From Streptomyces ferrugineus (GTDB lineage Bacteria > Actinomycetota > Actinomycetes > Streptomycetales > Streptomycetaceae), in assembly GCF_015160855.1 (NCBI RefSeq), contig NZ_CP063373.1, positions 1,860,001 through 1,924,000 of the forward strand: a stretch of 64,000 nt of DNA. Direction: 5' to 3'. Numbering within the stretch: position 1 is the first letter of the stretch; each line of letters opens with the position of its first letter. The notes beneath the pieces are model-generated. The model saw nothing but the letters and a program-made list of their open reading frames with translations, did no database searches and was not told where the DNA came from. The translations under genes were made by a program, and so were the position numbers. Positions 1-64,000 of this stretch are shown here, in pieces.

Positions 1-1707
1 CTCGCCTTCGTGGTCGGCTCCCGCCCGCACCTGATCACCCTGGCGGCCACCACCCCGTCCCCCTTCGGCCCGCAGCGCCACGGCCGCCCCTTCGACGCGC
101 CCGACAAGGACGAGACGCCCGACAGCGAGGGCGCTCCGGCCACCCGCATCGACCTCGAAGGGCTCGCCGACCGGATCGTGCCCTTCCCGGTCGAGGCCGC
201 CCGCTACAGCAACCTGCGGGCCGCCAAGGACGGCGTGCTGTGGCTGCGGCACCCCGTGCGCGGGGCCCTCGGCTCCTCGCGGGCCACGCCCGACGACCCC
301 GAGCCCAAGAACGAGCTGGAGCGCTACGACCTCGTCCAGCGGCGCGTGGAGCATCTCGCCGACGACGCCGACGACTTCGAGGTCAGCGGCGACGGCAAGC
401 GGGTGTTGCTGTGGACCGACGGCCGGCTCAAGGTGGTGCCGAGCGACCGTCGGGCCTCGGGCGACGAAGACAGCGACTCGAACATCACCGTCGACCTGAC
501 CCGCGTACGGCAGACGGTCGACCCCGCGGCCGAGTGGCGGCAGATGTTCGACGAGGCCGGCCGCATCATGCGCGACCACTTCTGGCGGCCGGACATGAGC
601 GGTGTGGACTGGACGGCCGTGCTGGACCGCTACCGGCCGCTGCTCGACCGGGTGGCCACCCATGACGACCTGATCGACCTGCTGTGGGAGGTCCAGGGCG
701 AGCTGGGCACCTCGCACGCCTACGTCACCCCGCGCGGCGGATACGGCAGCGGCGCCCGGCAGGGTCTGCTCGGCGCCGACATCTCCCGCCATCCGGACGG
801 CGGTTGGCGCATCGACCGCGTCCTGCCGTCGGAGACCTCCGACCCCGAGGCGCGGGCGCCGCTGGCCGCACCCGGGGTCGCGGTGCGGGTCGGGGACGCG
901 ATCGTGGCGGTGGCCGGGGTGCCGGTGGACCCGGTGGCCGGGCCCGGGCCGCTGCTCGTCGGCACGGCGGGCAAGGCGGTGGAACTGACCATCTCGCCGG
1001 CCGGGGGCGGGGACGTACGGCACGCGGTCGTCGTGCCGATCGCGGACGAGCAGCCGCTGCGCTACCACGCGTGGGTCGCGGACCGGCGGGCGTACGTCCA
1101 CGAGAAGTCCGGCGGGCGGCTCGGCTATCTGCACGTCCCGGACATGCAGGCGCCGGGGTGGGCCCAGATCCATCGCGACCTGCGGGTGGAGGTGGCGCGC
1201 GAGGGCCTCGTCGTGGACGTGCGGGAGAACGGGGGCGGGCACACCTCGCAGCTCGTGGTGGAGAAGCTGGCGCGGCGGATCGTGGGCTGGGAACTGCCGC
1301 GCGGGATGCGGCCGTACAGCTATCCGGTGGACGCTCCGCGTGGGCCGGTGGTGGCGGTGGCGAACGAGTTCTCCGGGTCCGACGGGGACATCGTCAACGC
1401 GGCGATCAAGGCGCTGGGGCTCGGGCCGGTCGTGGGGACGCGGACGTGGGGCGGAGTGGTCGGCATCGACAGTCGGTACCGGCTGGTCGACGGGACGCTG
1501 ATCACTCAGCCGAAGTACGCGATCTGGCTGGAGGGGTACGGCTGGGACGTGGAGAACCACGGGGTCGACCCGGACGTGGAGGTGGTCCAGCGCCCGCAGG
1601 ACTGGGTGGCGGGCCGGGACGCGCAGCTGGATGAGGCGGTGCGGCTGGCGTTGGCGGGGCTGGAGGAGCGCCCGGCGAAATCGGCCCCGCCGCTGCCGGA
1701 CCGGTGA
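1..1707 (+). CDS. Tricorn-type S41 peptidase, C-terminal part (5' end outside window)
   Basis: The frame is open at base 1, so this is the C-terminal 568 residues of a larger protein. Tricorn proteases are about 1050-1100 residues: beta-propellers, then a helical C1 domain, a PDZ domain and the S41 catalytic domain. They trim peptides left by the proteasome in the cytosol. The visible part has the Ser-His pair of the GTSHAY motif (codons at 712 and 715), a PDZ-like segment around 860-1020, the nucleophile in GSDGD (Ser codon at 1378), and the Glu in VENHGVDPD (1552). All four residues expected for the tricorn active site are present, so the protein looks active. A compound palindrome follows the stop and probably ends transcription. 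Confidence 0.88.
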   Translation, partial: LAFVVGSRPHLITLAATTPSPFGPQRHGRPFDAPDKDETPDSEGAPATRIDLEGLADRIVPFPVEAARYSNLRAAKDGVLWLRHPVRGALGSSRATPDDPEPKNELERYDLVQRRVEHLADDADDFEVSGDGKRVLLWTDGRLKVVPSDRRASGDEDSDSNITVDLTRVRQTVDPAAEWRQMFDEAGRIMRDHFWRPDMSGVDWTAVLDRYRPLLDRVATHDDLIDLLWEVQGELGTSHAYVTPRGGYGSGARQGLLGADISRHPDGGWRIDRVLPSETSDPEARAPLAAPGVAVRVGDAIVAVAGVPVDPVAGPGPLLVGTAGKAVELTISPAGGGDVRHAVVVPIADEQPLRYHAWVADRRAYVHEKSGGRLGYLHVPDMQAPGWAQIHRDLRVEVAREGLVVDVRENGGGHTSQLVVEKLARRIVGWELPRGMRPYSYPVDAPRGPVVAVANEFSGSDGDIVNAAIKALGLGPVVGTRTWGGVVGIDSRYRLVDGTLITQPKYAIWLEGYGWDVENHGVDPDVEVVQRPQDWVAGRDAQLDEAVRLALAGLEERPAKSAPPLPDR

Positions 1708-1715
1708 CCTGCCTT

Positions 1716-1933
1716 TCGCCCCCGCCGCCCCTACCCATTCCCGTCCCCTGGGGGCCTGCGGCCCCCAGACCCCCGCTCCGGCCCTGAAGGGGCCTTGTCC
1801 TCAAACGCCGGACGGGCTGAAAATCCAGCCCCTCCGGCGTTTGAGGAGCGGGGGTCCAGGGGGCGGAGCCCCCTGGCGGGGTCGAAGGGGCGGAGCCCCT
1901 GGGGACGGGAATGGGTAGGGGCGGCGGGGGCGA
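1716..1933. repeat. Compound intergenic palindrome (REP-like family, full-length copy)
   Basis: This element has nested inverted repeats. The outer arms (about 1716-1748 and 1901-1933) are complementary over more than 30 bases and contain CCCCTACCCATTCCCGTCCC and its complement. Inside are smaller G/C palindromes and a strong central hairpin at 1798-1846 built on CCGGCGTTTGAGGA. Related copies lie at 10534-10672 and 20932-21180, with short fragments at 50757-50787 and 51589-51606. All five are intergenic. The role is unknown; transcription termination or mRNA-end protection is plausible. Confidence 0.85.
1798..1846. terminator. Long central hairpin, probable terminator
   Basis: TCCTCAAACGCCGGA at 1798-1812 pairs with TCCGGCGTTTGAGGA ending near 1846. 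The stem is extended by GGGCTG/CAGCCC around a short A-rich loop, giving roughly 21 paired bases with one mismatch. No T-run follows, which is common for Streptomyces terminators. It lies between the tricorn-type gene and the HIT gene on the same strand. Confidence 0.6.
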
Positions 1934-1997
1934 GGAAGACACATGCCCGGCGATAGCATGCCCCCTGAGAGATCAACCGGCGTGAGGAGGCACACGC

Positions 1998-2351
1998 ATG
2001 GCAGGGGAACCGCAGGACGACTGCCTGTTCTGCAAGATTGTCGGAGGGCACGTGCCGGCGACGATCGTGCGGGAGACGGACACGACCGTCGCGTTCCGGG
2101 ACATAAACCCCCAGGCACCCACCCACGTCCTGGTGATCCCCAAGGCCCACTACCCGGACGCCGCCGCCCTCGCCGCCGGCGACCCCACCCTCGCCGCGGA
2201 CGTCCTGCGAGAGGCGCAGTCCGTCGCCGACGAGGACAAGCTGGAGAGCTACCGCATCGTCTTCAACACCGGCCCCGGCGCCGGCCAGACCGTCTTCCAC
2301 GCGCACGCCCACATCCTCGGCGGCCGTGGCATGCAGTGGCCCCCTGGCTAG
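1998..2351 (+). CDS. HIT-family (histidine triad) nucleotide-binding protein
   Basis: This is a 117-residue cytosolic protein of the HinT branch, which hydrolyses adenosine 5'-phosphoramidates and related nucleotide conjugates. The N-terminus has CLFCKI, a Cys pair often seen in HIT proteins, and the C-terminus has the triad HAHAHILGG with the catalytic histidines, followed by the typical GMQWPPG end. The start is set by GAGGAG about 8 bases upstream. A possible -10 box TAGCAT lies at 1954-1959. It is 12 bases upstream of rnz and probably cotranscribed with it. The length is normal for the family. Confidence 0.92.
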   Translation: MAGEPQDDCLFCKIVGGHVPATIVRETDTTVAFRDINPQAPTHVLVIPKAHYPDAAALAAGDPTLAADVLREAQSVADEDKLESYRIVFNTGPGAGQTVFHAHAHILGGRGMQWPPG

Positions 2352-2363
2352 GGCGAAGCCGTC

Positions 2364-3269
2364 GTGTCCGTACGTGAGTTGGTCGTCCTGGGGACGGCGA
2401 GCCAGGTCCCCACCCGGCACCGGAACCACAACGGGTACCTGCTGCGCTGGGACGGGGAGGGCATCCTCTTCGACCCGGGCGAGGGCACCCAGCGGCAGAT
2501 GCTGCGTGCCGGGGTCGCCGCCCACGACCTGAACCGGATCTGTGTCACCCACTTCCACGGCGACCACTCCCTCGGACTCGCCGGGGTCATCCAGCGGATC
2601 AACCTCGACAAGGTCCCGCACCCCGTCACCGCGCACTACCCGCGCTCCGGCCAGCGCTTCTTCGACCGGCTGCGGTACGCCACCGCCTACCGCGAGACCG
2701 TCGACCTCGCGCAGGACCCGATCAACATCGACGGCGTCATCGCCGACACCGGTGGCTACACGCTCCACGCCGCCCGGCTCTCGCACCCCGTCGAGTCGTA
2801 CGGCTATCGCCTCGTCGAGCCCGACGGCCGCCGCATGCTGCCCGAACGGCTCGCCGCGCACGGCATCCAGGGGCCCGACGTCGGACGGCTCCAGCGGGCG
2901 GGGACGCTCGGCGGGGTCTCGCTCGACGACGTGAGCGAGATCCGGCGCGGGCAGCGGTTCGCGTTCGTCATGGACACCCGGCTGTGCGACGGGGTGTACA
3001 CCCTCGCCGACGGCTGCGACATGCTCGTCATCGAGTCCACCTTCCTCGACGAGGACGGCGGACTCGCCGCCGAGCACGGCCATCTGACCGCCGGTCAGGC
3101 CGCCCGCGTCGCCCTCGATTGCGGCGTACGGCATCTCGTGCTCACCCACTTCAGCCAGCGCTACACCGACCCCGACGAGTTCGAGCGGCAGGCACGGGAC
3201 GCCGGCTTCGCGGGGGAGCTGACGGTGGCGCACGACCTGCTGCGGGTGCCGGTTCCGAAACGTCGGTAA
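2364..3269 (+). CDS. rnz: Ribonuclease Z (tRNA 3'-end endonuclease)
   Basis: This 301-residue metallo-beta-lactamase-fold enzyme removes 3' trailers from pre-tRNAs that lack an encoded CCA. The metal motif [10 protein letters not shown] is at residues 62-71 (His63, His65, Asp67, His68). Later ligands are in SHPVESYGY, in [10 protein letters not shown] (the HxH motif) and in VLTHFSQRY. The GTG start lies 12 bases after the HIT stop with only a weak ribosome-binding site, which suggests translational coupling. The length is normal for bacterial RNase Z. Confidence 0.93.
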
Positions 3270-3277
3270 TACCGCCG

Positions 3278-3283
3278 TACGAT
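3278..3283 (+). promoter_or_regulatory. -10 box TACGAT, predicted leaderless start
   Basis: TACGAT ends 6 bases before the ATG at 3290, and no ribosome-binding site precedes that ATG. This spacing puts the transcription start at or next to the A of ATG, so the deaminase could be made from a leaderless mRNA. Confidence 0.5.
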
Positions 3284-3289
3284 GCTTTG

Positions 3290-4282
3290 ATGTCCCTCCC
3301 GAAAGCAGAACTGCACCTCCATATCGAAGGCACCCTCGAACCCGAGCTGGCCTTCGAACTGGCCGCCCGCAACGGCGTCACGCTGCCGTACGGCGACACC
3401 GACGAACTGCGCGAGGCCTACCGGTTCGAGGATCTGCAGTCCTTCCTGAACCTGTACTACGAGCTCATGGCCGTCCTGCGCACCGAGCGGGACTTCGCGG
3501 ATCTCACGAACGCCTATCTCGCCCGCGCCGCCGCCCAGGGTGTGCGGCACGCGGAGATCTTCTTCGACCCGCAGGCGCACACCAAGCGGGGCCTCGAGCT
3601 GGGCACGGTCGTCGAGGGGCTGTGGCGGGCGCTGGAGCGGAGCGAGGCCGAGCACGGGGTGTCGACCCGGCTCATCATGTGCTTCCTGCGCGACGACCCC
3701 GCCGAGTCGGCCATGGAGACGCTGCGCGCCGCCGAGCCGTACCTCGACCGGATCGTCGGCATCGGCCTCGACTCCGCCGAGGTCGGGCACCCGCCGGTGA
3801 AGTTCCGCGAGGTGTACGAGGCGGCGGCCGCGCTCGGGCTGCGGCGCGTCGCGCACGCCGGCGAGGAGGGGCCGCCCGCCTACATCACCGAGGCCCTGGA
3901 CGTCCTGGGCGTCGAGCGGGTCGACCACGGGCTGCGCTGTGTGGAGGACGCGGACCTGGTGGAGCGGCTGGTGCGGGAGCGGGTGCCGCTGACCCTGTGC
4001 CCGCTGTCGAACGTCCGGCTGCGGACCGTCGACACCCTCGCCGGCCATCCGCTGCCCGCGATGCTCGACGCCGGCCTGATGTGCACGGTCAACTCCGACG
4101 ACCCGGCCTACTTCGGCGGATACGCCGGCGACAACTTCGACGCGGTGCGCGAGGCCCTCGGGCTGACCGACGAACGCCTCCGGGAGCTCGCCCGCAACTC
4201 GTTCCTCGCCTCCTTCCTGGAGGACGACGAGGAGCTGCGGGCGCGGTATCTGGCCGAGGTGGAGGGCTACGAGTTCACGTAG
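3290..4282 (+). CDS. Adenine/adenosine deaminase family protein (adenine deaminase-like)
   Basis: This 330-residue TIM-barrel amidohydrolase deaminates a 6-aminopurine in purine salvage. The zinc motif HLHIEG is near residue 9, HAGEE and the DHGLR segment are in the middle, and NSDDPAYFGG is near the end. The pattern HIEGTLEPE, FFDPQAHT, VGLDSAEVGHPPVKF and HAGEEGPPAYI matches the Pseudomonas PA0148-type branch, which was shown to deaminate adenine rather than adenosine. Adenine is therefore the more likely substrate, although automatic annotation would say adenosine deaminase. The ATG at 3290 was chosen because the conserved LPKAELHLH begins at residue 3. Its last 8 bases overlap the convergent MFS gene. 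Confidence 0.88.
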   Translation: MSLPKAELHLHIEGTLEPELAFELAARNGVTLPYGDTDELREAYRFEDLQSFLNLYYELMAVLRTERDFADLTNAYLARAAAQGVRHAEIFFDPQAHTKRGLELGTVVEGLWRALERSEAEHGVSTRLIMCFLRDDPAESAMETLRAAEPYLDRIVGIGLDSAEVGHPPVKFREVYEAAAALGLRRVAHAGEEGPPAYITEALDVLGVERVDHGLRCVEDADLVERLVRERVPLTLCPLSNVRLRTVDTLAGHPLPAMLDAGLMCTVNSDDPAYFGGYAGDNFDAVREALGLTDERLRELARNSFLASFLEDDEELRARYLAEVEGYEFT

Positions 4283-5612
4283 CCGGGGCCAGGCGCCCGG
4301 GTGCGGCCGGGGTGGCCTCGGCGGTGTCCAGCGGGATCTCGACGACCTCCATGACCTCCATGGCCGCCACGGGCTCGACGATGTCGACGGTGGCCCGGGA
4401 GTGCCTGCCGAGTGCCACCGCCGTCATCGGCACGGCGATCAGCAGCAGCCCGGCCGCCAGCACCGCGCCCATGACCGGGAACCCGGCCTGCGCCGACACC
4501 AGGCTCCCGGCGAGCGGGCCCGCCGCCGTGCCCAGCGACGACGCCGAGCCGACCAGCACCGCCCAGCGGCCGCGCGGGTCGAGGGAGGCGGCCAGGCCGA
4601 TGACGTACGACAGGACGATCGGGTAGAGCGTGTTCCAGGCGATCTCGCCGGTCGCGAAGCTCGTCAGGTCGGTCGCGGAGGCGCTGAGCACGATGCAGGC
4701 CGCTATCAGGACCGTTCCGCCGCCGATGGGCAGCGCGCGGCCGAGGCGCGGGCCGAGCGCGCCGGCCCCGGTCACGCCGAGCAGCCCGGCGCCGAGCCCC
4801 ACCGCGAACACCGCGCCGACCGTGGCCTCGGTCAGCTGCGCCTGCGTCAGGCCGATGCGGCCGCTGACGCCCCAGAGGGAGTTCTGGGCGAGGGACCAGC
4901 ACAGCATGCAGGCGGCGAGGGTCATGCCGGGGCGGCGGTGGGGAAGCCGGGTGGCGGCGCGGGCCGCCTGCGGATGCGGGGCGGTGCCCGACGGCAGCCG
5001 GCCCGTCGTCGGCCATACGACGAGTGCGGTGAGGGCGATCGCGGCCAGCGGCTGGCCGTGGCCCGGCCCGAGGTGCGGCACGGTCAGATAGGCCGTGCCC
5101 GCGAGGGCGGAGACGCTGAGCAGGCCGGCCGTGGTGACCCGGTGCGGATCGGGCTGGGCGGCGATGCGGGTGGCGGCGACCGCGGTGGCCGTACCGGATC
5201 CGAAGCCGCCGATCAGCACGCCGAGGACGACGGCCGGTACGGAGTGCGCCAGGGCCGCGCCGCCGTAGCCGAGCAGGGCCAGGGTGAGGCCGATCCGGGC
5301 CAGCCTGCGGGCGCCGACGCGCTCGACGCGCGATGCCAGCAGGAAGCCCGCGGCGGCCGACCCCAGCAGCAGCGCGCTGCCGACGGCGCCCGCCCGGGTG
5401 GGGGAGAGCGGAAGTCCTGAGTCGAGCCTGCCGACGACGGTCGGCAGCAGATACGGGGCGAGGTACCCGGCCGTGAAAAGGGCGACGAGGGGCCAGGGGG
5501 TGGTGCGGGGGGCGAACACGGGCGTTCCCAGGGCATGCGAAAGGAGCGGCACAAAAAAGGGGGAGGGGCGCAGGCCGTCGATGGACAGGAACGCGCGAAG
5601 AATTTGTATCAA
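4275..5612 (-). CDS. MFS transporter
   Basis: This is an integral membrane protein of up to 445 residues with about 12 hydrophobic segments, of the major facilitator superfamily. The substrate cannot be read from the sequence. The longest frame opens with TTG at 5612. A GTG at 5519, with GGGAA about 8 bases upstream, gives a 414-residue product that begins just before the first membrane helix and may be the true start. The gene converges on the deaminase gene with an 8-base overlap of the 3' ends, and the IclR gene lies upstream on the same strand. Efflux is a guess only. Confidence 0.8.
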   Translation of the reverse strand: MIQILRAFLSIDGLRPSPFFVPLLSHALGTPVFAPRTTPWPLVALFTAGYLAPYLLPTVVGRLDSGLPLSPTRAGAVGSALLLGSAAAGFLLASRVERVGARRLARIGLTLALLGYGGAALAHSVPAVVLGVLIGGFGSGTATAVAATRIAAQPDPHRVTTAGLLSVSALAGTAYLTVPHLGPGHGQPLAAIALTALVVWPTTGRLPSGTAPHPQAARAATRLPHRRPGMTLAACMLCWSLAQNSLWGVSGRIGLTQAQLTEATVGAVFAVGLGAGLLGVTGAGALGPRLGRALPIGGGTVLIAACIVLSASATDLTSFATGEIAWNTLYPIVLSYVIGLAASLDPRGRWAVLVGSASSLGTAAGPLAGSLVSAQAGFPVMGAVLAAGLLLIAVPMTAVALGRHSRATVDIVEPVAAMEVMEVVEIPLDTAEATPAAPGRLAPAT

Positions 5613-5731
5613 GTCAGGGGAGGCGCGAAGAAGGGGAGATGGTGTGATCTAAGGCACGTTCTGTTTGGGGTGGGGAAAGAGGGGTAGCAGAGATCGCTCC
5701 CGGTCGGTCCGGTTGGCCTCCGCAGGTGTTC

Positions 5732-6517
5732 TCACCTGCGCCAGTGCACCGCCCCGGCCCCGCCGGGAACCGTCGCCTCGATCTTCGCCCTGATCTCCCG
5801 CATCACCGCGACAATCCGCTCCTCGTGCTCCGCCGACAGCCGGGCCACCGGCACCGAGCAGCTGATCGCGTCCTGGGCCGGGGAGTCGTAGCGCAGCGCG
5901 AAGCCGAAGCCGACGATGCCGAGGACGCCCTCCTCGCGGTCGACCGACCAGCCGCGCGCCCGCACTTCGGCGAGGTCCGCGGCGAGGGCGGCGCGGGTGG
6001 TGTGGGAGTTGGGGGTGAGGGCCTGGTACGGGCCCTCGGGGAGCTCGGCGTCGGGGCGTTCGGCGAGCAGCGCCTTGCCCAGGGCGCCGACGTGCGCGGG
6101 GAGGCGCCGGCCGACGCGGCTGATCGTCCTGAGGTATTCGTGCGACTCGCGCGTCGCCAGATACGCCACGTCCCGGCCGTCCAGCCGCGCCATGTGGATC
6201 GTCTCGCCCAGCGCGTCGGAGGCCTCGTCGAGATAGGGGCGTACGAGGCGCACGCGCGGGTCGGAGTCGAGGTAGCCGGTGCCGGTGAGCAGGGCGTGGA
6301 TGCCGATGCCGTAGAGGGAACCGGTGACGTCGGTGCGGACCCAGCCGCGCGAGATCAGGGTCTGGAGCAGCGCGTACATCGAGCTGCGCGGCACCTCCAG
6401 CTCGTCCGCCAGTTCCTGGAGGCGTGCGGGGCGGTCGCCGCGCGCGGCGAGGAGCTCCAGCAGCTCGACCGTGCGCGCCGCCGACTTCACCTCGCGGACG
6501 CCGCCTGTCTCTGACAT
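5732..6517 (-). CDS. IclR-family transcriptional regulator
   Basis: This 261-residue regulator has an N-terminal winged helix-turn-helix (residues about 12-70, with ELEVPRSSMYALLQTL as the recognition region) and a C-terminal IclR effector-binding domain. It is transcribed divergently from the glucarate-dehydratase-like gene with 123 bases between the starts. It therefore probably controls that gene, and perhaps itself, in response to a sugar acid. The ATG at 6517 has no ribosome-binding site, but TACGAT lies 6 bases upstream, so a leaderless transcript is likely. The length is normal for the family. Confidence 0.9.
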   Translation of the reverse strand: MSETGGVREVKSAARTVELLELLAARGDRPARLQELADELEVPRSSMYALLQTLISRGWVRTDVTGSLYGIGIHALLTGTGYLDSDPRVRLVRPYLDEASDALGETIHMARLDGRDVAYLATRESHEYLRTISRVGRRLPAHVGALGKALLAERPDAELPEGPYQALTPNSHTTRAALAADLAEVRARGWSVDREEGVLGIVGFGFALRYDSPAQDAISCSVPVARLSAEHEERIVAVMREIRAKIEATVPGGAGAVHWRR

Positions 6518-6640
6518 GGGCCGATCGTAAACGGACGGACCGTGGCATTGACGGTCACGGTTCGCGTATCTAATCTCCATTTTCATACATGACTGATGTC
6601 TACATGGGGAGATGGATTCGATCTCGTGGGAGCCGCATCT
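6518..6640. promoter_or_regulatory. Divergent control region between iclR-type and dehydratase genes
   Basis: This region is AT-richer than its surroundings. The leftward -10 box TACGAT reads on the minus strand at 6524-6529. The segment 6585-6610 contains ACAT-N5-ATGT and repeated TACATG words, which could be an IclR operator. The operator is inference from position and weak symmetry only. Confidence 0.45.
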
Positions 6641-7930
6641 GTGAACCTCACCATCACCGACGTACGCCTGACCCCGATCCTGGTCGCCGACCCGCCCCTG
6701 CTGAACACCCAGGGCGTCCACCAGCCGTACACGCCCCGGCTGATCGTGGAGGTGGAGACGGCGGGCGGGATCGTCGGCGTCGGTGAGACCTACGGCGACA
6801 CCAAGTACCTGGAGCTGGCGCGGCCGTTCGCGCGGAAGCTGGTGGGACGTCAGGTCGGCGACCTGAACGGGCTGTTCGTCGTCGCCGACGACGTGGCCGT
6901 CGACCGGTCCCGGGTCTCGGGCCAGGTCGACGTCGGCGGACTGCGCGGCGTCCAGACCGCCGACAAACTGCGGCTGTCCGTCGTCTCCGGCTTCGAGGTC
7001 GCCTGCCTCGACGCCCTCGGCAAGGCGCTCGGGCTGCCGGTGCACGCGCTGCTCGGCGGCAAGGTGCGCGACGCCGTCGAGTACAGCGCGTACCTGTTCT
7101 ACAAGTGGGCCGACCATCCCGAGGGCGTGCGCGCGGAGAAGGACGACTGGGGTGCCGCCGTCGACCCGGACGGGGTCGTCGAGCAGGCGCGGAGGTTCAC
7201 CGAGCGGTACGGCTTCACCTCCTTCAAGCTCAAGGGCGGGGTCTTCCCGCCGGACGAGGAGATCGCGGCCGTCCGGGCGCTTGCGAAGGCCTTCCCCGGG
7301 CATCCGCTGCGCCTCGACCCCAACGGGGCCTGGTCCGTTCAGACCTCGCTGAAGGTGGCGCGGGAACTCGGGGACGTCCTGGAGTACCTGGAGGACCCGA
7401 CCCTCGGCACGGCCGGCATGGCGGAGGTGGCCGCGCGGGCCGGGGTGCCGCTGGCGACCAACATGTGCGTGACGACGTTCGCCGAGATCAAGGAGGCGTT
7501 CACCAAGGACGCCGTGCAGGTGGTGCTCTCCGACCACCACTACTGGGGCGGGCTGCGCAACACCCAGCAACTGGCCGCGATCTGCCGCGCCTTCGGCGTC
7601 GGGGTGTCCATGCACTCCAACACCCACCTCGGCATCTCCCTGGCCGCGATGACCCACGTGGCGTCGACCGTGCCGAACCTGCACCACGCCTGCGACTCCC
7701 ACTACCCCTGGCAGTCCGAGGACGTCCTCACCGAGCGCCTCGCCTTCGACGCCGGCAAGGTCGCCGTGCCGGACGCGCCCGGCCTCGGCGTGGAACTCGA
7801 CCACGATCGGCTACGGCCACTGCACCAGCGGTGGCTGGATGACGACGGTGCGCTGCGGGACCGCGACGACGCCGCGGCGATGCGGGTCGCCGAGCCGGAG
7901 TGGGTCACGCCTGCGGTGCCTCGCTGGTAG
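6641..7930 (+). CDS. gudD: Glucarate dehydratase-like enolase-superfamily enzyme
   Basis: This is a 429-residue acid-sugar dehydratase; the family converts D-glucarate (or L-idarate) to 5-keto-4-deoxyglucarate. The expected active-site pieces are in order: KLKGG (Lys-x-Lys base), LDPNG (metal Asp), YLEDP (metal Glu), TNMCV (metal Asn), SDHHYWGG and HSNTHLG (catalytic His). The GTG at 6641 has GGGAG about 8 bases upstream, and the protein then begins with the typical VNLTITDVRLTPI. The next gene is a PfkB sugar kinase. In this pathway a kinase would act later, but no keto-deoxyglucarate aldolase is present here. Galactarate or another aldarate is possible as substrate. Confidence 0.85.
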   Translation: MNLTITDVRLTPILVADPPLLNTQGVHQPYTPRLIVEVETAGGIVGVGETYGDTKYLELARPFARKLVGRQVGDLNGLFVVADDVAVDRSRVSGQVDVGGLRGVQTADKLRLSVVSGFEVACLDALGKALGLPVHALLGGKVRDAVEYSAYLFYKWADHPEGVRAEKDDWGAAVDPDGVVEQARRFTERYGFTSFKLKGGVFPPDEEIAAVRALAKAFPGHPLRLDPNGAWSVQTSLKVARELGDVLEYLEDPTLGTAGMAEVAARAGVPLATNMCVTTFAEIKEAFTKDAVQVVLSDHHYWGGLRNTQQLAAICRAFGVGVSMHSNTHLGISLAAMTHVASTVPNLHHACDSHYPWQSEDVLTERLAFDAGKVAVPDAPGLGVELDHDRLRPLHQRWLDDDGALRDRDDAAAMRVAEPEWVTPAVPRW

Positions 7931-8019
7931 CCCCGCAGGGGGATCGAGGAAGATCGCGGTGGCGTTGTCAGTGGCGTGGTGCACACTGGCCAGATCAGCA
8001 CCACGTCAGGGAGCGCACC

Positions 8020-9177
8020 GTGACCACGCCCACCGCGCCCACCGGAAAGGGACCCTCGCCGCAGGGGCCGTCGGCCATGGCGGCGGGGCCGCACCGCCGG
8101 ACCCGGGTCGACCCGCTCGCCCGTCTGCGCGGGCCCGCCGACCCGCCCTGGGACGTGTACCTCACGGGCACGGTCTTCCTGGACATCATCTTCACCGGCC
8201 TCGACTCGGCGCCGGTGCGCGGCACGGAGTCCTGGGCGCGCGGCATGGGCTCCAGTCCCGGCGGCGTCGCCAACATGGCCACCGCCCTGGCCCGCCTCGG
8301 TCTGAAGACCTCGCTCGCGGCGGCCTTCGGCGACGACCACTACGGCGACTACTGCTGGGACGCGCTGGAGAAGGGCGAGGGCATCGACCTGTCACCGTCG
8401 CGCACGGTGCCGGGCTGGCACTCGCCGGTGACGGTCTCGATGGCGTACGAGGGAGAGCGCACCATGGTCTCCCACGGCCATGAGCCGCCCCCGGAGGAGC
8501 CCGCGCCGGACTGCCCGCCGCGCGCGCGTGCCGCCGTGGCCTCCCTGGTGCCGGGCACCCGAGCCCCCTGGATCGCACAGGCCGCCGGCAAGGGCGCCCG
8601 GATCTTCGGCGACGTCGGCTGGGACGACACCGGGGCGTGGGATCTGGCGGGGCTGGCGGACCTGGAGCACTGCGAGGCGTTCCTGCCGAACGCGCAGGAG
8701 GCGATGCGGTACACCGGCACCGAGTGCCCTCGCGAGGCGGCCCACGCCCTGACCGAGCACGTCCCGCTGGCGGTCGTCACCCTCGGCGCGGAGGGCGCGT
8801 ACGCCGTGGACGGCAGAACCGGGGAGACGGCGGTCGTCCCCGCCATCGCCGTCGAGGCCCTCGACCCCACCGGTGCCGGTGACGTCTTCGTCGCCGGCTT
8901 CGTCACTGGCACGCTGGCCGACTGGCCGCTGGCCGACCGGCTGGCCTTCGCGGGCCTGACCGCCGCGCTGTCGGTCCAGGAGTTCGGGGGGTCCCTGTCC
9001 GCCCCCGGCTGGGCGGAGATCGGCGCCTGGTGGCGCCGGGTCAAGTCCCTCGACCGACAGGACCCCGAGGCGCTGCGCCGGTACGCGTTCCTGGCGGACC
9101 TGGTGCCGGAGGAGGCGGCGAGCCCTTGGCCGCTGCGGCGGGCGGTGCCGACGATCGGGTTCCGCAGATCGGCGTGA
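8020..9177 (+). CDS. PfkB-family carbohydrate kinase
   Basis: This is a 385-residue ribokinase-fold kinase. The N-terminal PfkB signature region is GGVANMATALARLG, and the C-terminal ATP/anion-hole motif DPTGAGDVF carries the catalytic Asp. The GTG at 8020 follows AGGGAG at the usual distance. About 45 residues precede the first beta-strand (WDVYLTGTVFLD), longer than most relatives, so a later start is possible. The substrate is not evident; the neighbouring sugar-acid dehydratase hints at a sugar or sugar acid. It converges with a VOC-protein gene. Confidence 0.87.
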   Translation: MTTPTAPTGKGPSPQGPSAMAAGPHRRTRVDPLARLRGPADPPWDVYLTGTVFLDIIFTGLDSAPVRGTESWARGMGSSPGGVANMATALARLGLKTSLAAAFGDDHYGDYCWDALEKGEGIDLSPSRTVPGWHSPVTVSMAYEGERTMVSHGHEPPPEEPAPDCPPRARAAVASLVPGTRAPWIAQAAGKGARIFGDVGWDDTGAWDLAGLADLEHCEAFLPNAQEAMRYTGTECPREAAHALTEHVPLAVVTLGAEGAYAVDGRTGETAVVPAIAVEALDPTGAGDVFVAGFVTGTLADWPLADRLAFAGLTAALSVQEFGGSLSAPGWAEIGAWWRRVKSLDRQDPEALRRYAFLADLVPEEAASPWPLRRAVPTIGFRRSA

Positions 9178-9182
9178 CGGGT

Positions 9183-9214
9183 CCGGCCCCGGCGGTTCAG
9201 CCGGGGATGGCCGG
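9183..9214. terminator. Convergent hairpin between kinase and VOC genes
   Basis: CCCCGGC pairs with GCCGGGG around GGTTCA, with flanking CCGG/CCGG extending the stem past a small bulge. It sits between two convergent stop codons and slightly overlaps the end of the minus-strand gene, so it could serve both. Confidence 0.45.
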
Positions 9215-9997
9215 CGTCAGCACGACGAAGTCCGCGTTGGCCGGGTCGAGGCACACGGCCAGCCGGCCGACCCCCTCCGCGTCCTCCGGCCCCATCTGCA
9301 CACTGCCGCCGTTCTCGGTGACCCTGGCGACCGCCGCGTCGCAGTCGTCGACGTTGAAGACCGGGTGCCAGTACGGCCGCCCGTTCGCCAGCGCGAGGTT
9401 CTCCTTCGGCAGCTCCATGAGGCCGCCCTGCATGCGCTCCTCGGGCTGCCCGGCGGGCGTGATCATGGTGTAGGCGCCTCCGCCGCCCGGCAGCTCCATG
9501 TCGCTGAACTGCCAGCCGAAGACCCCGCCGTAGAACTCCTTCGCACCCGCGGCGTCGCTCGTGTACAGCTCGGTCCAGGACAGCGACCCCGTCTCGTCCG
9601 CCATCTCGAAACCCGAGTCCTTCCCCGGCTGCCACACGGCGAACTGGCCGCCCAGCGGGTCGCTGAACTGCGCCATCCGGCCCCAGTCCTCGAGGTCCAT
9701 CGGCGCCACCCGCACCGTGCCGCCCGCGCTGCGCACCGCCTGTGTCGTGGCGTCCGCGTCGGTGACGGTGTAGTAGATCATCCAGGCCGAGCGCGCCCCT
9801 TCCTCGGTGAGCTTCCCGAGCCCGGCGACGGTCTTGCCGTCCTTCTTGAACATCCCGCCCTCGAAGTCCTCGCCCGCGCCCATCGACTCGTACTCCCACC
9901 CGAACACCGCGCCGTAGAAGCCGGCGGCGGCCCGCACGTCGGGGGCGCCGAGGTCGAGCCAACAAGGGGAGCCAGGGGTCAGGTCAGTGGTGATCAT
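9197..9997 (-). CDS. VOC-superfamily protein with two glyoxalase-like modules
   Basis: This 266-residue protein is built of two repeated vicinal-oxygen-chelate modules. Each starts with a conserved SPCWLDL or SWTELYT strand and an FYG-VFGW helix. The arrangement matches the mycobacterial CFP30B/27-kDa antigen group. Possible metal ligands (His, Glu) are sparse, so catalysis is not assured. The reaction and partner are unknown. The ATG at 9997 is the only start that keeps the first module complete. It faces away from the NTF2-like gene at 10111. Confidence 0.85.
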   Translation of the reverse strand: MITTDLTPGSPCWLDLGAPDVRAAAGFYGAVFGWEYESMGAGEDFEGGMFKKDGKTVAGLGKLTEEGARSAWMIYYTVTDADATTQAVRSAGGTVRVAPMDLEDWGRMAQFSDPLGGQFAVWQPGKDSGFEMADETGSLSWTELYTSDAAGAKEFYGGVFGWQFSDMELPGGGGAYTMITPAGQPEERMQGGLMELPKENLALANGRPYWHPVFNVDDCDAAVARVTENGGSVQMGPEDAEGVGRLAVCLDPANADFVVLTPAIPG

Positions 9998-10098
9998 GAC
10001 GATTCCCTTCCGCCGATCCGCTATGCCCTCAGCCTGACACCCGGCACTGACAATCGCCCGCCGGATGCGCTTCGCATGCCGCGCGGGCCGCCGCTGGC

Positions 10099-10104
10099 TA
10101 CCAT
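10099..10104 (+). promoter_or_regulatory. -10 box TACCAT, predicted leaderless start
   Basis: TACCAT is followed by exactly 6 bases and the ATG at 10111, with no ribosome-binding site between. This predicts a leaderless transcript for the NTF2-like gene. Confidence 0.55.
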
Positions 10105-10110
10105 CCGGCC

Positions 10111-10521
10111 ATGAGCGACGACGCACGCACGGCCTCGTCAGGAGCGGATGCCACGCGGCACCGACTCGCCGCCGTGGCGCACGACTGGGCGGCGGCGATG
10201 GTCTCCAATGACCCCGCCCGGATCGCCGACTTCATGGCCGACGAATGGGTCATCGTCTCCGAGTCGGGCATCTCCACGAGAGCGCAGTTCCTCTCCCACG
10301 TGGAGTCCGGCGACCTGACCCACTCGGCCTTCCGACTCGTCGGCGAGCCCAGGATCCGCGTGCACGGCGACTCGGCGGTCCTCACGGCTCGGGTGACCAA
10401 CACGGCCCACTACAAGGGCGAGCGCTTCGACGCCGACGAGTGGACGACCGACGTGTTCGTACAACGGGACGACCGCTGGCTCTGCGTACTCAGCCACATC
10501 ACGACAGCGGCCGGGACCTGA
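10111..10521 (+). CDS. NTF2-like / DUF4440-type small protein
   Basis: This 136-residue protein has the features of the SnoaL/DUF4440 cone fold: a helical start (AAVAHDWAAAMVSND), the DEWVIVSESG strand, and terminal strands WTTDVFVQRDDRWLCVLSHIT. Such proteins are often small-molecule-binding or isomerase-like and are usually not functionally characterised. It is monocistronic, followed directly by a REP-like element. No active site can be assigned. Confidence 0.8.
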   Translation: MSDDARTASSGADATRHRLAAVAHDWAAAMVSNDPARIADFMADEWVIVSESGISTRAQFLSHVESGDLTHSAFRLVGEPRIRVHGDSAVLTARVTNTAHYKGERFDADEWTTDVFVQRDDRWLCVLSHITTAAGT

Positions 10522-10533
10522 CCCGGTACATCA

Positions 10534-10672
10534 GTCAGCCTGTCCGGCGTTTGAGGACAAGGCCCGTTCAGGGCCGGAGCGGGGGTCTGGGGGCGCAGCC
10601 CCCAGGGGCGCCCGGGGTCGAAGGGGCGGCGCCCCTGGGGATGGGACGGGTAGGGGCGGCGGGGGCGAGGAA
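10534..10672. repeat. REP-like palindrome, second copy
   Basis: This copy carries CCGGCGTTTGAGGA at 10543-10556, GGGCTGGGGG-type G/C palindromes (GTCTGGGGGCGCAGCCCCCAG), and the right outer arm GGGTAGGGGCGGCGGGGGCG, matching the arm at 1914-1933. The left outer arm is missing. It lies between convergent genes and probably ends both transcripts. Confidence 0.75.
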
Positions 10673-10673
10673 A

Positions 10674-11027
10674 TCAGCCCGCCGTCACTGTCGTACGTAC
10701 CGCACCATCCGGCCCCGCCACCAGCACCGGCGTCCCCGGCCCGCCAAGATCCCGCACCGCGGCCCGGTCCTCCGCCGAGGCGCCCTCCGCCTCCGTCACC
10801 ACCGCCGCGGCCTCCAGCGACGTCGCCCCCGACGCCACCGCCATCGCCACCGCCGTCCGCAGCGCACTCAGCTTCAGCGAGTCCAGGGCGACGGTCCCGG
10901 CGACATACGTACGGCCCGTCTCGTCCCGCACGGCCGCCCCCTCGGGCACCCCGTTGCGGGCCCGAGCCGAACGGGCCAGGGTGACGATCTTGCGGTCCTC
11001 GGGGTCAAGCGCGCTGTTGTCGGTCAT
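10674..11027 (-). CDS. Cytidine deaminase-like protein without zinc ligands
   Basis: This is a 117-residue protein resembling short cytidine deaminases in length and layout: an N-terminal helix, then GAAVRDETGRTYVAGTVALDSLKLSALRTAV. In active enzymes the segment after the glycine-rich strand carries Cys/His-Ala-Glu, and a later segment carries Pro-Cys-x-x-Cys. Here the first reads LSALRTAV and no Cys occurs anywhere in the protein, so zinc-dependent deamination is not possible. It may bind a nucleoside or act as a structural paralogue. The ATG has TATGCT 6 bases upstream, which suggests a leaderless mRNA. Confidence 0.7.
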   Translation of the reverse strand: MTDNSALDPEDRKIVTLARSARARNGVPEGAAVRDETGRTYVAGTVALDSLKLSALRTAVAMAVASGATSLEAAAVVTEAEGASAEDRAAVRDLGGPGTPVLVAGPDGAVRTTVTAG

Positions 11028-11033
11028 GACCTG

Positions 11034-11039
11034 AGCATA
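11034..11039 (-). promoter_or_regulatory. -10 box TATGCT, predicted leaderless start
   Basis: Read on the minus strand, TATGCT is followed by 6 bases (CAGGTC) and the ATG at 11027. No ribosome-binding site is visible. Confidence 0.5.
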
Positions 11040-11055
11040 CGTAGCGCCGCACGAC

Positions 11056-11940
11056 CTACCCGGCCACGGGGTACATCGCCCCGCGCCGCCCCTCGGGCGA
11101 CGCCAGCCACTCCAGCTTCGCCGCCGTGTTCGCCTCGTCCAGCGGAGTGTGCAGCACGATCGACAGATCGGGCCGCACCGGCATCTGCATCACGCTCGAC
11201 TCCAGGCACAGCACCCCGACCAGCGGATGCTCCAGCTCCTTGCGGATCTGCCCGGCGTCCTCGATGTCCCGCCGCTCCCACAGCTCGGTGAACTCCGGAC
11301 TCGACGCCTTCGCCTCGGCCAGCACCGCCTGGAACCCCTCGTCGTCGGGCGAGGCCGAGCACACCGCCCGGAACTGCGCCACGACCGTGGCCGCGTTCGC
11401 CTCCCAGTTCCGCGACCGCGCCCGGTACTTCGGGTCGGTGAAGAAGTCGATCAGGCAGTTCCACCGCTTGCCGGGCCGCATGCCCAGCACCGTCGCGGCG
11501 GCGTCGTTGTGCATCACGCCGTTGTAGTACTTGTCCATGATGTGCGCCGGAAACGGCATCCACGCGTCGATCAGCCGCCGCAGCCCGTCGCACATGTCCC
11601 GCTTCTCCGGAGCCACTTCCGCCACCGGCGGATTCAGCCCGGCCAGCAGATACAGATGCCGGCGCTCGGCGTTGCTCAGCCGCAGCACCCGGCCGACGGA
11701 GTCCAGCACCTGCGGCGAGACGGAGATGTCCCGCCCCTGCTCCAGCCACTGGTACCAGGAGGCGCCCACCCCGGCGAGCACCGCGACCTCCTCGCGCCGC
11801 AACCCCGGTGTGCGGCGCCGCGCCCCACCGTCCGGCAACCCCGCCTCGCCCGGCGTCACCCGGGCCCGCCTGCTCATCAGGAACTCGCGCAGCTCACGCC
11901 GCCGATGGCTCTTCGGCGCGCCCTCGGACACGTCGGACAC
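11056..11940 (-). CDS. XRE-family regulator with MmyB-type ligand-binding domain
   Basis: This 294-residue regulator has an N-terminal helix-turn-helix (RRRTPGLRREEVAVLAGVG, then WYQWLEQGRDISVSPQVLDSV) and a C-terminal MmyB-like domain ending in the region before VLHTPLDEANTAAKLEWLASPE. Such proteins commonly repress an adjacent divergent gene. It starts with GTG 94 bases from the divergent DHA2-type MFS gene, so it probably controls that exporter. A GGGGGAT ribosome-binding site precedes the GTG. The ligand is unknown. Confidence 0.88.
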   Translation of the reverse strand: MSDVSEGAPKSHRRRELREFLMSRRARVTPGEAGLPDGGARRRTPGLRREEVAVLAGVGASWYQWLEQGRDISVSPQVLDSVGRVLRLSNAERRHLYLLAGLNPPVAEVAPEKRDMCDGLRRLIDAWMPFPAHIMDKYYNGVMHNDAAATVLGMRPGKRWNCLIDFFTDPKYRARSRNWEANAATVVAQFRAVCSASPDDEGFQAVLAEAKASSPEFTELWERRDIEDAGQIRKELEHPLVGVLCLESSVMQMPVRPDLSIVLHTPLDEANTAAKLEWLASPEGRRGAMYPVAG

Positions 11941-12034
11941 GAACGGATCCCCCTCATCCCGTTGCCTGGTGGTGCCACCACCAGCACAACTTCCCGCTCC
12001 CCACGGCTATTCCGACACCAGCAGTCTCCTGCCC

Positions 12035-13573
12035 ATGGCGATCGACAGTCCCCACACCACCAATCCCGACACCTCCAGTCCCCACACCACCAGTCCCGAC
12101 ACCACCAGCCCCGACACCCTCAGTTCCACCCCGCCGCTCGACACCCCCCGCTTGTCGACGCGCGACAAGCTCGTCCTGTTCGTCCTGTGCGCCGCCCAGT
12201 TCATGGTCGCGCTCGACTTCTCCGTCCTGAACGTCGCCCTCCCCGTCCTCGGCGCCGACCTCGGCATGAGCCAGTCGGCGCTGCAGTGGGCGGTCACGGC
12301 GTTCGCGCTGCCGTCCGGCGGCTTCCTGCTGCTGTTCGGCCGCATCGGCGACCTGTACGGCCGCCGCAGGCTGTTCCTCACCGGCCTCGCCGTGTTCGCC
12401 GCGGCCTCGGCGCTCGCGACGTTCGCCTGGGACCCGGCGTCCTTCCTCGCCGGACGCGCCCTCCAGGGCCTCGGCGCCGCGGTCATCGTCCCGACGGGCA
12501 TGTCCCTGCTGACGACCACCTTCCACGAGGGGCCAGCCCGCGACCGCGCCCTCGGCATCTCCGGGACGCTGATGTCCCTCGGCTTCACCATCGGCATGGT
12601 CGCGGGCGGCGTCCTGACCGATGCCTTCGGCTGGCGGTCCACCATGGGCCTGCTCACGATCTTCGCCCTGGTCGTACTGCCGCTCGCCCCCGGCCTGCTG
12701 CCCGAGTCCCGCACCCCGGACCGCCCCCACCTGGACGTACCCGGCGCGATCACCGTCACTGGCGGTCTGCTGTCCCTGATCTACGCCCTGACCACGGCCG
12801 CCGACCACGGCTTCGCCCGCGCCGACGTCATCACGACCCTGATCGCCGGCCTCGCGCTCCTCACGGCCTTCGCGATCGTCGAGTCCCGCACCACGGCGCC
12901 CCTGGTCTCCCTGCCGATGCTGCGCCGCCGCACGGTGGCCTGGGGCAACCTGGGCGGTCTGGTCACCTTCTCGATGATGTCGACGGTGGTCTTCGTCCTC
13001 ACCCTCTACCTCCAGGAGATCCTGCACCTGTCGGCCTGGGAGACGGGCCTGGTCTTCGGCGTCCAGGGCGTGATGTCGGTGATCGCGGGCTCGCTCACCC
13101 CGAGGTTCGTCAGCCGCTTCGGCGCCCGCCGCACCCTGGTGGTCTCGCTCACGGGCCAGGGGGCCTTCATCGCGGCCCTGCTGTTCCTCGACACCCACGG
13201 CTGGTCCGTCTGGCTCGCCACGGCCGCCGTATCGCTGTCGAGCATGTTCCACCTCGGCGCGATCATCTCCTACGGCCTGACGGTCACCTCCGGCGTCCCC
13301 GACGAGGAACAGGGCCTGGCCACCGGCCTGGTCACCTCCACCCAGCAGGTCGGCATCACGATCGGCATCCCCCTGCTCGGCGTCCTCGCCACGACCTCCG
13401 GCGACCTGATGTCCGGCACGCGCCTGGTGATGGCACTGGACGCGGCGATCGTGCTGGCCGCCGCCGTACTGGTGGGGATCGGACTGCGGGCGGGACGCCG
13501 AACGGTCGTGCCCGGGACCCGCCGCCCGACGGATCGGGCCGACGCCCGGGTCGACGGCCGCGGGAAGCCCTAA
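12035..13573 (+). CDS. MFS drug exporter, DHA2 (14-helix) type
   Basis: This is a 512-residue inner-membrane exporter of the drug:H+ antiporter-2 group, with about 14 hydrophobic segments. Motif A is GRIGDLYGRRRLFL after helix 2, and motif C-like LGFTIGMVAGGVL is in helix 5. The start at 12035 was chosen because it immediately precedes a low-complexity tail of five 5-residue repeats and then STRDKLVLFVLCAAQF, the first helix. No strong ribosome-binding site is visible. The divergent XRE gene is its likely regulator. Confidence 0.87.
   Translation: MAIDSPHTTNPDTSSPHTTSPDTTSPDTLSSTPPLDTPRLSTRDKLVLFVLCAAQFMVALDFSVLNVALPVLGADLGMSQSALQWAVTAFALPSGGFLLLFGRIGDLYGRRRLFLTGLAVFAAASALATFAWDPASFLAGRALQGLGAAVIVPTGMSLLTTTFHEGPARDRALGISGTLMSLGFTIGMVAGGVLTDAFGWRSTMGLLTIFALVVLPLAPGLLPESRTPDRPHLDVPGAITVTGGLLSLIYALTTAADHGFARADVITTLIAGLALLTAFAIVESRTTAPLVSLPMLRRRTVAWGNLGGLVTFSMMSTVVFVLTLYLQEILHLSAWETGLVFGVQGVMSVIAGSLTPRFVSRFGARRTLVVSLTGQGAFIAALLFLDTHGWSVWLATAAVSLSSMFHLGAIISYGLTVTSGVPDEEQGLATGLVTSTQQVGITIGIPLLGVLATTSGDLMSGTRLVMALDAAIVLAAAVLVGIGLRAGRRTVVPGTRRPTDRADARVDGRGKP
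12047..12121 (+). repeat. Five 15-bp tandem repeats inside the exporter gene
   Basis: Five units of the type CAGTCCCCACACCAC encode (S/N)P(H/D)T(T/S/L) at residues 5-29, before the first membrane helix. Each unit is a multiple of three bases, so copy number can change without breaking the frame. It probably forms an unstructured cytosolic N-terminal tail. Confidence 0.75.
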
Positions 13574-13669
13574 AGTCCCCCGTGTGAGGACTGATCGAGT
13601 CGACCCGGGCGGCCCGGGAACCGAAGCCGGTGTCCACGGGCCGTCGCCCCGAGGCGCCCGGACAGGCCG

Positions 13670-16600
13670 GTGACCAGGAGCGCCGAAGGGCTGGACGTCA
13701 CCCGGGCGGTGGAGGTCATCGCCGAGCCCGCCGAAGGCCCCGGCCGCCGCGGCTCCGGCTACCGGGTCACCGGCGGCACCGTACTGACCGCCGCCCACGT
13801 GGTCGCCGCGGCGTCGGCGGTGCGGGTGCGCTGCAACGCCGACACCGCCGAGGAGTGGACGCGGGACGCGCACGTGATCGGCACGGACGGCGACCTCGCC
13901 CTCCTGGCCGTCGACCGGTCCGACGAACTCGCCCCCGTCCGCTACGGCCGTGTTCCCGAGCGGGACGCCGTGATCGCCTGCACCGGTCTCGGCTTCCCCC
14001 GGTTCAAGCTCCGCGACGACGCCTCGGGCAGCTACCGGGACCTGTGCCATCTGCTCGGTTCCGCTCCGGTGCTGTCGAACCGGCGCAGCGGAACACTGGA
14101 GATCACGGTCGCGAGCCCACCCGAGCCCGACCCCGACCCGGCGCGGTCGGCCTGGGAGGGCATGTCGGGCGCCCCGGTCTTCGCGGCGGGCCGCCTCATC
14201 GCCGTCGTCACCGCGAACCACGCCCTCGAAGGCGCGGGCAGGCTGGCGGCACACCGCATCGACACCCTGTACGGCGACGGCGACGCCACGTTGCGCGCCG
14301 CCCTCGGACTGCCGGCCCGGGCCGAGGACCTCCCCGACGTCCTGCCGCCGGTGCCCCGGTCCCTGGTGCTCGAGGCGCACCAGGCCGAGGTCGCCTCGAT
14401 CGCGCCCCTCCACATGGTCGGCCGGGACGCCGAACTGGCGGAACTCACGGAGTTCTGCTCGGGCCCGGACCCGTATCTGTGGTGGCAGGCGGGCCCATGG
14501 GCCGGCAAGACGGCCCTGGCGTCGTCCTTCGCCGCCGCCCCTCCCGACGGCGTACGCGTCGTGTCGTTCTTCGTCACCGCCCGGCTCGCCGGGCAGGCGG
14601 ACGCCACCGCTTTGAGCGCCTCGCTGATCAGACAGCTCGCGGAGATCGCGGAGCGGCCCCTGTCACCCGGAGCGGGCGGCCCGGGCCTGCTCACCCTGCT
14701 GCTCACCGAGGCGGCCGAGCGGTGCGCCCGGCGCGGTGAACGCCTCGTCCTGGTCGTCGACGGCCTCGACGAGGACCAGGGAGCCCGACCCAGCGTCGCC
14801 GCACTGCTGCCGCGCCGCCCACCGGACAACCTGCGCGTCCTGGTCACCAGCCGCCACCACCCCGGCCTGCCCGACGACGTACCCGGAGACCACCCGCTGC
14901 GCACCTGCCGGATCCGTCACCTCGAACCCTCCGCCTACGCCCAGGACCTCGGTTTCCGGGCCCGGGCGGAACTGCAGGACCTCATCCGATCCGGGCCGGA
15001 CGGCTACGAGGTCGTCGCTCTGATCACCGCGAGCGGCGGCGGTCTCACCCCGGCCGATCTGGCCGTGCTCACCCGACGTCGTCACCACGAGGTGGCCTGG
15101 CACATCGACAGCGTCTTCGGCCGGGCCTTCACCTCCCGCACCACCGGCGACGAACAGGTCCTGCTGTTCGCGCACGAGACACTCCGGGCCACGGCCGAGC
15201 AACTCCTCGGCCCCGAACTGACCGAGTGCCACGACCGGCTGCACGACTGGGCCCGGCAGTACCGCGACCGGGGCTGGCCCGACGACACCCCCCGCTACCT
15301 CCTGGAGCCCTACGCCCGCCTGCTCGCCGCGCGCGAGGACACCGACCGCCTGGCGGAACTGGCCCTGGACCGGCGCCGGCACGAGCGCATGCTCGCCCGT
15401 TTCGGCACGGACCGCGCTGCGCTCGCCGAGATCGCGGCGGCTGCGGAACTCCTCGCCGACGTCGAGGACTTGACGCGTCCGACGCTCCTCGTGCTCGAAC
15501 GCCGCAGGTTGGACGAGCGCAGCTATGAAGTCCCCCGGGAACTCGCCGCCGTATGGGCGCGGCTCGGCTACTTCGGCCACGCGGCCGAACTGAGCGAGTT
15601 CCTCTACGAGGACCCCCTGGCCGACTACGCTCTGGCGCTGGTCGAGGCCGGCCAGTACGAGGACGCCGCCGAGGCGGTCCGACGCCGCCCCGACTACGAA
15701 CTGCTCGTGGTGTGGGCCGCCTTGCTCCGGCGTGCCGTGACGGAGGACCCCGACCAGGTGGCGGCATGGACGGCGGATGCCCTGGCGACGATGGAGGCCA
15801 TGCCGTCCTTCGGCCTCACCCTGGACCTGTTCGCGGATCTCCTGGATGTCCTGAGTCCTTACCCGGCGCACAGCGCGATGATCCTCGAGAAGGCCAGGGC
15901 CCTGACCGAGGACCTGGAGCCTGCCTGGTCCGAATCGGCCCTGGACCGGCTGCTGTTCACGCTCGCCGCGGCACCGGACGACGCCGACCGGGCCCTGCGG
16001 GCCGTAGAGGAAGCGCGGCGCGCCTTCGACGCCCTGGCCGAATCCCGCCGAGCCCACTACTCCGGTGTGCTGGTCTGCGGGCTGCTGAGGGCGGCCGTCG
16101 TGGTGGGGCCGACATGGACGGCGGAGCAGGTCGGGGCCGAGATCGACGCCGTCATGGAGGGGAGCCGCAGCGGCCGGCCGACGTACTGGCGGCCGCGCGG
16201 GCTGTCCGTGCTGGCCGAGACCGACCCGTCCCGCGCGGCGCGATGGGCACGGGAGTGCCTCGCCGACTTCCTGGCACGGGAAGCCGAGGAGCCGACCACG
16301 GTCGACGACTGGGAGTACGACCCCGACCTCATCCACGGATGGCGGCAACTGCTCGACGTCCTCGTCCGCACGGGCCGTCACGAGGACGTCCGCGAGCTGC
16401 TGCTCCGGCATCGTGGCCTCCTGCTGCAGCCCCGCCTTGAGGCATGCTGCGCACTCGTCCGCCACGGCCCCGAGGACGACGGCGAGAAGCGGCTGCTGCT
16501 CCTTCGGGGCGCGGGGGAGGCGAGGCGCTCGGAGTACGGCCCGCACCTGCTGGCCCGGCTCGCGGCGGCCGCCTCGGTGACGGCCGACCGGGCACTCGCC

Positions 16601-17509
16601 GTCGAGCTGGCGACGGAGGCGGAACAGGCGGCACGGGAACATCCGTCGTACGACACCTGGCAGGTCACGAGGACCGACCTCGCCCGAGCGCTCATGCGGC
16701 TCGGCCGCCTCGACGAGGCCGAAGAGGTGTACCGGGCCGGCGGGGTGCCCGCGTCGCTGCGGGCCGATCTGGCCCTGGCCCACTCCCGGACCTCACCGGG
16801 GGCCACGCTGCGCCTGCTCGACGGCATCGACGACCGCGCCAGATGGCAGGACACGGACGGCCGGTCCCTGGAGAAGATCACCAACGCGGACCTGGCCAAG
16901 GCGTCGGCGGCCCTGGAGGACCTGCACCCCGACCGGGCCGCCGCTCTCCTTGAGCGGGCGGTCACTCGTGCCCAGGGCCGGGCCAACGCCGACAAACGAT
17001 GGCAGGGGCTGATCGATGTGGTGGCGTTCGCCGCGCCCAAGCGCGCCGAGCGCGTCCTCGCCGACCTGGCGGAGGAACTGCGTACCGCGGAGGACTGGCC
17101 GCCCATGAGGCGCTATGGCCTGGCGCGGGCCCTGCTCCCGCTGGACCCGGGCCGCGCAGCGCGGCTCCTGGGCCGGGTTTCGCACGCGCACCGGGAGGAG
17201 TTCCGGTCGGTGGACCGGGTCGCCGTACTGGCCGTGACCGAGCCCGCCCTCGCCGCCGAAGCGGCGGAGCGCATGCTCGAAGACGACTCCATATCCTGGC
17301 TCATGGACGAACTGGCCGAGGCGCTCCTCGGTGATCCGAGGTGCCCCGGCGATCCGGCTCTGCGCCCGCTCGCCCGCCGCTGCGCCCGCGCGGCCCTCGC
17401 CGGAACCCACTGGGCCGAGGCCTTGCCGCCACTGGCCGAGCTGGAGCCGGAAGCGGTTCTGGCCGTCCACGAGCGCCTGCGCGAACTGGGCGCCTTGGAG
17501 CCGCGGTGA
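13670..17509 (+). CDS. Trypsin-like protease fused to a STAND NTPase with helical-repeat C-terminus
   Basis: This is a 1279-residue three-part protein. Residues about 10-215 are a trypsin-like domain with the full triad: His43 in LTAAHVV, Asp75 in GTDGDLALL and Ser166 in GMSGAPVF. Residues about 255-500 are a P-loop NTPase with Walker A GPWAGKT (Lys280), Walker B LVLVVDGLDED (Asp364) and LVTSRHH near 391-397, the pattern of STAND/NACHT-type ATPases. The remaining ~750 residues are helix-rich and leucine/alanine/arginine-rich with TPR- or HEAT-like periodicity, probably the sensor. There is no signal peptide, so it should be cytosolic. It resembles bacterial NLR-like conflict proteins with a protease effector. 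It stands alone, converging with yjbR. The start follows GGCCGG only; GTG codons further upstream are possible. Confidence 0.85.
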   Translation: MTRSAEGLDVTRAVEVIAEPAEGPGRRGSGYRVTGGTVLTAAHVVAAASAVRVRCNADTAEEWTRDAHVIGTDGDLALLAVDRSDELAPVRYGRVPERDAVIACTGLGFPRFKLRDDASGSYRDLCHLLGSAPVLSNRRSGTLEITVASPPEPDPDPARSAWEGMSGAPVFAAGRLIAVVTANHALEGAGRLAAHRIDTLYGDGDATLRAALGLPARAEDLPDVLPPVPRSLVLEAHQAEVASIAPLHMVGRDAELAELTEFCSGPDPYLWWQAGPWAGKTALASSFAAAPPDGVRVVSFFVTARLAGQADATALSASLIRQLAEIAERPLSPGAGGPGLLTLLLTEAAERCARRGERLVLVVDGLDEDQGARPSVAALLPRRPPDNLRVLVTSRHHPGLPDDVPGDHPLRTCRIRHLEPSAYAQDLGFRARAELQDLIRSGPDGYEVVALITASGGGLTPADLAVLTRRRHHEVAWHIDSVFGRAFTSRTTGDEQVLLFAHETLRATAEQLLGPELTECHDRLHDWARQYRDRGWPDDTPRYLLEPYARLLAAREDTDRLAELALDRRRHERMLARFGTDRAALAEIAAAAELLADVEDLTRPTLLVLERRRLDERSYEVPRELAAVWARLGYFGHAAELSEFLYEDPLADYALALVEAGQYEDAAEAVRRRPDYELLVVWAALLRRAVTEDPDQVAAWTADALATMEAMPSFGLTLDLFADLLDVLSPYPAHSAMILEKARALTEDLEPAWSESALDRLLFTLAAAPDDADRALRAVEEARRAFDALAESRRAHYSGVLVCGLLRAAVVVGPTWTAEQVGAEIDAVMEGSRSGRPTYWRPRGLSVLAETDPSRAARWARECLADFLAREAEEPTTVDDWEYDPDLIHGWRQLLDVLVRTGRHEDVRELLLRHRGLLLQPRLEACCALVRHGPEDDGEKRLLLLRGAGEARRSEYGPHLLARLAAAASVTADRALAVELATEAEQAAREHPSYDTWQVTRTDLARALMRLGRLDEAEEVYRAGGVPASLRADLALAHSRTSPGATLRLLDGIDDRARWQDTDGRSLEKITNADLAKASAALEDLHPDRAAALLERAVTRAQGRANADKRWQGLIDVVAFAAPKRAERVLADLAEELRTAEDWPPMRRYGLARALLPLDPGRAARLLGRVSHAHREEFRSVDRVAVLAVTEPALAAEAAERMLEDDSISWLMDELAEALLGDPRCPGDPALRPLARRCARAALAGTHWAEALPPLAELEPEAVLAVHERLRELGALEPR

Positions 17510-17525
17510 CGCGGGCCCCCGCCCC

Positions 17526-17885
17526 TCAGGGCCGGTCGAGCCGCAGCCGCTCGGCCCTCGGCAGACCGGCCACGACCAGGTCGTACGAGTCCTCGACGAG
17601 CTCCCGGACGAACCGGTCCGGAAGGTCACCGTCCACGGTGACGGTGTTCCAGTGCCGCTTGTTCATGTGATAGCCGGGAACGATCAGGCCGGGATACTCC
17701 CCGCGCAGCCGCACCGCGTCGTCCGGGTCGCATTTCAGATTGACCGTCAGGGGCCGCGCACCCAGGTCGGTGAGGGCGAAGAGCTTGCCCAGGACCTTGA
17801 AGACCGAGGTCTCCGGGTTGAAGGGGAAGTCCTCGACGGTCGCGTTGAAGGACAGGCAGAAGGTGCGCAGTTCCTGCGGTGTCAC
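17526..17885 (-). CDS. MmcQ/YjbR-family protein
   Basis: This 119-residue protein of the YjbR/MmcQ (CyaY-like fold, DUF419) family has the typical features VFKVLGKLFALT, VNLKCDPDDAVRLR and PGYHMNKRHWNTV. Family members are proposed to bind DNA, but their role is unproven. Its GTG start overlaps the stop of the upstream CBS-protein gene (GTGA), so it is translationally coupled as the last gene of the phoH-ybeY run. Confidence 0.85.
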   Translation of the reverse strand: MTPQELRTFCLSFNATVEDFPFNPETSVFKVLGKLFALTDLGARPLTVNLKCDPDDAVRLRGEYPGLIVPGYHMNKRHWNTVTVDGDLPDRFVRELVEDSYDLVVAGLPRAERLRLDRP

Positions 17886-19189
17886 TCGGACTCCTTGTCC
17901 CCCACCGAGGGCATGACGGGGCTCATCGGTTCCACCAGCACGGTCACGATCTTGTTCCGGCGGCCGGCCGCCGCCTCCGCCGTCAGACGCAGTTCACGGC
18001 CGTCGGGCAGCCCGACCCGCGACGACGCCCCGGCGATCGGGACCCGGCCCAGCGCCTTCGCCAGCAGTCCGCCGACGGTCTCCACGTCCTCGTCGTCGTA
18101 CTCGTCGAGGCCGTACAGCTCACCCAGGTCGGTGATGTCCAGGCGGGCGGTGACGCGGTAGCGGTCCTCGCCCAGGTCCTCCACCGGCGGCAGCTCACGG
18201 TCGTACTCGTCGGTGATCTCACCGACGATCTCCTCCAGGATGTCCTCGATGGTGACGATGCCGGCGGTGCCGCCGTACTCGTCGATCACCACGGCGACGT
18301 GATTGCGCTCCTTCTGCATCTCGCGCAGCAGATCACCGGCGTTCTTGGTGTCGGGCACGAACACCGCGGGCCGCATCGCGGTCGACACCAGCTCGCTCTC
18401 CGCGTCCCGGGAGATGTGCGTCTTGCGGGCCAGGTCCTTCAGATACACCATTCCCACCACGTCGTCCTCGCTCTCCCCGACCACCGGGATACGCGAGAAA
18501 CCGGAGCGCAGGGCCAGGGTGAGGGCCTGGCGGATGGTCTTGTACCGCTCGATGACGACGAGGTCGGTCCTCGGGACCATCACCTCCCGCACGAGCGTGT
18601 CGCCCAGCTCGAAGACCGAGTGCACCATACGGCGCTCCTCGTCCTCGATCAGCGACTCCTTCTCGGCGAGGTCGACCAGCGCGCGCAGCTCCGCCTCGGA
18701 GGCGAAGGGGCCGCGGCGGAAGCCCTTGCCGGGGGTGAGGGCGTTGCCGATGAGGATCAGCAGATACGGGACCGGGCCCATGATCCGCGCGAGCGGCAGC
18801 AGGACGTACGCCGCCGCGGTGGCCGTGTTCAGCGGATGCTGGCGGCCGATGGTGCGCGGGGAGACCCCGACGGCGACGTACGACACCAGCACCATGACCG
18901 CTATGGCGACCAGCAGGGCCTCGGTGGTGCTGTCGAACTCCCGCAGACAGGCGTAGGTGACCAGCGCGGCCGCCGCCATCTCGCAGGCCACGCGCACCAG
19001 CAGCGCCACGTTCAGATAGCGCGTCGGATCGGCGGCGACCAGCGCGAGCTTCTCGCTGCCGCGCCGCCCGCCGCGTACCGCCTCCTCGGCGCGGAAGCTG
19101 GAGACGCGCGCCAGGCCCGCCTCCGCGCAGGCGGCGAGCCAGGCCACGACCACGAGGGCGATCGCGCCGGCGACGAGGGGGAGGCTCAT
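17882..19189 (-). CDS. CNNM/CorC-type membrane protein with paired CBS domains
   Basis: This 435-residue protein is of the kind often labelled hemolysin. The order is an N-terminal DUF21 transmembrane domain (three to four helices, residues 1-140), then two CBS domains ([12 protein letters not shown] through [23 protein letters not shown]), and a C-terminal CorC_HlyC domain (residues about 345-425). The family is linked to magnesium or cobalt transport. Its ATG overlaps the ybeY stop (ATGA), so it belongs to the phoH-ybeY operon, as in many actinobacteria. Toxin activity is not expected. Confidence 0.9.
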
Positions 19190-19683
19190 GACACGGTCGG
19201 GGCCGGCGACGGGCCCGTCAGGCCCTTCTCCGCACGCCAGCCGTCCACGATGGCGGCCTGCAGACCGAACATCTCGGCCTTCTCGTCGGGCTCCTCGTGG
19301 TCGTACCCGAGGAGATGCAGCACACCGTGGACGGTGAGCAGCTGGAGCTCCTCGTCCATGGTGTGCTGCGTGGGCGCCTCGGCCCCCTGCTTGGCGGCGA
19401 CCTCCGGGCAGAGCACGATGTCGCCGAGCAGCCCCTGCGGCGGCTCGTCGTCGTCCTTCGACGGCGGGCGCAGCTCGTCCATCGGGAAGGACATGACATC
19501 GGTCGGCCCCGGCAGGTCCATCCACTGGACATGGAGCTGCTCCATGGCGTCGGCGTCCACGACGATCACCGAGAGCTCGGAGAGCGGGTGGATGCGCATC
19601 CGCGCGAGCGCGTAGCGGGCGATGTCGAGGATCGCCTGCTCATCGACCTCGGTGCCGGACTCGTTGTTGACGTCGATCGACAT
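19186..19683 (-). CDS. ybeY: Endoribonuclease YbeY (rRNA maturation / quality control)
   Basis: This 165-residue single-strand-specific metallo-endoribonuclease takes part in 16S rRNA 3'-end maturation and ribosome quality control. The zinc signature [16 protein letters not shown] gives the H-x3-H-x5-H ligands. The conserved [12 protein letters not shown] segment is present. It lies between phoH (15-base gap upstream) and the CBS protein (4-base overlap downstream), the canonical arrangement. Confidence 0.95.
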
Positions 19684-19698
19684 GGTGGTGCCGGTTCT

Positions 19699-20763
<1,065 letters not shown>

Positions 20764-20931
20764 GGGCCGGCTCGTAGGCCTTGCTCGTCCTCCTCGATAC
20801 GACTCGCCCGCCACGAGGGCGGCCTGGCGATTTCAAGGGTACGCCGGGGGACTGACATGCCCGTAGGCCTTTTCGACGGCGAGACATTACTGGAGCCGGG
20901 AGGCCCTGCCCGCCGGGGGTGACCGACTTCT

Positions 20932-21180
20932 CTCGCCCCCGCCGCCCCTACCCATTCCCGTCCCCTGGGGACCTGCGGCCCCCAGACCCCCGCTCCGGCC
21001 CTGAAGGGGCCTCGTCCTCAAACGCCGGACGGGCTGGAGGGCGCGGGGCGGCGTTGGGAGGTGGCGCCCCCTGCGGGTGGGGGTGGGCTCGTTCTCAATG
21101 CCGGATGGGCTGGTGGTGTGGGACGGCGCTGAGAGGTGGGCCCCTGCGGCGGGGGCGGGAAGTGGCCGGGGGAGCCAGCC
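20932..21180. repeat. REP-like palindrome, third copy with degenerate extensions
   Basis: This copy carries the left outer arm CGCCCCCGCCGCCCCTACCC, the G/C palindromes, and TCCTCAAACGCCGGACGG near 21014-21031. It is followed by two decayed copies of the same motif (for example TTCTCAATGCCGGATGGGCT near 21092-21111). The stretch 20764-21391 between phoH and era (628 bases) holds only this element and the tandem array beside it. No gene or clear promoter was recognised in it. Confidence 0.7.
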
Positions 21181-21198
21181 CCAGGGCTTGCGGCTCCA

Positions 21199-21370
21199 GT
21201 GCCGGAGCTAGAGCCTCAGTCCCGGAGCTAGAGCCCCCGTCCCGGAGCTAGAGCCCCCGTCCCGGAGCCCAGAGCCCCCGCCCCGGAGCCCCGCTCCCGG
21301 AGCCAGAGCCCCGCTCCCGGAGCCAGAGCCCCGCTCCCGGAGCCAGAGCCCCACTCCCGGACCCAGAGGG
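21199..21370. repeat. Tandem array of about eight 20-bp units
   Basis: The array is built of units such as CCCGGAGCTAGAGCCCCCGT and CCCGGAGCCAGAGCCCCGCT. Early units carry CTAGAG and later units CCAGAG, with one partial unit near 21281-21295. Each unit contains an imperfect GGAGC/GCTCC-type symmetry. It lies just downstream of the era stop. There are no unique spacers, so it is not a CRISPR array. Confidence 0.85.
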
Positions 21371-21391
21371 GCGGGCTCCCTCGCGGGCCCC

Positions 21392-22345
21392 TCAGAAGCC
21401 CAGTCGGCGGAGTTGCTTCGGGTCGCGTTGCCAGTCCTTGGCGACCTTTACGTGCAGGTCCAGGAACACCGGCGTCCCCAGGAGCGCCTCGATGTGCTTG
21501 CGGCTCTTGATGCCGACCTCTTTCAGGCGCTTGCCCTTCGGGCCGATGATGATGCCCTTCTGGCTGGGGCGCTCGATGTAGACGAAGGCGTGGATGTCGA
21601 GGAGAGGCTTGTCGGCGGGCCGGTCCTCACGGGGAAGCATCTCCTCGACGACGACGGCGATGGAGTGCGGCAGCTCGTCGCGGACGCCCTCCAGCGCGGC
21701 CTCGCGGATCAGTTCCGCGATCATCACCTGCTCCGGCTCGTCGGTGAGATCACCCTCGGGGTAGAGCGCCGGACCCTCCGGCAGGAGCGGGACGATCAGG
21801 TCGGCCAGCAGGTCCACCTGCTTGTCGCCGACCGCCGAGACGGGGACGATCTCGGCCCACTCGAATCCGAGCTCCTTGCCGAGCTGGTCGATCGCGATGA
21901 GCTGCTCGGCGAGCGTCTTGCCGTCCACGAGGTCGGTCTTCGTGACGATCGCGATCTTTGGCGTCTTCTTGATGGACGCCAGTTCCTTCGCGATGAAGCG
22001 GTCACCCGGGCCCAGCTTCTCGTTCGCCGGAAGGCAGAAACCGATCACGTCGACCTCGGCCCAAGTCGTCCGTACGACGTCGTTGAGCCGCTGGCCGAGC
22101 AGCGTGCGCGGCTTGTGCAGCCCGGGGGTGTCGACCAGGATCAGCTGCGCGTCGGGCCGGTGCACGATGCCCCGCACCGTGTGCCGGGTCGTCTGCGGCT
22201 GGTTGGCGGTGATCGCCACCTTCTGCCCGACCAGTGCGTTCGTCAGGGTGGACTTGCCCGCGTTGGGACGGCCCACGAAGCAGGCGAAGCCGGCGCGGTG
22301 GGCGGCCTCGGCCGACTCCTCGGATGACTGGGTACGAACGCTCAT
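21392..22345 (-). CDS. era: GTPase Era
   Basis: This 317-residue essential GTPase binds 16S rRNA during 30S assembly. The GTPase domain has G1 GRPNAGKS, the QPQTTR switch, G3 DTPG, G4 TKTD and G5-like VSAV. The C-terminal KH domain contains GIIIGPKGKRLKEVGI. The ATG at 22345 is preceded at about 10 bases by GGGAGA; an in-frame ATG at 22354 is too close to that site. The operon partner usually upstream (the CBS protein) is here downstream of phoH, on the same strand. Confidence 0.95.
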   Translation of the reverse strand: MSVRTQSSEESAEAAHRAGFACFVGRPNAGKSTLTNALVGQKVAITANQPQTTRHTVRGIVHRPDAQLILVDTPGLHKPRTLLGQRLNDVVRTTWAEVDVIGFCLPANEKLGPGDRFIAKELASIKKTPKIAIVTKTDLVDGKTLAEQLIAIDQLGKELGFEWAEIVPVSAVGDKQVDLLADLIVPLLPEGPALYPEGDLTDEPEQVMIAELIREAALEGVRDELPHSIAVVVEEMLPREDRPADKPLLDIHAFVYIERPSQKGIIIGPKGKRLKEVGIKSRKHIEALLGTPVFLDLHVKVAKDWQRDPKQLRRLGF

Positions 22346-22363
22346 GGCGCCCATTCTCCCTGA

Positions 22364-22915
<552 letters not shown>

Positions 22916-22961
22916 CAACGCCGGGTGCCGGGACCGCGCCTGCGTCAGCGCGTCACGCGCC

Positions 22962-23438
22962 TCAGTCGAACACGAACGGGCCCGGCGACTGCGGCTCTGT
23001 CGCCGTGCAGGTGATGGTGATGCCGAAGACGGTCATCTGCAGTGAGCCGCCGAAGGCCTCCAGGCTGTCACCGGAGGCGACGGTGCCGGGGAGCGGGCCG
23101 ACCTGGACGGGGTCGCCGGCGGCCATCGCCGGGTTCTCCGTGGCGGTGAAGGTGGTGGTGCCGCCGCTCGCCTTCACCAGGGTGAGCGTCGAGGAGATCG
23201 AGTCCTCCCCGAGCGCGATCGGCGCGGTGATCGCGGAGGAGTTGACGGTGATGGTGGCGGACGTCCCGTCCTGTGTGGCGGTGAGCGTGGCCTCGCCGCC
23301 GCCGAAGCTGCCGCAGTCGGCGGTGATCGTCGCGGTGGCGGGGGTGACGGCGAGTGCGGCCGGCGCGAGCGCCAGACCGGTGACCGCGAGGGCCCCGGCC
23401 ACCAGGGCCGCACCTGCTCCGATGCGCGTACGTCTCAT
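22962..23438 (-). CDS. Small secreted protein of unknown function
   Basis: This 158-residue protein begins with a clear Sec signal peptide: MRRTR, a hydrophobic alanine/leucine-rich core, and cleavage near ALA-VTP at about residue 30. The mature part is threonine/serine/glycine-rich, predicted all-beta, with two Cys residues (in ADCGSF and TITCTA) that could form a disulfide. No family is recognised. It converges with glnK. The start is supported by GGGAAC upstream. It is possibly cell-wall or aerial-surface associated, but this is not shown. Confidence 0.75.
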   Translation of the reverse strand: MRRTRIGAGAALVAGALAVTGLALAPAALAVTPATATITADCGSFGGGEATLTATQDGTSATITVNSSAITAPIALGEDSISSTLTLVKASGGTTTFTATENPAMAAGDPVQVGPLPGTVASGDSLEAFGGSLQMTVFGITITCTATEPQSPGPFVFD

Positions 23439-23643
23439 GGGGAATCGTTCCCTTTCGGGGTGGGGGAATTCGGTGTGTGGGGGGTTGTCCGGCAGGTGGG
23501 TGCGAACACACTGCGCGGAGACCGAATCTGACGGTCCGTCGGAAACCGTCGGTTCCATTGATACGCGTGGGGCGAGGGTCGGCAAGGGTGATTTCCGGCC
23601 TCAACTACCGACGAGTCAACTACTGGCCGGTTCGGTACGGCGG

Positions 23644-24492
23644 TCAGGCCCCGCTGGGTGCCATGTCCTGGAGGCCCACCACACGCAGGAGCTGCAGCCG
23701 TTCGTAGGCCTGAGTGCCGGGGCGGGCGGAGTGGACGACCAGGAGGTGGTGGTGCTCGTGGCTGACCATGACCTCGCAGTCCAGCTCCAGCAGACCGACC
23801 AGGGGATGCAGGAAACGCTTGGTCGCCCGGTTGCGCTGGGACACCTCGTGCTCGTCCCAGAGGCGCGCGAACTCCTCGCTGGAGGCGCGCAGTTCGGCCA
23901 CCAGCGCGGCCGGTTCCGGGTCGTCGGGGCGGGCCGCGGCCACCGCGCGCAGGGTGGAGACATGGGCGCGGGCGTGGGCCGCCAGATCCTCCTGGGGGAA
24001 GAGCGTGCGCGCGGCCGGGTCCAGGAAGAAGACCCGGACCAGATTGCGCTCGTGGCGCGGACGGGACATCACGTCTCCGACCAGCGCCCTGGCCATCGCG
24101 TTCTGCGCCAGCACCTCGCCGCAGTCGTTCACCACCTGCGCCGGTGTGTCGTGCAGCCGGTCCAGGATCAGCAGCAGCCCGGGGCGCACGTGCGCCGACG
24201 ACGACTCGCGCCGCGGCGGCTGCTCGCCCGCCAGGTGGAACAGATGGTCCTGCTCGACGTCGGTCAGCCGCAGCGCGCGGCCCAGCGCGGTCAGCATCTG
24301 GCGGGACGGGCGCGGGCCGCGGGACTGTTCGAGGCGGGTGTAGTAGTCCACCGACATGCCCGCGAGCTGCGCCACCTCCTCGCGGCGCAGGCCCGGTGTG
24401 CGGCGCCGGGAGCCGGGCGTCAGGCCCACGTCCGACGGGGTCAGCCGGGCACGGCCGCGGCGCAGGAAGTCGGCGAGTTCGGCTCGGTTCAC
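23644..24492 (-). CDS. XRE-family regulator with MmyB-type ligand-binding domain
   Basis: This 282-residue regulator is built like the one at 11056-11940: helix-turn-helix (RRRTPGLRREEVAQLAGMSV, then YYTRLEQSRGPRPSRQML) and an MmyB-like domain. It opens with GTG at 24492 and is divergent from the epimerase gene at 24612 with a 119-base gap. Regulators of this group often control an adjacent short-chain dehydrogenase/epimerase gene, so the epimerase is the probable target. The ligand is unknown. Confidence 0.88.
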   Translation of the reverse strand: MNRAELADFLRRGRARLTPSDVGLTPGSRRRTPGLRREEVAQLAGMSVDYYTRLEQSRGPRPSRQMLTALGRALRLTDVEQDHLFHLAGEQPPRRESSSAHVRPGLLLILDRLHDTPAQVVNDCGEVLAQNAMARALVGDVMSRPRHERNLVRVFFLDPAARTLFPQEDLAAHARAHVSTLRAVAAARPDDPEPAALVAELRASSEEFARLWDEHEVSQRNRATKRFLHPLVGLLELDCEVMVSHEHHHLLVVHSARPGTQAYERLQLLRVVGLQDMAPSGA

Positions 24493-24611
24493 CCCTCCAG
24501 ACTGCGGCAGCCCGCCCGGCTTATCCAGGGACTGCCGATCCCCTGATCAACGGGTCTCTCCCGCCCGCACCGGCCCCGTCCGAGGGTGGTCGGTGACGAG
24601 AGGAGCAGAAC

Positions 24612-25502
24612 ATGCTGACATTGGTGACGGGTACGACGGGACAGGTCGGCCGGCGCTTCGTGCCGAGGCTGCTGGCGCAGGCCCGGTCGGACATGGGGGT
24701 CCCCCCGCTCGAGCGAAGCCGAGAGCGGGGGAGGGTGCGGGTGCTGGTACGGGACCCGGCGCGGGGCGAGCCGTTCGCGGAACTGGGCGCCGAGGTCGTG
24801 GTCGGCGATCTGCGGGACGCCGACGTGCTCGGCAAGGCGGTCTCCGGGGTGGACGCGGTCGTGAACGTGGCGGCGTCCTTCCGAGGAGTGCCCGACGAGG
24901 AGGCGTGGGCGGTCAACCGGGACGCGGCCGTGGAGCTGGGCCGAGCCGCGCGGACGGCCGGTGTGCGGAGGTTCGTGCAGGTCAGCACCGGGCTGGTGTA
25001 CGGCACCGGACGCGGCCGCCCGCTGACCGAGGACGACGAGACCCGGCCCGGCGGGGCGATGTGGGGCGCCTACCCCGAGTCCAAGGCGCAGGCCGAGCGG
25101 GAGCTGCTCGCGCTGGACGGCCTGGACGTACGCGTGGGCCGGCTGCCCTTCGTCTACGGCGAGGGCGACCCGCATCTCGCCCAGTCCCTGATGTGGGCCC
25201 GCGACTGGGCGGCGACCCAGCGCCTCCACATGGGCCACCACGTGGACGTCGCCCAGGGCCTGCTGCGCATCCTGCACGCGCCGGGCATCGCGGGCCGGAT
25301 CTACAACATCGCCGACGACGCCCCCGTCACGGCGGTGGAGCTGCACCAGCTCAACGGGGTCGAGGTCCCGCAGGAGCTGTACACCCGCACCGACCCCGAC
25401 CCGTGGGTCCAGATCACCTCCACCGAGCGGATCCGCCGGGAGCTGGGATACCGGCCGGTGTACCCGTCGGTCTACACGGCCCGGGACGCCGGGGCGCTCT
25501 AG
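24612..25502 (+). CDS. NAD-dependent epimerase/dehydratase family protein carrying a palindromic insert
   Basis: This is a 296-residue extended short-chain dehydrogenase. The nucleotide-binding motif TGTTGQVG is at residues 7-14 and the catalytic YPESK (Tyr-x3-Lys) is near residues 156-160. Between the first helix and second strand the protein has an extra 14-residue stretch (about residues 28-41) coded by a palindromic element at 24692-24733. Without it the reading is LLAQARSEVRVLVRD, as expected for the fold. The substrate is unknown. The TAG stop lies inside the 6-base target duplication of the downstream IS481 element. GAGGAGC precedes the ATG. Confidence 0.86.
   Translation: MLTLVTGTTGQVGRRFVPRLLAQARSDMGVPPLERSRERGRVRVLVRDPARGEPFAELGAEVVVGDLRDADVLGKAVSGVDAVVNVAASFRGVPDEEAWAVNRDAAVELGRAARTAGVRRFVQVSTGLVYGTGRGRPLTEDDETRPGGAMWGAYPESKAQAERELLALDGLDVRVGRLPFVYGEGDPHLAQSLMWARDWAATQRLHMGHHVDVAQGLLRILHAPGIAGRIYNIADDAPVTAVELHQLNGVEVPQELYTRTDPDPWVQITSTERIRRELGYRPVYPSVYTARDAGAL
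24692..24733. mobile_element. Short palindromic mobile-like element, copy 1 (in frame)
   Basis: This 42-bp element begins CATGGGGGTCCCCCC, contains GAGCGAAGCCGAGAGC and ends GGGGGAG. It includes the perfect GGGGGTCCCCC palindrome and a second hairpin, CCCCCGCT paired with AGCGGGGG, whose tip GCGAAGC is an exceptionally stable mini-hairpin sequence. Its length is divisible by three, so the epimerase frame is kept. A second copy is at 56825-56870. Confidence 0.75.
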
Positions 25503-25503
25503 C

Positions 25504-26584
25504 TGTACTCGGCCGGGAGGTTGGTGACACGCCCGCTACCGGTTGTTGATCATGGAGGGACCTCCGGGCGTAGTGGAGATTGCCGTCTTCACTCACCTCG
25601 GAGGTCCTGGTGGCCCACGCTAATGCCCGGCTGACCTTTCACGGCAGATGCCTGCTGGTGCGTCGCGTTGTCTTCGACCGGCGCCCGGTCGCGCACGTCG
25701 CCAAGGAACTGGGAGTCTCCCGGCAGTGTGCTCACCGCTGGGTCAATCGCTATCGGGTCGAGGGCTGGCCGGGGCTGCACGATCGCTCCAGCCGCCCCCG
25801 CACCTGCCCCACACGCACGCCGGCCGAGGTCGAGGAGCGTGTTCTTCAGGCCCGCCGACGCCTGCGCCGGGGACCCGAGCAGATCAGCGAGGCCACCGGG
25901 GTTCCGGCCCGGACCGTGACCCGGATCCTGCGCCGCCACCACATGCCGCCCCTGGCAGCCTGCGACCCGCTCACCGGGCAGGTCATCCGGGCGGTGCGCA
26001 AAAGCGCCGCACGCTACGAGTACAACCAGCCAGGCGGCCTGGTCCACGTGGACGTGAAGAAGCTCGGCAAAATCCCCGACGGCGGCGGCTGGCGCGCCCA
26101 CGGCCGCAGCGAGGACGTCCGCGGCCGCGGCATCGGCTACGACTACGTGCACGCCGCCGTGGACGACCACTCCCGCCTGGCCTACGCCGAAATCCTGGCC
26201 GACGAGAAAGGCGTCACCTGCGCCGCGTTCCTCACCCGCGCGGCCGCGTTCTTCGCCGGCCACGGCATCGCCCGCATCGAGCGCGTGATGACCGACAACG
26301 CCCGCAACTACCGCACCTCCGGCTCCTTCCGCGACGCCTGCCAAACCCTGGGCGCACAGCAGAAGTTCACCCGGCCCCACTGCCCATGGACCAACGGCAA
26401 GGTCGAACGCTTCAACCGCACCCTGCAGGCCGAATGGGCCTACCACCAGGTCTTTGCCAGCAACACCGAACGCGCCGACGCACTCGCACCCTGGCTGCAG
26501 TTCTACAACACTGGCCGCCGACACACCGCGCTCGGCGGCCAGCCACCAATCAGCCGACTGTCACCAAAGTCATGACCGGGTACA
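25504..26584 (+). mobile_element. IS481-family insertion sequence, complete, with 6-bp target duplication
   Basis: This 1081-bp element is bounded by imperfect inverted repeats of about 26 bases. The left end starts TGTACTCGGCC and carries TTGGTGACA; the right end (complement) starts TGTACCCGGTC and carries TTTGGTGACA. It is flanked by the direct repeat TCTAGC at 25498-25503 and 26585-26590. The duplication holds the epimerase stop codon, so the insertion did not change that protein. Before insertion the epimerase and the convergent MFS gene were about 15 bases apart. Intact ends and transposase suggest a recent insertion. Confidence 0.9.
25610..26575 (+). CDS. IS481-family transposase
   Basis: This is a 321-residue DDE transposase. 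It has an N-terminal helix-turn-helix region (VAKELGVSRQCAHRWVNRY, then the RRLRRGPEQIS segment) and a C-terminal rve-type catalytic core. The catalytic residues are Asp in HVDVKKLG, Asp in VMTDNARNY and Glu in GKVERFNRTLQ. The GTG at 25610 follows GGAGG at the correct distance. The frame is uninterrupted, so the element could be active. Confidence 0.93.
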   Translation: MAHANARLTFHGRCLLVRRVVFDRRPVAHVAKELGVSRQCAHRWVNRYRVEGWPGLHDRSSRPRTCPTRTPAEVEERVLQARRRLRRGPEQISEATGVPARTVTRILRRHHMPPLAACDPLTGQVIRAVRKSAARYEYNQPGGLVHVDVKKLGKIPDGGGWRAHGRSEDVRGRGIGYDYVHAAVDDHSRLAYAEILADEKGVTCAAFLTRAAAFFAGHGIARIERVMTDNARNYRTSGSFRDACQTLGAQQKFTRPHCPWTNGKVERFNRTLQAEWAYHQVFASNTERADALAPWLQFYNTGRRHTALGGQPPISRLSPKS

Positions 26585-26602
26585 TCTAGCCCACCTCTCG
26601 GA

Positions 26603-27844
26603 CTAGTCCACCCCCCGGATACGCCCGACCAGCACCGCCCCCGCCAGCCCGATCAAGGCGGCCACGGCGTACAGCATCCGGTAGCCGCCCAGGTGCGTCA
26701 CGATCGGCGCGGCGAGGGCGGGTGCCGCGACCTGGGGCAGGGCGTTGGCCACGTTGATGACCCCGAGGTCCTTGCCCCGGTCCATCGCCTTCGGCAGGAC
26801 GTCGGTCATCAGGGCGAAGTCGACCGACATGAACACCCCCAGGGCCACGCCCAGCAGCGCCGCCACGACGATCGCGCCGGTCCAGGTCTGCCAGGCGGCC
26901 AGCAGGGCGGTGGCCGCCGCCATCAGCACCCCGGACCACTTCACGAAGGGCTTGCGGCGGCCCACCCGGTCCGACCAGACGCCGCCCACCACGACCGTGG
27001 CCAGCAGCGCCGCGCTGTCCACCGCGGTGAGGATCAGCACGCCCTGCTCGGGGTCGTCGTGGTGCAGGCGGTCCCGCAGGTAGTACAGCAGGTACAGCAG
27101 CACCAGCGCGTTGCTGAGGTTGATCAGGAAGCGGGTCAGCCAGGCCCAGCCGAAGTCCGGGTAGCGGCGCGGGCTCAGCCAGAAGCCGCGTGCGAAGGAC
27201 CGCCAGGACCACACCGGGCGGTCGGCGGCGCCCAGCCGCAGATCCCGGTACCGCAGGACGTACGGCAGCACCCCGGCCACGACGAACACCGCGCACGCCG
27301 CGTACCCCGCCGCGATCCCGCCCGCCGCCGTTGCCAGCCCCGTGCCGACGACCGCCCCGAGGATCTGCGCCGCCCCCAACCAGCCGCCCACGGCGCCCCG
27401 TTGGAGCCGCGGCACCCGGTCCGGCACCGCCGCCGTCACCGCCGCGAACGCCGCGTTCAGGGTCAGCTGGACCAGGCACCAGCCGACCGCCATCGCCCAC
27501 AGCCCGCCCGCACCGGCGAGCAGCAGCAGCGACAGCGCGCCGCCCGCCGCCCCGGCCACGATCCACGGCGCACGGCGGCCCCAGCGGGCCGTGGTGCGGT
27601 CCGACAGCGCGCCGAAGAACGGGTTCGCCGCCAGCGACACGGCCGCGCCCACGCCGGTCACCCACGCCAGCAGCGTCTCCTTCGACATCCCGGTGCCGGG
27701 CGCGAAGTCCTCCGCCTGCTGGGCCAGCAGGATCTGCAGCGGGCCGTACCAGCCCACCCAGATCGCCACGTTGGCCAGCGACAGCGTGGCGGTCCAGCCC
27801 TCGCCGACCCGGGCCGTGGGCTCGGCGAGGGCCTCGGCCGTCAT
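26603..27844 (-). CDS. MFS transporter, probably for the sugar handled by the GH1 enzyme
   Basis: This 413-residue membrane protein has about 12 hydrophobic segments and an MFS loop (GALSDRTTARWGRRAPWI) resembling the glycoside-pentoside-hexuronide or sucrose-type carriers. Its ATG overlaps the stop of the GH1 gene (ATGA), so the two are translationally coupled and probably act on the same beta-glycoside. The right flank of the IS481 insertion lies 12 bases after its stop. The substrate is inferred only from the neighbour. Confidence 0.85.
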   Translation of the reverse strand: MTAEALAEPTARVGEGWTATLSLANVAIWVGWYGPLQILLAQQAEDFAPGTGMSKETLLAWVTGVGAAVSLAANPFFGALSDRTTARWGRRAPWIVAGAAGGALSLLLLAGAGGLWAMAVGWCLVQLTLNAAFAAVTAAVPDRVPRLQRGAVGGWLGAAQILGAVVGTGLATAAGGIAAGYAACAVFVVAGVLPYVLRYRDLRLGAADRPVWSWRSFARGFWLSPRRYPDFGWAWLTRFLINLSNALVLLYLLYYLRDRLHHDDPEQGVLILTAVDSAALLATVVVGGVWSDRVGRRKPFVKWSGVLMAAATALLAAWQTWTGAIVVAALLGVALGVFMSVDFALMTDVLPKAMDRGKDLGVINVANALPQVAAPALAAPIVTHLGGYRMLYAVAALIGLAGAVLVGRIRGVD

Positions 27845-29154
27845 CCCTGTGCCCGGAGCACGTCCCGCAGCCAGCCGTAGGACGCCTTGGGGGTCCTGGC
27901 GAGCGTGTCGTAGTCCACGTGGACCAGGCCGAACCGGCGGGCATAGCCCTCGGCCCACTCGAAGTTGTCCAGCAGCGACCAGACGAAGTACCCGCGCACG
28001 TCCACGCCCGCCTCCACCGCCCGGTGCAGCGCGCGCAGGTGGCCGTCCAGGTAGGCGATCCGCTGCTGGTCGTCGACGCCCTCGTACGAGCAGCCGTTCT
28101 CGGTGATGACGATCGGCGGCAGCCGGTCGCCGTACCGCTCCCGGAAGCCGGTGAGGAGTTCCGTCAGGCCCTCGGGGACCACCGGCCAGCCGAAGTCGGT
28201 CGTCGGCACGTCCTCGATCTCCCTGACCGAGAAGGGCAGTTCGGCCGGCATGCGCACCCCGCCGAACTCGATCTCGGTGCCCTGCGGGGCGCCCACGCGG
28301 GTCGGGGCGTAGTAGTTGACGCCGTAGAAGTCGAGGGGTTCGGAGATGGCCTTCAGGTCCGTCTCGACGTCCTCGGGGGCTCCCGGCATCAACTCGCCGA
28401 TGCCCTCCGGGTACCGGCCGAGCAGCACCGGGTCGGCGAACAGGCGGTTGAGGAGGACGTCGTAGAAGTCCGCCGCCTCCATGTCCGCCTGCTCCCGCGA
28501 CGCCGGCCAGGTCGGGCCGTGCGAGTTGGCGATCCCGATGTCCGTCGCGCCGGCCGCGCGCAGTGCCCGTACGGCCAGGCCGTGGGCCAGCAGCTGGTGG
28601 TGGGCGACGGGCAGGGCGTCGAACAGCAGCCGCTTGCCCGGGGCGTGGGTGCCGAGGGCGTGGCCCAGCAGGGTGTGCTCGGCGGGCTCGTTGATGGTGA
28701 TCCACTTCTGGACGCGGTCGCCCAGGCGCTCGGCGACCACGGACACGTGCTCGGCGAAACGGGCCGCCGTGTCCCGGTCCAGCCAGTCCAGCGCGACCGG
28801 CAGATCCCAGTGGAAGAGGGTCGGCACCGGCCGTACGCCCGCCGCGCACAGCTCGTCCACCAGACGGTCGTAGAAGTCCAGGCCCTTCGGCGCGTTCACG
28901 CGGGGCCACGAGATCGAGAAGCGGTACGCCCCCACGCCCAGGCCGGCCAGGAGCGCCACGTCCTCGCGGTAGCGGTGGTAGTGGTCGCAGGCCACCGCCG
29001 CCGTGGAGCCGTCCTTCACCGTTCCCGGCTCGGCGGTGAAGGTGTCCCACACGGACGGCTCACGCTCGTCCGCCGCTCCCTCGATCTGGTGGGCCGAGGT
29101 CGAGACGCCCCACAGGAAGCCGGCCGGGAACTGGGGTATCGGGTTCGTCGCCAT
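27841..29154 (-). CDS. GH1 family beta-glucosidase
   Basis: This is a 437-residue glycoside hydrolase of family 1, slightly short for the family but complete. It starts FPAGFLWGVSTSAHQIEG, has the acid/base Glu in ITINEPAEH and the nucleophile Glu in VITENGCSYEG, and ends with FVWSLLDNFEWAEGY. There is no signal peptide, so it cleaves beta-glucosides such as cellobiose in the cytosol after uptake. The ATG at 29154 was preferred; one at 29166 would add four residues. It is coupled to the MFS gene downstream. Confidence 0.92.
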   Translation of the reverse strand: MATNPIPQFPAGFLWGVSTSAHQIEGAADEREPSVWDTFTAEPGTVKDGSTAAVACDHYHRYREDVALLAGLGVGAYRFSISWPRVNAPKGLDFYDRLVDELCAAGVRPVPTLFHWDLPVALDWLDRDTAARFAEHVSVVAERLGDRVQKWITINEPAEHTLLGHALGTHAPGKRLLFDALPVAHHQLLAHGLAVRALRAAGATDIGIANSHGPTWPASREQADMEAADFYDVLLNRLFADPVLLGRYPEGIGELMPGAPEDVETDLKAISEPLDFYGVNYYAPTRVGAPQGTEIEFGGVRMPAELPFSVREIEDVPTTDFGWPVVPEGLTELLTGFRERYGDRLPPIVITENGCSYEGVDDQQRIAYLDGHLRALHRAVEAGVDVRGYFVWSLLDNFEWAEGYARRFGLVHVDYDTLARTPKASYGWLRDVLRAQG

Positions 29155-29212
29155 GCGCCGGATCATCCGTACCGGCGGTAACGGAAGTCAACGGCCAGGC
29201 GTGAAGAACCGG

Positions 29213-29479
29213 TTACGCTCCTTCCTTGAGCACCCTGGAGATCAGCTTGCGCTGTTCGTCGGTGAGCCGGGGATCCGAGCAGTACACCGTCTTCTCGTCC
29301 ACGGTGATCTGGTAGCTGAAGCCGTCCGGAACCCCGATCGGGGGCGTGCCCCGGCCGGACGCGACCGCGCGCTCGGCCAGGGTGTGCCAGTCCTGGGCGT
29401 CGGGCCGCCCCGAGGTGTCCACCTCGGCGTGCCGCTCGATGCCCGCGAATCCTCCCGTGCGCCGTACCAAAATACGCAT
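29213..29479 (-). CDS. Emfourin-like inhibitor of the adjacent M4 peptidase
   Basis: This 88-residue cytosolic protein starts MRILVRRTGGFAGIERHAEVD, the pattern of emfourin (protealysin inhibitor, originally known from Serratia), and ends DEKTVYCSDPRLTDEQRKLI. Emfourins sit next to protealysin-like M4 proteases and inhibit them. Here the protease gene is immediately upstream on the same strand, with a 21-base gap. A pair protecting the cell from its own non-secreted protease is the likely role. The assignment rests on sequence pattern and context together. Confidence 0.85.
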   Translation of the reverse strand: MRILVRRTGGFAGIERHAEVDTSGRPDAQDWHTLAERAVASGRGTPPIGVPDGFSYQITVDEKTVYCSDPRLTDEQRKLISRVLKEGA

Positions 29480-29500
29480 GGGTCCCTGTCTAGTACGGAC

Positions 29501-30571
29501 TTAGGAGATCCGCACCCCGACCTGCTCCCACGCCTTCGACACGGCCTGGAGTTCCTCGCCGCCGTCGCCGAAGCGCTCGCGCGCCGCCTTCGCGGTCAGC
29601 CCCGCGAAGTCCGTGAACATGGCCCGGTCCGACAGCTCGCCGCCGGTGAGCACGTCGTACCAGATCTGGCCCGCCTTCTCCCAGGCGTGGCCGCCGAGGG
29701 CGGTGGCGGCGAGGTAGAAGGCGTGGTTGGGGATGCCGGAGTTGATGTGCACGCCGCCGTTGTCGCGGCCGGTGCGGACGTACTCGTCCATCGTCGCGGG
29801 CTGCGGGTCCTTGCCGAGGACGTCGTCGTCGTACGCGCTGCCCGGCTCCTTCATGGAGCGCAGGGCCTTGCCGGAGACGCCGGGCGCGAGCAGTCCGGCG
29901 CCGATCAGCCAGTCGGCCTCGGCGGCGGTCTGGCCGAGCGTGTACTGCTTGATGAGGGCGCCGAAGACATCCGACATGGACTCGTTCAGCGCGCCGGGCT
30001 GGCCGTAGTAGGTGAGGTTGGCCGTGTACTGGGTGACGCCGTGGGTGAGCTCGTGGCCGATGACGTCGATCGGGATGGTGAAGTCGAGGAAGATCTCGCC
30101 GTCACCGTCGCCGAACACCATCTGCTCGCCGTTCCAGAAGGCGTTGTTGTAGTTCTCGTCGTAGTGGACGGTGGCGTCCAGCGGCAGGCCGTCGCCGTCG
30201 ATGGAGTGGCGGGCGTAGGCCTTGAGGAACAGCTCGAAGGTGGCGCCGAGGCCGGCGTAGGCGCGGTTGACCGTGGCGTCCGGGCCGGGCTCGTCGCCCT
30301 CGCCGCGGACCTTCCTGCCGGGCAGGGCGGTGCCGTGCTCGGCGTCGTGGATGGTGCGCAGCGGCTGGTCCGACGGTGCCTTCGCCGTCGGGGCGGCCGC
30401 GAGGGCGAACTCGGCCGTGACACGGCGCCTGCCGCGCAGCTCGCTGTCGCGCATCAGGGTCCGGCGAGCCGGGCCGGAGAGTGCGGGGTCGTCGCTGCGG
30501 GCCAGCTTGTCGAGGACGTGTGGCGGTACGACGGTGCAGAAGACGGGCTCGAAGCCCCCGTTGGTCGTCAT
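29501..30571 (-). CDS. M4-family metallopeptidase (protealysin-like)
   Basis: This 356-residue thermolysin-family zinc protease has no signal peptide and a short propeptide. The N-terminal FCTVVPPHVLDKLA is the conserved propeptide motif of protealysin-like precursors. The zinc site is HELTH (with Glu catalytic), and the third ligand Glu is in NESMSDVFGA. The substrate-binding GGVHINSGIPNHAFYLA is also present. The ATG at 30571 was chosen; one at 30583 would add four residues, and neither has a clear ribosome-binding site. It is divergent from leuA and followed by its emfourin-type inhibitor. Confidence 0.92.
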   Translation of the reverse strand: MTTNGGFEPVFCTVVPPHVLDKLARSDDPALSGPARRTLMRDSELRGRRRVTAEFALAAAPTAKAPSDQPLRTIHDAEHGTALPGRKVRGEGDEPGPDATVNRAYAGLGATFELFLKAYARHSIDGDGLPLDATVHYDENYNNAFWNGEQMVFGDGDGEIFLDFTIPIDVIGHELTHGVTQYTANLTYYGQPGALNESMSDVFGALIKQYTLGQTAAEADWLIGAGLLAPGVSGKALRSMKEPGSAYDDDVLGKDPQPATMDEYVRTGRDNGGVHINSGIPNHAFYLAATALGGHAWEKAGQIWYDVLTGGELSDRAMFTDFAGLTAKAARERFGDGGEELQAVSKAWEQVGVRIS

Positions 30572-30662
30572 GTGCGGCACCATTGCACTGCGTGAGATGG
30601 CTGTCACTAGTCGCAACCATGATTGGTGAAATATGCGGACAGGGATCCGCACGCTCCGTGAC

Positions 30663-30688
30663 GAAGTGGTATGGCGAAGTGGTATGGC
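30663..30688. repeat. Perfect 13-bp tandem direct repeat upstream of leuA
   Basis: GAAGTGGTATGGC occurs twice in direct tandem in the region between the M4 protease gene and the leuA leader. It could be a double binding site for a regulator of either divergent gene. No regulator can be named. Confidence 0.6.
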
Positions 30689-30775
30689 GCACGTTTTGCC
30701 CCCTTCGTCCTCCGGGTCCCGCATACTGATACAGCGCCCCGCATCCGAAGAGCCTCGGCTAGCATGCTTCGCATC

Positions 30776-32625
<1,850 letters not shown>

Positions 32626-32674
32626 TGGTGCGCTCTCGGCCGTAGGTCCACTGGGGAGTGGGTGGGTGCGGCGC

Positions 32675-32725
32675 CGTCGTGGTTGCTCGCGCAGTTCCCC
32701 GCGCCCCTTTAGGGCGATCGCGCGC
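32675..32725. repeat. Intergenic element of the GCGCAGTTCCCCGCGCCCCT type
   Basis: This stretch contains TCGCGCAGTTCCCCGCGCCC followed by a small CGCCC/GGGCG hairpin around TTTA. The motif is common between genes in Streptomyces genomes and probably ends leuA transcription. It is the only copy noticed in this window. The rest of 32626-32899 shows no gene. Confidence 0.5.
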
Positions 32726-32899
32726 CCGGCGTTCAGAGGCTCCGTCTGCCGTATCAGCGGCGGGCGGAGCCGTCCATTTCCGGCCATTGGTCTGTGCAGG
32801 TCACGGAAAGGTCTCGTCCGGGGTGCTGACTGCGCGTCCGGGATGTGGCTAACATCACGCAAGCGCGGCGATGTTGCCGCGGCGTTACGGAGGTGCGAC

Positions 32900-33598
32900 G
32901 TGCTGCCAGGACGGGGACGAAACGGCCGTGCCGCCAGGCTTGCGCGCATTCTGGGCACCCGCACCGCTTGGTCGGCCGTGGGCGACGGGGAGTTCTTCTG
33001 CCCCGGCTGCGGAGGCGACCGCAACTACCAGCGGCTCACCGGGCATCGCCGCTTCACCCTGCTCGGCGTGCCCGTGCTGCCGCGCGGCGAGAGCGCGCCC
33101 GTCGTGGAGTGCGCGGCCTGCCGGCGTCACTTCGGCACCGACGCCCTCGACCATCCGACCACCACCCGCTTCTCCGCGATGCTCCGCGACGCCGTCCACA
33201 CCGTCGCCCTCGCGGTGCTCGCGGCGGGCGGCACCTGCGCCCGTACGTCCCTGGAGACCGCCGCGGCCCTCGTGCGCGCCGCCGGCTTCGACGACTGCAC
33301 GGAGGACCAGCTGAGCGCCCTGGTCGAGGCGCTGGCGGCCGACACCGGGCGGGTCTTCTCCGAGCCCTGCGGTGCCGGGCTGGCCATAGAGCTCCACGAG
33401 GCCCTGGACCCCCTCGCCCCGCACCTGGCCCCCGCCGGCCGCGAGTCGATCCTCCTCCAGGGCGCCCGCATCGCCCTGGCCGACGGCCCCTACACCCCCT
33501 CCGAACGGGACGCCCTGGCGACGGTCGGCGCCGCGCTCACCATCGGCACCGAGGACGTGACCCGACTGCTGGCCGCGGCGGCACGGACACCGTCGTAG
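32900..33598 (+). CDS. Zinc-ribbon and TerB-like domain protein
   Basis: This 232-residue protein has an N-terminal zinc ribbon (FFCPGCGGDRNYQ, then VECAACRRHFG, four Cys) and a C-terminal all-helical TerB-like domain (residues about 85-230, with ILLQGARIALADGPYTPSERDALATVG). TerB domains occur in tellurite-resistance and stress systems, with acidic metal-binding sites. The GTG at 32900 has GGAGG 6 bases upstream. No ter partners are nearby, so the label tellurite resistance should not be taken literally. Confidence 0.82.
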   Translation: MLPGRGRNGRAARLARILGTRTAWSAVGDGEFFCPGCGGDRNYQRLTGHRRFTLLGVPVLPRGESAPVVECAACRRHFGTDALDHPTTTRFSAMLRDAVHTVALAVLAAGGTCARTSLETAAALVRAAGFDDCTEDQLSALVEALAADTGRVFSEPCGAGLAIELHEALDPLAPHLAPAGRESILLQGARIALADGPYTPSERDALATVGAALTIGTEDVTRLLAAAARTPS

Positions 33599-33912
33599 CC
33601 CGGACTGCCATCCGTACGCCGCGACGACCAGCACGAGGACGCCGACGACGCCGATGACGTCGAGGACGAGCAGCCCGGCCGCCAGGGGGAGGGGACGGTC
33701 ATGGGGCCCGTCCTTCCCGAAACGCAGGTCCCGGGCCTGAGTGCGGACGCTCAGGTCCCGCGCAGCCCTCCAGTACTCCCCAGGGAGTAATCGCGCCGTT
33801 CCGCCGCCCCCGGCAGTAGTCGTCAACTCGGCCTCCCGTCCGACGAAACCGCATCTCAGGGCCGGAAGTCTGGAACCGACCCAGACATCCGATCCGGAGG
33901 GGGGCCCGTCTC
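33599..33912. other. Gap with a possible minus-strand small membrane protein
   Basis: No confident gene was found. On the minus strand about 33600-33826 an open frame with coding-like third-position GC reads WRAARDLSVRTQARDLRFG and then a hydrophobic stretch LAAGLLVLDVIGVVGVLVLV. It has no stop before running antisense through the TerB gene to 32885. It may be a decayed gene for a small single-helix membrane protein. The right end holds the GGAGGGGGG ribosome-binding site of the MMPL gene. Confidence 0.3.
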
Positions 33913-35988
33913 ATGGGGGCCGCAAGGACAAGCACGCGACGACGGCGGGCCGTGCCCTGGCTCGTGCTCGCGCTGTGGATCGGGGTGCTCGCGCTCGCCT
34001 CGCCGTTCGCGTCGAAGCTCGGGGACGTCCAGCGCGACCGTGCCGTCGACTATCTGCCGGCGAGCGCCGACTCCACGCAGGTCGCGAAGATCCAGGACCG
34101 GCTGCCGGGCGGCGAGGCCACCGAGATGGTCGTCGTCTATCACCGGGACGGCGGACTGACCGCCCGGGACAGGGCGACCGCGGCCGAGCAGATCGAGCGG
34201 ATCGCCGGCACGCACCGGCTCACCGATCAGCCGCGGGGCATCCCCTCCCAGGACGGGACCACCCTGATGTACCCGGTCGCCAGCACCGAGCCGGGACAGG
34301 ACGAAGAGGCCCGAGACGCGCTCGTCAACGACGTGCGCGACATCGCGCGCGGCGGCGACGGGCTCGGCGTCGACGTCGGCGGTTCGGGTGCCCTCGCCAC
34401 CGATGCGAGCGAGGTCTACAACTCCCTCGACGGACCGCTGCTCTACACCACCGCCGCTGTCGTCGCCCTGCTGCTGATCCTCATCTACCGCAGCCCGTTC
34501 CTCTGGCTGGTACCGCTCGCCGTCGCGGGCATGGCCGACTATCTGTCGATGGGCGTCGCCTACGGCCTCAACCAGGGGTTCGGGACGTCCGTTTCCGGCC
34601 AGAGCTCCGGGATCATGACCATCCTGGTGTTCGGGGCGGGGACCGACTACGCGCTGCTGCTCGTCTCCCGGTACCGCGAGGAGCTACGGCGCATCGAGCG
34701 GCCGTACGACGCCATGGTCGCCGCGCTCAAGGGCTGCGGGCCCGCCGTGCTCGCCTCCTCCGGCACCGTCGCCGCCGGACTGCTGTGCCTGCTCGCCGCC
34801 GACCTCAACTCCAGCCGCGGCATGGGCCCGCTCGGCACCGTAGGCGTACTGTGCGCGCTCGCCGCGATGCTGACGCTGCTGCCCGCGATCCTCGTACTGC
34901 TCGGCCGGCGTGTGTTCTGGCCGCTCGTGCCGCGCCACGGCAGCACGCCCAAGGCCCGCCGGTCCCTGTTCACGGCGATGGGCAGCTCCGCCGGACGCCG
35001 GCCCCTGACCGTCCTCGCGGGCGGCGCCGTCCTGCTCGGCGCGCTCGCGCTCGGCACCCTGAACCTGCCCGGCAGCCTCAAGCAGGAGGACTCCTTCACC
35101 AGCAAGCCCGACGCGGTCGCCGCCATGGAGACCCTCGCCAAGGCCTACCCCGAGCGCGGCACCCAGCCCATCAGCGTCATCACACCGAAGGAGCGGGCCG
35201 AGGCGACCCTCGCCTCGATCCGCGGCACCAGCGGCGTCGACAGCGCCCAGCAGGGCCGTACCGGAGACGGCTGGACCGAGATCTCCGTCCTCGCCACCGC
35301 ACCGCCCCAGTCCGCCGGGGAGACCGCCACCATCGAGTCCCTGCGGGACAAGCTCGACGGCTCCTACGTCGGCGGGGCGAGCGCCCAGCAGCTCGACCTG
35401 AAGGACACCAACGCCCGCGACCGCATGGTCGTCGTGCCGATCGTGCTGCTGTCCGTGCTGCTGATCCTGATCGCCCTGCTGCGCTCGCTCGTCGCGCCCC
35501 TGATCCTGGTGGGGGCCGTGGTCGCGGTGTGGGGCGCGGCGCTCGGCATCGGCGGACTCGTGTTCGAGCCGCTCTTCGGCTACGAGGGCACCGACCCCGG
35601 GCTCGGACTGCTGTCCTTCGTGTTCCTGGTGGCCCTCGGCGTCGACTACGGCATCTTCCTGATGCACCGGATGCGCGAGGAGTGCCTCGGCGGCGCCGAA
35701 CCGGCGACGGCCGCGCTCACCGCGCTGCGTACGACGGGCGGCGTCATCGCCTCCGCCGGGCTGGTCCTCGCCGCCACCTTCGCGGTGCTCACCAGCATGC
35801 CGCTGGTGCCGCTCGTGGAGCTGGGCTTCGTCATCGCGGTGGGCGTGCTGCTGGACACCTTCCTGGTGCGCACCTACCTGGTGACCAGCGCGAGCGTGGC
35901 GCTGCGCCGCAAGCTGTGGTGGCCGGGCGGGCTGTCCCGGGCGCCGCGGCCCCCGGTGCGGCAGGAACCCCAGCCGGAGCCGGTGTGA
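33913..35988 (+). CDS. MMPL-family (RND superfamily) membrane exporter
   Basis: This is a 691-residue membrane protein with duplicated RND-type architecture: one helix, a periplasm-side domain, then five to six helices, each half repeated. The proton-relay-type motifs FGAGTDYALLLVSRYREE (first half) and ALGVDYGIFLMHRMREE (second half) are both intact. Mycobacterial relatives export lipids or lipopeptides; the substrate here is unknown. A GGAGGGGGG ribosome-binding site precedes the ATG. A strong hairpin follows, and then a two-component system that may respond to envelope stress. Confidence 0.92.
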   Translation: MGAARTSTRRRRAVPWLVLALWIGVLALASPFASKLGDVQRDRAVDYLPASADSTQVAKIQDRLPGGEATEMVVVYHRDGGLTARDRATAAEQIERIAGTHRLTDQPRGIPSQDGTTLMYPVASTEPGQDEEARDALVNDVRDIARGGDGLGVDVGGSGALATDASEVYNSLDGPLLYTTAAVVALLLILIYRSPFLWLVPLAVAGMADYLSMGVAYGLNQGFGTSVSGQSSGIMTILVFGAGTDYALLLVSRYREELRRIERPYDAMVAALKGCGPAVLASSGTVAAGLLCLLAADLNSSRGMGPLGTVGVLCALAAMLTLLPAILVLLGRRVFWPLVPRHGSTPKARRSLFTAMGSSAGRRPLTVLAGGAVLLGALALGTLNLPGSLKQEDSFTSKPDAVAAMETLAKAYPERGTQPISVITPKERAEATLASIRGTSGVDSAQQGRTGDGWTEISVLATAPPQSAGETATIESLRDKLDGSYVGGASAQQLDLKDTNARDRMVVVPIVLLSVLLILIALLRSLVAPLILVGAVVAVWGAALGIGGLVFEPLFGYEGTDPGLGLLSFVFLVALGVDYGIFLMHRMREECLGGAEPATAALTALRTTGGVIASAGLVLAATFAVLTSMPLVPLVELGFVIAVGVLLDTFLVRTYLVTSASVALRRKLWWPGGLSRAPRPPVRQEPQPEPV

Positions 35989-36006
35989 GCCTCCCACGCA
36001 CCGTCA

Positions 36007-36036
36007 GGGCGCCCCTCCCCTCCCGGAGGGGCGCCC
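36007..36036 (+). terminator. Perfect 12-bp hairpin terminator
   Basis: GGGCGCCCCTCC at 36007-36018 pairs with GGAGGGGCGCCC at 36025-36036 around a 6-base loop, 19 bases after the MMPL stop. It separates the exporter from the two-component genes. Confidence 0.8.
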
Positions 36037-36056
36037 GCGTGGCGGAGGATGAGCCG

Positions 36057-37292
36057 GTGCAGTCGACGACGAGAGCGGCGGGCAGATCCCGCGTGGGCGA
36101 GCGGATCATGGCGGCGGTCAACCGCGACCCCCTGACCGCCCCGCACCGCACGCGCAACGACGCGGTGCTGGCCGTGGCGTGGGCCGCCCTCGCCACGGTC
36201 ATGGCCCTGTTCGGCGACGAGGAGCTCCGGCCCGACGCGCTGGGCTGGACCCTGCTGCTCGCCGCGCATGTGCCCCTGGTGTGGCGGCGCAGCCGTCCGG
36301 TGCTCGTCCTGTTCGCGGTGATGGCCTGCATCACGCCGTACCACGCCCTGGACAACAACCACGCCGCCCCCATCCTCACGACCATGGTGGTGCTGTACAC
36401 GGTCGCGGCGACCGGCACGGTGCGCCGCACGCTGCTCATCGGCGCCTCCGTCCTCGGCGTGACGCTGTTCCTCAACGCCCTCACCAACCCCGACGGGACC
36501 ATCGAGCTGCTGCGGATCTCCGGCTGGGTCCTCGCGTTCCTCTTCTGCGGCATGGACGTCCGCTACTACCGCCAGTACGTCGCCGCCATAGTCGAACGCG
36601 CCGAGCGCGCCGAACGCACCCGCGAGGAGGAGGCCCGCCGCCGGGTCGCCGAGGAACGCCTGCGCATCGCCCGCGACCTGCACGACCTGCTCGCCCACAG
36701 CATCACCCTCATCGGCGTGCAGACGTCGGTGGCCGCGCACGTACTGGCCGCGGACCCCGAACGGCTGGACCGCGAGACCATGGCCAAGTCCCTCGACGAC
36801 ATCGCCGAGACCTGCCGCACGGCGCGCGGCGAACTGCGCACGACGCTGGACGTCCTGCGCGAACAGGGCGCGGTGGGCGAGGCGCGCGGCCCGCTGCCCG
36901 GCCTGGACGGGGTGCCCGACCTGGTGGCGGCGGCGCGGCTCGCCGGGGCGCGGGTGGCGTCGGCGGTACGGGTGCGGCAGGCGCCGCCCGCCGTGGGCGC
37001 GGCCGCGTACCGGATCGTGCAGGAGGCGCTGACGAACGTCGTCCGGCACGCCGGCCCCGAACCGGCCGTACGCCTCGCGCTGCACGAGGAGCGGGGTGCC
37101 CTGCACCTGTCGGTGACCAACGACGGCGGCTGCCCGGCCGGGGTATCGCCGAACCCCGGCCACGGCATCGTCGGCATGCGTGAGCGGGCCCGCAGCGTGG
37201 GTGGCACACTCGACGCCGGGCCGCGACGCGAGGGGGGTTTCGAGGTGAGGGCCGTACTGCCCACCGGAACGGAACGGGGAGGCGAGCGATGA
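36057..37292 (+). CDS. Sensor histidine kinase (NarL-associated, HisKA_3 type)
   Basis: This 411-residue kinase has four to five membrane helices in residues about 35-175 and a coiled linker (ERAERAERTREEEARRR). The dimerisation/phosphoacceptor box is RIARDLHDLLAHSITLIG (His in DLHD). The ATPase part has the N-box EALTNVVRHAG and G-box GHGIVGMRERARSVGG. The stimulus is unknown; there is little extracellular sequence, so an intramembrane signal is likely. The GTG at 36057 has GGAGG 8 bases upstream; an earlier GTG at 36039 falls within the ribosome-binding region. Its stop overlaps the response-regulator start (ATGA). Confidence 0.92.
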   Translation: MQSTTRAAGRSRVGERIMAAVNRDPLTAPHRTRNDAVLAVAWAALATVMALFGDEELRPDALGWTLLLAAHVPLVWRRSRPVLVLFAVMACITPYHALDNNHAAPILTTMVVLYTVAATGTVRRTLLIGASVLGVTLFLNALTNPDGTIELLRISGWVLAFLFCGMDVRYYRQYVAAIVERAERAERTREEEARRRVAEERLRIARDLHDLLAHSITLIGVQTSVAAHVLAADPERLDRETMAKSLDDIAETCRTARGELRTTLDVLREQGAVGEARGPLPGLDGVPDLVAAARLAGARVASAVRVRQAPPAVGAAAYRIVQEALTNVVRHAGPEPAVRLALHEERGALHLSVTNDGGCPAGVSPNPGHGIVGMRERARSVGGTLDAGPRREGGFEVRAVLPTGTERGGER

Positions 37293-37948
37293 TCCGCGTG
37301 CTGCTCGCGGACGACCAGACGCTCGTGCGGGAGGCGTTCGCCATGCTGGTCGAGTCGGCCCCGGACATGGAGGTCGTCGGCCAGGCGGCCACCGGCCGGG
37401 AGGCCGCGGACCTGGCGCGCGGCGCCCGCGCCGACCTCGTGGTGATGGACATCCGCATGCCCGACCTGGACGGCATCGAGGCGACCCGGCTGATCGCGGC
37501 CGACGACGACCTGGCCGGGGTGCGGGTGCTGGTCCTCACCACCTACGACACCGACGAGAACATCGTGGACGCGCTGCGGGCCGGCGCCTCGGGCTTCCTG
37601 GTCAAGGACACCCGCCCGGCGGAACTGCTGGACGCGATCCGCACGGTGGCCGCGGGCGAGGCACTGCTGTCACCGGGGCCGACCGCACGGCTGATCGAGC
37701 GGTTCCTGCGCAGCCCCTGCGCGCCCATGGCCGACGGGCCCGAATGCCTGTCCGAACGTGAACGCGAAGTGCTGACGCTGGTCGCGCGCGGGCTCAACAA
37801 CACGGAAGTGGCGGAGTCGTTGGGACTCAGCCCGCTCACGGCCAAGACCCACGTCAGCCGCATCATGGGCAAGCTGGGGGCGCGGGACCGGGCGCAGCTC
37901 GTCATCGTGGCGTATGAGTCAGGGATGGTGACACCGGGGAACCTGTGA
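37289..37948 (+). CDS. NarL/LuxR-type response regulator
   Basis: This 219-residue protein has a receiver domain (acidic pair Asp8-Asp9, phosphoacceptor Asp54 in VVMDIRMPDLDG, conserved Lys in FLVKDTRP) and a C-terminal LuxR helix-turn-helix (LSEREREVLTLVARGLNNTE, then LSPLTAKTHVSRIM). It is translationally coupled to the kinase gene by a 4-base overlap. The targets are unknown; the preceding MMPL exporter or the following sialidase are candidates from position. Confidence 0.95.
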   Translation: MIRVLLADDQTLVREAFAMLVESAPDMEVVGQAATGREAADLARGARADLVVMDIRMPDLDGIEATRLIAADDDLAGVRVLVLTTYDTDENIVDALRAGASGFLVKDTRPAELLDAIRTVAAGEALLSPGPTARLIERFLRSPCAPMADGPECLSEREREVLTLVARGLNNTEVAESLGLSPLTAKTHVSRIMGKLGARDRAQLVIVAYESGMVTPGNL

Positions 37949-37987
37949 CGGACAGGTGAACGTCTGACCCTCCGTCAAGGGAGTTCG

Positions 37988-39178
37988 ATGACCGCCCTGA
38001 GCCGCACACTCAGTCGTACGTCCCTAGTCACCGCAGTACTCCTGACCACACCGATCGCCTACGCGGGCGGCGCCTCGGCGGGCACCGCCTGCGCGTCCTC
38101 CGTCCCGTACGTCTCGGGCGAGGGCGGCTACGACACGTACCGCATCCCGGCGACGATCACGACCCCGCGCGGCACGGTGCTGGCCTTCGCCGAGGGCCGG
38201 CACGACGGCGCGGGCGACTCCGGCGACATCGATGTCGTCCTCAGACGGTCCCTCGACGGCGGCTGCACCTGGGGGCCGGTGACGGTGGTCGCCGAGGGGG
38301 ACGGAGACACCCGGGGCAATCCGGCGCCGGTGGTGGATCCGGTCACCGGCGCGGTCGTACTCGTCACCTCCTACAACAGCGGGGAGGTGACGGAGGCACA
38401 GATCATGCGGGGGGAGGTGACGGCGGAGCAGAGCCGACGGGTGTTCGTCCAGCGCAGCGCGGACGACGGACGGCACTTCACGCCCCCGCGCGATGTCACG
38501 AGCGCGGTGAAGCCGCCGAACTGGCGCTGGTACGCGACGGGTCCCGGACACGCGGTCGCGCTCACCCGCGGCAGGCACGCGGGACGGCTGGTCGTGCCGT
38601 CCAACCACTCGGTGGCGCCGGCGGCGGGGTCGTCCGACACGGGGCGGGAGCCGAAGTACTACGGCGCGCACGCCATCTACAGCGACGACGGCGGGCGCAC
38701 CTGGCGGACGGGCTTCGTGGACGACACCTACGACGGCTACAGCAACGCCAACGAATCCACCGCCGCCGAACTCCCCGACGGCAGGCTGTACTTCAACTCC
38801 CGCGACCAGCACGGCACGAGCGCGGGCAACCGCCTCGACAGCGTCTCCAGCGACGGCGGCGAGACCCTGGACCGCCCGTACACGGTCCAGCCCTCGCTGA
38901 ACGACGTGCCGATAGTGGAGGGAAGCGTCCTCCAGCTCCCGGGCACCGGTGCGCCGCTGCTCTTCTCCGGCCCGTCCGTGCCCACGGCCCGTCAGTCGAT
39001 GGCCGTGTGGGGCAGCACGGACGGCGGGGCGACCTTCACGAAGGCGCTGACGCTGTCTCAGCAGCGGGCGGCCTACTCCGACCTGGTGCCGCTCGGACGG
39101 CACACGGTCGGGATTCTGTACGAGACGGGGGTGACGGGGCCGTACGAGACGATCGAGTTCCGTCGGGTGCCAGTATGA
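37988..39178 (+). CDS. Secreted exo-alpha-sialidase (GH33-like)
   Basis: This is a 396-residue six-bladed propeller enzyme that releases terminal sialic acids from glycoconjugates outside the cell. The signal peptide ends near AYAGGASA (about residue 30). The N-terminal YRIP motif (Arg of the carboxylate-binding triad) is in YDTYRIPATI. Asp-box motifs recur: RSLDGGCTW, RSADDGRHF, YSDDGGRTW, SSDGGETL and STDGGATF. The Tyr/Glu region is near NANESTAAELPDG. A GGGAG ribosome-binding site precedes the ATG. The DHDPS/NAL-family lyase at 43188-44120 could act on the product. Confidence 0.92.
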   Translation: MTALSRTLSRTSLVTAVLLTTPIAYAGGASAGTACASSVPYVSGEGGYDTYRIPATITTPRGTVLAFAEGRHDGAGDSGDIDVVLRRSLDGGCTWGPVTVVAEGDGDTRGNPAPVVDPVTGAVVLVTSYNSGEVTEAQIMRGEVTAEQSRRVFVQRSADDGRHFTPPRDVTSAVKPPNWRWYATGPGHAVALTRGRHAGRLVVPSNHSVAPAAGSSDTGREPKYYGAHAIYSDDGGRTWRTGFVDDTYDGYSNANESTAAELPDGRLYFNSRDQHGTSAGNRLDSVSSDGGETLDRPYTVQPSLNDVPIVEGSVLQLPGTGAPLLFSGPSVPTARQSMAVWGSTDGGATFTKALTLSQQRAAYSDLVPLGRHTVGILYETGVTGPYETIEFRRVPV

Positions 39179-39345
39179 GGACAACGGCCGGCTCGGCATG
39201 CTCATCGAGATCGAGCGCCCGCCCCGGGACGCGGCTGCCGCTGCGGGTGGCCGCGGTCAACTACCGCGCTTTCCGGGGCATGCTGATGAAATCGTCCATC
39301 TACTTCGAAGGCGCCGCCGACATCGCCGTGGGCAGTCACGAGTGA
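39179..39345 (+). pseudogene. Decayed gene fragment, unknown origin
   Basis: Directly after the sialidase stop the DNA looks coding in two different frames. The first half reads YEDNGRLGMLIEIERPP in one frame, and the second half reads VNYRAFRGMLMKSSIYFEGAADIA in another, ending at 39345. Neither has its own ribosome-binding site. A frameshifted remnant is the simplest reading. A short translated frame from the ATG at 39175, which overlaps the sialidase stop, is an alternative. Confidence 0.35.
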
Positions 39346-39421
39346 GGAGGCCGGGCGGACCTTCGGCGAACCACTCCGGAGCGTGGCCCGCACCACCGCG
39401 AATCGACGCGGGAGGCCGGCC

Positions 39422-39705
39422 ATGAACACCCTGCTGCTGGTGAACGCGCTGTGCTTCCTCTTCGGCGCGACGATGTACATGGGCACCATGTGTGCCGGCG
39501 GTGCCTGGCCGGTATCACGCTGCTCACCTGGGTCGGGCAGGGGATCATCATCCCGGTCAACAAGCGGATCCGGGGCGGCCGGTTCGACGGCCAGGCCGGG
39601 CCCACCCCGCAGAACGGTGACGGCCGCGCCGGGCGGGTCCCGAGGCCGCTGACGACGACGCCTTACGGCGCTTCCGGGAAGGTAAGCCCCGGTGAGTTGC
39701 GGTGA
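39422..39705 (+). pseudogene. Membrane-protein gene with internal deletion
   Basis: A good start (GGGAGG 6 bases before the ATG) opens MNTLLLVNALCFLFGATMYM, a first membrane helix. After GTM (about 39490) the frame shifts, and the neighbouring frame continues LAGITLLTWVGQGIIIPVNK, a typical last helix and cytosolic end. The middle of the protein is missing. The gene has lost an internal segment and is unlikely to be functional. The family is not identified with confidence (DUF1772-like membrane protein is a guess). Confidence 0.55.
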
Positions 39706-39721
39706 GTTGCCAGAAGCCCGG

Positions 39722-42700
39722 TCATCTTCCGCGATGGCTGTTCAGCGCCCGCTTCCCCATCCGCTCCCAGAACAGCCTCAGTTCGGCGAGGTCCGTGCCC
39801 CGTTGCCAGCGCGCCTCGGGGCGCGCAAGGGATCGCCACCGCGACCGCGACAGCAGGGTCAACTGAGCCCGGCAGAAGGCCTCGGACAGCTCCGGGCGGT
39901 AGCCGTCCAGCCCCGAGGGAGGATAGGGACACAGCTCGAAGGCGCAGTCGTCGCGGCAATTGGAGCCGGCGTGAGCGGCGGCCGTACGCACGAGGGAGCG
40001 GCCCGGGGCGAGAGGGCGGCGGTCCTTGGTCAGGCACGGCGGCAGCTCCGGCCGTGCGGTGCGGTGCAGGCGCCGCAGCCGGTCCTTGGGCCAGTCGCCG
40101 CGGCCGGCGAGGTTGAGCAGCAGCATGGCGTCGGCGAGGAGCTGCTGGGCGCGCGGATGCAGGGTGCTCCAGCCGGTGGAGGGCGGAATCCACAGCTGGT
40201 GCTTGCGCACCTCCCCGCCCCCGGCCGGCTGGGAACCGACGTGCGCGGACACACCGGACTCGTCGATCCACAGGAACCGCTCGGGCCGACGGGTCATCAG
40301 GGTCCACACACAGAGCTCGGCGGCGGCCTCGACGAAGGGGTGCTGCGGCGCGCCGTCGGGGAGCGCGAGCCACTGACGTACCTGTGCCGCCGGGTCGAAG
40401 CCGTGATCCTCGGGGCCCGCGGCCGCACTCGCGCCGTCGGGCAGCTCCCACAGCGTCAGCGCGTGCAGCAGCGTGACGCGGGTGAACCAGAACCGGGAGC
40501 GTCTGAGCATGTCCCAGGCCTGTTCGCTGAGGTACTCGCGGGCCTGGGGACGGGCGTGCGGATGGCGGGCACGGCGGTTGGCCGCGTACTTGAAGCCCTG
40601 GGCGAGGGCGATCTCCAGGGTGAGGTCCAGGCCGGAGCCGTCGTCGTCCTCGTCGCAGGCCCTGATCCGCCGCACCCAGCTCTCCAGGATCTCGTACGGG
40701 GTGTCGTGGTGACGGCGGGTGGTGACGGAGCCCACGAGCAGGGGGATCAGCCAGGCGCACAGCACATTGTCCCGCCACTTGTGTTCCTCCTCCTCACGTT
40801 CCTCCTCCTCACGCCTGCGCAGCCGCGCGATGTCGTCCTGCGTGCCGTCGGGCCCATCGGCTCCGGGGTCGCCCTGCCGCGCGGCCTTGTCGTCCCACAG
40901 CTCCACCAGCCACTCCGGTCTGCGTCCCAGCGGCTGTTCACGGATGATCTGAGGGCCGCGCAGCCGTGGCTCGAGCACCTCGAAGGCGCTGTCGCCGCCC
41001 GAGCCGATCTCCTGCGCGATGGCGACCCGTACGTCGTGCGACGGCTCCATACGCCCGATCTCGAAGAGTTCCGCATACGCGGGCTGAAGGGACTGGCGGC
41101 GGGCGACGCTGCGCACGGCCTCACCGAAGCGGGAGACCAGCAGTGCCTTGGCCGCGCGGAGCGTGTGCGGGTCGCGCGCCCGCAGATCCGACCACGACGT
41201 CGTCAGTTCCATGGCGATACGGTGCTGCTGCGGGTCCGCGGCGACGCTGTCGATCTCCAGGGCGGCGGCGTACAGCTCGAGCGCCTTGGTGTGCAGGGTG
41301 CGGCCGAACACGTGCCGTGGATCGACCGCCTCCTCGGGGCGCCCGGCGTTCTGGTGGCCGTCGGCGCTCCGGTGGCCGGTGATGGCCGACTGCGCCCGGC
41401 CTGCCGCGCGCAGCAGGAGGTCCCGCGCCGCGGCCACCGGACACCAGGTGCGGTCGCCCGCGGGGGCGGCCGCGTGTGGGCAGGAGCCCTCCGGCGTACG
41501 GGAGTAGAGCACCAGGGCGATCAGCAGTTCGCGACCCGGGCTCGCCAGCGCCGCCGGGAAGTACGAGCCCTCCGTGGGCTCTTCGGGCATGCGCGGATGG
41601 ATCACCGCGTTCATGAACCGGGCCCCCAGATGGGCCTGGATCACGCTGTGCTGGAACCGCACGCGGTCCCCGTCGAGTTCGACCAGGCCCATACGGGTGC
41701 CCCAGTGCGCGGCCAGGCGGATGTCCATCCGGCTTGCCTGGGCCCGCTTGGCCAGCTCCCGGAGGATCTCCGGGAAGCGGGAGCCTGCCGGATCGTGTTC
41801 GTGGACCACATCGGTGATACGGATCTCGGCCGCGTCGACGGCCAGCGCCGCGCACGCCAGCGCCGACAGGTAGTCCAGCATCACCCTGCGTTCGTCCCGG
41901 CCGAGCGGCAGCTGCGGGGAGAGGCGTCCGGCGACGAGGGCGCTCAGCCATGTGTCGAGCAGGTGCAGCCGCAACGCCGCCCGGTCGCCGCCGCGTGTCT
42001 CCACGCCCTCCTCGAACCGGCCGCTGAGGGCGCGTTCCAGGAGGCCCTCCTCGTGCAGGTCGCGCGCGACCTGCAGATAAGTCGGGGCCTCGGCGATCTC
42101 GGCCTTCTCCACGATCCAGTCGAGCCGCTGCCGGTCCTCCCAGGCGGTGCCGGAGGAGATGTAGGCCAGGGCCGCCTCCTCGCTGAGCGGTTCCAGATCG
42201 GTCAGCGAGGCGTCCAGGCCACGCAGCGCGTCGTGCGGGCGCGAGGTGATGATGAGCGGCAGGCGCTCGTCGTTGGCACGGCGGATCGCCAGCCGGATGA
42301 CCGTGTCCCGCTCCTCCTCCTGGTTGTCCTCCGTCAGGGCGTCCTCGAGGCCGTCCGCCAGCACCACGATGCGGCCCTGCTGGCACAGCCGCTGCCACAC
42401 CTTCTCCGCCTCGCTCTCGGATCGGATGTGCTCCTGCACCTCTCGCTTGAAGCGGTCGTACGCCAACTGCCGGAAGTCCAGATCGCTCCCCGCGGCGCGC
42501 AGCCGCAGCGGGACAGGCACCGCCTTGCGCTGTGCCAGCCGCTCCGTGAGAAGCACGAGCAGCGCGGTCTTGCCCGCACCGATGCCGCCGACCACCACAT
42601 GGGCGCGACGGAACCGGCTGTCCCGCAGATCCTCCATGAGCACGTCGCACAACTGGTCCCGACCGACCACCCGCCCGAAGATGCCGCCCGCCGTCTCCAC

Positions 42701-43135
42701 CAGATCGAGTGGTGCCTCCCGGGCCTTCCTGAGGTACGCCCCGCTCACCCGCCGGAAGCGGAAGAAGAGGTAGGTGAAGGTGGCCAGGGCCAGGGTGAGC
42801 AGGGGAGTGAGGACGCCGGACAGGATGCTGCAGGCCTGCCCGTCGTCCTTGCACTGGCTCTCCCACTCCTTGAGGAGCCAGTCCGCTTCGCCCACTGCGG
42901 CCGCGGCCACGCCGATCAGGAACAGCTCGGCGAGTGCGCCCAGCACGGTCAGGGCGAGGACCGGGTAGTACCAGCGGCTCTTGCGGACCCGCCAAGTGCG
43001 GGCCGGCTCGGAGCCCCGTCGGGTCAGTTGGGAGGTGGAGGTCCGGCGGAGGTTCACGTCACGTGAGGTTCCATGCGGAACTCCCGGGGATTCCCTCCCG
43101 GCCAGGGGTTTCGTCCTCTGCCGACCGGCTTTCAC
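39722..43135 (-). CDS. Membrane-anchored NACHT-type NTPase
   Basis: This protein has up to 1137 residues. Two membrane helices (about residues 57-80 and 105-126) precede a P-loop domain: Walker A GGIGAGKT at 183-190, Walker B IVVLADGLED with Asp261, and LIITSRP at 294-300, the NACHT/STAND pattern. The rest (~800 residues) is mostly helical, with an acidic/basic stretch REEEEREEEEH near residue 770 and a C-terminal Cys cluster (CRDDCAFELCPYP) that could bind metal. It may be a membrane-tethered sensor or conflict protein. No enzymatic effector domain is seen. The frame opens at GTG 43135; a GTG at 43057 would start 26 residues later. Flanking genes look unrelated. Confidence 0.82.
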   Translation of the reverse strand: MKAGRQRTKPLAGRESPGVPHGTSRDVNLRRTSTSQLTRRGSEPARTWRVRKSRWYYPVLALTVLGALAELFLIGVAAAAVGEADWLLKEWESQCKDDGQACSILSGVLTPLLTLALATFTYLFFRFRRVSGAYLRKAREAPLDLVETAGGIFGRVVGRDQLCDVLMEDLRDSRFRRAHVVVGGIGAGKTALLVLLTERLAQRKAVPVPLRLRAAGSDLDFRQLAYDRFKREVQEHIRSESEAEKVWQRLCQQGRIVVLADGLEDALTEDNQEEERDTVIRLAIRRANDERLPLIITSRPHDALRGLDASLTDLEPLSEEAALAYISSGTAWEDRQRLDWIVEKAEIAEAPTYLQVARDLHEEGLLERALSGRFEEGVETRGGDRAALRLHLLDTWLSALVAGRLSPQLPLGRDERRVMLDYLSALACAALAVDAAEIRITDVVHEHDPAGSRFPEILRELAKRAQASRMDIRLAAHWGTRMGLVELDGDRVRFQHSVIQAHLGARFMNAVIHPRMPEEPTEGSYFPAALASPGRELLIALVLYSRTPEGSCPHAAAPAGDRTWCPVAAARDLLLRAAGRAQSAITGHRSADGHQNAGRPEEAVDPRHVFGRTLHTKALELYAAALEIDSVAADPQQHRIAMELTTSWSDLRARDPHTLRAAKALLVSRFGEAVRSVARRQSLQPAYAELFEIGRMEPSHDVRVAIAQEIGSGGDSAFEVLEPRLRGPQIIREQPLGRRPEWLVELWDDKAARQGDPGADGPDGTQDDIARLRRREEEEREEEEHKWRDNVLCAWLIPLLVGSVTTRRHHDTPYEILESWVRRIRACDEDDDGSGLDLTLEIALAQGFKYAANRRARHPHARPQAREYLSEQAWDMLRRSRFWFTRVTLLHALTLWELPDGASAAAGPEDHGFDPAAQVRQWLALPDGAPQHPFVEAAAELCVWTLMTRRPERFLWIDESGVSAHVGSQPAGGGEVRKHQLWIPPSTGWSTLHPRAQQLLADAMLLLNLAGRGDWPKDRLRRLHRTARPELPPCLTKDRRPLAPGRSLVRTAAAHAGSNCRDDCAFELCPYPPSGLDGYRPELSEAFCRAQLTLLSRSRWRSLARPEARWQRGTDLAELRLFWERMGKRALNSHRGR

Positions 43136-43187
43136 CCGTCCGGGCCAGCGAATCAGCGGACCGGAGGACGCCCGTCGGCCCGTCCGC

Positions 43188-44120
43188 TCACAGCAGTCCC
43201 GCCCCGGCCAGGAACTTCCCCACCCGCTCCACCTCCTCCGGCGACAACGGCACCTGAGGCTCCGCCGTCGCCGGACAGTCGATCACCCCCCGCAGACACA
43301 GCGCCGCCTTGAACGCCCCCAGCGCCGACGAACTGCCCCCCATCCGCCCGGGATCCCCCACCGTCACCATGCCGAACAGGGCACACAGGCGCTCCTGCTC
43401 CGCGCGAGCCGACTCCAGGTCCCCGGAGCGGTGCAGGTGGACGAGGCGGACGTACCCCGCTGGGTCGACGTTGGCGAGCCCCGGCACCGCCCCGTCCGCG
43501 CCGACCGCGAGCGCCGCGTCGACGATGAGCTCGGAGCCGGTCAGCACGCTGAAGCCCGTGAGCTCGGGCCGGTTGCGGACGCCCACGGCGACCTCGCGGA
43601 AGGCGGCGAGGTCACCGCTGGAGTCCTTCAGACCCGCCAGCGCGCCCTCGGCGGCGAGGTCGAGGACCACCTGGGCGGGGAGTTTGGTGTGGACGGAGGA
43701 CGGGAGGTCGTACGCCACGACCGGCACCGGGGACGCCGCCGCGATCAGACGGTAGTGGCGGGCGATCTCGGCGGGGTGGGTGCGGGCGTAGAAGGGGGCG
43801 GTGGCGACGACCGCGTCCGCGCCCGCCTCCGTGACCTCCCGTACGTGGTCCAGGACCCTCGGCGTCGTCATGTCGATCACGCCCGCCAGCACGGGCAGCC
43901 GGCCGGCCACATGCCGTACCGCCGTCTCCACCACCAGCCGCCGCTGCCGGTCCGTCAGATACGCCACCTCCGACGTCGAGCCGAGCACGAACAGTCCGTG
44001 CACCCCGCCCTCCATCAGATGGTCGATCAGCCTGCGCAGCGACGGGACGTCCACCTCGCGGTCCGGTGTCAGGGGCGTGCAGACGGGTGGGACGACACCG
44101 GTGAGCGGGGTGGGGATCAT
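43188..44120 (-). CDS. DHDPS/N-acetylneuraminate lyase-family aldolase
   Basis: This 310-residue class I aldolase has the family features: pyruvate-binding GSTSEVAYLT, the Tyr loop VVAYDLPSSV and Schiff-base Lys in LAGLKDSSGD. The family includes dihydrodipicolinate synthase, N-acetylneuraminate lyase and keto-deoxy-sugar-acid aldolases. A biosynthetic DapA role is unlikely, because the gene closes an ABC-importer operon (2-base gap to the ATPase gene). A catabolic aldolase for the imported compound is the best inference. With a secreted sialidase 4 kb away, sialic acid is a candidate substrate. Confidence 0.85.
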   Translation of the reverse strand: MIPTPLTGVVPPVCTPLTPDREVDVPSLRRLIDHLMEGGVHGLFVLGSTSEVAYLTDRQRRLVVETAVRHVAGRLPVLAGVIDMTTPRVLDHVREVTEAGADAVVATAPFYARTHPAEIARHYRLIAAASPVPVVAYDLPSSVHTKLPAQVVLDLAAEGALAGLKDSSGDLAAFREVAVGVRNRPELTGFSVLTGSELIVDAALAVGADGAVPGLANVDPAGYVRLVHLHRSGDLESARAEQERLCALFGMVTVGDPGRMGGSSSALGAFKAALCLRGVIDCPATAEPQVPLSPEEVERVGKFLAGAGLL

Positions 44121-44122
44121 GA

Positions 44123-45142
44123 TCAAGGCTCCCTGGAACTGTGGCTCTGTCGTACGAGGTCGCGCGTCGCCTCGCCCTCCTCCACCGGATGGTGACACCT
44201 GTAACGGTGCCCGGCGCCCGACGCGGCCGAGAAGTCCGGCATCAGCTCCGCACATACCCCGTCCGCCTTCCAGCACCTGGTCCGGAAGGGGCACCCGCTC
44301 GGCGGTCGGGTCGCCGACGGGACCGGGCCGACCAGCGGGATCGGGTCGATGGGGTCCAGCAGGCCGGGGGTCGCGGAGAAGAGGGCGCGGGTGTACGGGT
44401 GCCGGGAGCCGTCGGTGACGTCGGCCGCCGGGGCTTCCTCGACGATCCGGCCCAGGTACATCGTGATCACGCGGTCGCTCATCCGGCGTACCGTCTGGAT
44501 GTCGTGCGAGACGAAGACCAGGGCCAGGCCCAGCCGCTCCTTCAGATCGAGGAGGAGGTTCAGGATCTGGGCGCGCACCGACACGTCCAGCGCGCTCGTC
44601 GGCTCGTCCGCCACCACCAGGTCGGGGTCCAGCGCCAGTGCGCGGGCGATGGCGACGCGCTGACGCTGACCGCCCGACAGCTGGCCGGGCAACGCGTCGG
44701 TCAGGGCGCGGGGAAGGCCGACCAGGGACATCAACTCCCTCACCCTGTCCTCGCGTTCGCGCTTGGTGCCGCGTTCGTGCACGTCCAGCGGGTCCCGCAG
44801 TATCTGGCGGACCGGCAGGCGGCGGTTCAGCGCCGTCGACGGGTCCTGGAAGATCATGCCGGTGCCGGCGCCCACCGTCGTCCTGCGCTCGGCCGCGCTC
44901 ATGGTCCACAGGTCCCGCCCCCGCAGGGCCACCGTCCCGGACGTCGGCCGCTGCACCCCGACCAGCACCTTCGCCAGCGTCGACTTCCCGCACCCGGACT
45001 CGCCGACCACGCCCACCGTCTCGCCGGGCGCGATGACGAGATCGGCGCCGGTCAGGGCGTACACCTTGTCCCGGGTGAACAGGCCGCCGCTGCGCGCCTT
45101 GTGCACGACGTGCGCGTCGGACACTTCCACCAGCGCGTTCAC
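44123..45142 (-). CDS. ABC importer ATPase (DppF/OppF type)
   Basis: This 339-residue ATPase has Walker A GESGCGKST, the signature [15 protein letters not shown] and Walker B LVVADEPTSALD. The C-terminal oligopeptide-transporter extension has the Cys motif (CPFRTRCWKADGVC) typical of the group. The GTG at 45142 has a GGGGGAG ribosome-binding site. It is the second ATPase of a peptide-type importer, fourth in the operon. The small direct repeats CGGACTCACCGGACTCACCG lie just upstream. Confidence 0.92.
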   Translation of the reverse strand: MNALVEVSDAHVVHKARSGGLFTRDKVYALTGADLVIAPGETVGVVGESGCGKSTLAKVLVGVQRPTSGTVALRGRDLWTMSAAERRTTVGAGTGMIFQDPSTALNRRLPVRQILRDPLDVHERGTKREREDRVRELMSLVGLPRALTDALPGQLSGGQRQRVAIARALALDPDLVVADEPTSALDVSVRAQILNLLLDLKERLGLALVFVSHDIQTVRRMSDRVITMYLGRIVEEAPAADVTDGSRHPYTRALFSATPGLLDPIDPIPLVGPVPSATRPPSGCPFRTRCWKADGVCAELMPDFSAASGAGHRYRCHHPVEEGEATRDLVRQSHSSREP

Positions 45143-45183
45143 CGGACTCCCCCCACTGACCGGACTCACCGGACTCACCGAAC

Positions 45184-47168
<1,985 letters not shown>

Positions 47169-47172
<4 letters not shown>

Positions 47173-48128
47173 GTCGCCTCCCGCAGTCGCGGGTTGACCA
47201 GCAGATACAGGATGTCGATGACGAGGTTGACGACGACGAAGCCGATCGCCGTGGTGAGGACGACGCCCTGGACGACCGCCGGGTCACCGTTCTTCACCGC
47301 CTCGATCATCAGCTTCCCCATCCCGGGCAGGGAGAAGATCGTCTCGATGACGACCGCGCCGCCGAGGAGATAGCCGACGCGCAGACCGAGGACGGTGAGC
47401 GGGTTGATGAGGGCGTTGCGCAGGACGTTCCGGCCGACGACCACCCGCGGCGGCAGGCCACTGCCGATCGCCGTACGCACGTAGTCCTTGTCCAGCTCCT
47501 CCACCACCGAGGTGCGCACGATGCGGGTCAGCTGCGCCGCCACCGGCAGCGACAGCGCGAAGGCCGGCAGGGTCATCGTCCTGAGCCAGCCGGTGAAGGA
47601 GTCGGCCGGGTTGATGTAGCCGCCGGTCGGGAACCAGCCGAGGTCGACGGCGAGGTACTGGATCATCAGCAGCGCCAGCCAGAAGCCGGGGGCCGCGACC
47701 CCGGTGAGGGAGACGACGCGGATGATCTGGTCGGGCAGGCGGTCGCGGTAGATGGCGGCCGTCACGCCGCCGATCAGCGACAGGACGACCGCGATGCCGA
47801 GCCCCAGGAAGGTGAGCTGGAGGGTGAGCGGCAGCGCGGTGGTGACCTGGTCGACGACCGGCGCCCGGGTCAGGGCGCTGATGCCCATGTCCCCGTGGAG
47901 CAGATCGCCGACGAAGGCGACGTAGCGGACGGGCAGGGGATCCAGCAGGCCGTTCTGCTCGCGGAAGTCGTGCAGCTGCTGGGGCGTGGGGTTGGCGCCC
48001 TGGAAGAACGCGGACGCCGGGTCGACGTCCGAGAACCGCATGACCAGGAACACGAACAGCACGATGCCGAGCATCAGCGGCACGAGCAGGGCGATGCGAC
48101 GGGCCAGGATCCGGAGGACGGTGACCAC
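47169..48128 (-). CDS. ABC importer permease (DppB type)
   Basis: This 319-residue inner-membrane permease has six helices, a conserved N-terminal RRIALLVPLMLGI and the coupling loop (YVRTAIGSGLPPRVVVGRNV). It pairs with the permease half of the next gene to form the channel. It starts with GTG, 10 bases after the binding-protein gene, and its stop overlaps the fusion gene. Confidence 0.92.
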
Positions 48129-48138
48129 GTGAGGACTC

Positions 48139-49767
48139 CTAGGCCCACTTGGCCTGGAGGAGGTTGATGCCGGGATACGGCTGTGCCCTTATACCGGTGA
48201 GCTGCTGGGGGTTCCAGGCCGTCATCAGCTCGTTGTGGACGACCGGGTAGAGCACCGCCTGCTCGGCGACGACGTCGATGTAGTCCTGGACCATCGTCTT
48301 CTTCTTGTCGGTGTCCGGCTCCCGGGTCGCCCGGTCCATGTCCTTGAAGAGCGCCTTGGCGACGGAGTTGTCGGCCCACCGCGTGTACTGCATCCACAGG
48401 TTCTCGGGACCGTAGTTGTAATGCATGATCAGGTCCGCGTCGAGGCCGAACTGGTTGGGGTTCGAGGCCGCGGCGACGACCTGGTAGTCCTGCTTCTGGT
48501 CCATCTTGGTGAAGACGGCCGTCGTCTCCTGCGGGGAGAGGGTGGTCCGCACGCCGATGGCGTCCCAGGACGCCTTGATGGTCGGCAGACAGTCCACGAT
48601 CCAGCTCACGTTGACGGCCAGGATCTCGATCTTCAGCCCGCTGACCCCGGCCTCCTTCAGCAGCGCCTTCGCCTTGTCGGGGTCGTAGTCGTAGACGGTC
48701 TTGGCGCGCCGGTAGCTGGGGTTGGACTCGTTCAGGAAGGACGACGACGCCTTGCCGTGCCCCTTGAGGGCGACCTCGATCATCTTGCCGGTGTCGATGG
48801 CGTAGTGCAGCGCCTGGCGCACGCGGACGTCGTCGAAGGGCTTGTGCTTGGTGTTGAACATCAGGAACAGGTTGTTCATCCCGGCGCCGCCCGCCACCGT
48901 CAGCCCGCCGCTCTCCAGCTGCCCGATGTTGGCGTACGGGATGTTGTCGGCGATCTGCGCGCCCGCGCTGGCGCCCGAGATCCTGGCCACGCGCGGCGCC
49001 GCGTCCACGATCGTCAGCCAGTTCATCTTCTTGAAGGCGGGCTTGCGCGGGCCGTTGTAGTCGGGATACGCCTCGAAGGTGGTGTTGGACTTCGGGTGGT
49101 GCGCGGTCTGCCGGTACGGCCCCGAGCCGATCGCCTTGCCCTTGATGGCGTCGTCCCAGCCGCCCGGCTGGGAGAAGACATGCTTCGGCATGATCTTGGC
49201 GAGGGTGAGCCGCGAAAGCCCGTCCGGGAAGGGGAACTTGAGCACCAGCTCGACGTTCTGCGCGTCGATCTTGCGCACTTCCTTCAGCCAGCTCGCGAAG
49301 AACCCTTTGGCGAGGGTCTGGGTCTTCGGGTCGAGGATCCGGTCGAAGACGAAGACGACATCGTCGGCCGTGACGGGCTTGCCGTCATGGAACTTGGCGC
49401 CCGCGCGCAGGGTGAACTTCCAGGACGTGGCGTTGGGGTCGGCCGGCACCTGGGTGGCGAGGGCGGCGTAGGGCTCGCGGGAGATCGGATCGGTGTCGAG
49501 GAGCCCCTCGTAGATGTGGTTGTTGGCGGCCATGCAGAAGGCGGACGCCGTCTGGGTGGGGTCCCAGCTGCCGTCGTTGCCGTAGCCGATCACCGCGGTG
49601 AGCGTCCGGTTCTGGCCGCCGCCCCCGCCGGTCTCGTTCGTGGACTGGGGCCCCGACGAACAGGCCGACAGCGACGCGGAGACGGCGGTGGCCGCGCCCA
49701 GCGCGCCGGTGTACTTCAGGAACGACCGGCGGTGCAGCGCCGGCACGTCGTGGGTCACGTCGCGCAC
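48139..49767 (-). CDS. Substrate-binding lipoprotein of the ABC importer (SBP family 5)
   Basis: This is a 542-residue extracytoplasmic binding protein. The N-terminus has a twin-arginine-like signal (HRRSFLKYTG) and a lipobox (SLSAC), so it is probably a Tat-exported lipoprotein. The SBP_bac_5 core includes WKFTLRAGAKFHDGKPVTADDVVF. The family binds peptides, nickel, opines or, in some bacteria, sialic acid, so the ligand cannot be read here. The GTG start follows GGAGGAC. It is the first gene of the operon. Confidence 0.93.
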   Translation of the reverse strand: MRDVTHDVPALHRRSFLKYTGALGAATAVSASLSACSSGPQSTNETGGGGGQNRTLTAVIGYGNDGSWDPTQTASAFCMAANNHIYEGLLDTDPISREPYAALATQVPADPNATSWKFTLRAGAKFHDGKPVTADDVVFVFDRILDPKTQTLAKGFFASWLKEVRKIDAQNVELVLKFPFPDGLSRLTLAKIMPKHVFSQPGGWDDAIKGKAIGSGPYRQTAHHPKSNTTFEAYPDYNGPRKPAFKKMNWLTIVDAAPRVARISGASAGAQIADNIPYANIGQLESGGLTVAGGAGMNNLFLMFNTKHKPFDDVRVRQALHYAIDTGKMIEVALKGHGKASSSFLNESNPSYRRAKTVYDYDPDKAKALLKEAGVSGLKIEILAVNVSWIVDCLPTIKASWDAIGVRTTLSPQETTAVFTKMDQKQDYQVVAAASNPNQFGLDADLIMHYNYGPENLWMQYTRWADNSVAKALFKDMDRATREPDTDKKKTMVQDYIDVVAEQAVLYPVVHNELMTAWNPQQLTGIRAQPYPGINLLQAKWA

Positions 49768-50026
49768 GGGTCCTCCAGCGGATGGGTGGGTGCTCCGGCC
49801 ATGGGTTCGTGCTCTGCTCCGGCGAGGAGATACGACGTCCTACGTCCTCCCGGTCAGCGCGACCATAGGTGGGGCGATGAGGGGGGTCAAGGGATCTCAC
49901 ACGAATGGCGCATCTGCCACAGGTCGGACCAATGGCGCTGTGAAATGGCGTGAGTTGACCCATCGTCAGGGGCGTATCCGGCGGACATGGGACGTGGGAC
50001 GTCCGGGTGCGCGTACCATGCGCCGC
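49768..50026. promoter_or_regulatory. Divergent control region with FadR-type operator candidate
   Basis: This region lies between the importer operon and the GntR gene. The palindrome GGTCGGACC within CAGGTCGGACCAAT at 49919-49932 fits the T-N-G-T-N3-A-C-N-A operator style of FadR-group GntR proteins. TACCAT at 50014-50019 is the GntR -10 box. The GntR protein is therefore expected to repress both directions. Confidence 0.45.
50014..50019 (+). promoter_or_regulatory. -10 box TACCAT, predicted leaderless start
   Basis: TACCAT is followed by 7 bases and the ATG at 50027, with no ribosome-binding site. This is why 50027 is preferred over the in-frame ATG at 50018, which lies within the -10 box. 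Confidence 0.5.
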
Positions 50027-50749
50027 ATGCCCGGGCAGCCCAGGAACAGTCGTACGTCCGAGGAGTCCAGGAACAGCCGGATCCAGCGCCAGGTCATGCA
50101 ACTGATCATCGACCGCAGGCTCCGGGCCGGCGCGCTCCTGCCCACCGAGGCCGAGCTGATGGAGGACCTCGGTGTCAGCCGCAACTCCGTGCGCGAGGCG
50201 CTCAAGGCGCTGCAGGCCCTCGACATCGTGGAGATCCGGCACGGCTACGGCACCTATGTCGGCGAGGCGTCCCTCACCCCCCTGATCGACGGCCTGACCT
50301 TTCGCACCCTGGCCCGGCACGACCATGACGACTCCGCGGCGCTGGCGGAGATCCTCCAGGTGCGCGAGGTGCTGGAGGAGGGGCTGATCCGGCGGGTGGC
50401 GGCGACGGTGACGGAGGCCGAGCTGGACCGGCTGGAGGCGGTCGTGTCGCGGATGGAGGCGGCGGGGCGGGCGGGGCGGGCCTTTCCCGACCTGGACCGC
50501 GCATTCCACGAGCTGCTGTACGCCTCGCTGGGCAACGACCTCGTGCCGCAGCTTCTGGCCGCCTTCTGGACGGTCTTCCGTCGCGTCAACGGCGCCCGCG
50601 GCCGCCCCGACGACCCCTCACCCGAACTCACCGCCCGCTGGCACCGGGACATCGTCACGGCCCTGCGCACCGGGGACGTCGAGGGTGCGCAGCAAGCGAT
50701 GGCGGTCCATTTCCGGGGGATCGAGGCACGGGCACGACGACTCGGCTGA
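50027..50749 (+). CDS. GntR-family regulator, FadR subgroup
   Basis: This 240-residue regulator has an N-terminal winged helix-turn-helix (LLPTEAELMEDLGVSRNSVR, then EALKALQALDIVEIRHGYGTY) and a C-terminal all-helical FCD domain with likely metal ligands (Asp in DLDRAFHELL, His in RWHRDIV and VHFRGIE). It is divergent from the ABC importer/aldolase operon and is the obvious candidate regulator of it, with the ligand probably the imported compound or its product. The FadR subgroup includes the sialic-acid regulator NanR. It is probably translated from a leaderless mRNA. Confidence 0.9.
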   Translation: MPGQPRNSRTSEESRNSRIQRQVMQLIIDRRLRAGALLPTEAELMEDLGVSRNSVREALKALQALDIVEIRHGYGTYVGEASLTPLIDGLTFRTLARHDHDDSAALAEILQVREVLEEGLIRRVAATVTEAELDRLEAVVSRMEAAGRAGRAFPDLDRAFHELLYASLGNDLVPQLLAAFWTVFRRVNGARGRPDDPSPELTARWHRDIVTALRTGDVEGAQQAMAVHFRGIEARARRLG

Positions 50750-50756
50750 CGGCGGT

Positions 50757-50787
50757 GCCCTGAAGGGGCCCTGTCCTCAAACGCCGG
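50757..50787. repeat. REP-like element fragment
   Basis: GCCCTGAAGGGGCC followed by TGTCCTCAAACGCCGGAG matches the inner part of the elements at 1716-1933 and 20932-21180. It forms a GGCCC/GGGCC-type hairpin just after the GntR stop. Confidence 0.7.
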
Positions 50788-50859
50788 AGTTCGGCCGCTC
50801 GACCGCCTATTCTTGCGAACGCTCGAACTTCTGATCTAGCGATGCCGGAAGGAAACCGT

Positions 50860-51576
50860 GTGAGCGGGAACTTAGTGCGGGGATTCGCGGTGGCCTCTGC
50901 CACTGCGGTCACCACTGTCGGCGCCGTCGCGGGAGCTGCCCAGAGCAGCACCGGCCAGTCGGTGAACGACACCGAAGCGACAGCGAGCGACTCGACCCTC
51001 CTCGCGGACCTACCCGCGGGGCAGCAAGCTCAGGTGCCGTCGGCCTCCCTGACCCAGCAGGCCGACTCGCAGGCCGTCGCCGCGGACAACACCGCAAGGA
51101 AGACCGCGGCGGAGGAGGCCCGCAAGCAGGCCGCGAAGGACGCGATCGCCAAGCAGGAGGCGGCGGCCGAGCAGCAGGCCCTCAAGGAGGCCAAGGAGCG
51201 CGAGGAGGCGCGGCAGAAAGCCGGTCGATCGTCGACAGGCTCCTCGGCGACGGACATCTCCAGCCCCTCGACGCAGTCCTCGTACACCGCTGCCCAGGTC
51301 CAGGCCATCGCGCGGCAGATAGTGCCCGGCGATCAGTTCCAGTGCTTCAGCAACATCGTGCAGCACGAGTCCGGCTGGAATCACAAGGCGGTCAACCCCT
51401 CTTCCGGGGCCTACGGTCTCGTACAGGCCTATCCCGGCTCCAAGATGTCGTCTGCCGGAGCCGACTGGCGGACCAATCCGGCCACGCAGATCAAGTGGGG
51501 CCTGAACTACATGAACGACCGCTATGGCAGTCCCTGCGACGCCTGGGCGTTCTGGCAGGCCAACGGCTCCTACTGA
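50860..51576 (+). CDS. Secreted lysozyme-like (SLT-type) protein
   Basis: This is a 238-residue secreted protein. After a signal peptide (to about AGAAQ) comes a coiled, Ala/Lys/Glu/Gln-rich stretch (residues about 75-120) and a C-terminal transglycosylase-like domain: NIVQHESGWN carries the catalytic Glu, and SSGAYGLVQAYPG and WGLNYMNDRYGSPCDAWAFW follow. It should cleave cell-wall glycan strands. The GTG at 50860 has AGGAAA upstream. Codon 5 is TTA (50872-50874), so translation may depend on the bldA tRNA and be delayed to late growth. Confidence 0.9.
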   Translation: MSGNLVRGFAVASATAVTTVGAVAGAAQSSTGQSVNDTEATASDSTLLADLPAGQQAQVPSASLTQQADSQAVAADNTARKTAAEEARKQAAKDAIAKQEAAAEQQALKEAKEREEARQKAGRSSTGSSATDISSPSTQSSYTAAQVQAIARQIVPGDQFQCFSNIVQHESGWNHKAVNPSSGAYGLVQAYPGSKMSSAGADWRTNPATQIKWGLNYMNDRYGSPCDAWAFWQANGSY

Positions 51577-51588
51577 GCCGACGTCCAG

Positions 51589-51606
51589 AGTCCGGCGTTT
51601 GAGGAC
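51589..51606. repeat. REP-like core fragment
   Basis: AGTCCGGCGTTTGAGGAC is the bare core of the repeat family, here without arms or hairpin partner, between the lysozyme-like gene and a VOC gene. Confidence 0.6.
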
Positions 51607-51659
51607 CCGGGTCGGTGACGGTGGTCAGGAATCGAGAAGCGGTGGCCCGGTGGCACGGC

Positions 51660-51665
51660 TAGCGT
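51660..51665 (+). promoter_or_regulatory. -10 box TAGCGT, predicted leaderless start
   Basis: TAGCGT is followed by 7 bases and the ATG at 51673. An in-frame GTG at 51664 lies inside the -10 box, so 51673 is the better start. Confidence 0.5.
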
Positions 51666-51672
51666 GACGGGC

Positions 51673-52083
51673 ATGGACATCAGCATTCACGCCAGCTTCC
51701 TTCCGCACGACGACCCGGACGCCTCCCTGGCCTTCTACCGCGACGCCCTCGGCTTCGAGGTCCGTACCGACGTCGGACAGGGCAAGATGCGCTGGATCAC
51801 GGTCGGCCCCGTCGGCCAGCCCGGCACGTCCATCCTGCTCGCCCCGCCCACCGCCGACCCCGGCATCACCGACGACGAGCGCCGCGTCATCGCCGAGATG
51901 ATGGCCAAGGGCACCTACGGCTGGATCCTGCTGGCCACCGGCGATGTCGACGACACCTTCGAGAAGGTGCAGGCCAGCGGCGCCGAGGTCGTCCAGGAAC
52001 CCACCGACCAGCCGTACGGCATCCGCGACTGCGCCTTCCGCGACCCCGCGGGCAACATGGTCCGTATCCAGGAGCGGGGCTGA
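51673..52083 (+). CDS. VOC-family (glyoxalase-like) protein
   Basis: This 136-residue single-unit vicinal-oxygen-chelate protein has ASFLPHDDPDASLAFYRDALGF at the start and the terminal strand GNMVRIQE, with Glu as a usual metal ligand. It could be a bleomycin-resistance-like binder or a lyase; no substrate is evident. It precedes a UvrA paralogue by 62 bases and an AraC regulator comes after that. VOC, UvrA-like and AraC genes may form one response to a DNA-binding compound. Confidence 0.85.
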   Translation: MDISIHASFLPHDDPDASLAFYRDALGFEVRTDVGQGKMRWITVGPVGQPGTSILLAPPTADPGITDDERRVIAEMMAKGTYGWILLATGDVDDTFEKVQASGAEVVQEPTDQPYGIRDCAFRDPAGNMVRIQERG

Positions 52084-52145
52084 GCCGAGCACCCGACCGA
52101 CAAGACCGGCAGCGTTCCCGACCGATCCGCAATGGAGACCACACG

Positions 52146-54509
<2,364 letters not shown>

Positions 54510-54613
54510 CGGCGATGTGCCTCGCCTCCGCACCGGTGATGGCCCTCCTCTCGTCCCGCTCCCGTCAGACGCGGGAGTGGACGAGGTGGGAGGGGCTTGG
54601 GGAAGATGCGGGT

Positions 54614-55102
<489 letters not shown>

Positions 55103-55106
55103 CGGG

Positions 55107-56054
55107 CTACGGCAGGGTTCGCTGGTAGTACTTGTCCTCGTCGGAGTCGTACACCAGCTTGCCGCCGGCGTCGTAGCCCTTGACGTGGGGCGCCAGGGTG
55201 ACCTGCTCGTTGAGCACGCCGGACGCCACGAACCGGCCTCGGTCGAGGACCGCCTCGGCGCTGGAGTCGCCGTAGGAGACCGTCACCTTGGCCACCGACT
55301 CCCTGACGATGCCGATCACGCCCCAGCGGAACGGCAGCTTCCAGTTGCCTCGGTCCAGGAACGACTGCTGGTAGAGCTTGCCGCTGTTGGGGTCGACGAA
55401 CACCGGCCCCTCGTCCGGGATGGCGTCGGTGTCGTCGCCGAAGCCGGTGACGCCCTGGGTCTCGCCGTCCTTGATGTTGCACAGCAGATGGATCCGCTGC
55501 GGCTGCTCCCGCGTCGCGACGACGTACATGCCGTCGCCGGGCGTGTTGGAGTCGCCGGTGCTGCGCATCGCCAGCAGGATCCGGTAGTCGCCCGGTGCGC
55601 CCGGGTCCGTCTCGCCCCGGGTGAGCCCCGACCGTTGGAAGGCCAGACAGCTCTCCAGGCCCTCCGCCGCCTGCTCGAAGGTGATCCCGTCCAGCAACTG
55701 CCCCGCCGTGGCCGGCCGCCCGGGCCCGCTCGGGGTCGGGGACGGCGTCGGGGTCGGCGTCGGCGAGGCGCTCCGCGAGGCGCCCGCCGTGGGCTTCGGG
55801 GACGTCGCCGGGCCGGCCCCCGGACCCCCGCCGCTCAGCGCGTACGCCCCGACCGGCATCGCCGCCAGCGTCACCAGCGCCGCCCCCGCCGCGGCCACCC
55901 GGCGCCGCCGCTCGACCACGCCCCGCCGCCGGATCGCCGGATACGGCGCCGGAGACGGCCGGATCGTGTACGCGTCCTCGGCGAGCAGCTCGCGCAGCCG
56001 CTCCTCGAAGTCCCGCTCGCCGTCGGCTTCCCGCCGCCGCTCGTCGTCGTTCAC
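55107..56054 (-). CDS. Single-pass membrane protein coupled to the ECF sigma gene
   Basis: This 315-residue protein has an N-terminal cytosolic part (~50 residues, LRELLAEDAYTIRPSPAPYP), one membrane helix (AAAGAALVTLAAMPVGAYAL), a Pro/Thr/Ser-rich linker (SASPTPTPTPSPTPSG) and an extracytoplasmic domain with two Cys. The position suggests an anti-sigma factor or accessory sensor for SigE-type ECF factors, but no zinc-binding anti-sigma motif is seen. The GTG overlaps the sigma stop (GTGA). The external domain is of unknown family. Confidence 0.82.
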   Translation of the reverse strand: MNDDERRREADGERDFEERLRELLAEDAYTIRPSPAPYPAIRRRGVVERRRRVAAAGAALVTLAAMPVGAYALSGGGPGAGPATSPKPTAGASRSASPTPTPTPSPTPSGPGRPATAGQLLDGITFEQAAEGLESCLAFQRSGLTRGETDPGAPGDYRILLAMRSTGDSNTPGDGMYVVATREQPQRIHLLCNIKDGETQGVTGFGDDTDAIPDEGPVFVDPNSGKLYQQSFLDRGNWKLPFRWGVIGIVRESVAKVTVSYGDSSAEAVLDRGRFVASGVLNEQVTLAPHVKGYDAGGKLVYDSDEDKYYQRTLP

Positions 56055-56575
56055 CTGCTGCCTCCCTGCCCGGACGACGTCATCCGGGACAGCCCCGGAA
56101 ACGCACGCAACTTCGCCAGCCCCTTCGACGCCTGGCTCTTGACCGTGCCGACGGAGCAGCCGAGCACATCGGCGACCTCCGCCTCCGACAGGTCCTCCCA
56201 GTAGCGCATGACGACCACCGCCCGCTGCTTGGGCGGCAGTCGGGCCAGCGCCCGGAGCAGCGCACCGCGCTCGTCCACGCCCGCGTAGCCCGCGTCGCGC
56301 CCCGCCTGCTCGGGCGGTGCGGCCGTCAGCGCTTCGGGGACCCGCCGCTTGCGGAACCGGTCGCTGTTGCAGCTCACCAGCATCCGCCGGACGTACGCCT
56401 CCGGGTTGTCGGCACGCGCCACCCGCCGCCATGAGCGGTACGCCTTCGCCAGCGCCGTCTGCGTCAGGTCCTCGGCGTGGTGCGCGTCGCCGGTGAGGAG
56501 ATACGCGGTCCGCACCAGATGGGACCATCGCGCCCTGACGAACTCCTGGAACTGGGCCTCTTGTTCGGCCTGCAT
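56051..56575 (-). CDS. ECF sigma factor, SigE-like (SCO4-type) group
   Basis: This 174-residue sigma factor has region 2 (VRTAYLLTGDAHHAEDLTQT, then YRSWRRVARADNPEAYVRRM) and region 4 (LPPKQRAVVVMRYWEDLSEA, then VADVLGCSVGTVKSQASKG). It redirects RNA polymerase to its own regulon. The group is actinobacterial and usually paired with a membrane protein, as here. The ATG at 56575 has GAGGGAGGG upstream. The stimulus is unknown. Confidence 0.93.
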   Translation of the reverse strand: MQAEQEAQFQEFVRARWSHLVRTAYLLTGDAHHAEDLTQTALAKAYRSWRRVARADNPEAYVRRMLVSCNSDRFRKRRVPEALTAAPPEQAGRDAGYAGVDERGALLRALARLPPKQRAVVVMRYWEDLSEAEVADVLGCSVGTVKSQASKGLAKLRAFPGLSRMTSSGQGGSR

Positions 56576-56648
56576 CAAGCACCCTCCCTCGCCCTCCAGA
56601 CCGCCGATGCGGGCGAATCGGTTGCCCGGCCCACGCGACTCGTTTCGA

Positions 56649-57042
56649 ATGGGTGCGTGGACGGCGACGAGCGGTGGAACGAGAGCGAGGCGGGAGCGCG
56701 CGGCCCGCACCGCCCCCGGAGGCCCCTCGGCCTCGCACTGGATCCGCTGGCCCGACTTCCGTCTCCCGGCCGACCGCGAGGCCGCCCGCGCCGCTCTTGC
56801 CGAGGCGTGGAAGCGGGCCACCGCCATGGGGGTCCCCCCGGGCTCGAGCGAAGCCGAGAGCTTGGGGGAGTGTGGAGATCGCGTGCGGCGGCGGTCGGGG
56901 GCGTACGGGGACGGCGCTGGCGTGTCTGGCGGTGCTGGACGGCGTGCCGGCCGAGGACGCCGTGGACTTCGTACGGCGGAACTACGACCGGCACGCCGTG
57001 GAGACGCCGTGGCAGCGCGGGTATGTGCGGCGGTTCAGGTGA
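56649..57042 (+). pseudogene. Protein-tyrosine-phosphatase-like gene disrupted by a palindromic element
   Basis: The 3' half encodes VEIACGGGRGRTGTALACLA, a Cys-x5-Arg phosphatase loop (CGGGRGRT), and ends PWQRGYVRRF. The 5' half encodes HWIRWPDFRLPADREAARAA and EAWKRATA in another frame. Between them lies the 46-bp palindrome at 56825-56870. Removing exactly those bases joins the halves in frame as EAWKRATAVEIACGGG. The N-terminal region before HWIRW is also shortened and appears to use a third frame, so the gene may be decayed at both places. Its end overlaps the convergent beta-lactamase gene by 8 bases. Confidence 0.8.
56825..56870. mobile_element. Short palindromic mobile-like element, copy 2 (frame-breaking)
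   Basis: This 46-bp element is nearly identical to the one at 24692-24733: CATGGGGGTCCCCCC, then GGGCTCGAGCGAAGCCGAGA, then GCTTGGGGGAG. It is 4 bases longer in the stem. Because 46 is not a multiple of three it breaks the phosphatase gene. The tip GCGAAGC and the GGGGGTCCCCC arm are shared with copy 1. Confidence 0.8.
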
Positions 57043-57895
57043 GCGTTTCCGCCAGGAACTCGGTGGCCTTCACGATCAGGGCGTGGTCGTAGTCGGCGTC
57101 CTGCTCGGGCCGTGTCGTCTGGACCGCCAGGACGAGCGGCGTGCCGTCCTCGGTCCAGGCGATGCCCACGTCGTTGTTGGCGCCGTAGGAGCCGCCGCCG
57201 GTCTTGTCGGCGATCGCCCAGGTCGGGGGCAGGGCCGCGCGGAAGCGGTTGACGCTGGTGGTGTTGTTCAGCAGCCAGTGGGTGAGGAGGTCCCGGTCGG
57301 GTCGGTTCAGGGTGTTGCCGAGGACCAGACGGGCGTAGGTGCGGCCGATCGCGCGCGGGCTCGTGGTGTCCGTGACGCGCCACGGCTCCGCCGAGTTGAG
57401 CTCGGTCTCCCAGCGGTCGAGGCGGGTCACCGGGTCGCCGAGCGAGCGGGCGAAGCGGGTGATGGCGGTGGGGCCGCCGAGCTCGCGCAGCAGGAGGTTG
57501 CCCGCCGTGTTGTCGCTGAACCGGATAGCCACGTCGGCGAGTTCGCCGACGGTCATGCCGGTCGCCAGATTCTGCTCGGTCTTGTCGGAGTTGGCCACCA
57601 GGTCGGCCGCCGTGTAGTGGATCCGCTTGGCGAGCACCTCGCCGTCCCGGTCCAGGTCGCGCAGCACCGCCGCGGCGGCCAGCGGCTTGAACAGCGAGCA
57701 GATCGGGAAGCGCTCGTCGGCGCGATGGGCGACGGTCTGCTTCGTACGGACGTTGTACGCGAACACGCCCAGACGGGCGCCGTGCTGCCGCTCCAGTTCA
57801 CGGAGGCGGTCGGTGGTGGCGTGGGCGGGGGCGCCGGTGAGGAGCGCTGCGGCGGTGGCGGTACCTGCGGTGAGCAGGGTGCGTCGGCCTAAGAT
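57035..57895 (-). CDS. Class A beta-lactamase, start codon non-canonical or lost
   Basis: This serine beta-lactamase of about 286 residues has the family motifs: active-site Ser-x-x-Lys in CSLFK, SDN in RFSDNTAG, and KTG in DKTGGGSYG. The signal peptide GRRTLLTAGTATAAALLTG ends near AHA. A strong ribosome-binding site GAAGGAGA at 57901-57908 points, with 6-base spacing, to ATC at 57893-57895, followed by TTA (bldA codon). No in-frame ATG, GTG or TTG lies between there and about 58057. Start at ATC, a far-upstream TTG/GTG (which would overlap the divergent gene), or a mutated ATG are the options. All catalytic parts are intact. Confidence 0.82.
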   Translation of the reverse strand: MLGRRTLLTAGTATAAALLTGAPAHATTDRLRELERQHGARLGVFAYNVRTKQTVAHRADERFPICSLFKPLAAAAVLRDLDRDGEVLAKRIHYTAADLVANSDKTEQNLATGMTVGELADVAIRFSDNTAGNLLLRELGGPTAITRFARSLGDPVTRLDRWETELNSAEPWRVTDTTSPRAIGRTYARLVLGNTLNRPDRDLLTHWLLNNTTSVNRFRAALPPTWAIADKTGGGSYGANNDVGIAWTEDGTPLVLAVQTTRPEQDADYDHALIVKATEFLAETLT

Positions 57896-58049
57896 CTCGG
57901 TCTCCTTCGCTCGGATTTCGACTGGTGGATTTCGTCTGACGGGTGATGACGATCTCTGCAGTGATCGACGCCGTACGGCATTCCTTGGTTGCAGTGCCGT
58001 AGACCATCGGCCGACGGCGCGGCGCGCGGATGCTCGCCACAGTGGCCGT

Positions 58050-59183
58050 ATGGAGAACACCAAGGGGATCAGCCGGGCACGTTTTCTCGCGGGGGCGGCG
58101 GCCGTCGGACTGGCGGGGGCGGTGCTGCCCGCGGGGCAGGCGGGGGCGACCGGGGGAGGGCGAGGGCTGCGGCACCGGGGCGTCGTCTACACCGTCGGCG
58201 CGGGGGAGACGCCCGGCACCGCGTGGAGCGCGGCCCGGATGCGCCGGGACATCCGCGTCATCCGCGACGAGCTGCACGCCGACACGGTCGACGTCACCGG
58301 CGACGGCGTCGACCGCCTCACCGCCACCGCCGCCGAGGCCGCCGAACGCGGGCTGCACGTCTGGCTCCAGCCGACCCTCGGGGACGTGCCGGAGCGGGAG
58401 ATCCTGGACTCGATCGCCGAGTGCGGCCGGTTCGCGGAGCGGCTGCGCCGGCAGGGCGCGAGTGTCGACTTCAGCGTGGGCTGCGAGTTCTGGCTGTTCG
58501 TGCCGGGGATCGTCCCGGGCGAGACGGTCCTGGACCGCGTCGAGAACCTCCAGAAGGGCACCGTCGACGAGGCGAGGATGCAGCGCCGCCTGGCTCGCTT
58601 CACCGCGAAGGCGGCGGCGGTCGGCCGCGACGTCTTCCACGGCCGCCTCAGCTACGCCGCCGCCCAGGACGAGGAGTTCGAGCCGGTCGACTGGAACCTC
58701 TTCGACGTCGTGGGCATCGACTACTACTCGTACCATCGTCAACAGGCCGACTACATCCGTGAGTTGCGCCGCTATCAGCGTTGGGGCAAGCCTCTGGCCA
58801 TCACCGAGTTCGGCACCTGCGCCTACGTCGGCGCCCCCGAGACGGCCGGCATGGGCTGGAACATCGTCGACTACACGAAGGAGCCCAACGAGATCAAGGG
58901 CGACCCGGTGCGCAGCGAGCGCACCCAGGCCGCCTACCTGATCGATCTCGTGGAGGTGTTCGAGTCGATGGGCCTCTACGCGGCGATGGCCTTCGAGTTC
59001 GTCACCCCGGACGCCCCGCACCGCCCCGACAACCCCCGCTACGACCTGGACCTGGCGAGCTACGCCATCACCAAGCCGATCAAGGACCGGCCGGACGACC
59101 CGGCGTCGGACTGGCACTGGGAGCCGAAGGAGGCGTTCCACGCGCTGGCCCGGCGGTACCGCAGGTGCGCTCAGTCGCAGTAG
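58050..59183 (+). CDS. Tat-exported TIM-barrel (glycosidase-like) protein
   Basis: This 377-residue protein has a signal peptide (SRARFLAGAAAVGLAGAVLP to about QAGA; one Arg pair-like start, probably Tat). The mature part looks like a (beta/alpha)8 glycosidase: GLHVWLQPTLGD, VDFSVGCEFWLFV (Glu), NLFDVVGIDYYSYH, LAITEFGTCAYVG (Glu) and FEFVTPDAP. Two Glu at the ends of strands would be acid/base and nucleophile. The substrate is unknown. The stop overlaps the convergent S33 gene by 13 bases. The start lies 154 bases from the divergent beta-lactamase. Confidence 0.78.
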   Translation: MENTKGISRARFLAGAAAVGLAGAVLPAGQAGATGGGRGLRHRGVVYTVGAGETPGTAWSAARMRRDIRVIRDELHADTVDVTGDGVDRLTATAAEAAERGLHVWLQPTLGDVPEREILDSIAECGRFAERLRRQGASVDFSVGCEFWLFVPGIVPGETVLDRVENLQKGTVDEARMQRRLARFTAKAAAVGRDVFHGRLSYAAAQDEEFEPVDWNLFDVVGIDYYSYHRQQADYIRELRRYQRWGKPLAITEFGTCAYVGAPETAGMGWNIVDYTKEPNEIKGDPVRSERTQAAYLIDLVEVFESMGLYAAMAFEFVTPDAPHRPDNPRYDLDLASYAITKPIKDRPDDPASDWHWEPKEAFHALARRYRRCAQSQ

Positions 59184-60652
59184 AGGTCCCGGGCCGGCCG
59201 CTGCCCGGTCGCCAGGAACCGGGAGACGGTCGCGTCCCCGCAGGCGTTGCCGTTGGCCAGATAGGAGTCGTGCCCCGTGGAGTTCACGGTGACCATGACC
59301 GCCCGCCTGCCGAGGGCGTCGCGCAGCTTGCGGGCGCTACTCGGCGGGGTGGCCACGTCCCGTTCGTTCTGGACGAGCAGGATGTTGGACGGGCCGCGGT
59401 CGGTGACCCGCAGCGGCGCCTCCTTCGGCTGCCACGGCCAGACGGCGCACGGCAGCGCGTTCCTCGGCATGCCCGCGGTGAGCGGGTACTTCGCCCGGCT
59501 CTCGGCGACCTCCTTCTGGTACACGGCGGCCGACCCGGGCCAGGCGGCGTCGTTGCAGACGGTGGCGGAACCGACCGCGAGGTAGCCCTGCAGCGCGGCC
59601 TCCGGCGGGCTCTGCGGCACGGGCGGCACCGTGCCCCGCTGAGCGGCCAGCATCAGCTCGGCCAGGGCCGGGTAGTCGTCGGGGTCGTAGAGGCTGTTCA
59701 GCATGGTGTGGCGCAGCACGTTGCCGTTCAGCTCCGCCGGGTTGGCGCCGGGCCAGGGGATCGGCTCGCGGTCCAGTCGGGCGGCGAGGCGCAGGAACAG
59801 GCGGCGCACCTCGGCGGCGGTGCCGGCCACCCGGTCCGGATTGCCGGGCGCCGACGCCCACTTGGCGAACTCGGGGAAGTTGTCCTCGACGCTCTCCTCG
59901 AACGCCTGGAGCCAGGCGCGCTGGGCCCGCACGGGGTCGGGGTTCTGGTTGCTGTCCAGCACGATGCGGTCGGTGCGGTGCGGGAACAGCTCGCTGTAGG
60001 CGGCGCCGACATAGGTGCCGTAGGAGACGGCCCAGGCGGACAGCCTGCGCTCTCCGAGGGCGGCTCGGACGCTGTCGATGTCGCGGGCGTTGTTCTTGGT
60101 GCTGATGTGCTTCATCAGCTCACCGCCGTTGCGCGCGCAGGCTTCCGCGATGCGCCGGTTGGCGGCCATGGTCCCGGCGACGGATCCGTCCGGGGCGGGC
60201 CAGGGGCGCTGTGTCGTGACGCCGAGTTCACTGCGGTCGACCTCGCAACTCACCGGAGCCGAGGGGGCGTTGCCCCGTGGGGCGACCCCGATCAGGTCAT
60301 AGGCGTCCCGCACCTCCTGAGGCAGCTTCTGCCCCTTGCCCGAGGGGTCGTCGAGGCTCGACCCGCCGGGCCCGCCGGCGATCAGCAGCAGCGCGCCCCG
60401 CCGGGCGGACGGCTTCTCGCTGGGGATACGGGAGACGGCGAGGTCGATCCTCGGGCCGCCGGGGTCGGCGTAGTCCATCGGCACGGACACGGTCGTGCAC
60501 CGCTGGCGCGGATCGAGCCCGTCGCCCTCGCACTCGGCCCACTTCAGCGGGGCGGGCGCGCCGGAGGCGGACGCGGTGAGCGGGGTGACGAGTCCGAAGA
60601 CGACTCCGGAGGCGGCGGCGATCAGGGCGGCACTCTTCGTGATCTGATGCAT
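59171..60652 (-). CDS. Secreted S33-family peptidase (tripeptidyl aminopeptidase-like)
   Basis: This is a 493-residue alpha/beta hydrolase. The signal peptide is residues 1-~30 (SAALIAAASGVVFGLVTPL, cut near SASGA). The oxyanion region is LLIAGGPGGSS, the nucleophile Ser is in WAVSYGTYVG, and the C-terminal part has LLVQNERDVATPP (Asp) and VNSTGHDSY (His). It is of the type that removes N-terminal tripeptides from extracellular proteins in Streptomyces. Three or more Cys suggest disulfides. No strong ribosome-binding site is seen before the ATG. Confidence 0.9.
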   Translation of the reverse strand: MHQITKSAALIAAASGVVFGLVTPLTASASGAPAPLKWAECEGDGLDPRQRCTTVSVPMDYADPGGPRIDLAVSRIPSEKPSARRGALLLIAGGPGGSSLDDPSGKGQKLPQEVRDAYDLIGVAPRGNAPSAPVSCEVDRSELGVTTQRPWPAPDGSVAGTMAANRRIAEACARNGGELMKHISTKNNARDIDSVRAALGERRLSAWAVSYGTYVGAAYSELFPHRTDRIVLDSNQNPDPVRAQRAWLQAFEESVEDNFPEFAKWASAPGNPDRVAGTAAEVRRLFLRLAARLDREPIPWPGANPAELNGNVLRHTMLNSLYDPDDYPALAELMLAAQRGTVPPVPQSPPEAALQGYLAVGSATVCNDAAWPGSAAVYQKEVAESRAKYPLTAGMPRNALPCAVWPWQPKEAPLRVTDRGPSNILLVQNERDVATPPSSARKLRDALGRRAVMVTVNSTGHDSYLANGNACGDATVSRFLATGQRPARDLYCD

Positions 60653-60710
60653 GCACAGCAGCCTGACGGACCGTGACGCAGCGCCACATCCAGACAACTC
60701 CCTTATCTTT

Positions 60711-60730
60711 CCTGGGGTTTACCCCCCAGG
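60711..60730 (-). terminator. Hairpin terminator after the GNAT gene
   Basis: CCTGGGG pairs with CCCCAGG around a short TTTACC loop, 23 bases past the minus-strand GNAT stop and upstream of the S33 gene. Confidence 0.6.
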
Positions 60731-60752
60731 CGACCCTAGGGTGACACCCGCC

Positions 60753-61280
60753 CTAGGCCAGCCCCAGCACCATGATGAGCCGGTCCTCCCCGGGGCCGAG
60801 ATAGTTCCGGCGCACGCCTCCCTCGGCGGCGAACCCCAGGGACCGGTACAGCATGATCGCCGCGGCGTTCTCCGGCTCGACGGTCAGCCGCACCTCATGC
60901 ACCCGCTTCCGGCGCAGTTCCCGCAGCACCTCCAGCATCAGCCGCTTGCCCAGCCCCCGCCCTCGCCGGTCGGCGCTGACGGCCAGGCTCAGCACCCAGC
61001 ACACATAGCCGTCCGAGGTGGTCACGAACAGGACATAGCCGTGCAGGCACTCGCCGTCGTCGAGGACGAGGATCCGGTCGCCGTGCACGTCGAGGTGCTG
61101 GCGCAGCACGAAGTACGGGTACGGATCGTCCGGGAAGACCTCCCTGTCCACGCGGAGCAGCTCGGGCAGGTCCGTGTCCGTGACGCCCCTCATGGTCAGT
61201 GGGCGATCGTCGCTGTCGGCGAAGAACGCCTGGTCGGAGCGGCCACCCAGAACAGGGAAACGTTCCTCCGGCACAGCCAT
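60753..61280 (-). CDS. GNAT-family N-acetyltransferase
   Basis: This 175-residue acetyltransferase has the acetyl-CoA-binding motif RRGRGLGKRLM and a final substrate-side segment (ENAAAIMLYRSLGFAAEGG). The substrate is unknown. The ATG at 61280 was preferred because conserved sequence begins soon after; a longer frame starts near 61328. It is divergent from the methyltransferase gene with 126 bases between the starts. Confidence 0.88.
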   Translation of the reverse strand: MAVPEERFPVLGGRSDQAFFADSDDRPLTMRGVTDTDLPELLRVDREVFPDDPYPYFVLRQHLDVHGDRILVLDDGECLHGYVLFVTTSDGYVCWVLSLAVSADRRGRGLGKRLMLEVLRELRRKRVHEVRLTVEPENAAAIMLYRSLGFAAEGGVRRNYLGPGEDRLIMVLGLA

Positions 61281-61394
61281 CAACTGCCCCCCATGTGATG
61301 GAATGGACGCCCATCTTGAGCAGGGCAATCCGGTGGTTCAAGAGTGCGAGGCGCTTATGCCTCGACGCGCTCCCAGTGCGCCTTCCTTCTTTGG

Positions 61395-61400
61395 TACCGT
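61395..61400 (+). promoter_or_regulatory. -10 box TACCGT, predicted leaderless start
   Basis: TACCGT is followed by exactly 6 bases and the ATG at 61407. No ribosome-binding site is present in the gap. A GAGGC/GCCTC hairpin lies about 40 bases further upstream. Confidence 0.5.
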
Positions 61401-61406
61401 GACAGG

Positions 61407-62201
61407 ATGACCCAGAGATCGTCGGGGGGCGTCCAGTTGAAGAACGCAGAGGTAAGCTGGGCGGCGTTCGACCCGATCGCCTACGTCGAGCACAACTACC
61501 GCGACTTACAGGCGGAGGACGCGGAGATCCTGCACATGGTGCGGGATCATTTCGGCGATCATTTCCAGAAGCAGGGCGGTGGCCCCGTTTCCGGTATCGA
61601 CGTCGGCGCCGGTGCCAATCTCTATCCCGCACTCGCCATGCTGCCGTGGTGCGAGGAGATCACCCTCTTCGAGCGCTCGCCCTCGAACGTCGACTACCTC
61701 AGAAGTCAGGTCGACTCCTACGACCGCAACTGGGACCAGTTCTGGCACGCCCTGTGCGAGCACGACGCCTACAACTCCCTTGGTGTGGACCCGCGGGAGA
61801 GGTTCGGCAAGGTCGTCTCCGTCGAGCAGGGCGACCTCTTCGACCTCGCGCGGTACGAGCGGCGGTGGTCCATGGGGACCATGTTCTTCGTCGCCGAGTC
61901 GATGACCACGTCCCATCAGGAGTTCCGGCTCGGCGTCGAGCGCTTCATGCGCGCTCTGGCCCCCGGAGCTCCCTTTGCGGCGGCCTTCATGGAACATTCG
62001 AAGGGCTATCACGCGGGTGAGCATTTCTTCCCGGCATGTGACGTGGGAGAATCCGAGGTCCGTGCGAGTCTCGAGACGTTCGTGGGTGACGTCAAGGTGC
62101 AGCGGCTCGAATCCGAGGCCGAAGTACGCGACGGATATTCCGGAATGATCGTCGCCTACGGCTGGCGCAGTAATTCGGACTCGATCGTTCCGATCGACTG
62201 A
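61407..62201 (+). CDS. SAM-dependent methyltransferase of the SCO2525 family
   Basis: This 264-residue protein has SAM motif I SGIDVGAGANLYPAL and a later acidic strand ITLFERSP, and it resembles the NNMT/PNMT/TEMT class (FDPIAYVEHNYRD start, FFVAESMTTS). From memory this corresponds to S. coelicolor SCO2525, first gene of a conserved actinomycete cluster SCO2521-2525. The methyl acceptor is unknown. It contains one TTA codon (61506-61508), so it may be bldA-dependent. The start is probably leaderless. The next gene begins 95 bases later on the same strand. Confidence 0.85.
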   Translation: MTQRSSGGVQLKNAEVSWAAFDPIAYVEHNYRDLQAEDAEILHMVRDHFGDHFQKQGGGPVSGIDVGAGANLYPALAMLPWCEEITLFERSPSNVDYLRSQVDSYDRNWDQFWHALCEHDAYNSLGVDPRERFGKVVSVEQGDLFDLARYERRWSMGTMFFVAESMTTSHQEFRLGVERFMRALAPGAPFAAAFMEHSKGYHAGEHFFPACDVGESEVRASLETFVGDVKVQRLESEAEVRDGYSGMIVAYGWRSNSDSIVPID

Positions 62202-62296
62202 TCAGTGAATTTTCACAGCGATTCACGGTGAATCTTCACAACTGAAGAGGGATATTCCTCGACCGATGGCAGTGCGGCCTGTGTGAGGGGCATGGG

Positions 62297-64000
62297 ATGC
62301 AGATCAAGCCACGCCAGCATCTGCTGGACATCTGGCAGGGAATCGCCCGCCACTCTTTCGACGGGGGAGAGTGGGAGTGGGGCGAATGGGGCGGAGAGAG
62401 CAGTGTGGCCGACGCCGAGCGGCTGCTCTGCCTGCTGTACCCGGCGACCGAGATCCCCGCGTTCCGGCTCGACGATCCCGACACCACCCAGGAGGACGTC
62501 CAACAGGCCCTGAAGAAGGCGGGCGGTCGGCTGGACCTCCCGGTCAACATCGTCACGGCCGCGAGCGAGTTCATGCGCCGGCACACCGACGACAAGAGGC
62601 CCACCTTCTACGGGGGTTCCTACTTCGGCTCGGCCGACCCGACCAGGGAGCTCACCGAGGAACAGCGCCAGGTCGGCGTGGTCGACTCCTTCTCCATGTC
62701 GATCACCCTGTGCCTGGCCATCCTCGGCTTCCTCAAGGTCTACGAGACCCGGACCCGGCGCACCGACGTCCAGGAGACCATCGCCGAACTGCGCCAGGCC
62801 ACCAGCAACCGGCTCACCGCCGCCATGGTGAGCCTGCTGCGCTCCTTCGTCGTCAACGTCTTCGACACCGACGCCCCCCAGGGCCGTACCCTCACCGAAC
62901 TCCTCGGCCAGGGGCGGATGTCGCAGCGGCAGGTGCTGAACAAGTTCCAGAACCGCTTCCGCGCGCTGCGCGCGGCGCTGGTCGAGAGCGTCTTCCTCGG
63001 CATCGACGTCCAGGAAGGCCTCAAGGACGAGAGCCAGCTCTTCGAGTGCGGCTGGGCATGGAGCGCGGTGCAGGGCTCCCCCGAGGTCGAGACCAGCGAA
63101 CCCATCGGGCCGCAGCCCGACGGCATCGCCAAGGACGTGCCGTACCTGTACTTCACGGTGGTCGCCCTCGACGGTATCCAGGACCTGTTCTCCGACCGCA
63201 CCCTCACCCTCGGCCTGCTCAACACCGAACAGCAAAGGCTCGCCGAGGCGCTGCGACTGCGGTGGGAGCTGACCCAGCAGTACTGGTCCCGCATCGCCCG
63301 CTTCGACGACGAGCGCTGGCCCCTGGAGGACATTCCCTGGCGTACGACGGGACAGCGGCTGGAGTCCGAGTACTTCTCCCTCTCCGTCGCCGCCATCCTC
63401 GTGCACGACCTGATGCGCCGCCGGGCCACCGACGACGACCTGACCCGCACCGTCGGCATCATGGAGCGCCTCGCCGAGCGCGGCCGCATCACCAGCCGCA
63501 TGACCCAGGACGACCCGATGGTGCACCAGCTGCACAACGTCGGCGTCGCCCTGCCGTTGCAGGGCAGCGAGCGGCTCGGCCCGCCCATGACCTGGTCCAT
63601 GACCGACTTCTCCGCCCAGCTGCTGAAGCGCACCGTCCAGCTGTGCACCCTCTCGCGCAACCTCGCCTCGCACGACCGGCTGCTCAGACTGGCCGAGGAC
63701 ATCTTCGACCACATGTGGCGCCGGCGCATCCGCGACGGCGAGGGCGTCGGACTGTGGGACAACGTCCACGCCGCCTACCCCGAGGCGGAGATCCACAAGC
63801 GGCGCGTCCCGGTGTCGTGGAGCATCACCGAGCGGGTCACCGAGGTGATGGTCCAGGCCCACGACATGTACCGCCAGCCACCGATCCGCAGCCTCGAACT
63901 GACCGAACTGGCAAGGGCGTTGCTCAGCGAGTCCGCCCACCTCCTGGGCAACGAACAGATGGAACCCGCGCCCTCCGGCGACGGCCGGCACGGGATGCAG
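62297..64000 (+). CDS. SCO2524-family protein of unknown function (3' end outside window)
   Basis: The first 568 residues are visible; the frame is open at the right edge. It starts MQIKPRQHLLDIWQGIARHS and is rich in helices, Arg and Glu. Features are ITLCLAILGFLKVYETRTRR, a hydrophobic segment near residue 145, and regular charged helices without a recognised catalytic motif. From memory it belongs with the SCO2525-family methyltransferase upstream and a variant P-loop protein expected downstream. The ATG at 62297 was chosen because the frame is open from there and GAGGGG lies upstream. Confidence 0.75.
   Translation, partial: MQIKPRQHLLDIWQGIARHSFDGGEWEWGEWGGESSVADAERLLCLLYPATEIPAFRLDDPDTTQEDVQQALKKAGGRLDLPVNIVTAASEFMRRHTDDKRPTFYGGSYFGSADPTRELTEEQRQVGVVDSFSMSITLCLAILGFLKVYETRTRRTDVQETIAELRQATSNRLTAAMVSLLRSFVVNVFDTDAPQGRTLTELLGQGRMSQRQVLNKFQNRFRALRAALVESVFLGIDVQEGLKDESQLFECGWAWSAVQGSPEVETSEPIGPQPDGIAKDVPYLYFTVVALDGIQDLFSDRTLTLGLLNTEQQRLAEALRLRWELTQQYWSRIARFDDERWPLEDIPWRTTGQRLESEYFSLSVAAILVHDLMRRRATDDDLTRTVGIMERLAERGRITSRMTQDDPMVHQLHNVGVALPLQGSERLGPPMTWSMTDFSAQLLKRTVQLCTLSRNLASHDRLLRLAEDIFDHMWRRRIRDGEGVGLWDNVHAAYPEAEIHKRRVPVSWSITERVTEVMVQAHDMYRQPPIRSLELTELARALLSESAHLLGNEQMEPAPSGDGRHGMQ

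Follow-up and report, generated by a model that had tools for sequence, protein, structure and literature searches.

What interrupts a phosphatase gene near the end of the stretch of Streptomyces ferrugineus DNA analysed here (64,000 nucleotides, hereafter the window), and how might so short a piece of DNA have come to lie there? The gene is read on the plus strand in three parts: an N-terminal remnant at 56657..56695 (VDGDERWNESEAG), which comparison with S. curacoi places out of frame with the next part; a middle part at 56721..56825, recognised by translation and comparison and ending in ..EAWKRATA; and a C-terminal part at 56872..57042, translated from VEIACGGGRGRTG.. to the stop codon in a frame other than that of the middle part. 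The element itself lies at 56826..56870 on the plus strand, in the 45-nt form AT-GGGGGTCCCCCCGGGCTC-GAGCG-AAGCCGAGAGCTTGGGGG-AG. A sequence-only reading had recognised a tiny, gene-less palindromic element inserted in a phosphatase gene, with which element-free sites in relatives agree; its extent of 46 bp (56825-56870) is corrected to 45 nt by alignment with other copies. Our overall explanation, which we think probable, is that the element is a non-autonomous mobile hairpin that is swapped for five nucleotides of its target, exists in forms that spare the reading frame, and is moved by an enzyme supplied in trans.

The phosphatase gene and the element in the window

The same reading proposed a precise, scarless insertion whose exact removal repairs the frame and restores the phosphatase. 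Taking out 56825-56870 does join ..EAWKRATA to VEIACGGGRGRTG.. in frame, but the homologues carry two extra residues at the join: the motif V/I/A/L-E-x-A-C is present in 79 of the 80 phosphatase homologues fetched, with xR immediately N-terminal of it in all 79 (ER in 66), and the joined window protein, KRATA-VEIAC, is without these two residues; the ancestral gene is not recovered by exact removal. In S. curacoi, one of the 79, the R of xR is encoded in its own copy of the element. Nor is the insertion scarless, as five nucleotides stand between the flanks in 91 of 102 element-free phosphatase rows, and a 5-nt swap is found at other sites. Further upstream, at approximately 56696..56720 on the plus strand, the window has 25 nt against 117 nt in S. 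curacoi, a net 92-nt deletion that is a second frameshift, separate from the element and left in place by its removal. The residues at the join and this deletion contradict a clean 46-nt insertion, to which we give practically no chance. The gene thus has two lesions or more, and its loss is not due to the element alone.

In S. curacoi DSM 40107 (L054) the corresponding position holds a 44-nt copy, within a single open frame of 209 codons. Such a copy had been named in advance as evidence against an insertion, yet relative to the other homologues it is an insertion all the same. The left arm has GG in the window copy and T in that of S. curacoi, which gives +40 and a frameshift. The 45-nt form is rare (2 of 135 copies), but a different site in another genome (L436) has it too, so that it is perhaps a sub-form and did not arise here by mutation. 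Two histories are proposed for the window gene: a copy that kept the frame, as in S. curacoi, would later have gained a base, or a 45-nt copy would have entered separately; the 92-nt deletion also breaks the gene, and the two events could have come in either order. In Pfam, the S. curacoi phosphatase frame with its element scores 26.2, just below the cut-off of 27, and the joined window pieces score 31; a structure-sequence search with the S. curacoi protein gave five weak matches, to receptor phosphatases and designed barrels. Downstream, facing the phosphatase remnant, a gene on the minus strand (57035-58063) resembles a class A beta-lactamase in a translation read by eye.

Folding predicts an imperfect hairpin at 56835..56868 (plus strand), the stem pairing 56835-56845 with 56858-56868, around the central pentamer GAGCG (56846..56850, plus strand), which is the commonest target pentamer in the empty-site comparison. 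This hairpin is only moderately stable, at best. As DNA, the 45-nt window copy is no more stable than shuffles (z -0.61), and the 71 nt around it give z 0.51 as DNA and -0.69 as RNA; the 41-nt consensus reaches z -2.42, with 4 of 200 shuffles folding as well, its complement -1.70, and the 44-nt form -0.70 and -1.12. The loop contains GCGAAGC, which we take to be an unusually stable DNA mini-hairpin. All six reading frames of the element are open, which is ordinary for its composition (the same holds for 0.29 and 0.17 of shuffles). A known RNA family is ruled out over the element: across 701 bases Rfam returned two hits, which scored well under the gathering score and lay outside the element.

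A search for the full pattern gave one match in the window and none in 100 shuffled versions; the core GAGCGAAGCCGAGAGC recurs exactly at 24711. This second copy, delimited by the core match and by empty-site comparison, is of the 41-nt form (24693..24733, plus strand) and lies in frame, with an NmrA/epimerase-like gene (24612..25502, plus strand, start codon chosen by eye) reading through it.

A family of copies in Streptomyces

Exact copies were found in 65 of 199 sampled Streptomyces genomes, with up to 37 per genome, and the pattern read backwards, used as a control, gave none in the 199. A draw of 197 genomes from the order had copies in 72, all Streptomyces, and in none of the 16 genomes of other genera. 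The 14 plasmid records that carry the element, out of 72,556, are likewise all from Streptomyces, so the family is confined to this genus in the sampled sets. A phage origin is without support, there being no match to the element in phage records and no viral contig with the pattern. The S. ferrugineus genome, a single contig of 9.96 Mb, holds four exact-pattern copies and some degenerate ones. One site, GAGTCGACGCG..TCGGCGA, is filled both in chromosomes or contigs (L196, L220) and in Streptomyces plasmids (L450, L454).

From the fetched loci we collected 135 distinct copies in 72 site families, 97 of them 41 nt long, 32 of 44 nt, and two each of 42, 43 and 45 nt. The 41-nt form is composed of an 18-nt arm, GAGCG and an 18-nt arm, and the 44-nt form of 19 nt, GAGCG and 20 nt. 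Copies start with AT in 110 cases and finish with AG in 126, and 85 have identical arms, at varied sites. The central pentamer is GAGCG in 97 of 99 copies, in a sample that was itself fetched with the GAGCG pattern. Taken together with the comparison of filled and empty sites below, this points to the window element being a copy of a very small, non-autonomous family of mobile DNA in Streptomyces.

One form dominates in each genome. With kinship ignored, 14 of 251 copies belong to the minority form of their genome, against a shuffled mean of 72 and with none of 5000 shuffles as low; the count covers 25 genomes with listed places and omits 10 copies of other arm forms and the four copies of G000. 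A single form per genome is what would be expected if copies multiply within a genome, kinship being uncorrected. Genome G127 has three inverted pairs of elements 193-194 bp apart (C2:3292317/3292510, 4486479/4486673 and 7857390/7857584), and at L430 both copies are embedded in the two arms of a bigger palindromic repeat, which is intergenic and ends in GGGTAGGGGCGGCGGGGGCGAAAA.

Exchange of bases at the target

The bases lying between both flanks in element-free loci were taken as the empty state of a site; rows with an identity in either flank below 0.60 (phosphatase, PNKP ligase, aminopeptidase) or below 0.58 (NmrA-like, acyl-CoA dehydrogenase, reductase) were weak and left unscored. At the phosphatase site, 102 of 108 loci were scored (6 unscored), with exactly 5 nt in 91, 11 nt in 7 and other lengths in 4, and the 5-nt middles are GAGCG in 46, GAACG in 33 and GACCG in 5. 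PNKP ligase (31 loci, 2 filled, 1 weak) has 5 nt in 28 of 28 scored empty rows, and aminopeptidase (30 loci, 1 filled, 5 weak) in 21 of 24, the exceptions being single empty rows with 32, 38 and 62 nt. The site of the second window copy, the NmrA-like gene (30 loci, 1 filled, 16 weak), has 5 nt in 11 of 13 scored empty rows, and GAGCG in the nearest element-free relative. For acyl-CoA dehydrogenase (31 loci, 3 filled, of which L179 and L331 are one copy, and 2 weak), the 26 scored empty rows have 5 nt in 11, 8 nt in 11 and other lengths in 4; the 8-nt rows are one codon longer than the 5-nt ones, and 8 of the 11 end in GAGCG.

Further sites, compared by short-flank matching in which several rest on one to three rows, gave the 5-nt middles GCACG, GAACC, GAGCG, CGGCG, CAGCG, TGACG and TGGTG; three more gave single rows of 10, 16 and 24 nt, perhaps not orthologous. 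Filled sites set against empty ones thus show that the element replaces a few target bases, nearly always five, with no target duplication. Five is not strict, because six are lost at the Aldo/keto reductase site and at one repeated intergenic site (TGGGCG). The reductase site (30 loci, 1 filled, 21 weak), with 6 nt in 7 of its 8 scored empty rows and 20 nt in the other, is one base off the 5-nt rule, and the frame 3' of the element is shifted.

The target is often GAGCG, which is also the central pentamer of the element. Scored as the commonest or the nearest empty state, GAGCG is found in 5 of 14 non-nested site types (phosphatase, aminopeptidase, NmrA-like, acyl-CoA dehydrogenase and L196), one of them with a single row, against a background of 0.0024 per position; the enrichment, 1e-10, was calculated for 5 of 13 site types, a count by hand giving 14. 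In aminopeptidase the empty rows have GACCG more often than GAGCG, and the nearest relative has GAGCG. Targets other than GAGCG are CGACG, GCACG, CGGCG, CAGCG, TGACG, TGGTG and GAACC. Over the 72 site families, the flanks prefer CG on the 5' side (C 0.58, G 0.65) and GGT on the 3' side (G 0.67, G 0.51, T 0.42, against a background for T of 0.13). The element also nests within itself: in L035, L200 and L213 a whole element stands in place of the central GAGCG of an outer copy, and in L036 and L203 likewise with one base changed. A recurrent host is the intergenic palindrome GTCGTGCCGCTGGGGCG-GCACG-GGTGGGCGCAGCGGCACC, whose middle GCACG the element replaces (L020, L027, L180-L182, L184, L186, L192 and others).

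Replication or repair might place copies with no dedicated enzyme, by a template switch at GAGCG microhomology between the loop of a copy and the target. The GAGCG common to target and loop in 5 of 14 site types fits such a switch, but the junctions and the full length are constant even at targets little like GAGCG (CGACG, TGGTG), and because template switching should give varied ends, we consider it quite unlikely.

A site filled in more than one genome could reflect inheritance and not a fresh hit, and several sites are filled in at least two genomes. Taken further, the family would have no present mobility, its old insertions being handed down to descendants and exchanged between species through homologous recombination; in the acyl-CoA dehydrogenase tree, the filled copies as one clade fit as well (p 0.588). 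Against this, a PNKP gene that carries the element has as its sister a 91% identical gene without it, copies are nested, the 135 copies are spread over 72 site families, and near-identical element sequences (the same arms in 85 of 135) occur in varied sites, all of which make an immobile family very unlikely. One PNKP pentamer may have been hit twice: the tree needs two changes, also on the starred branches alone, but a single clade is not rejected (AU p 0.092).

With five bases exchanged, the common forms have a net gain of 36 (41-5) or 39 (44-5), i.e., 12 or 13 codons, and for this reason spare the reading frame. Our own coding score, based on GC by codon position, left 112 of the 135 copies unclear on one or both sides; of the 23 with both flanks clearly coding, which include some same sites in two genomes, 22 are in frame, the exception being a 43-nt form. 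Some inserts fall within a domain (epimerase, PNKP ligase, MMPL), others between domains (acyl-CoA dehydrogenase, aminopeptidase); L022 gave no Pfam family match. The element accounts for odd inserts of 12-13 residues in Streptomyces proteins, e.g., MGVPPLERSREWG and LPHSRLRSSGGTP.

Orientation bears on a further possibility, movement via an RNA copy that is converted to DNA at a nicked or gapped site, a route reportedly suggested for cyanobacterial small dispersed repeats. An element that is tiny, folded, self-nesting and found in one genus only would suit this route, but the 23 clear coding copies have no strand bias in genes, with 11 along the gene and 12 against, and we judge the RNA route, too, to be unlikely.

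Proposed movement and known small repeats

The comparative part of our explanation, namely the swap, the GAGCG target, the nesting and the frame sparing seen between filled and empty sites, is almost certainly right; the reaction proposed for it is tentative. The element would move as single-stranded DNA in folded form; an enzyme provided in trans would cut the target on either side of the GAGCG-like pentamer and join the hairpin into the resulting 5-nt gap. It is conceivable, if rather doubtful, that this is a novel integration reaction, in which a single-strand hairpin with the pentamer of its target at the centre is exchanged for five target bases, and in which the two common lengths (41 and 44, each 2 modulo 3) persist because a swap of 5 nt lets both spare the frame. 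If so, this would be a selfish element tuned to go unnoticed in coding DNA. More generally, occupied and unoccupied sites of this very small mobile element lend themselves to direct comparison and follow a simple rule, about 5 nt lost for 41 or 44 gained, which is at odds with target duplication; the element offers a testable case of gene-less elements entering coding DNA without breaking genes, and a handle on the enzyme that moves such repeats.

The mobilising enzyme was not found, the candidate examined being a Y1 transposase. If a Y1 (HUH) transposase mobilised it as a single-stranded hairpin, the mechanism proposed for REPs and RAYTs, the element would be REP-like, and its architecture of a short 5' tail and an imperfect hairpin is similar. 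With regard to single-strand transposition of the IS200/IS605 type, Y1_Tnp is present in 12 of the 20 element-rich genomes and in 3 of the 20 without the element, uncorrected for genome size and kinship. But there is no Y1 match in the other 8 element-rich genomes, one of them with 26 copies, and neither the core nor the left arm occurs in any of the 30 Y1 loci (2.1-3.4 kb each), of which 24 come from genomes that bear the element, whereas a Y1 gene flanked by the repeat is a feature of REPs with RAYT. A 5-nt swap is also not known from Y1 insertion. With these points against it, and with ends that are neither GTAG nor CGTC, movement by a Y1 transposase seems to us improbable. Tagged REPs themselves are described in the available text of PMC3733652 as imperfect hairpins of 20-40 bp with GTAG or CGTC tags, sometimes in genes and predominantly extragenic. 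The element shares with them the short imperfect palindrome in many copies, although 37 per genome at most is below typical REPs, and the end tag is absent; a tagged REP was rejected for want of GTAG/CGTC ends and of a Y1 neighbour in the 30 loci.

We judge the element to be a variant of the small palindromic mobile repeats, with the 5-nt swap as its distinctive feature. Among the titles listed for the open-licence PMC literature we found no account of this Streptomyces repeat, which does not prove that none exists. Nearest in size and in self-nesting are the cyanobacterial SDR, reportedly described by Elhai et al. in 2008 as the smallest known mobile repeats (21-27 nt, self-nesting, no transposase) and said to be confined to a group of related organisms. 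The present element nests too (L035, L036, L200, L203, L213), but by that description it would be set apart by size, sequence and host, and we know of no frame-sparing 5-nt swap in SDR.

Rickettsia palindromic elements (RPE) lie in frame in protein genes of unrelated function, according to the available parts of PMC2229807, PMC10969869 and PMC3733652, and those of the RPE-1 type measure 105-146 bp, with the target duplication of RPE marked "?" in the part of PMC2229807 at hand. The likeness is a palindromic repeat in frame within protein genes, as in 22 of 23 clear copies here; the Streptomyces element has 41-45 nt against 105-146 bp, another host and another sequence, and those same parts of the three papers describe no 5-nt swap. 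Bacterial MITEs (ERIC, Correia/NEMIS, RUP) resemble it in being short, non-autonomous stem-loops that are sometimes fused in frame to genes, as described in the available part of PMC2229807. They are about 100-200 bp long and mostly have terminal inverted repeats and a target duplication, whereas the Streptomyces element begins with ATGGGGG and finishes with GGGGGAG, which do not form an inverted repeat; a MITE with target duplication was rejected, target bases being lost and not duplicated.

Nested copies at L036, L016, L205 and L449 are hosted by a related palindrome whose left arm is GGGGGCACCTCCC or close to it, and the element may therefore be one of a larger group.
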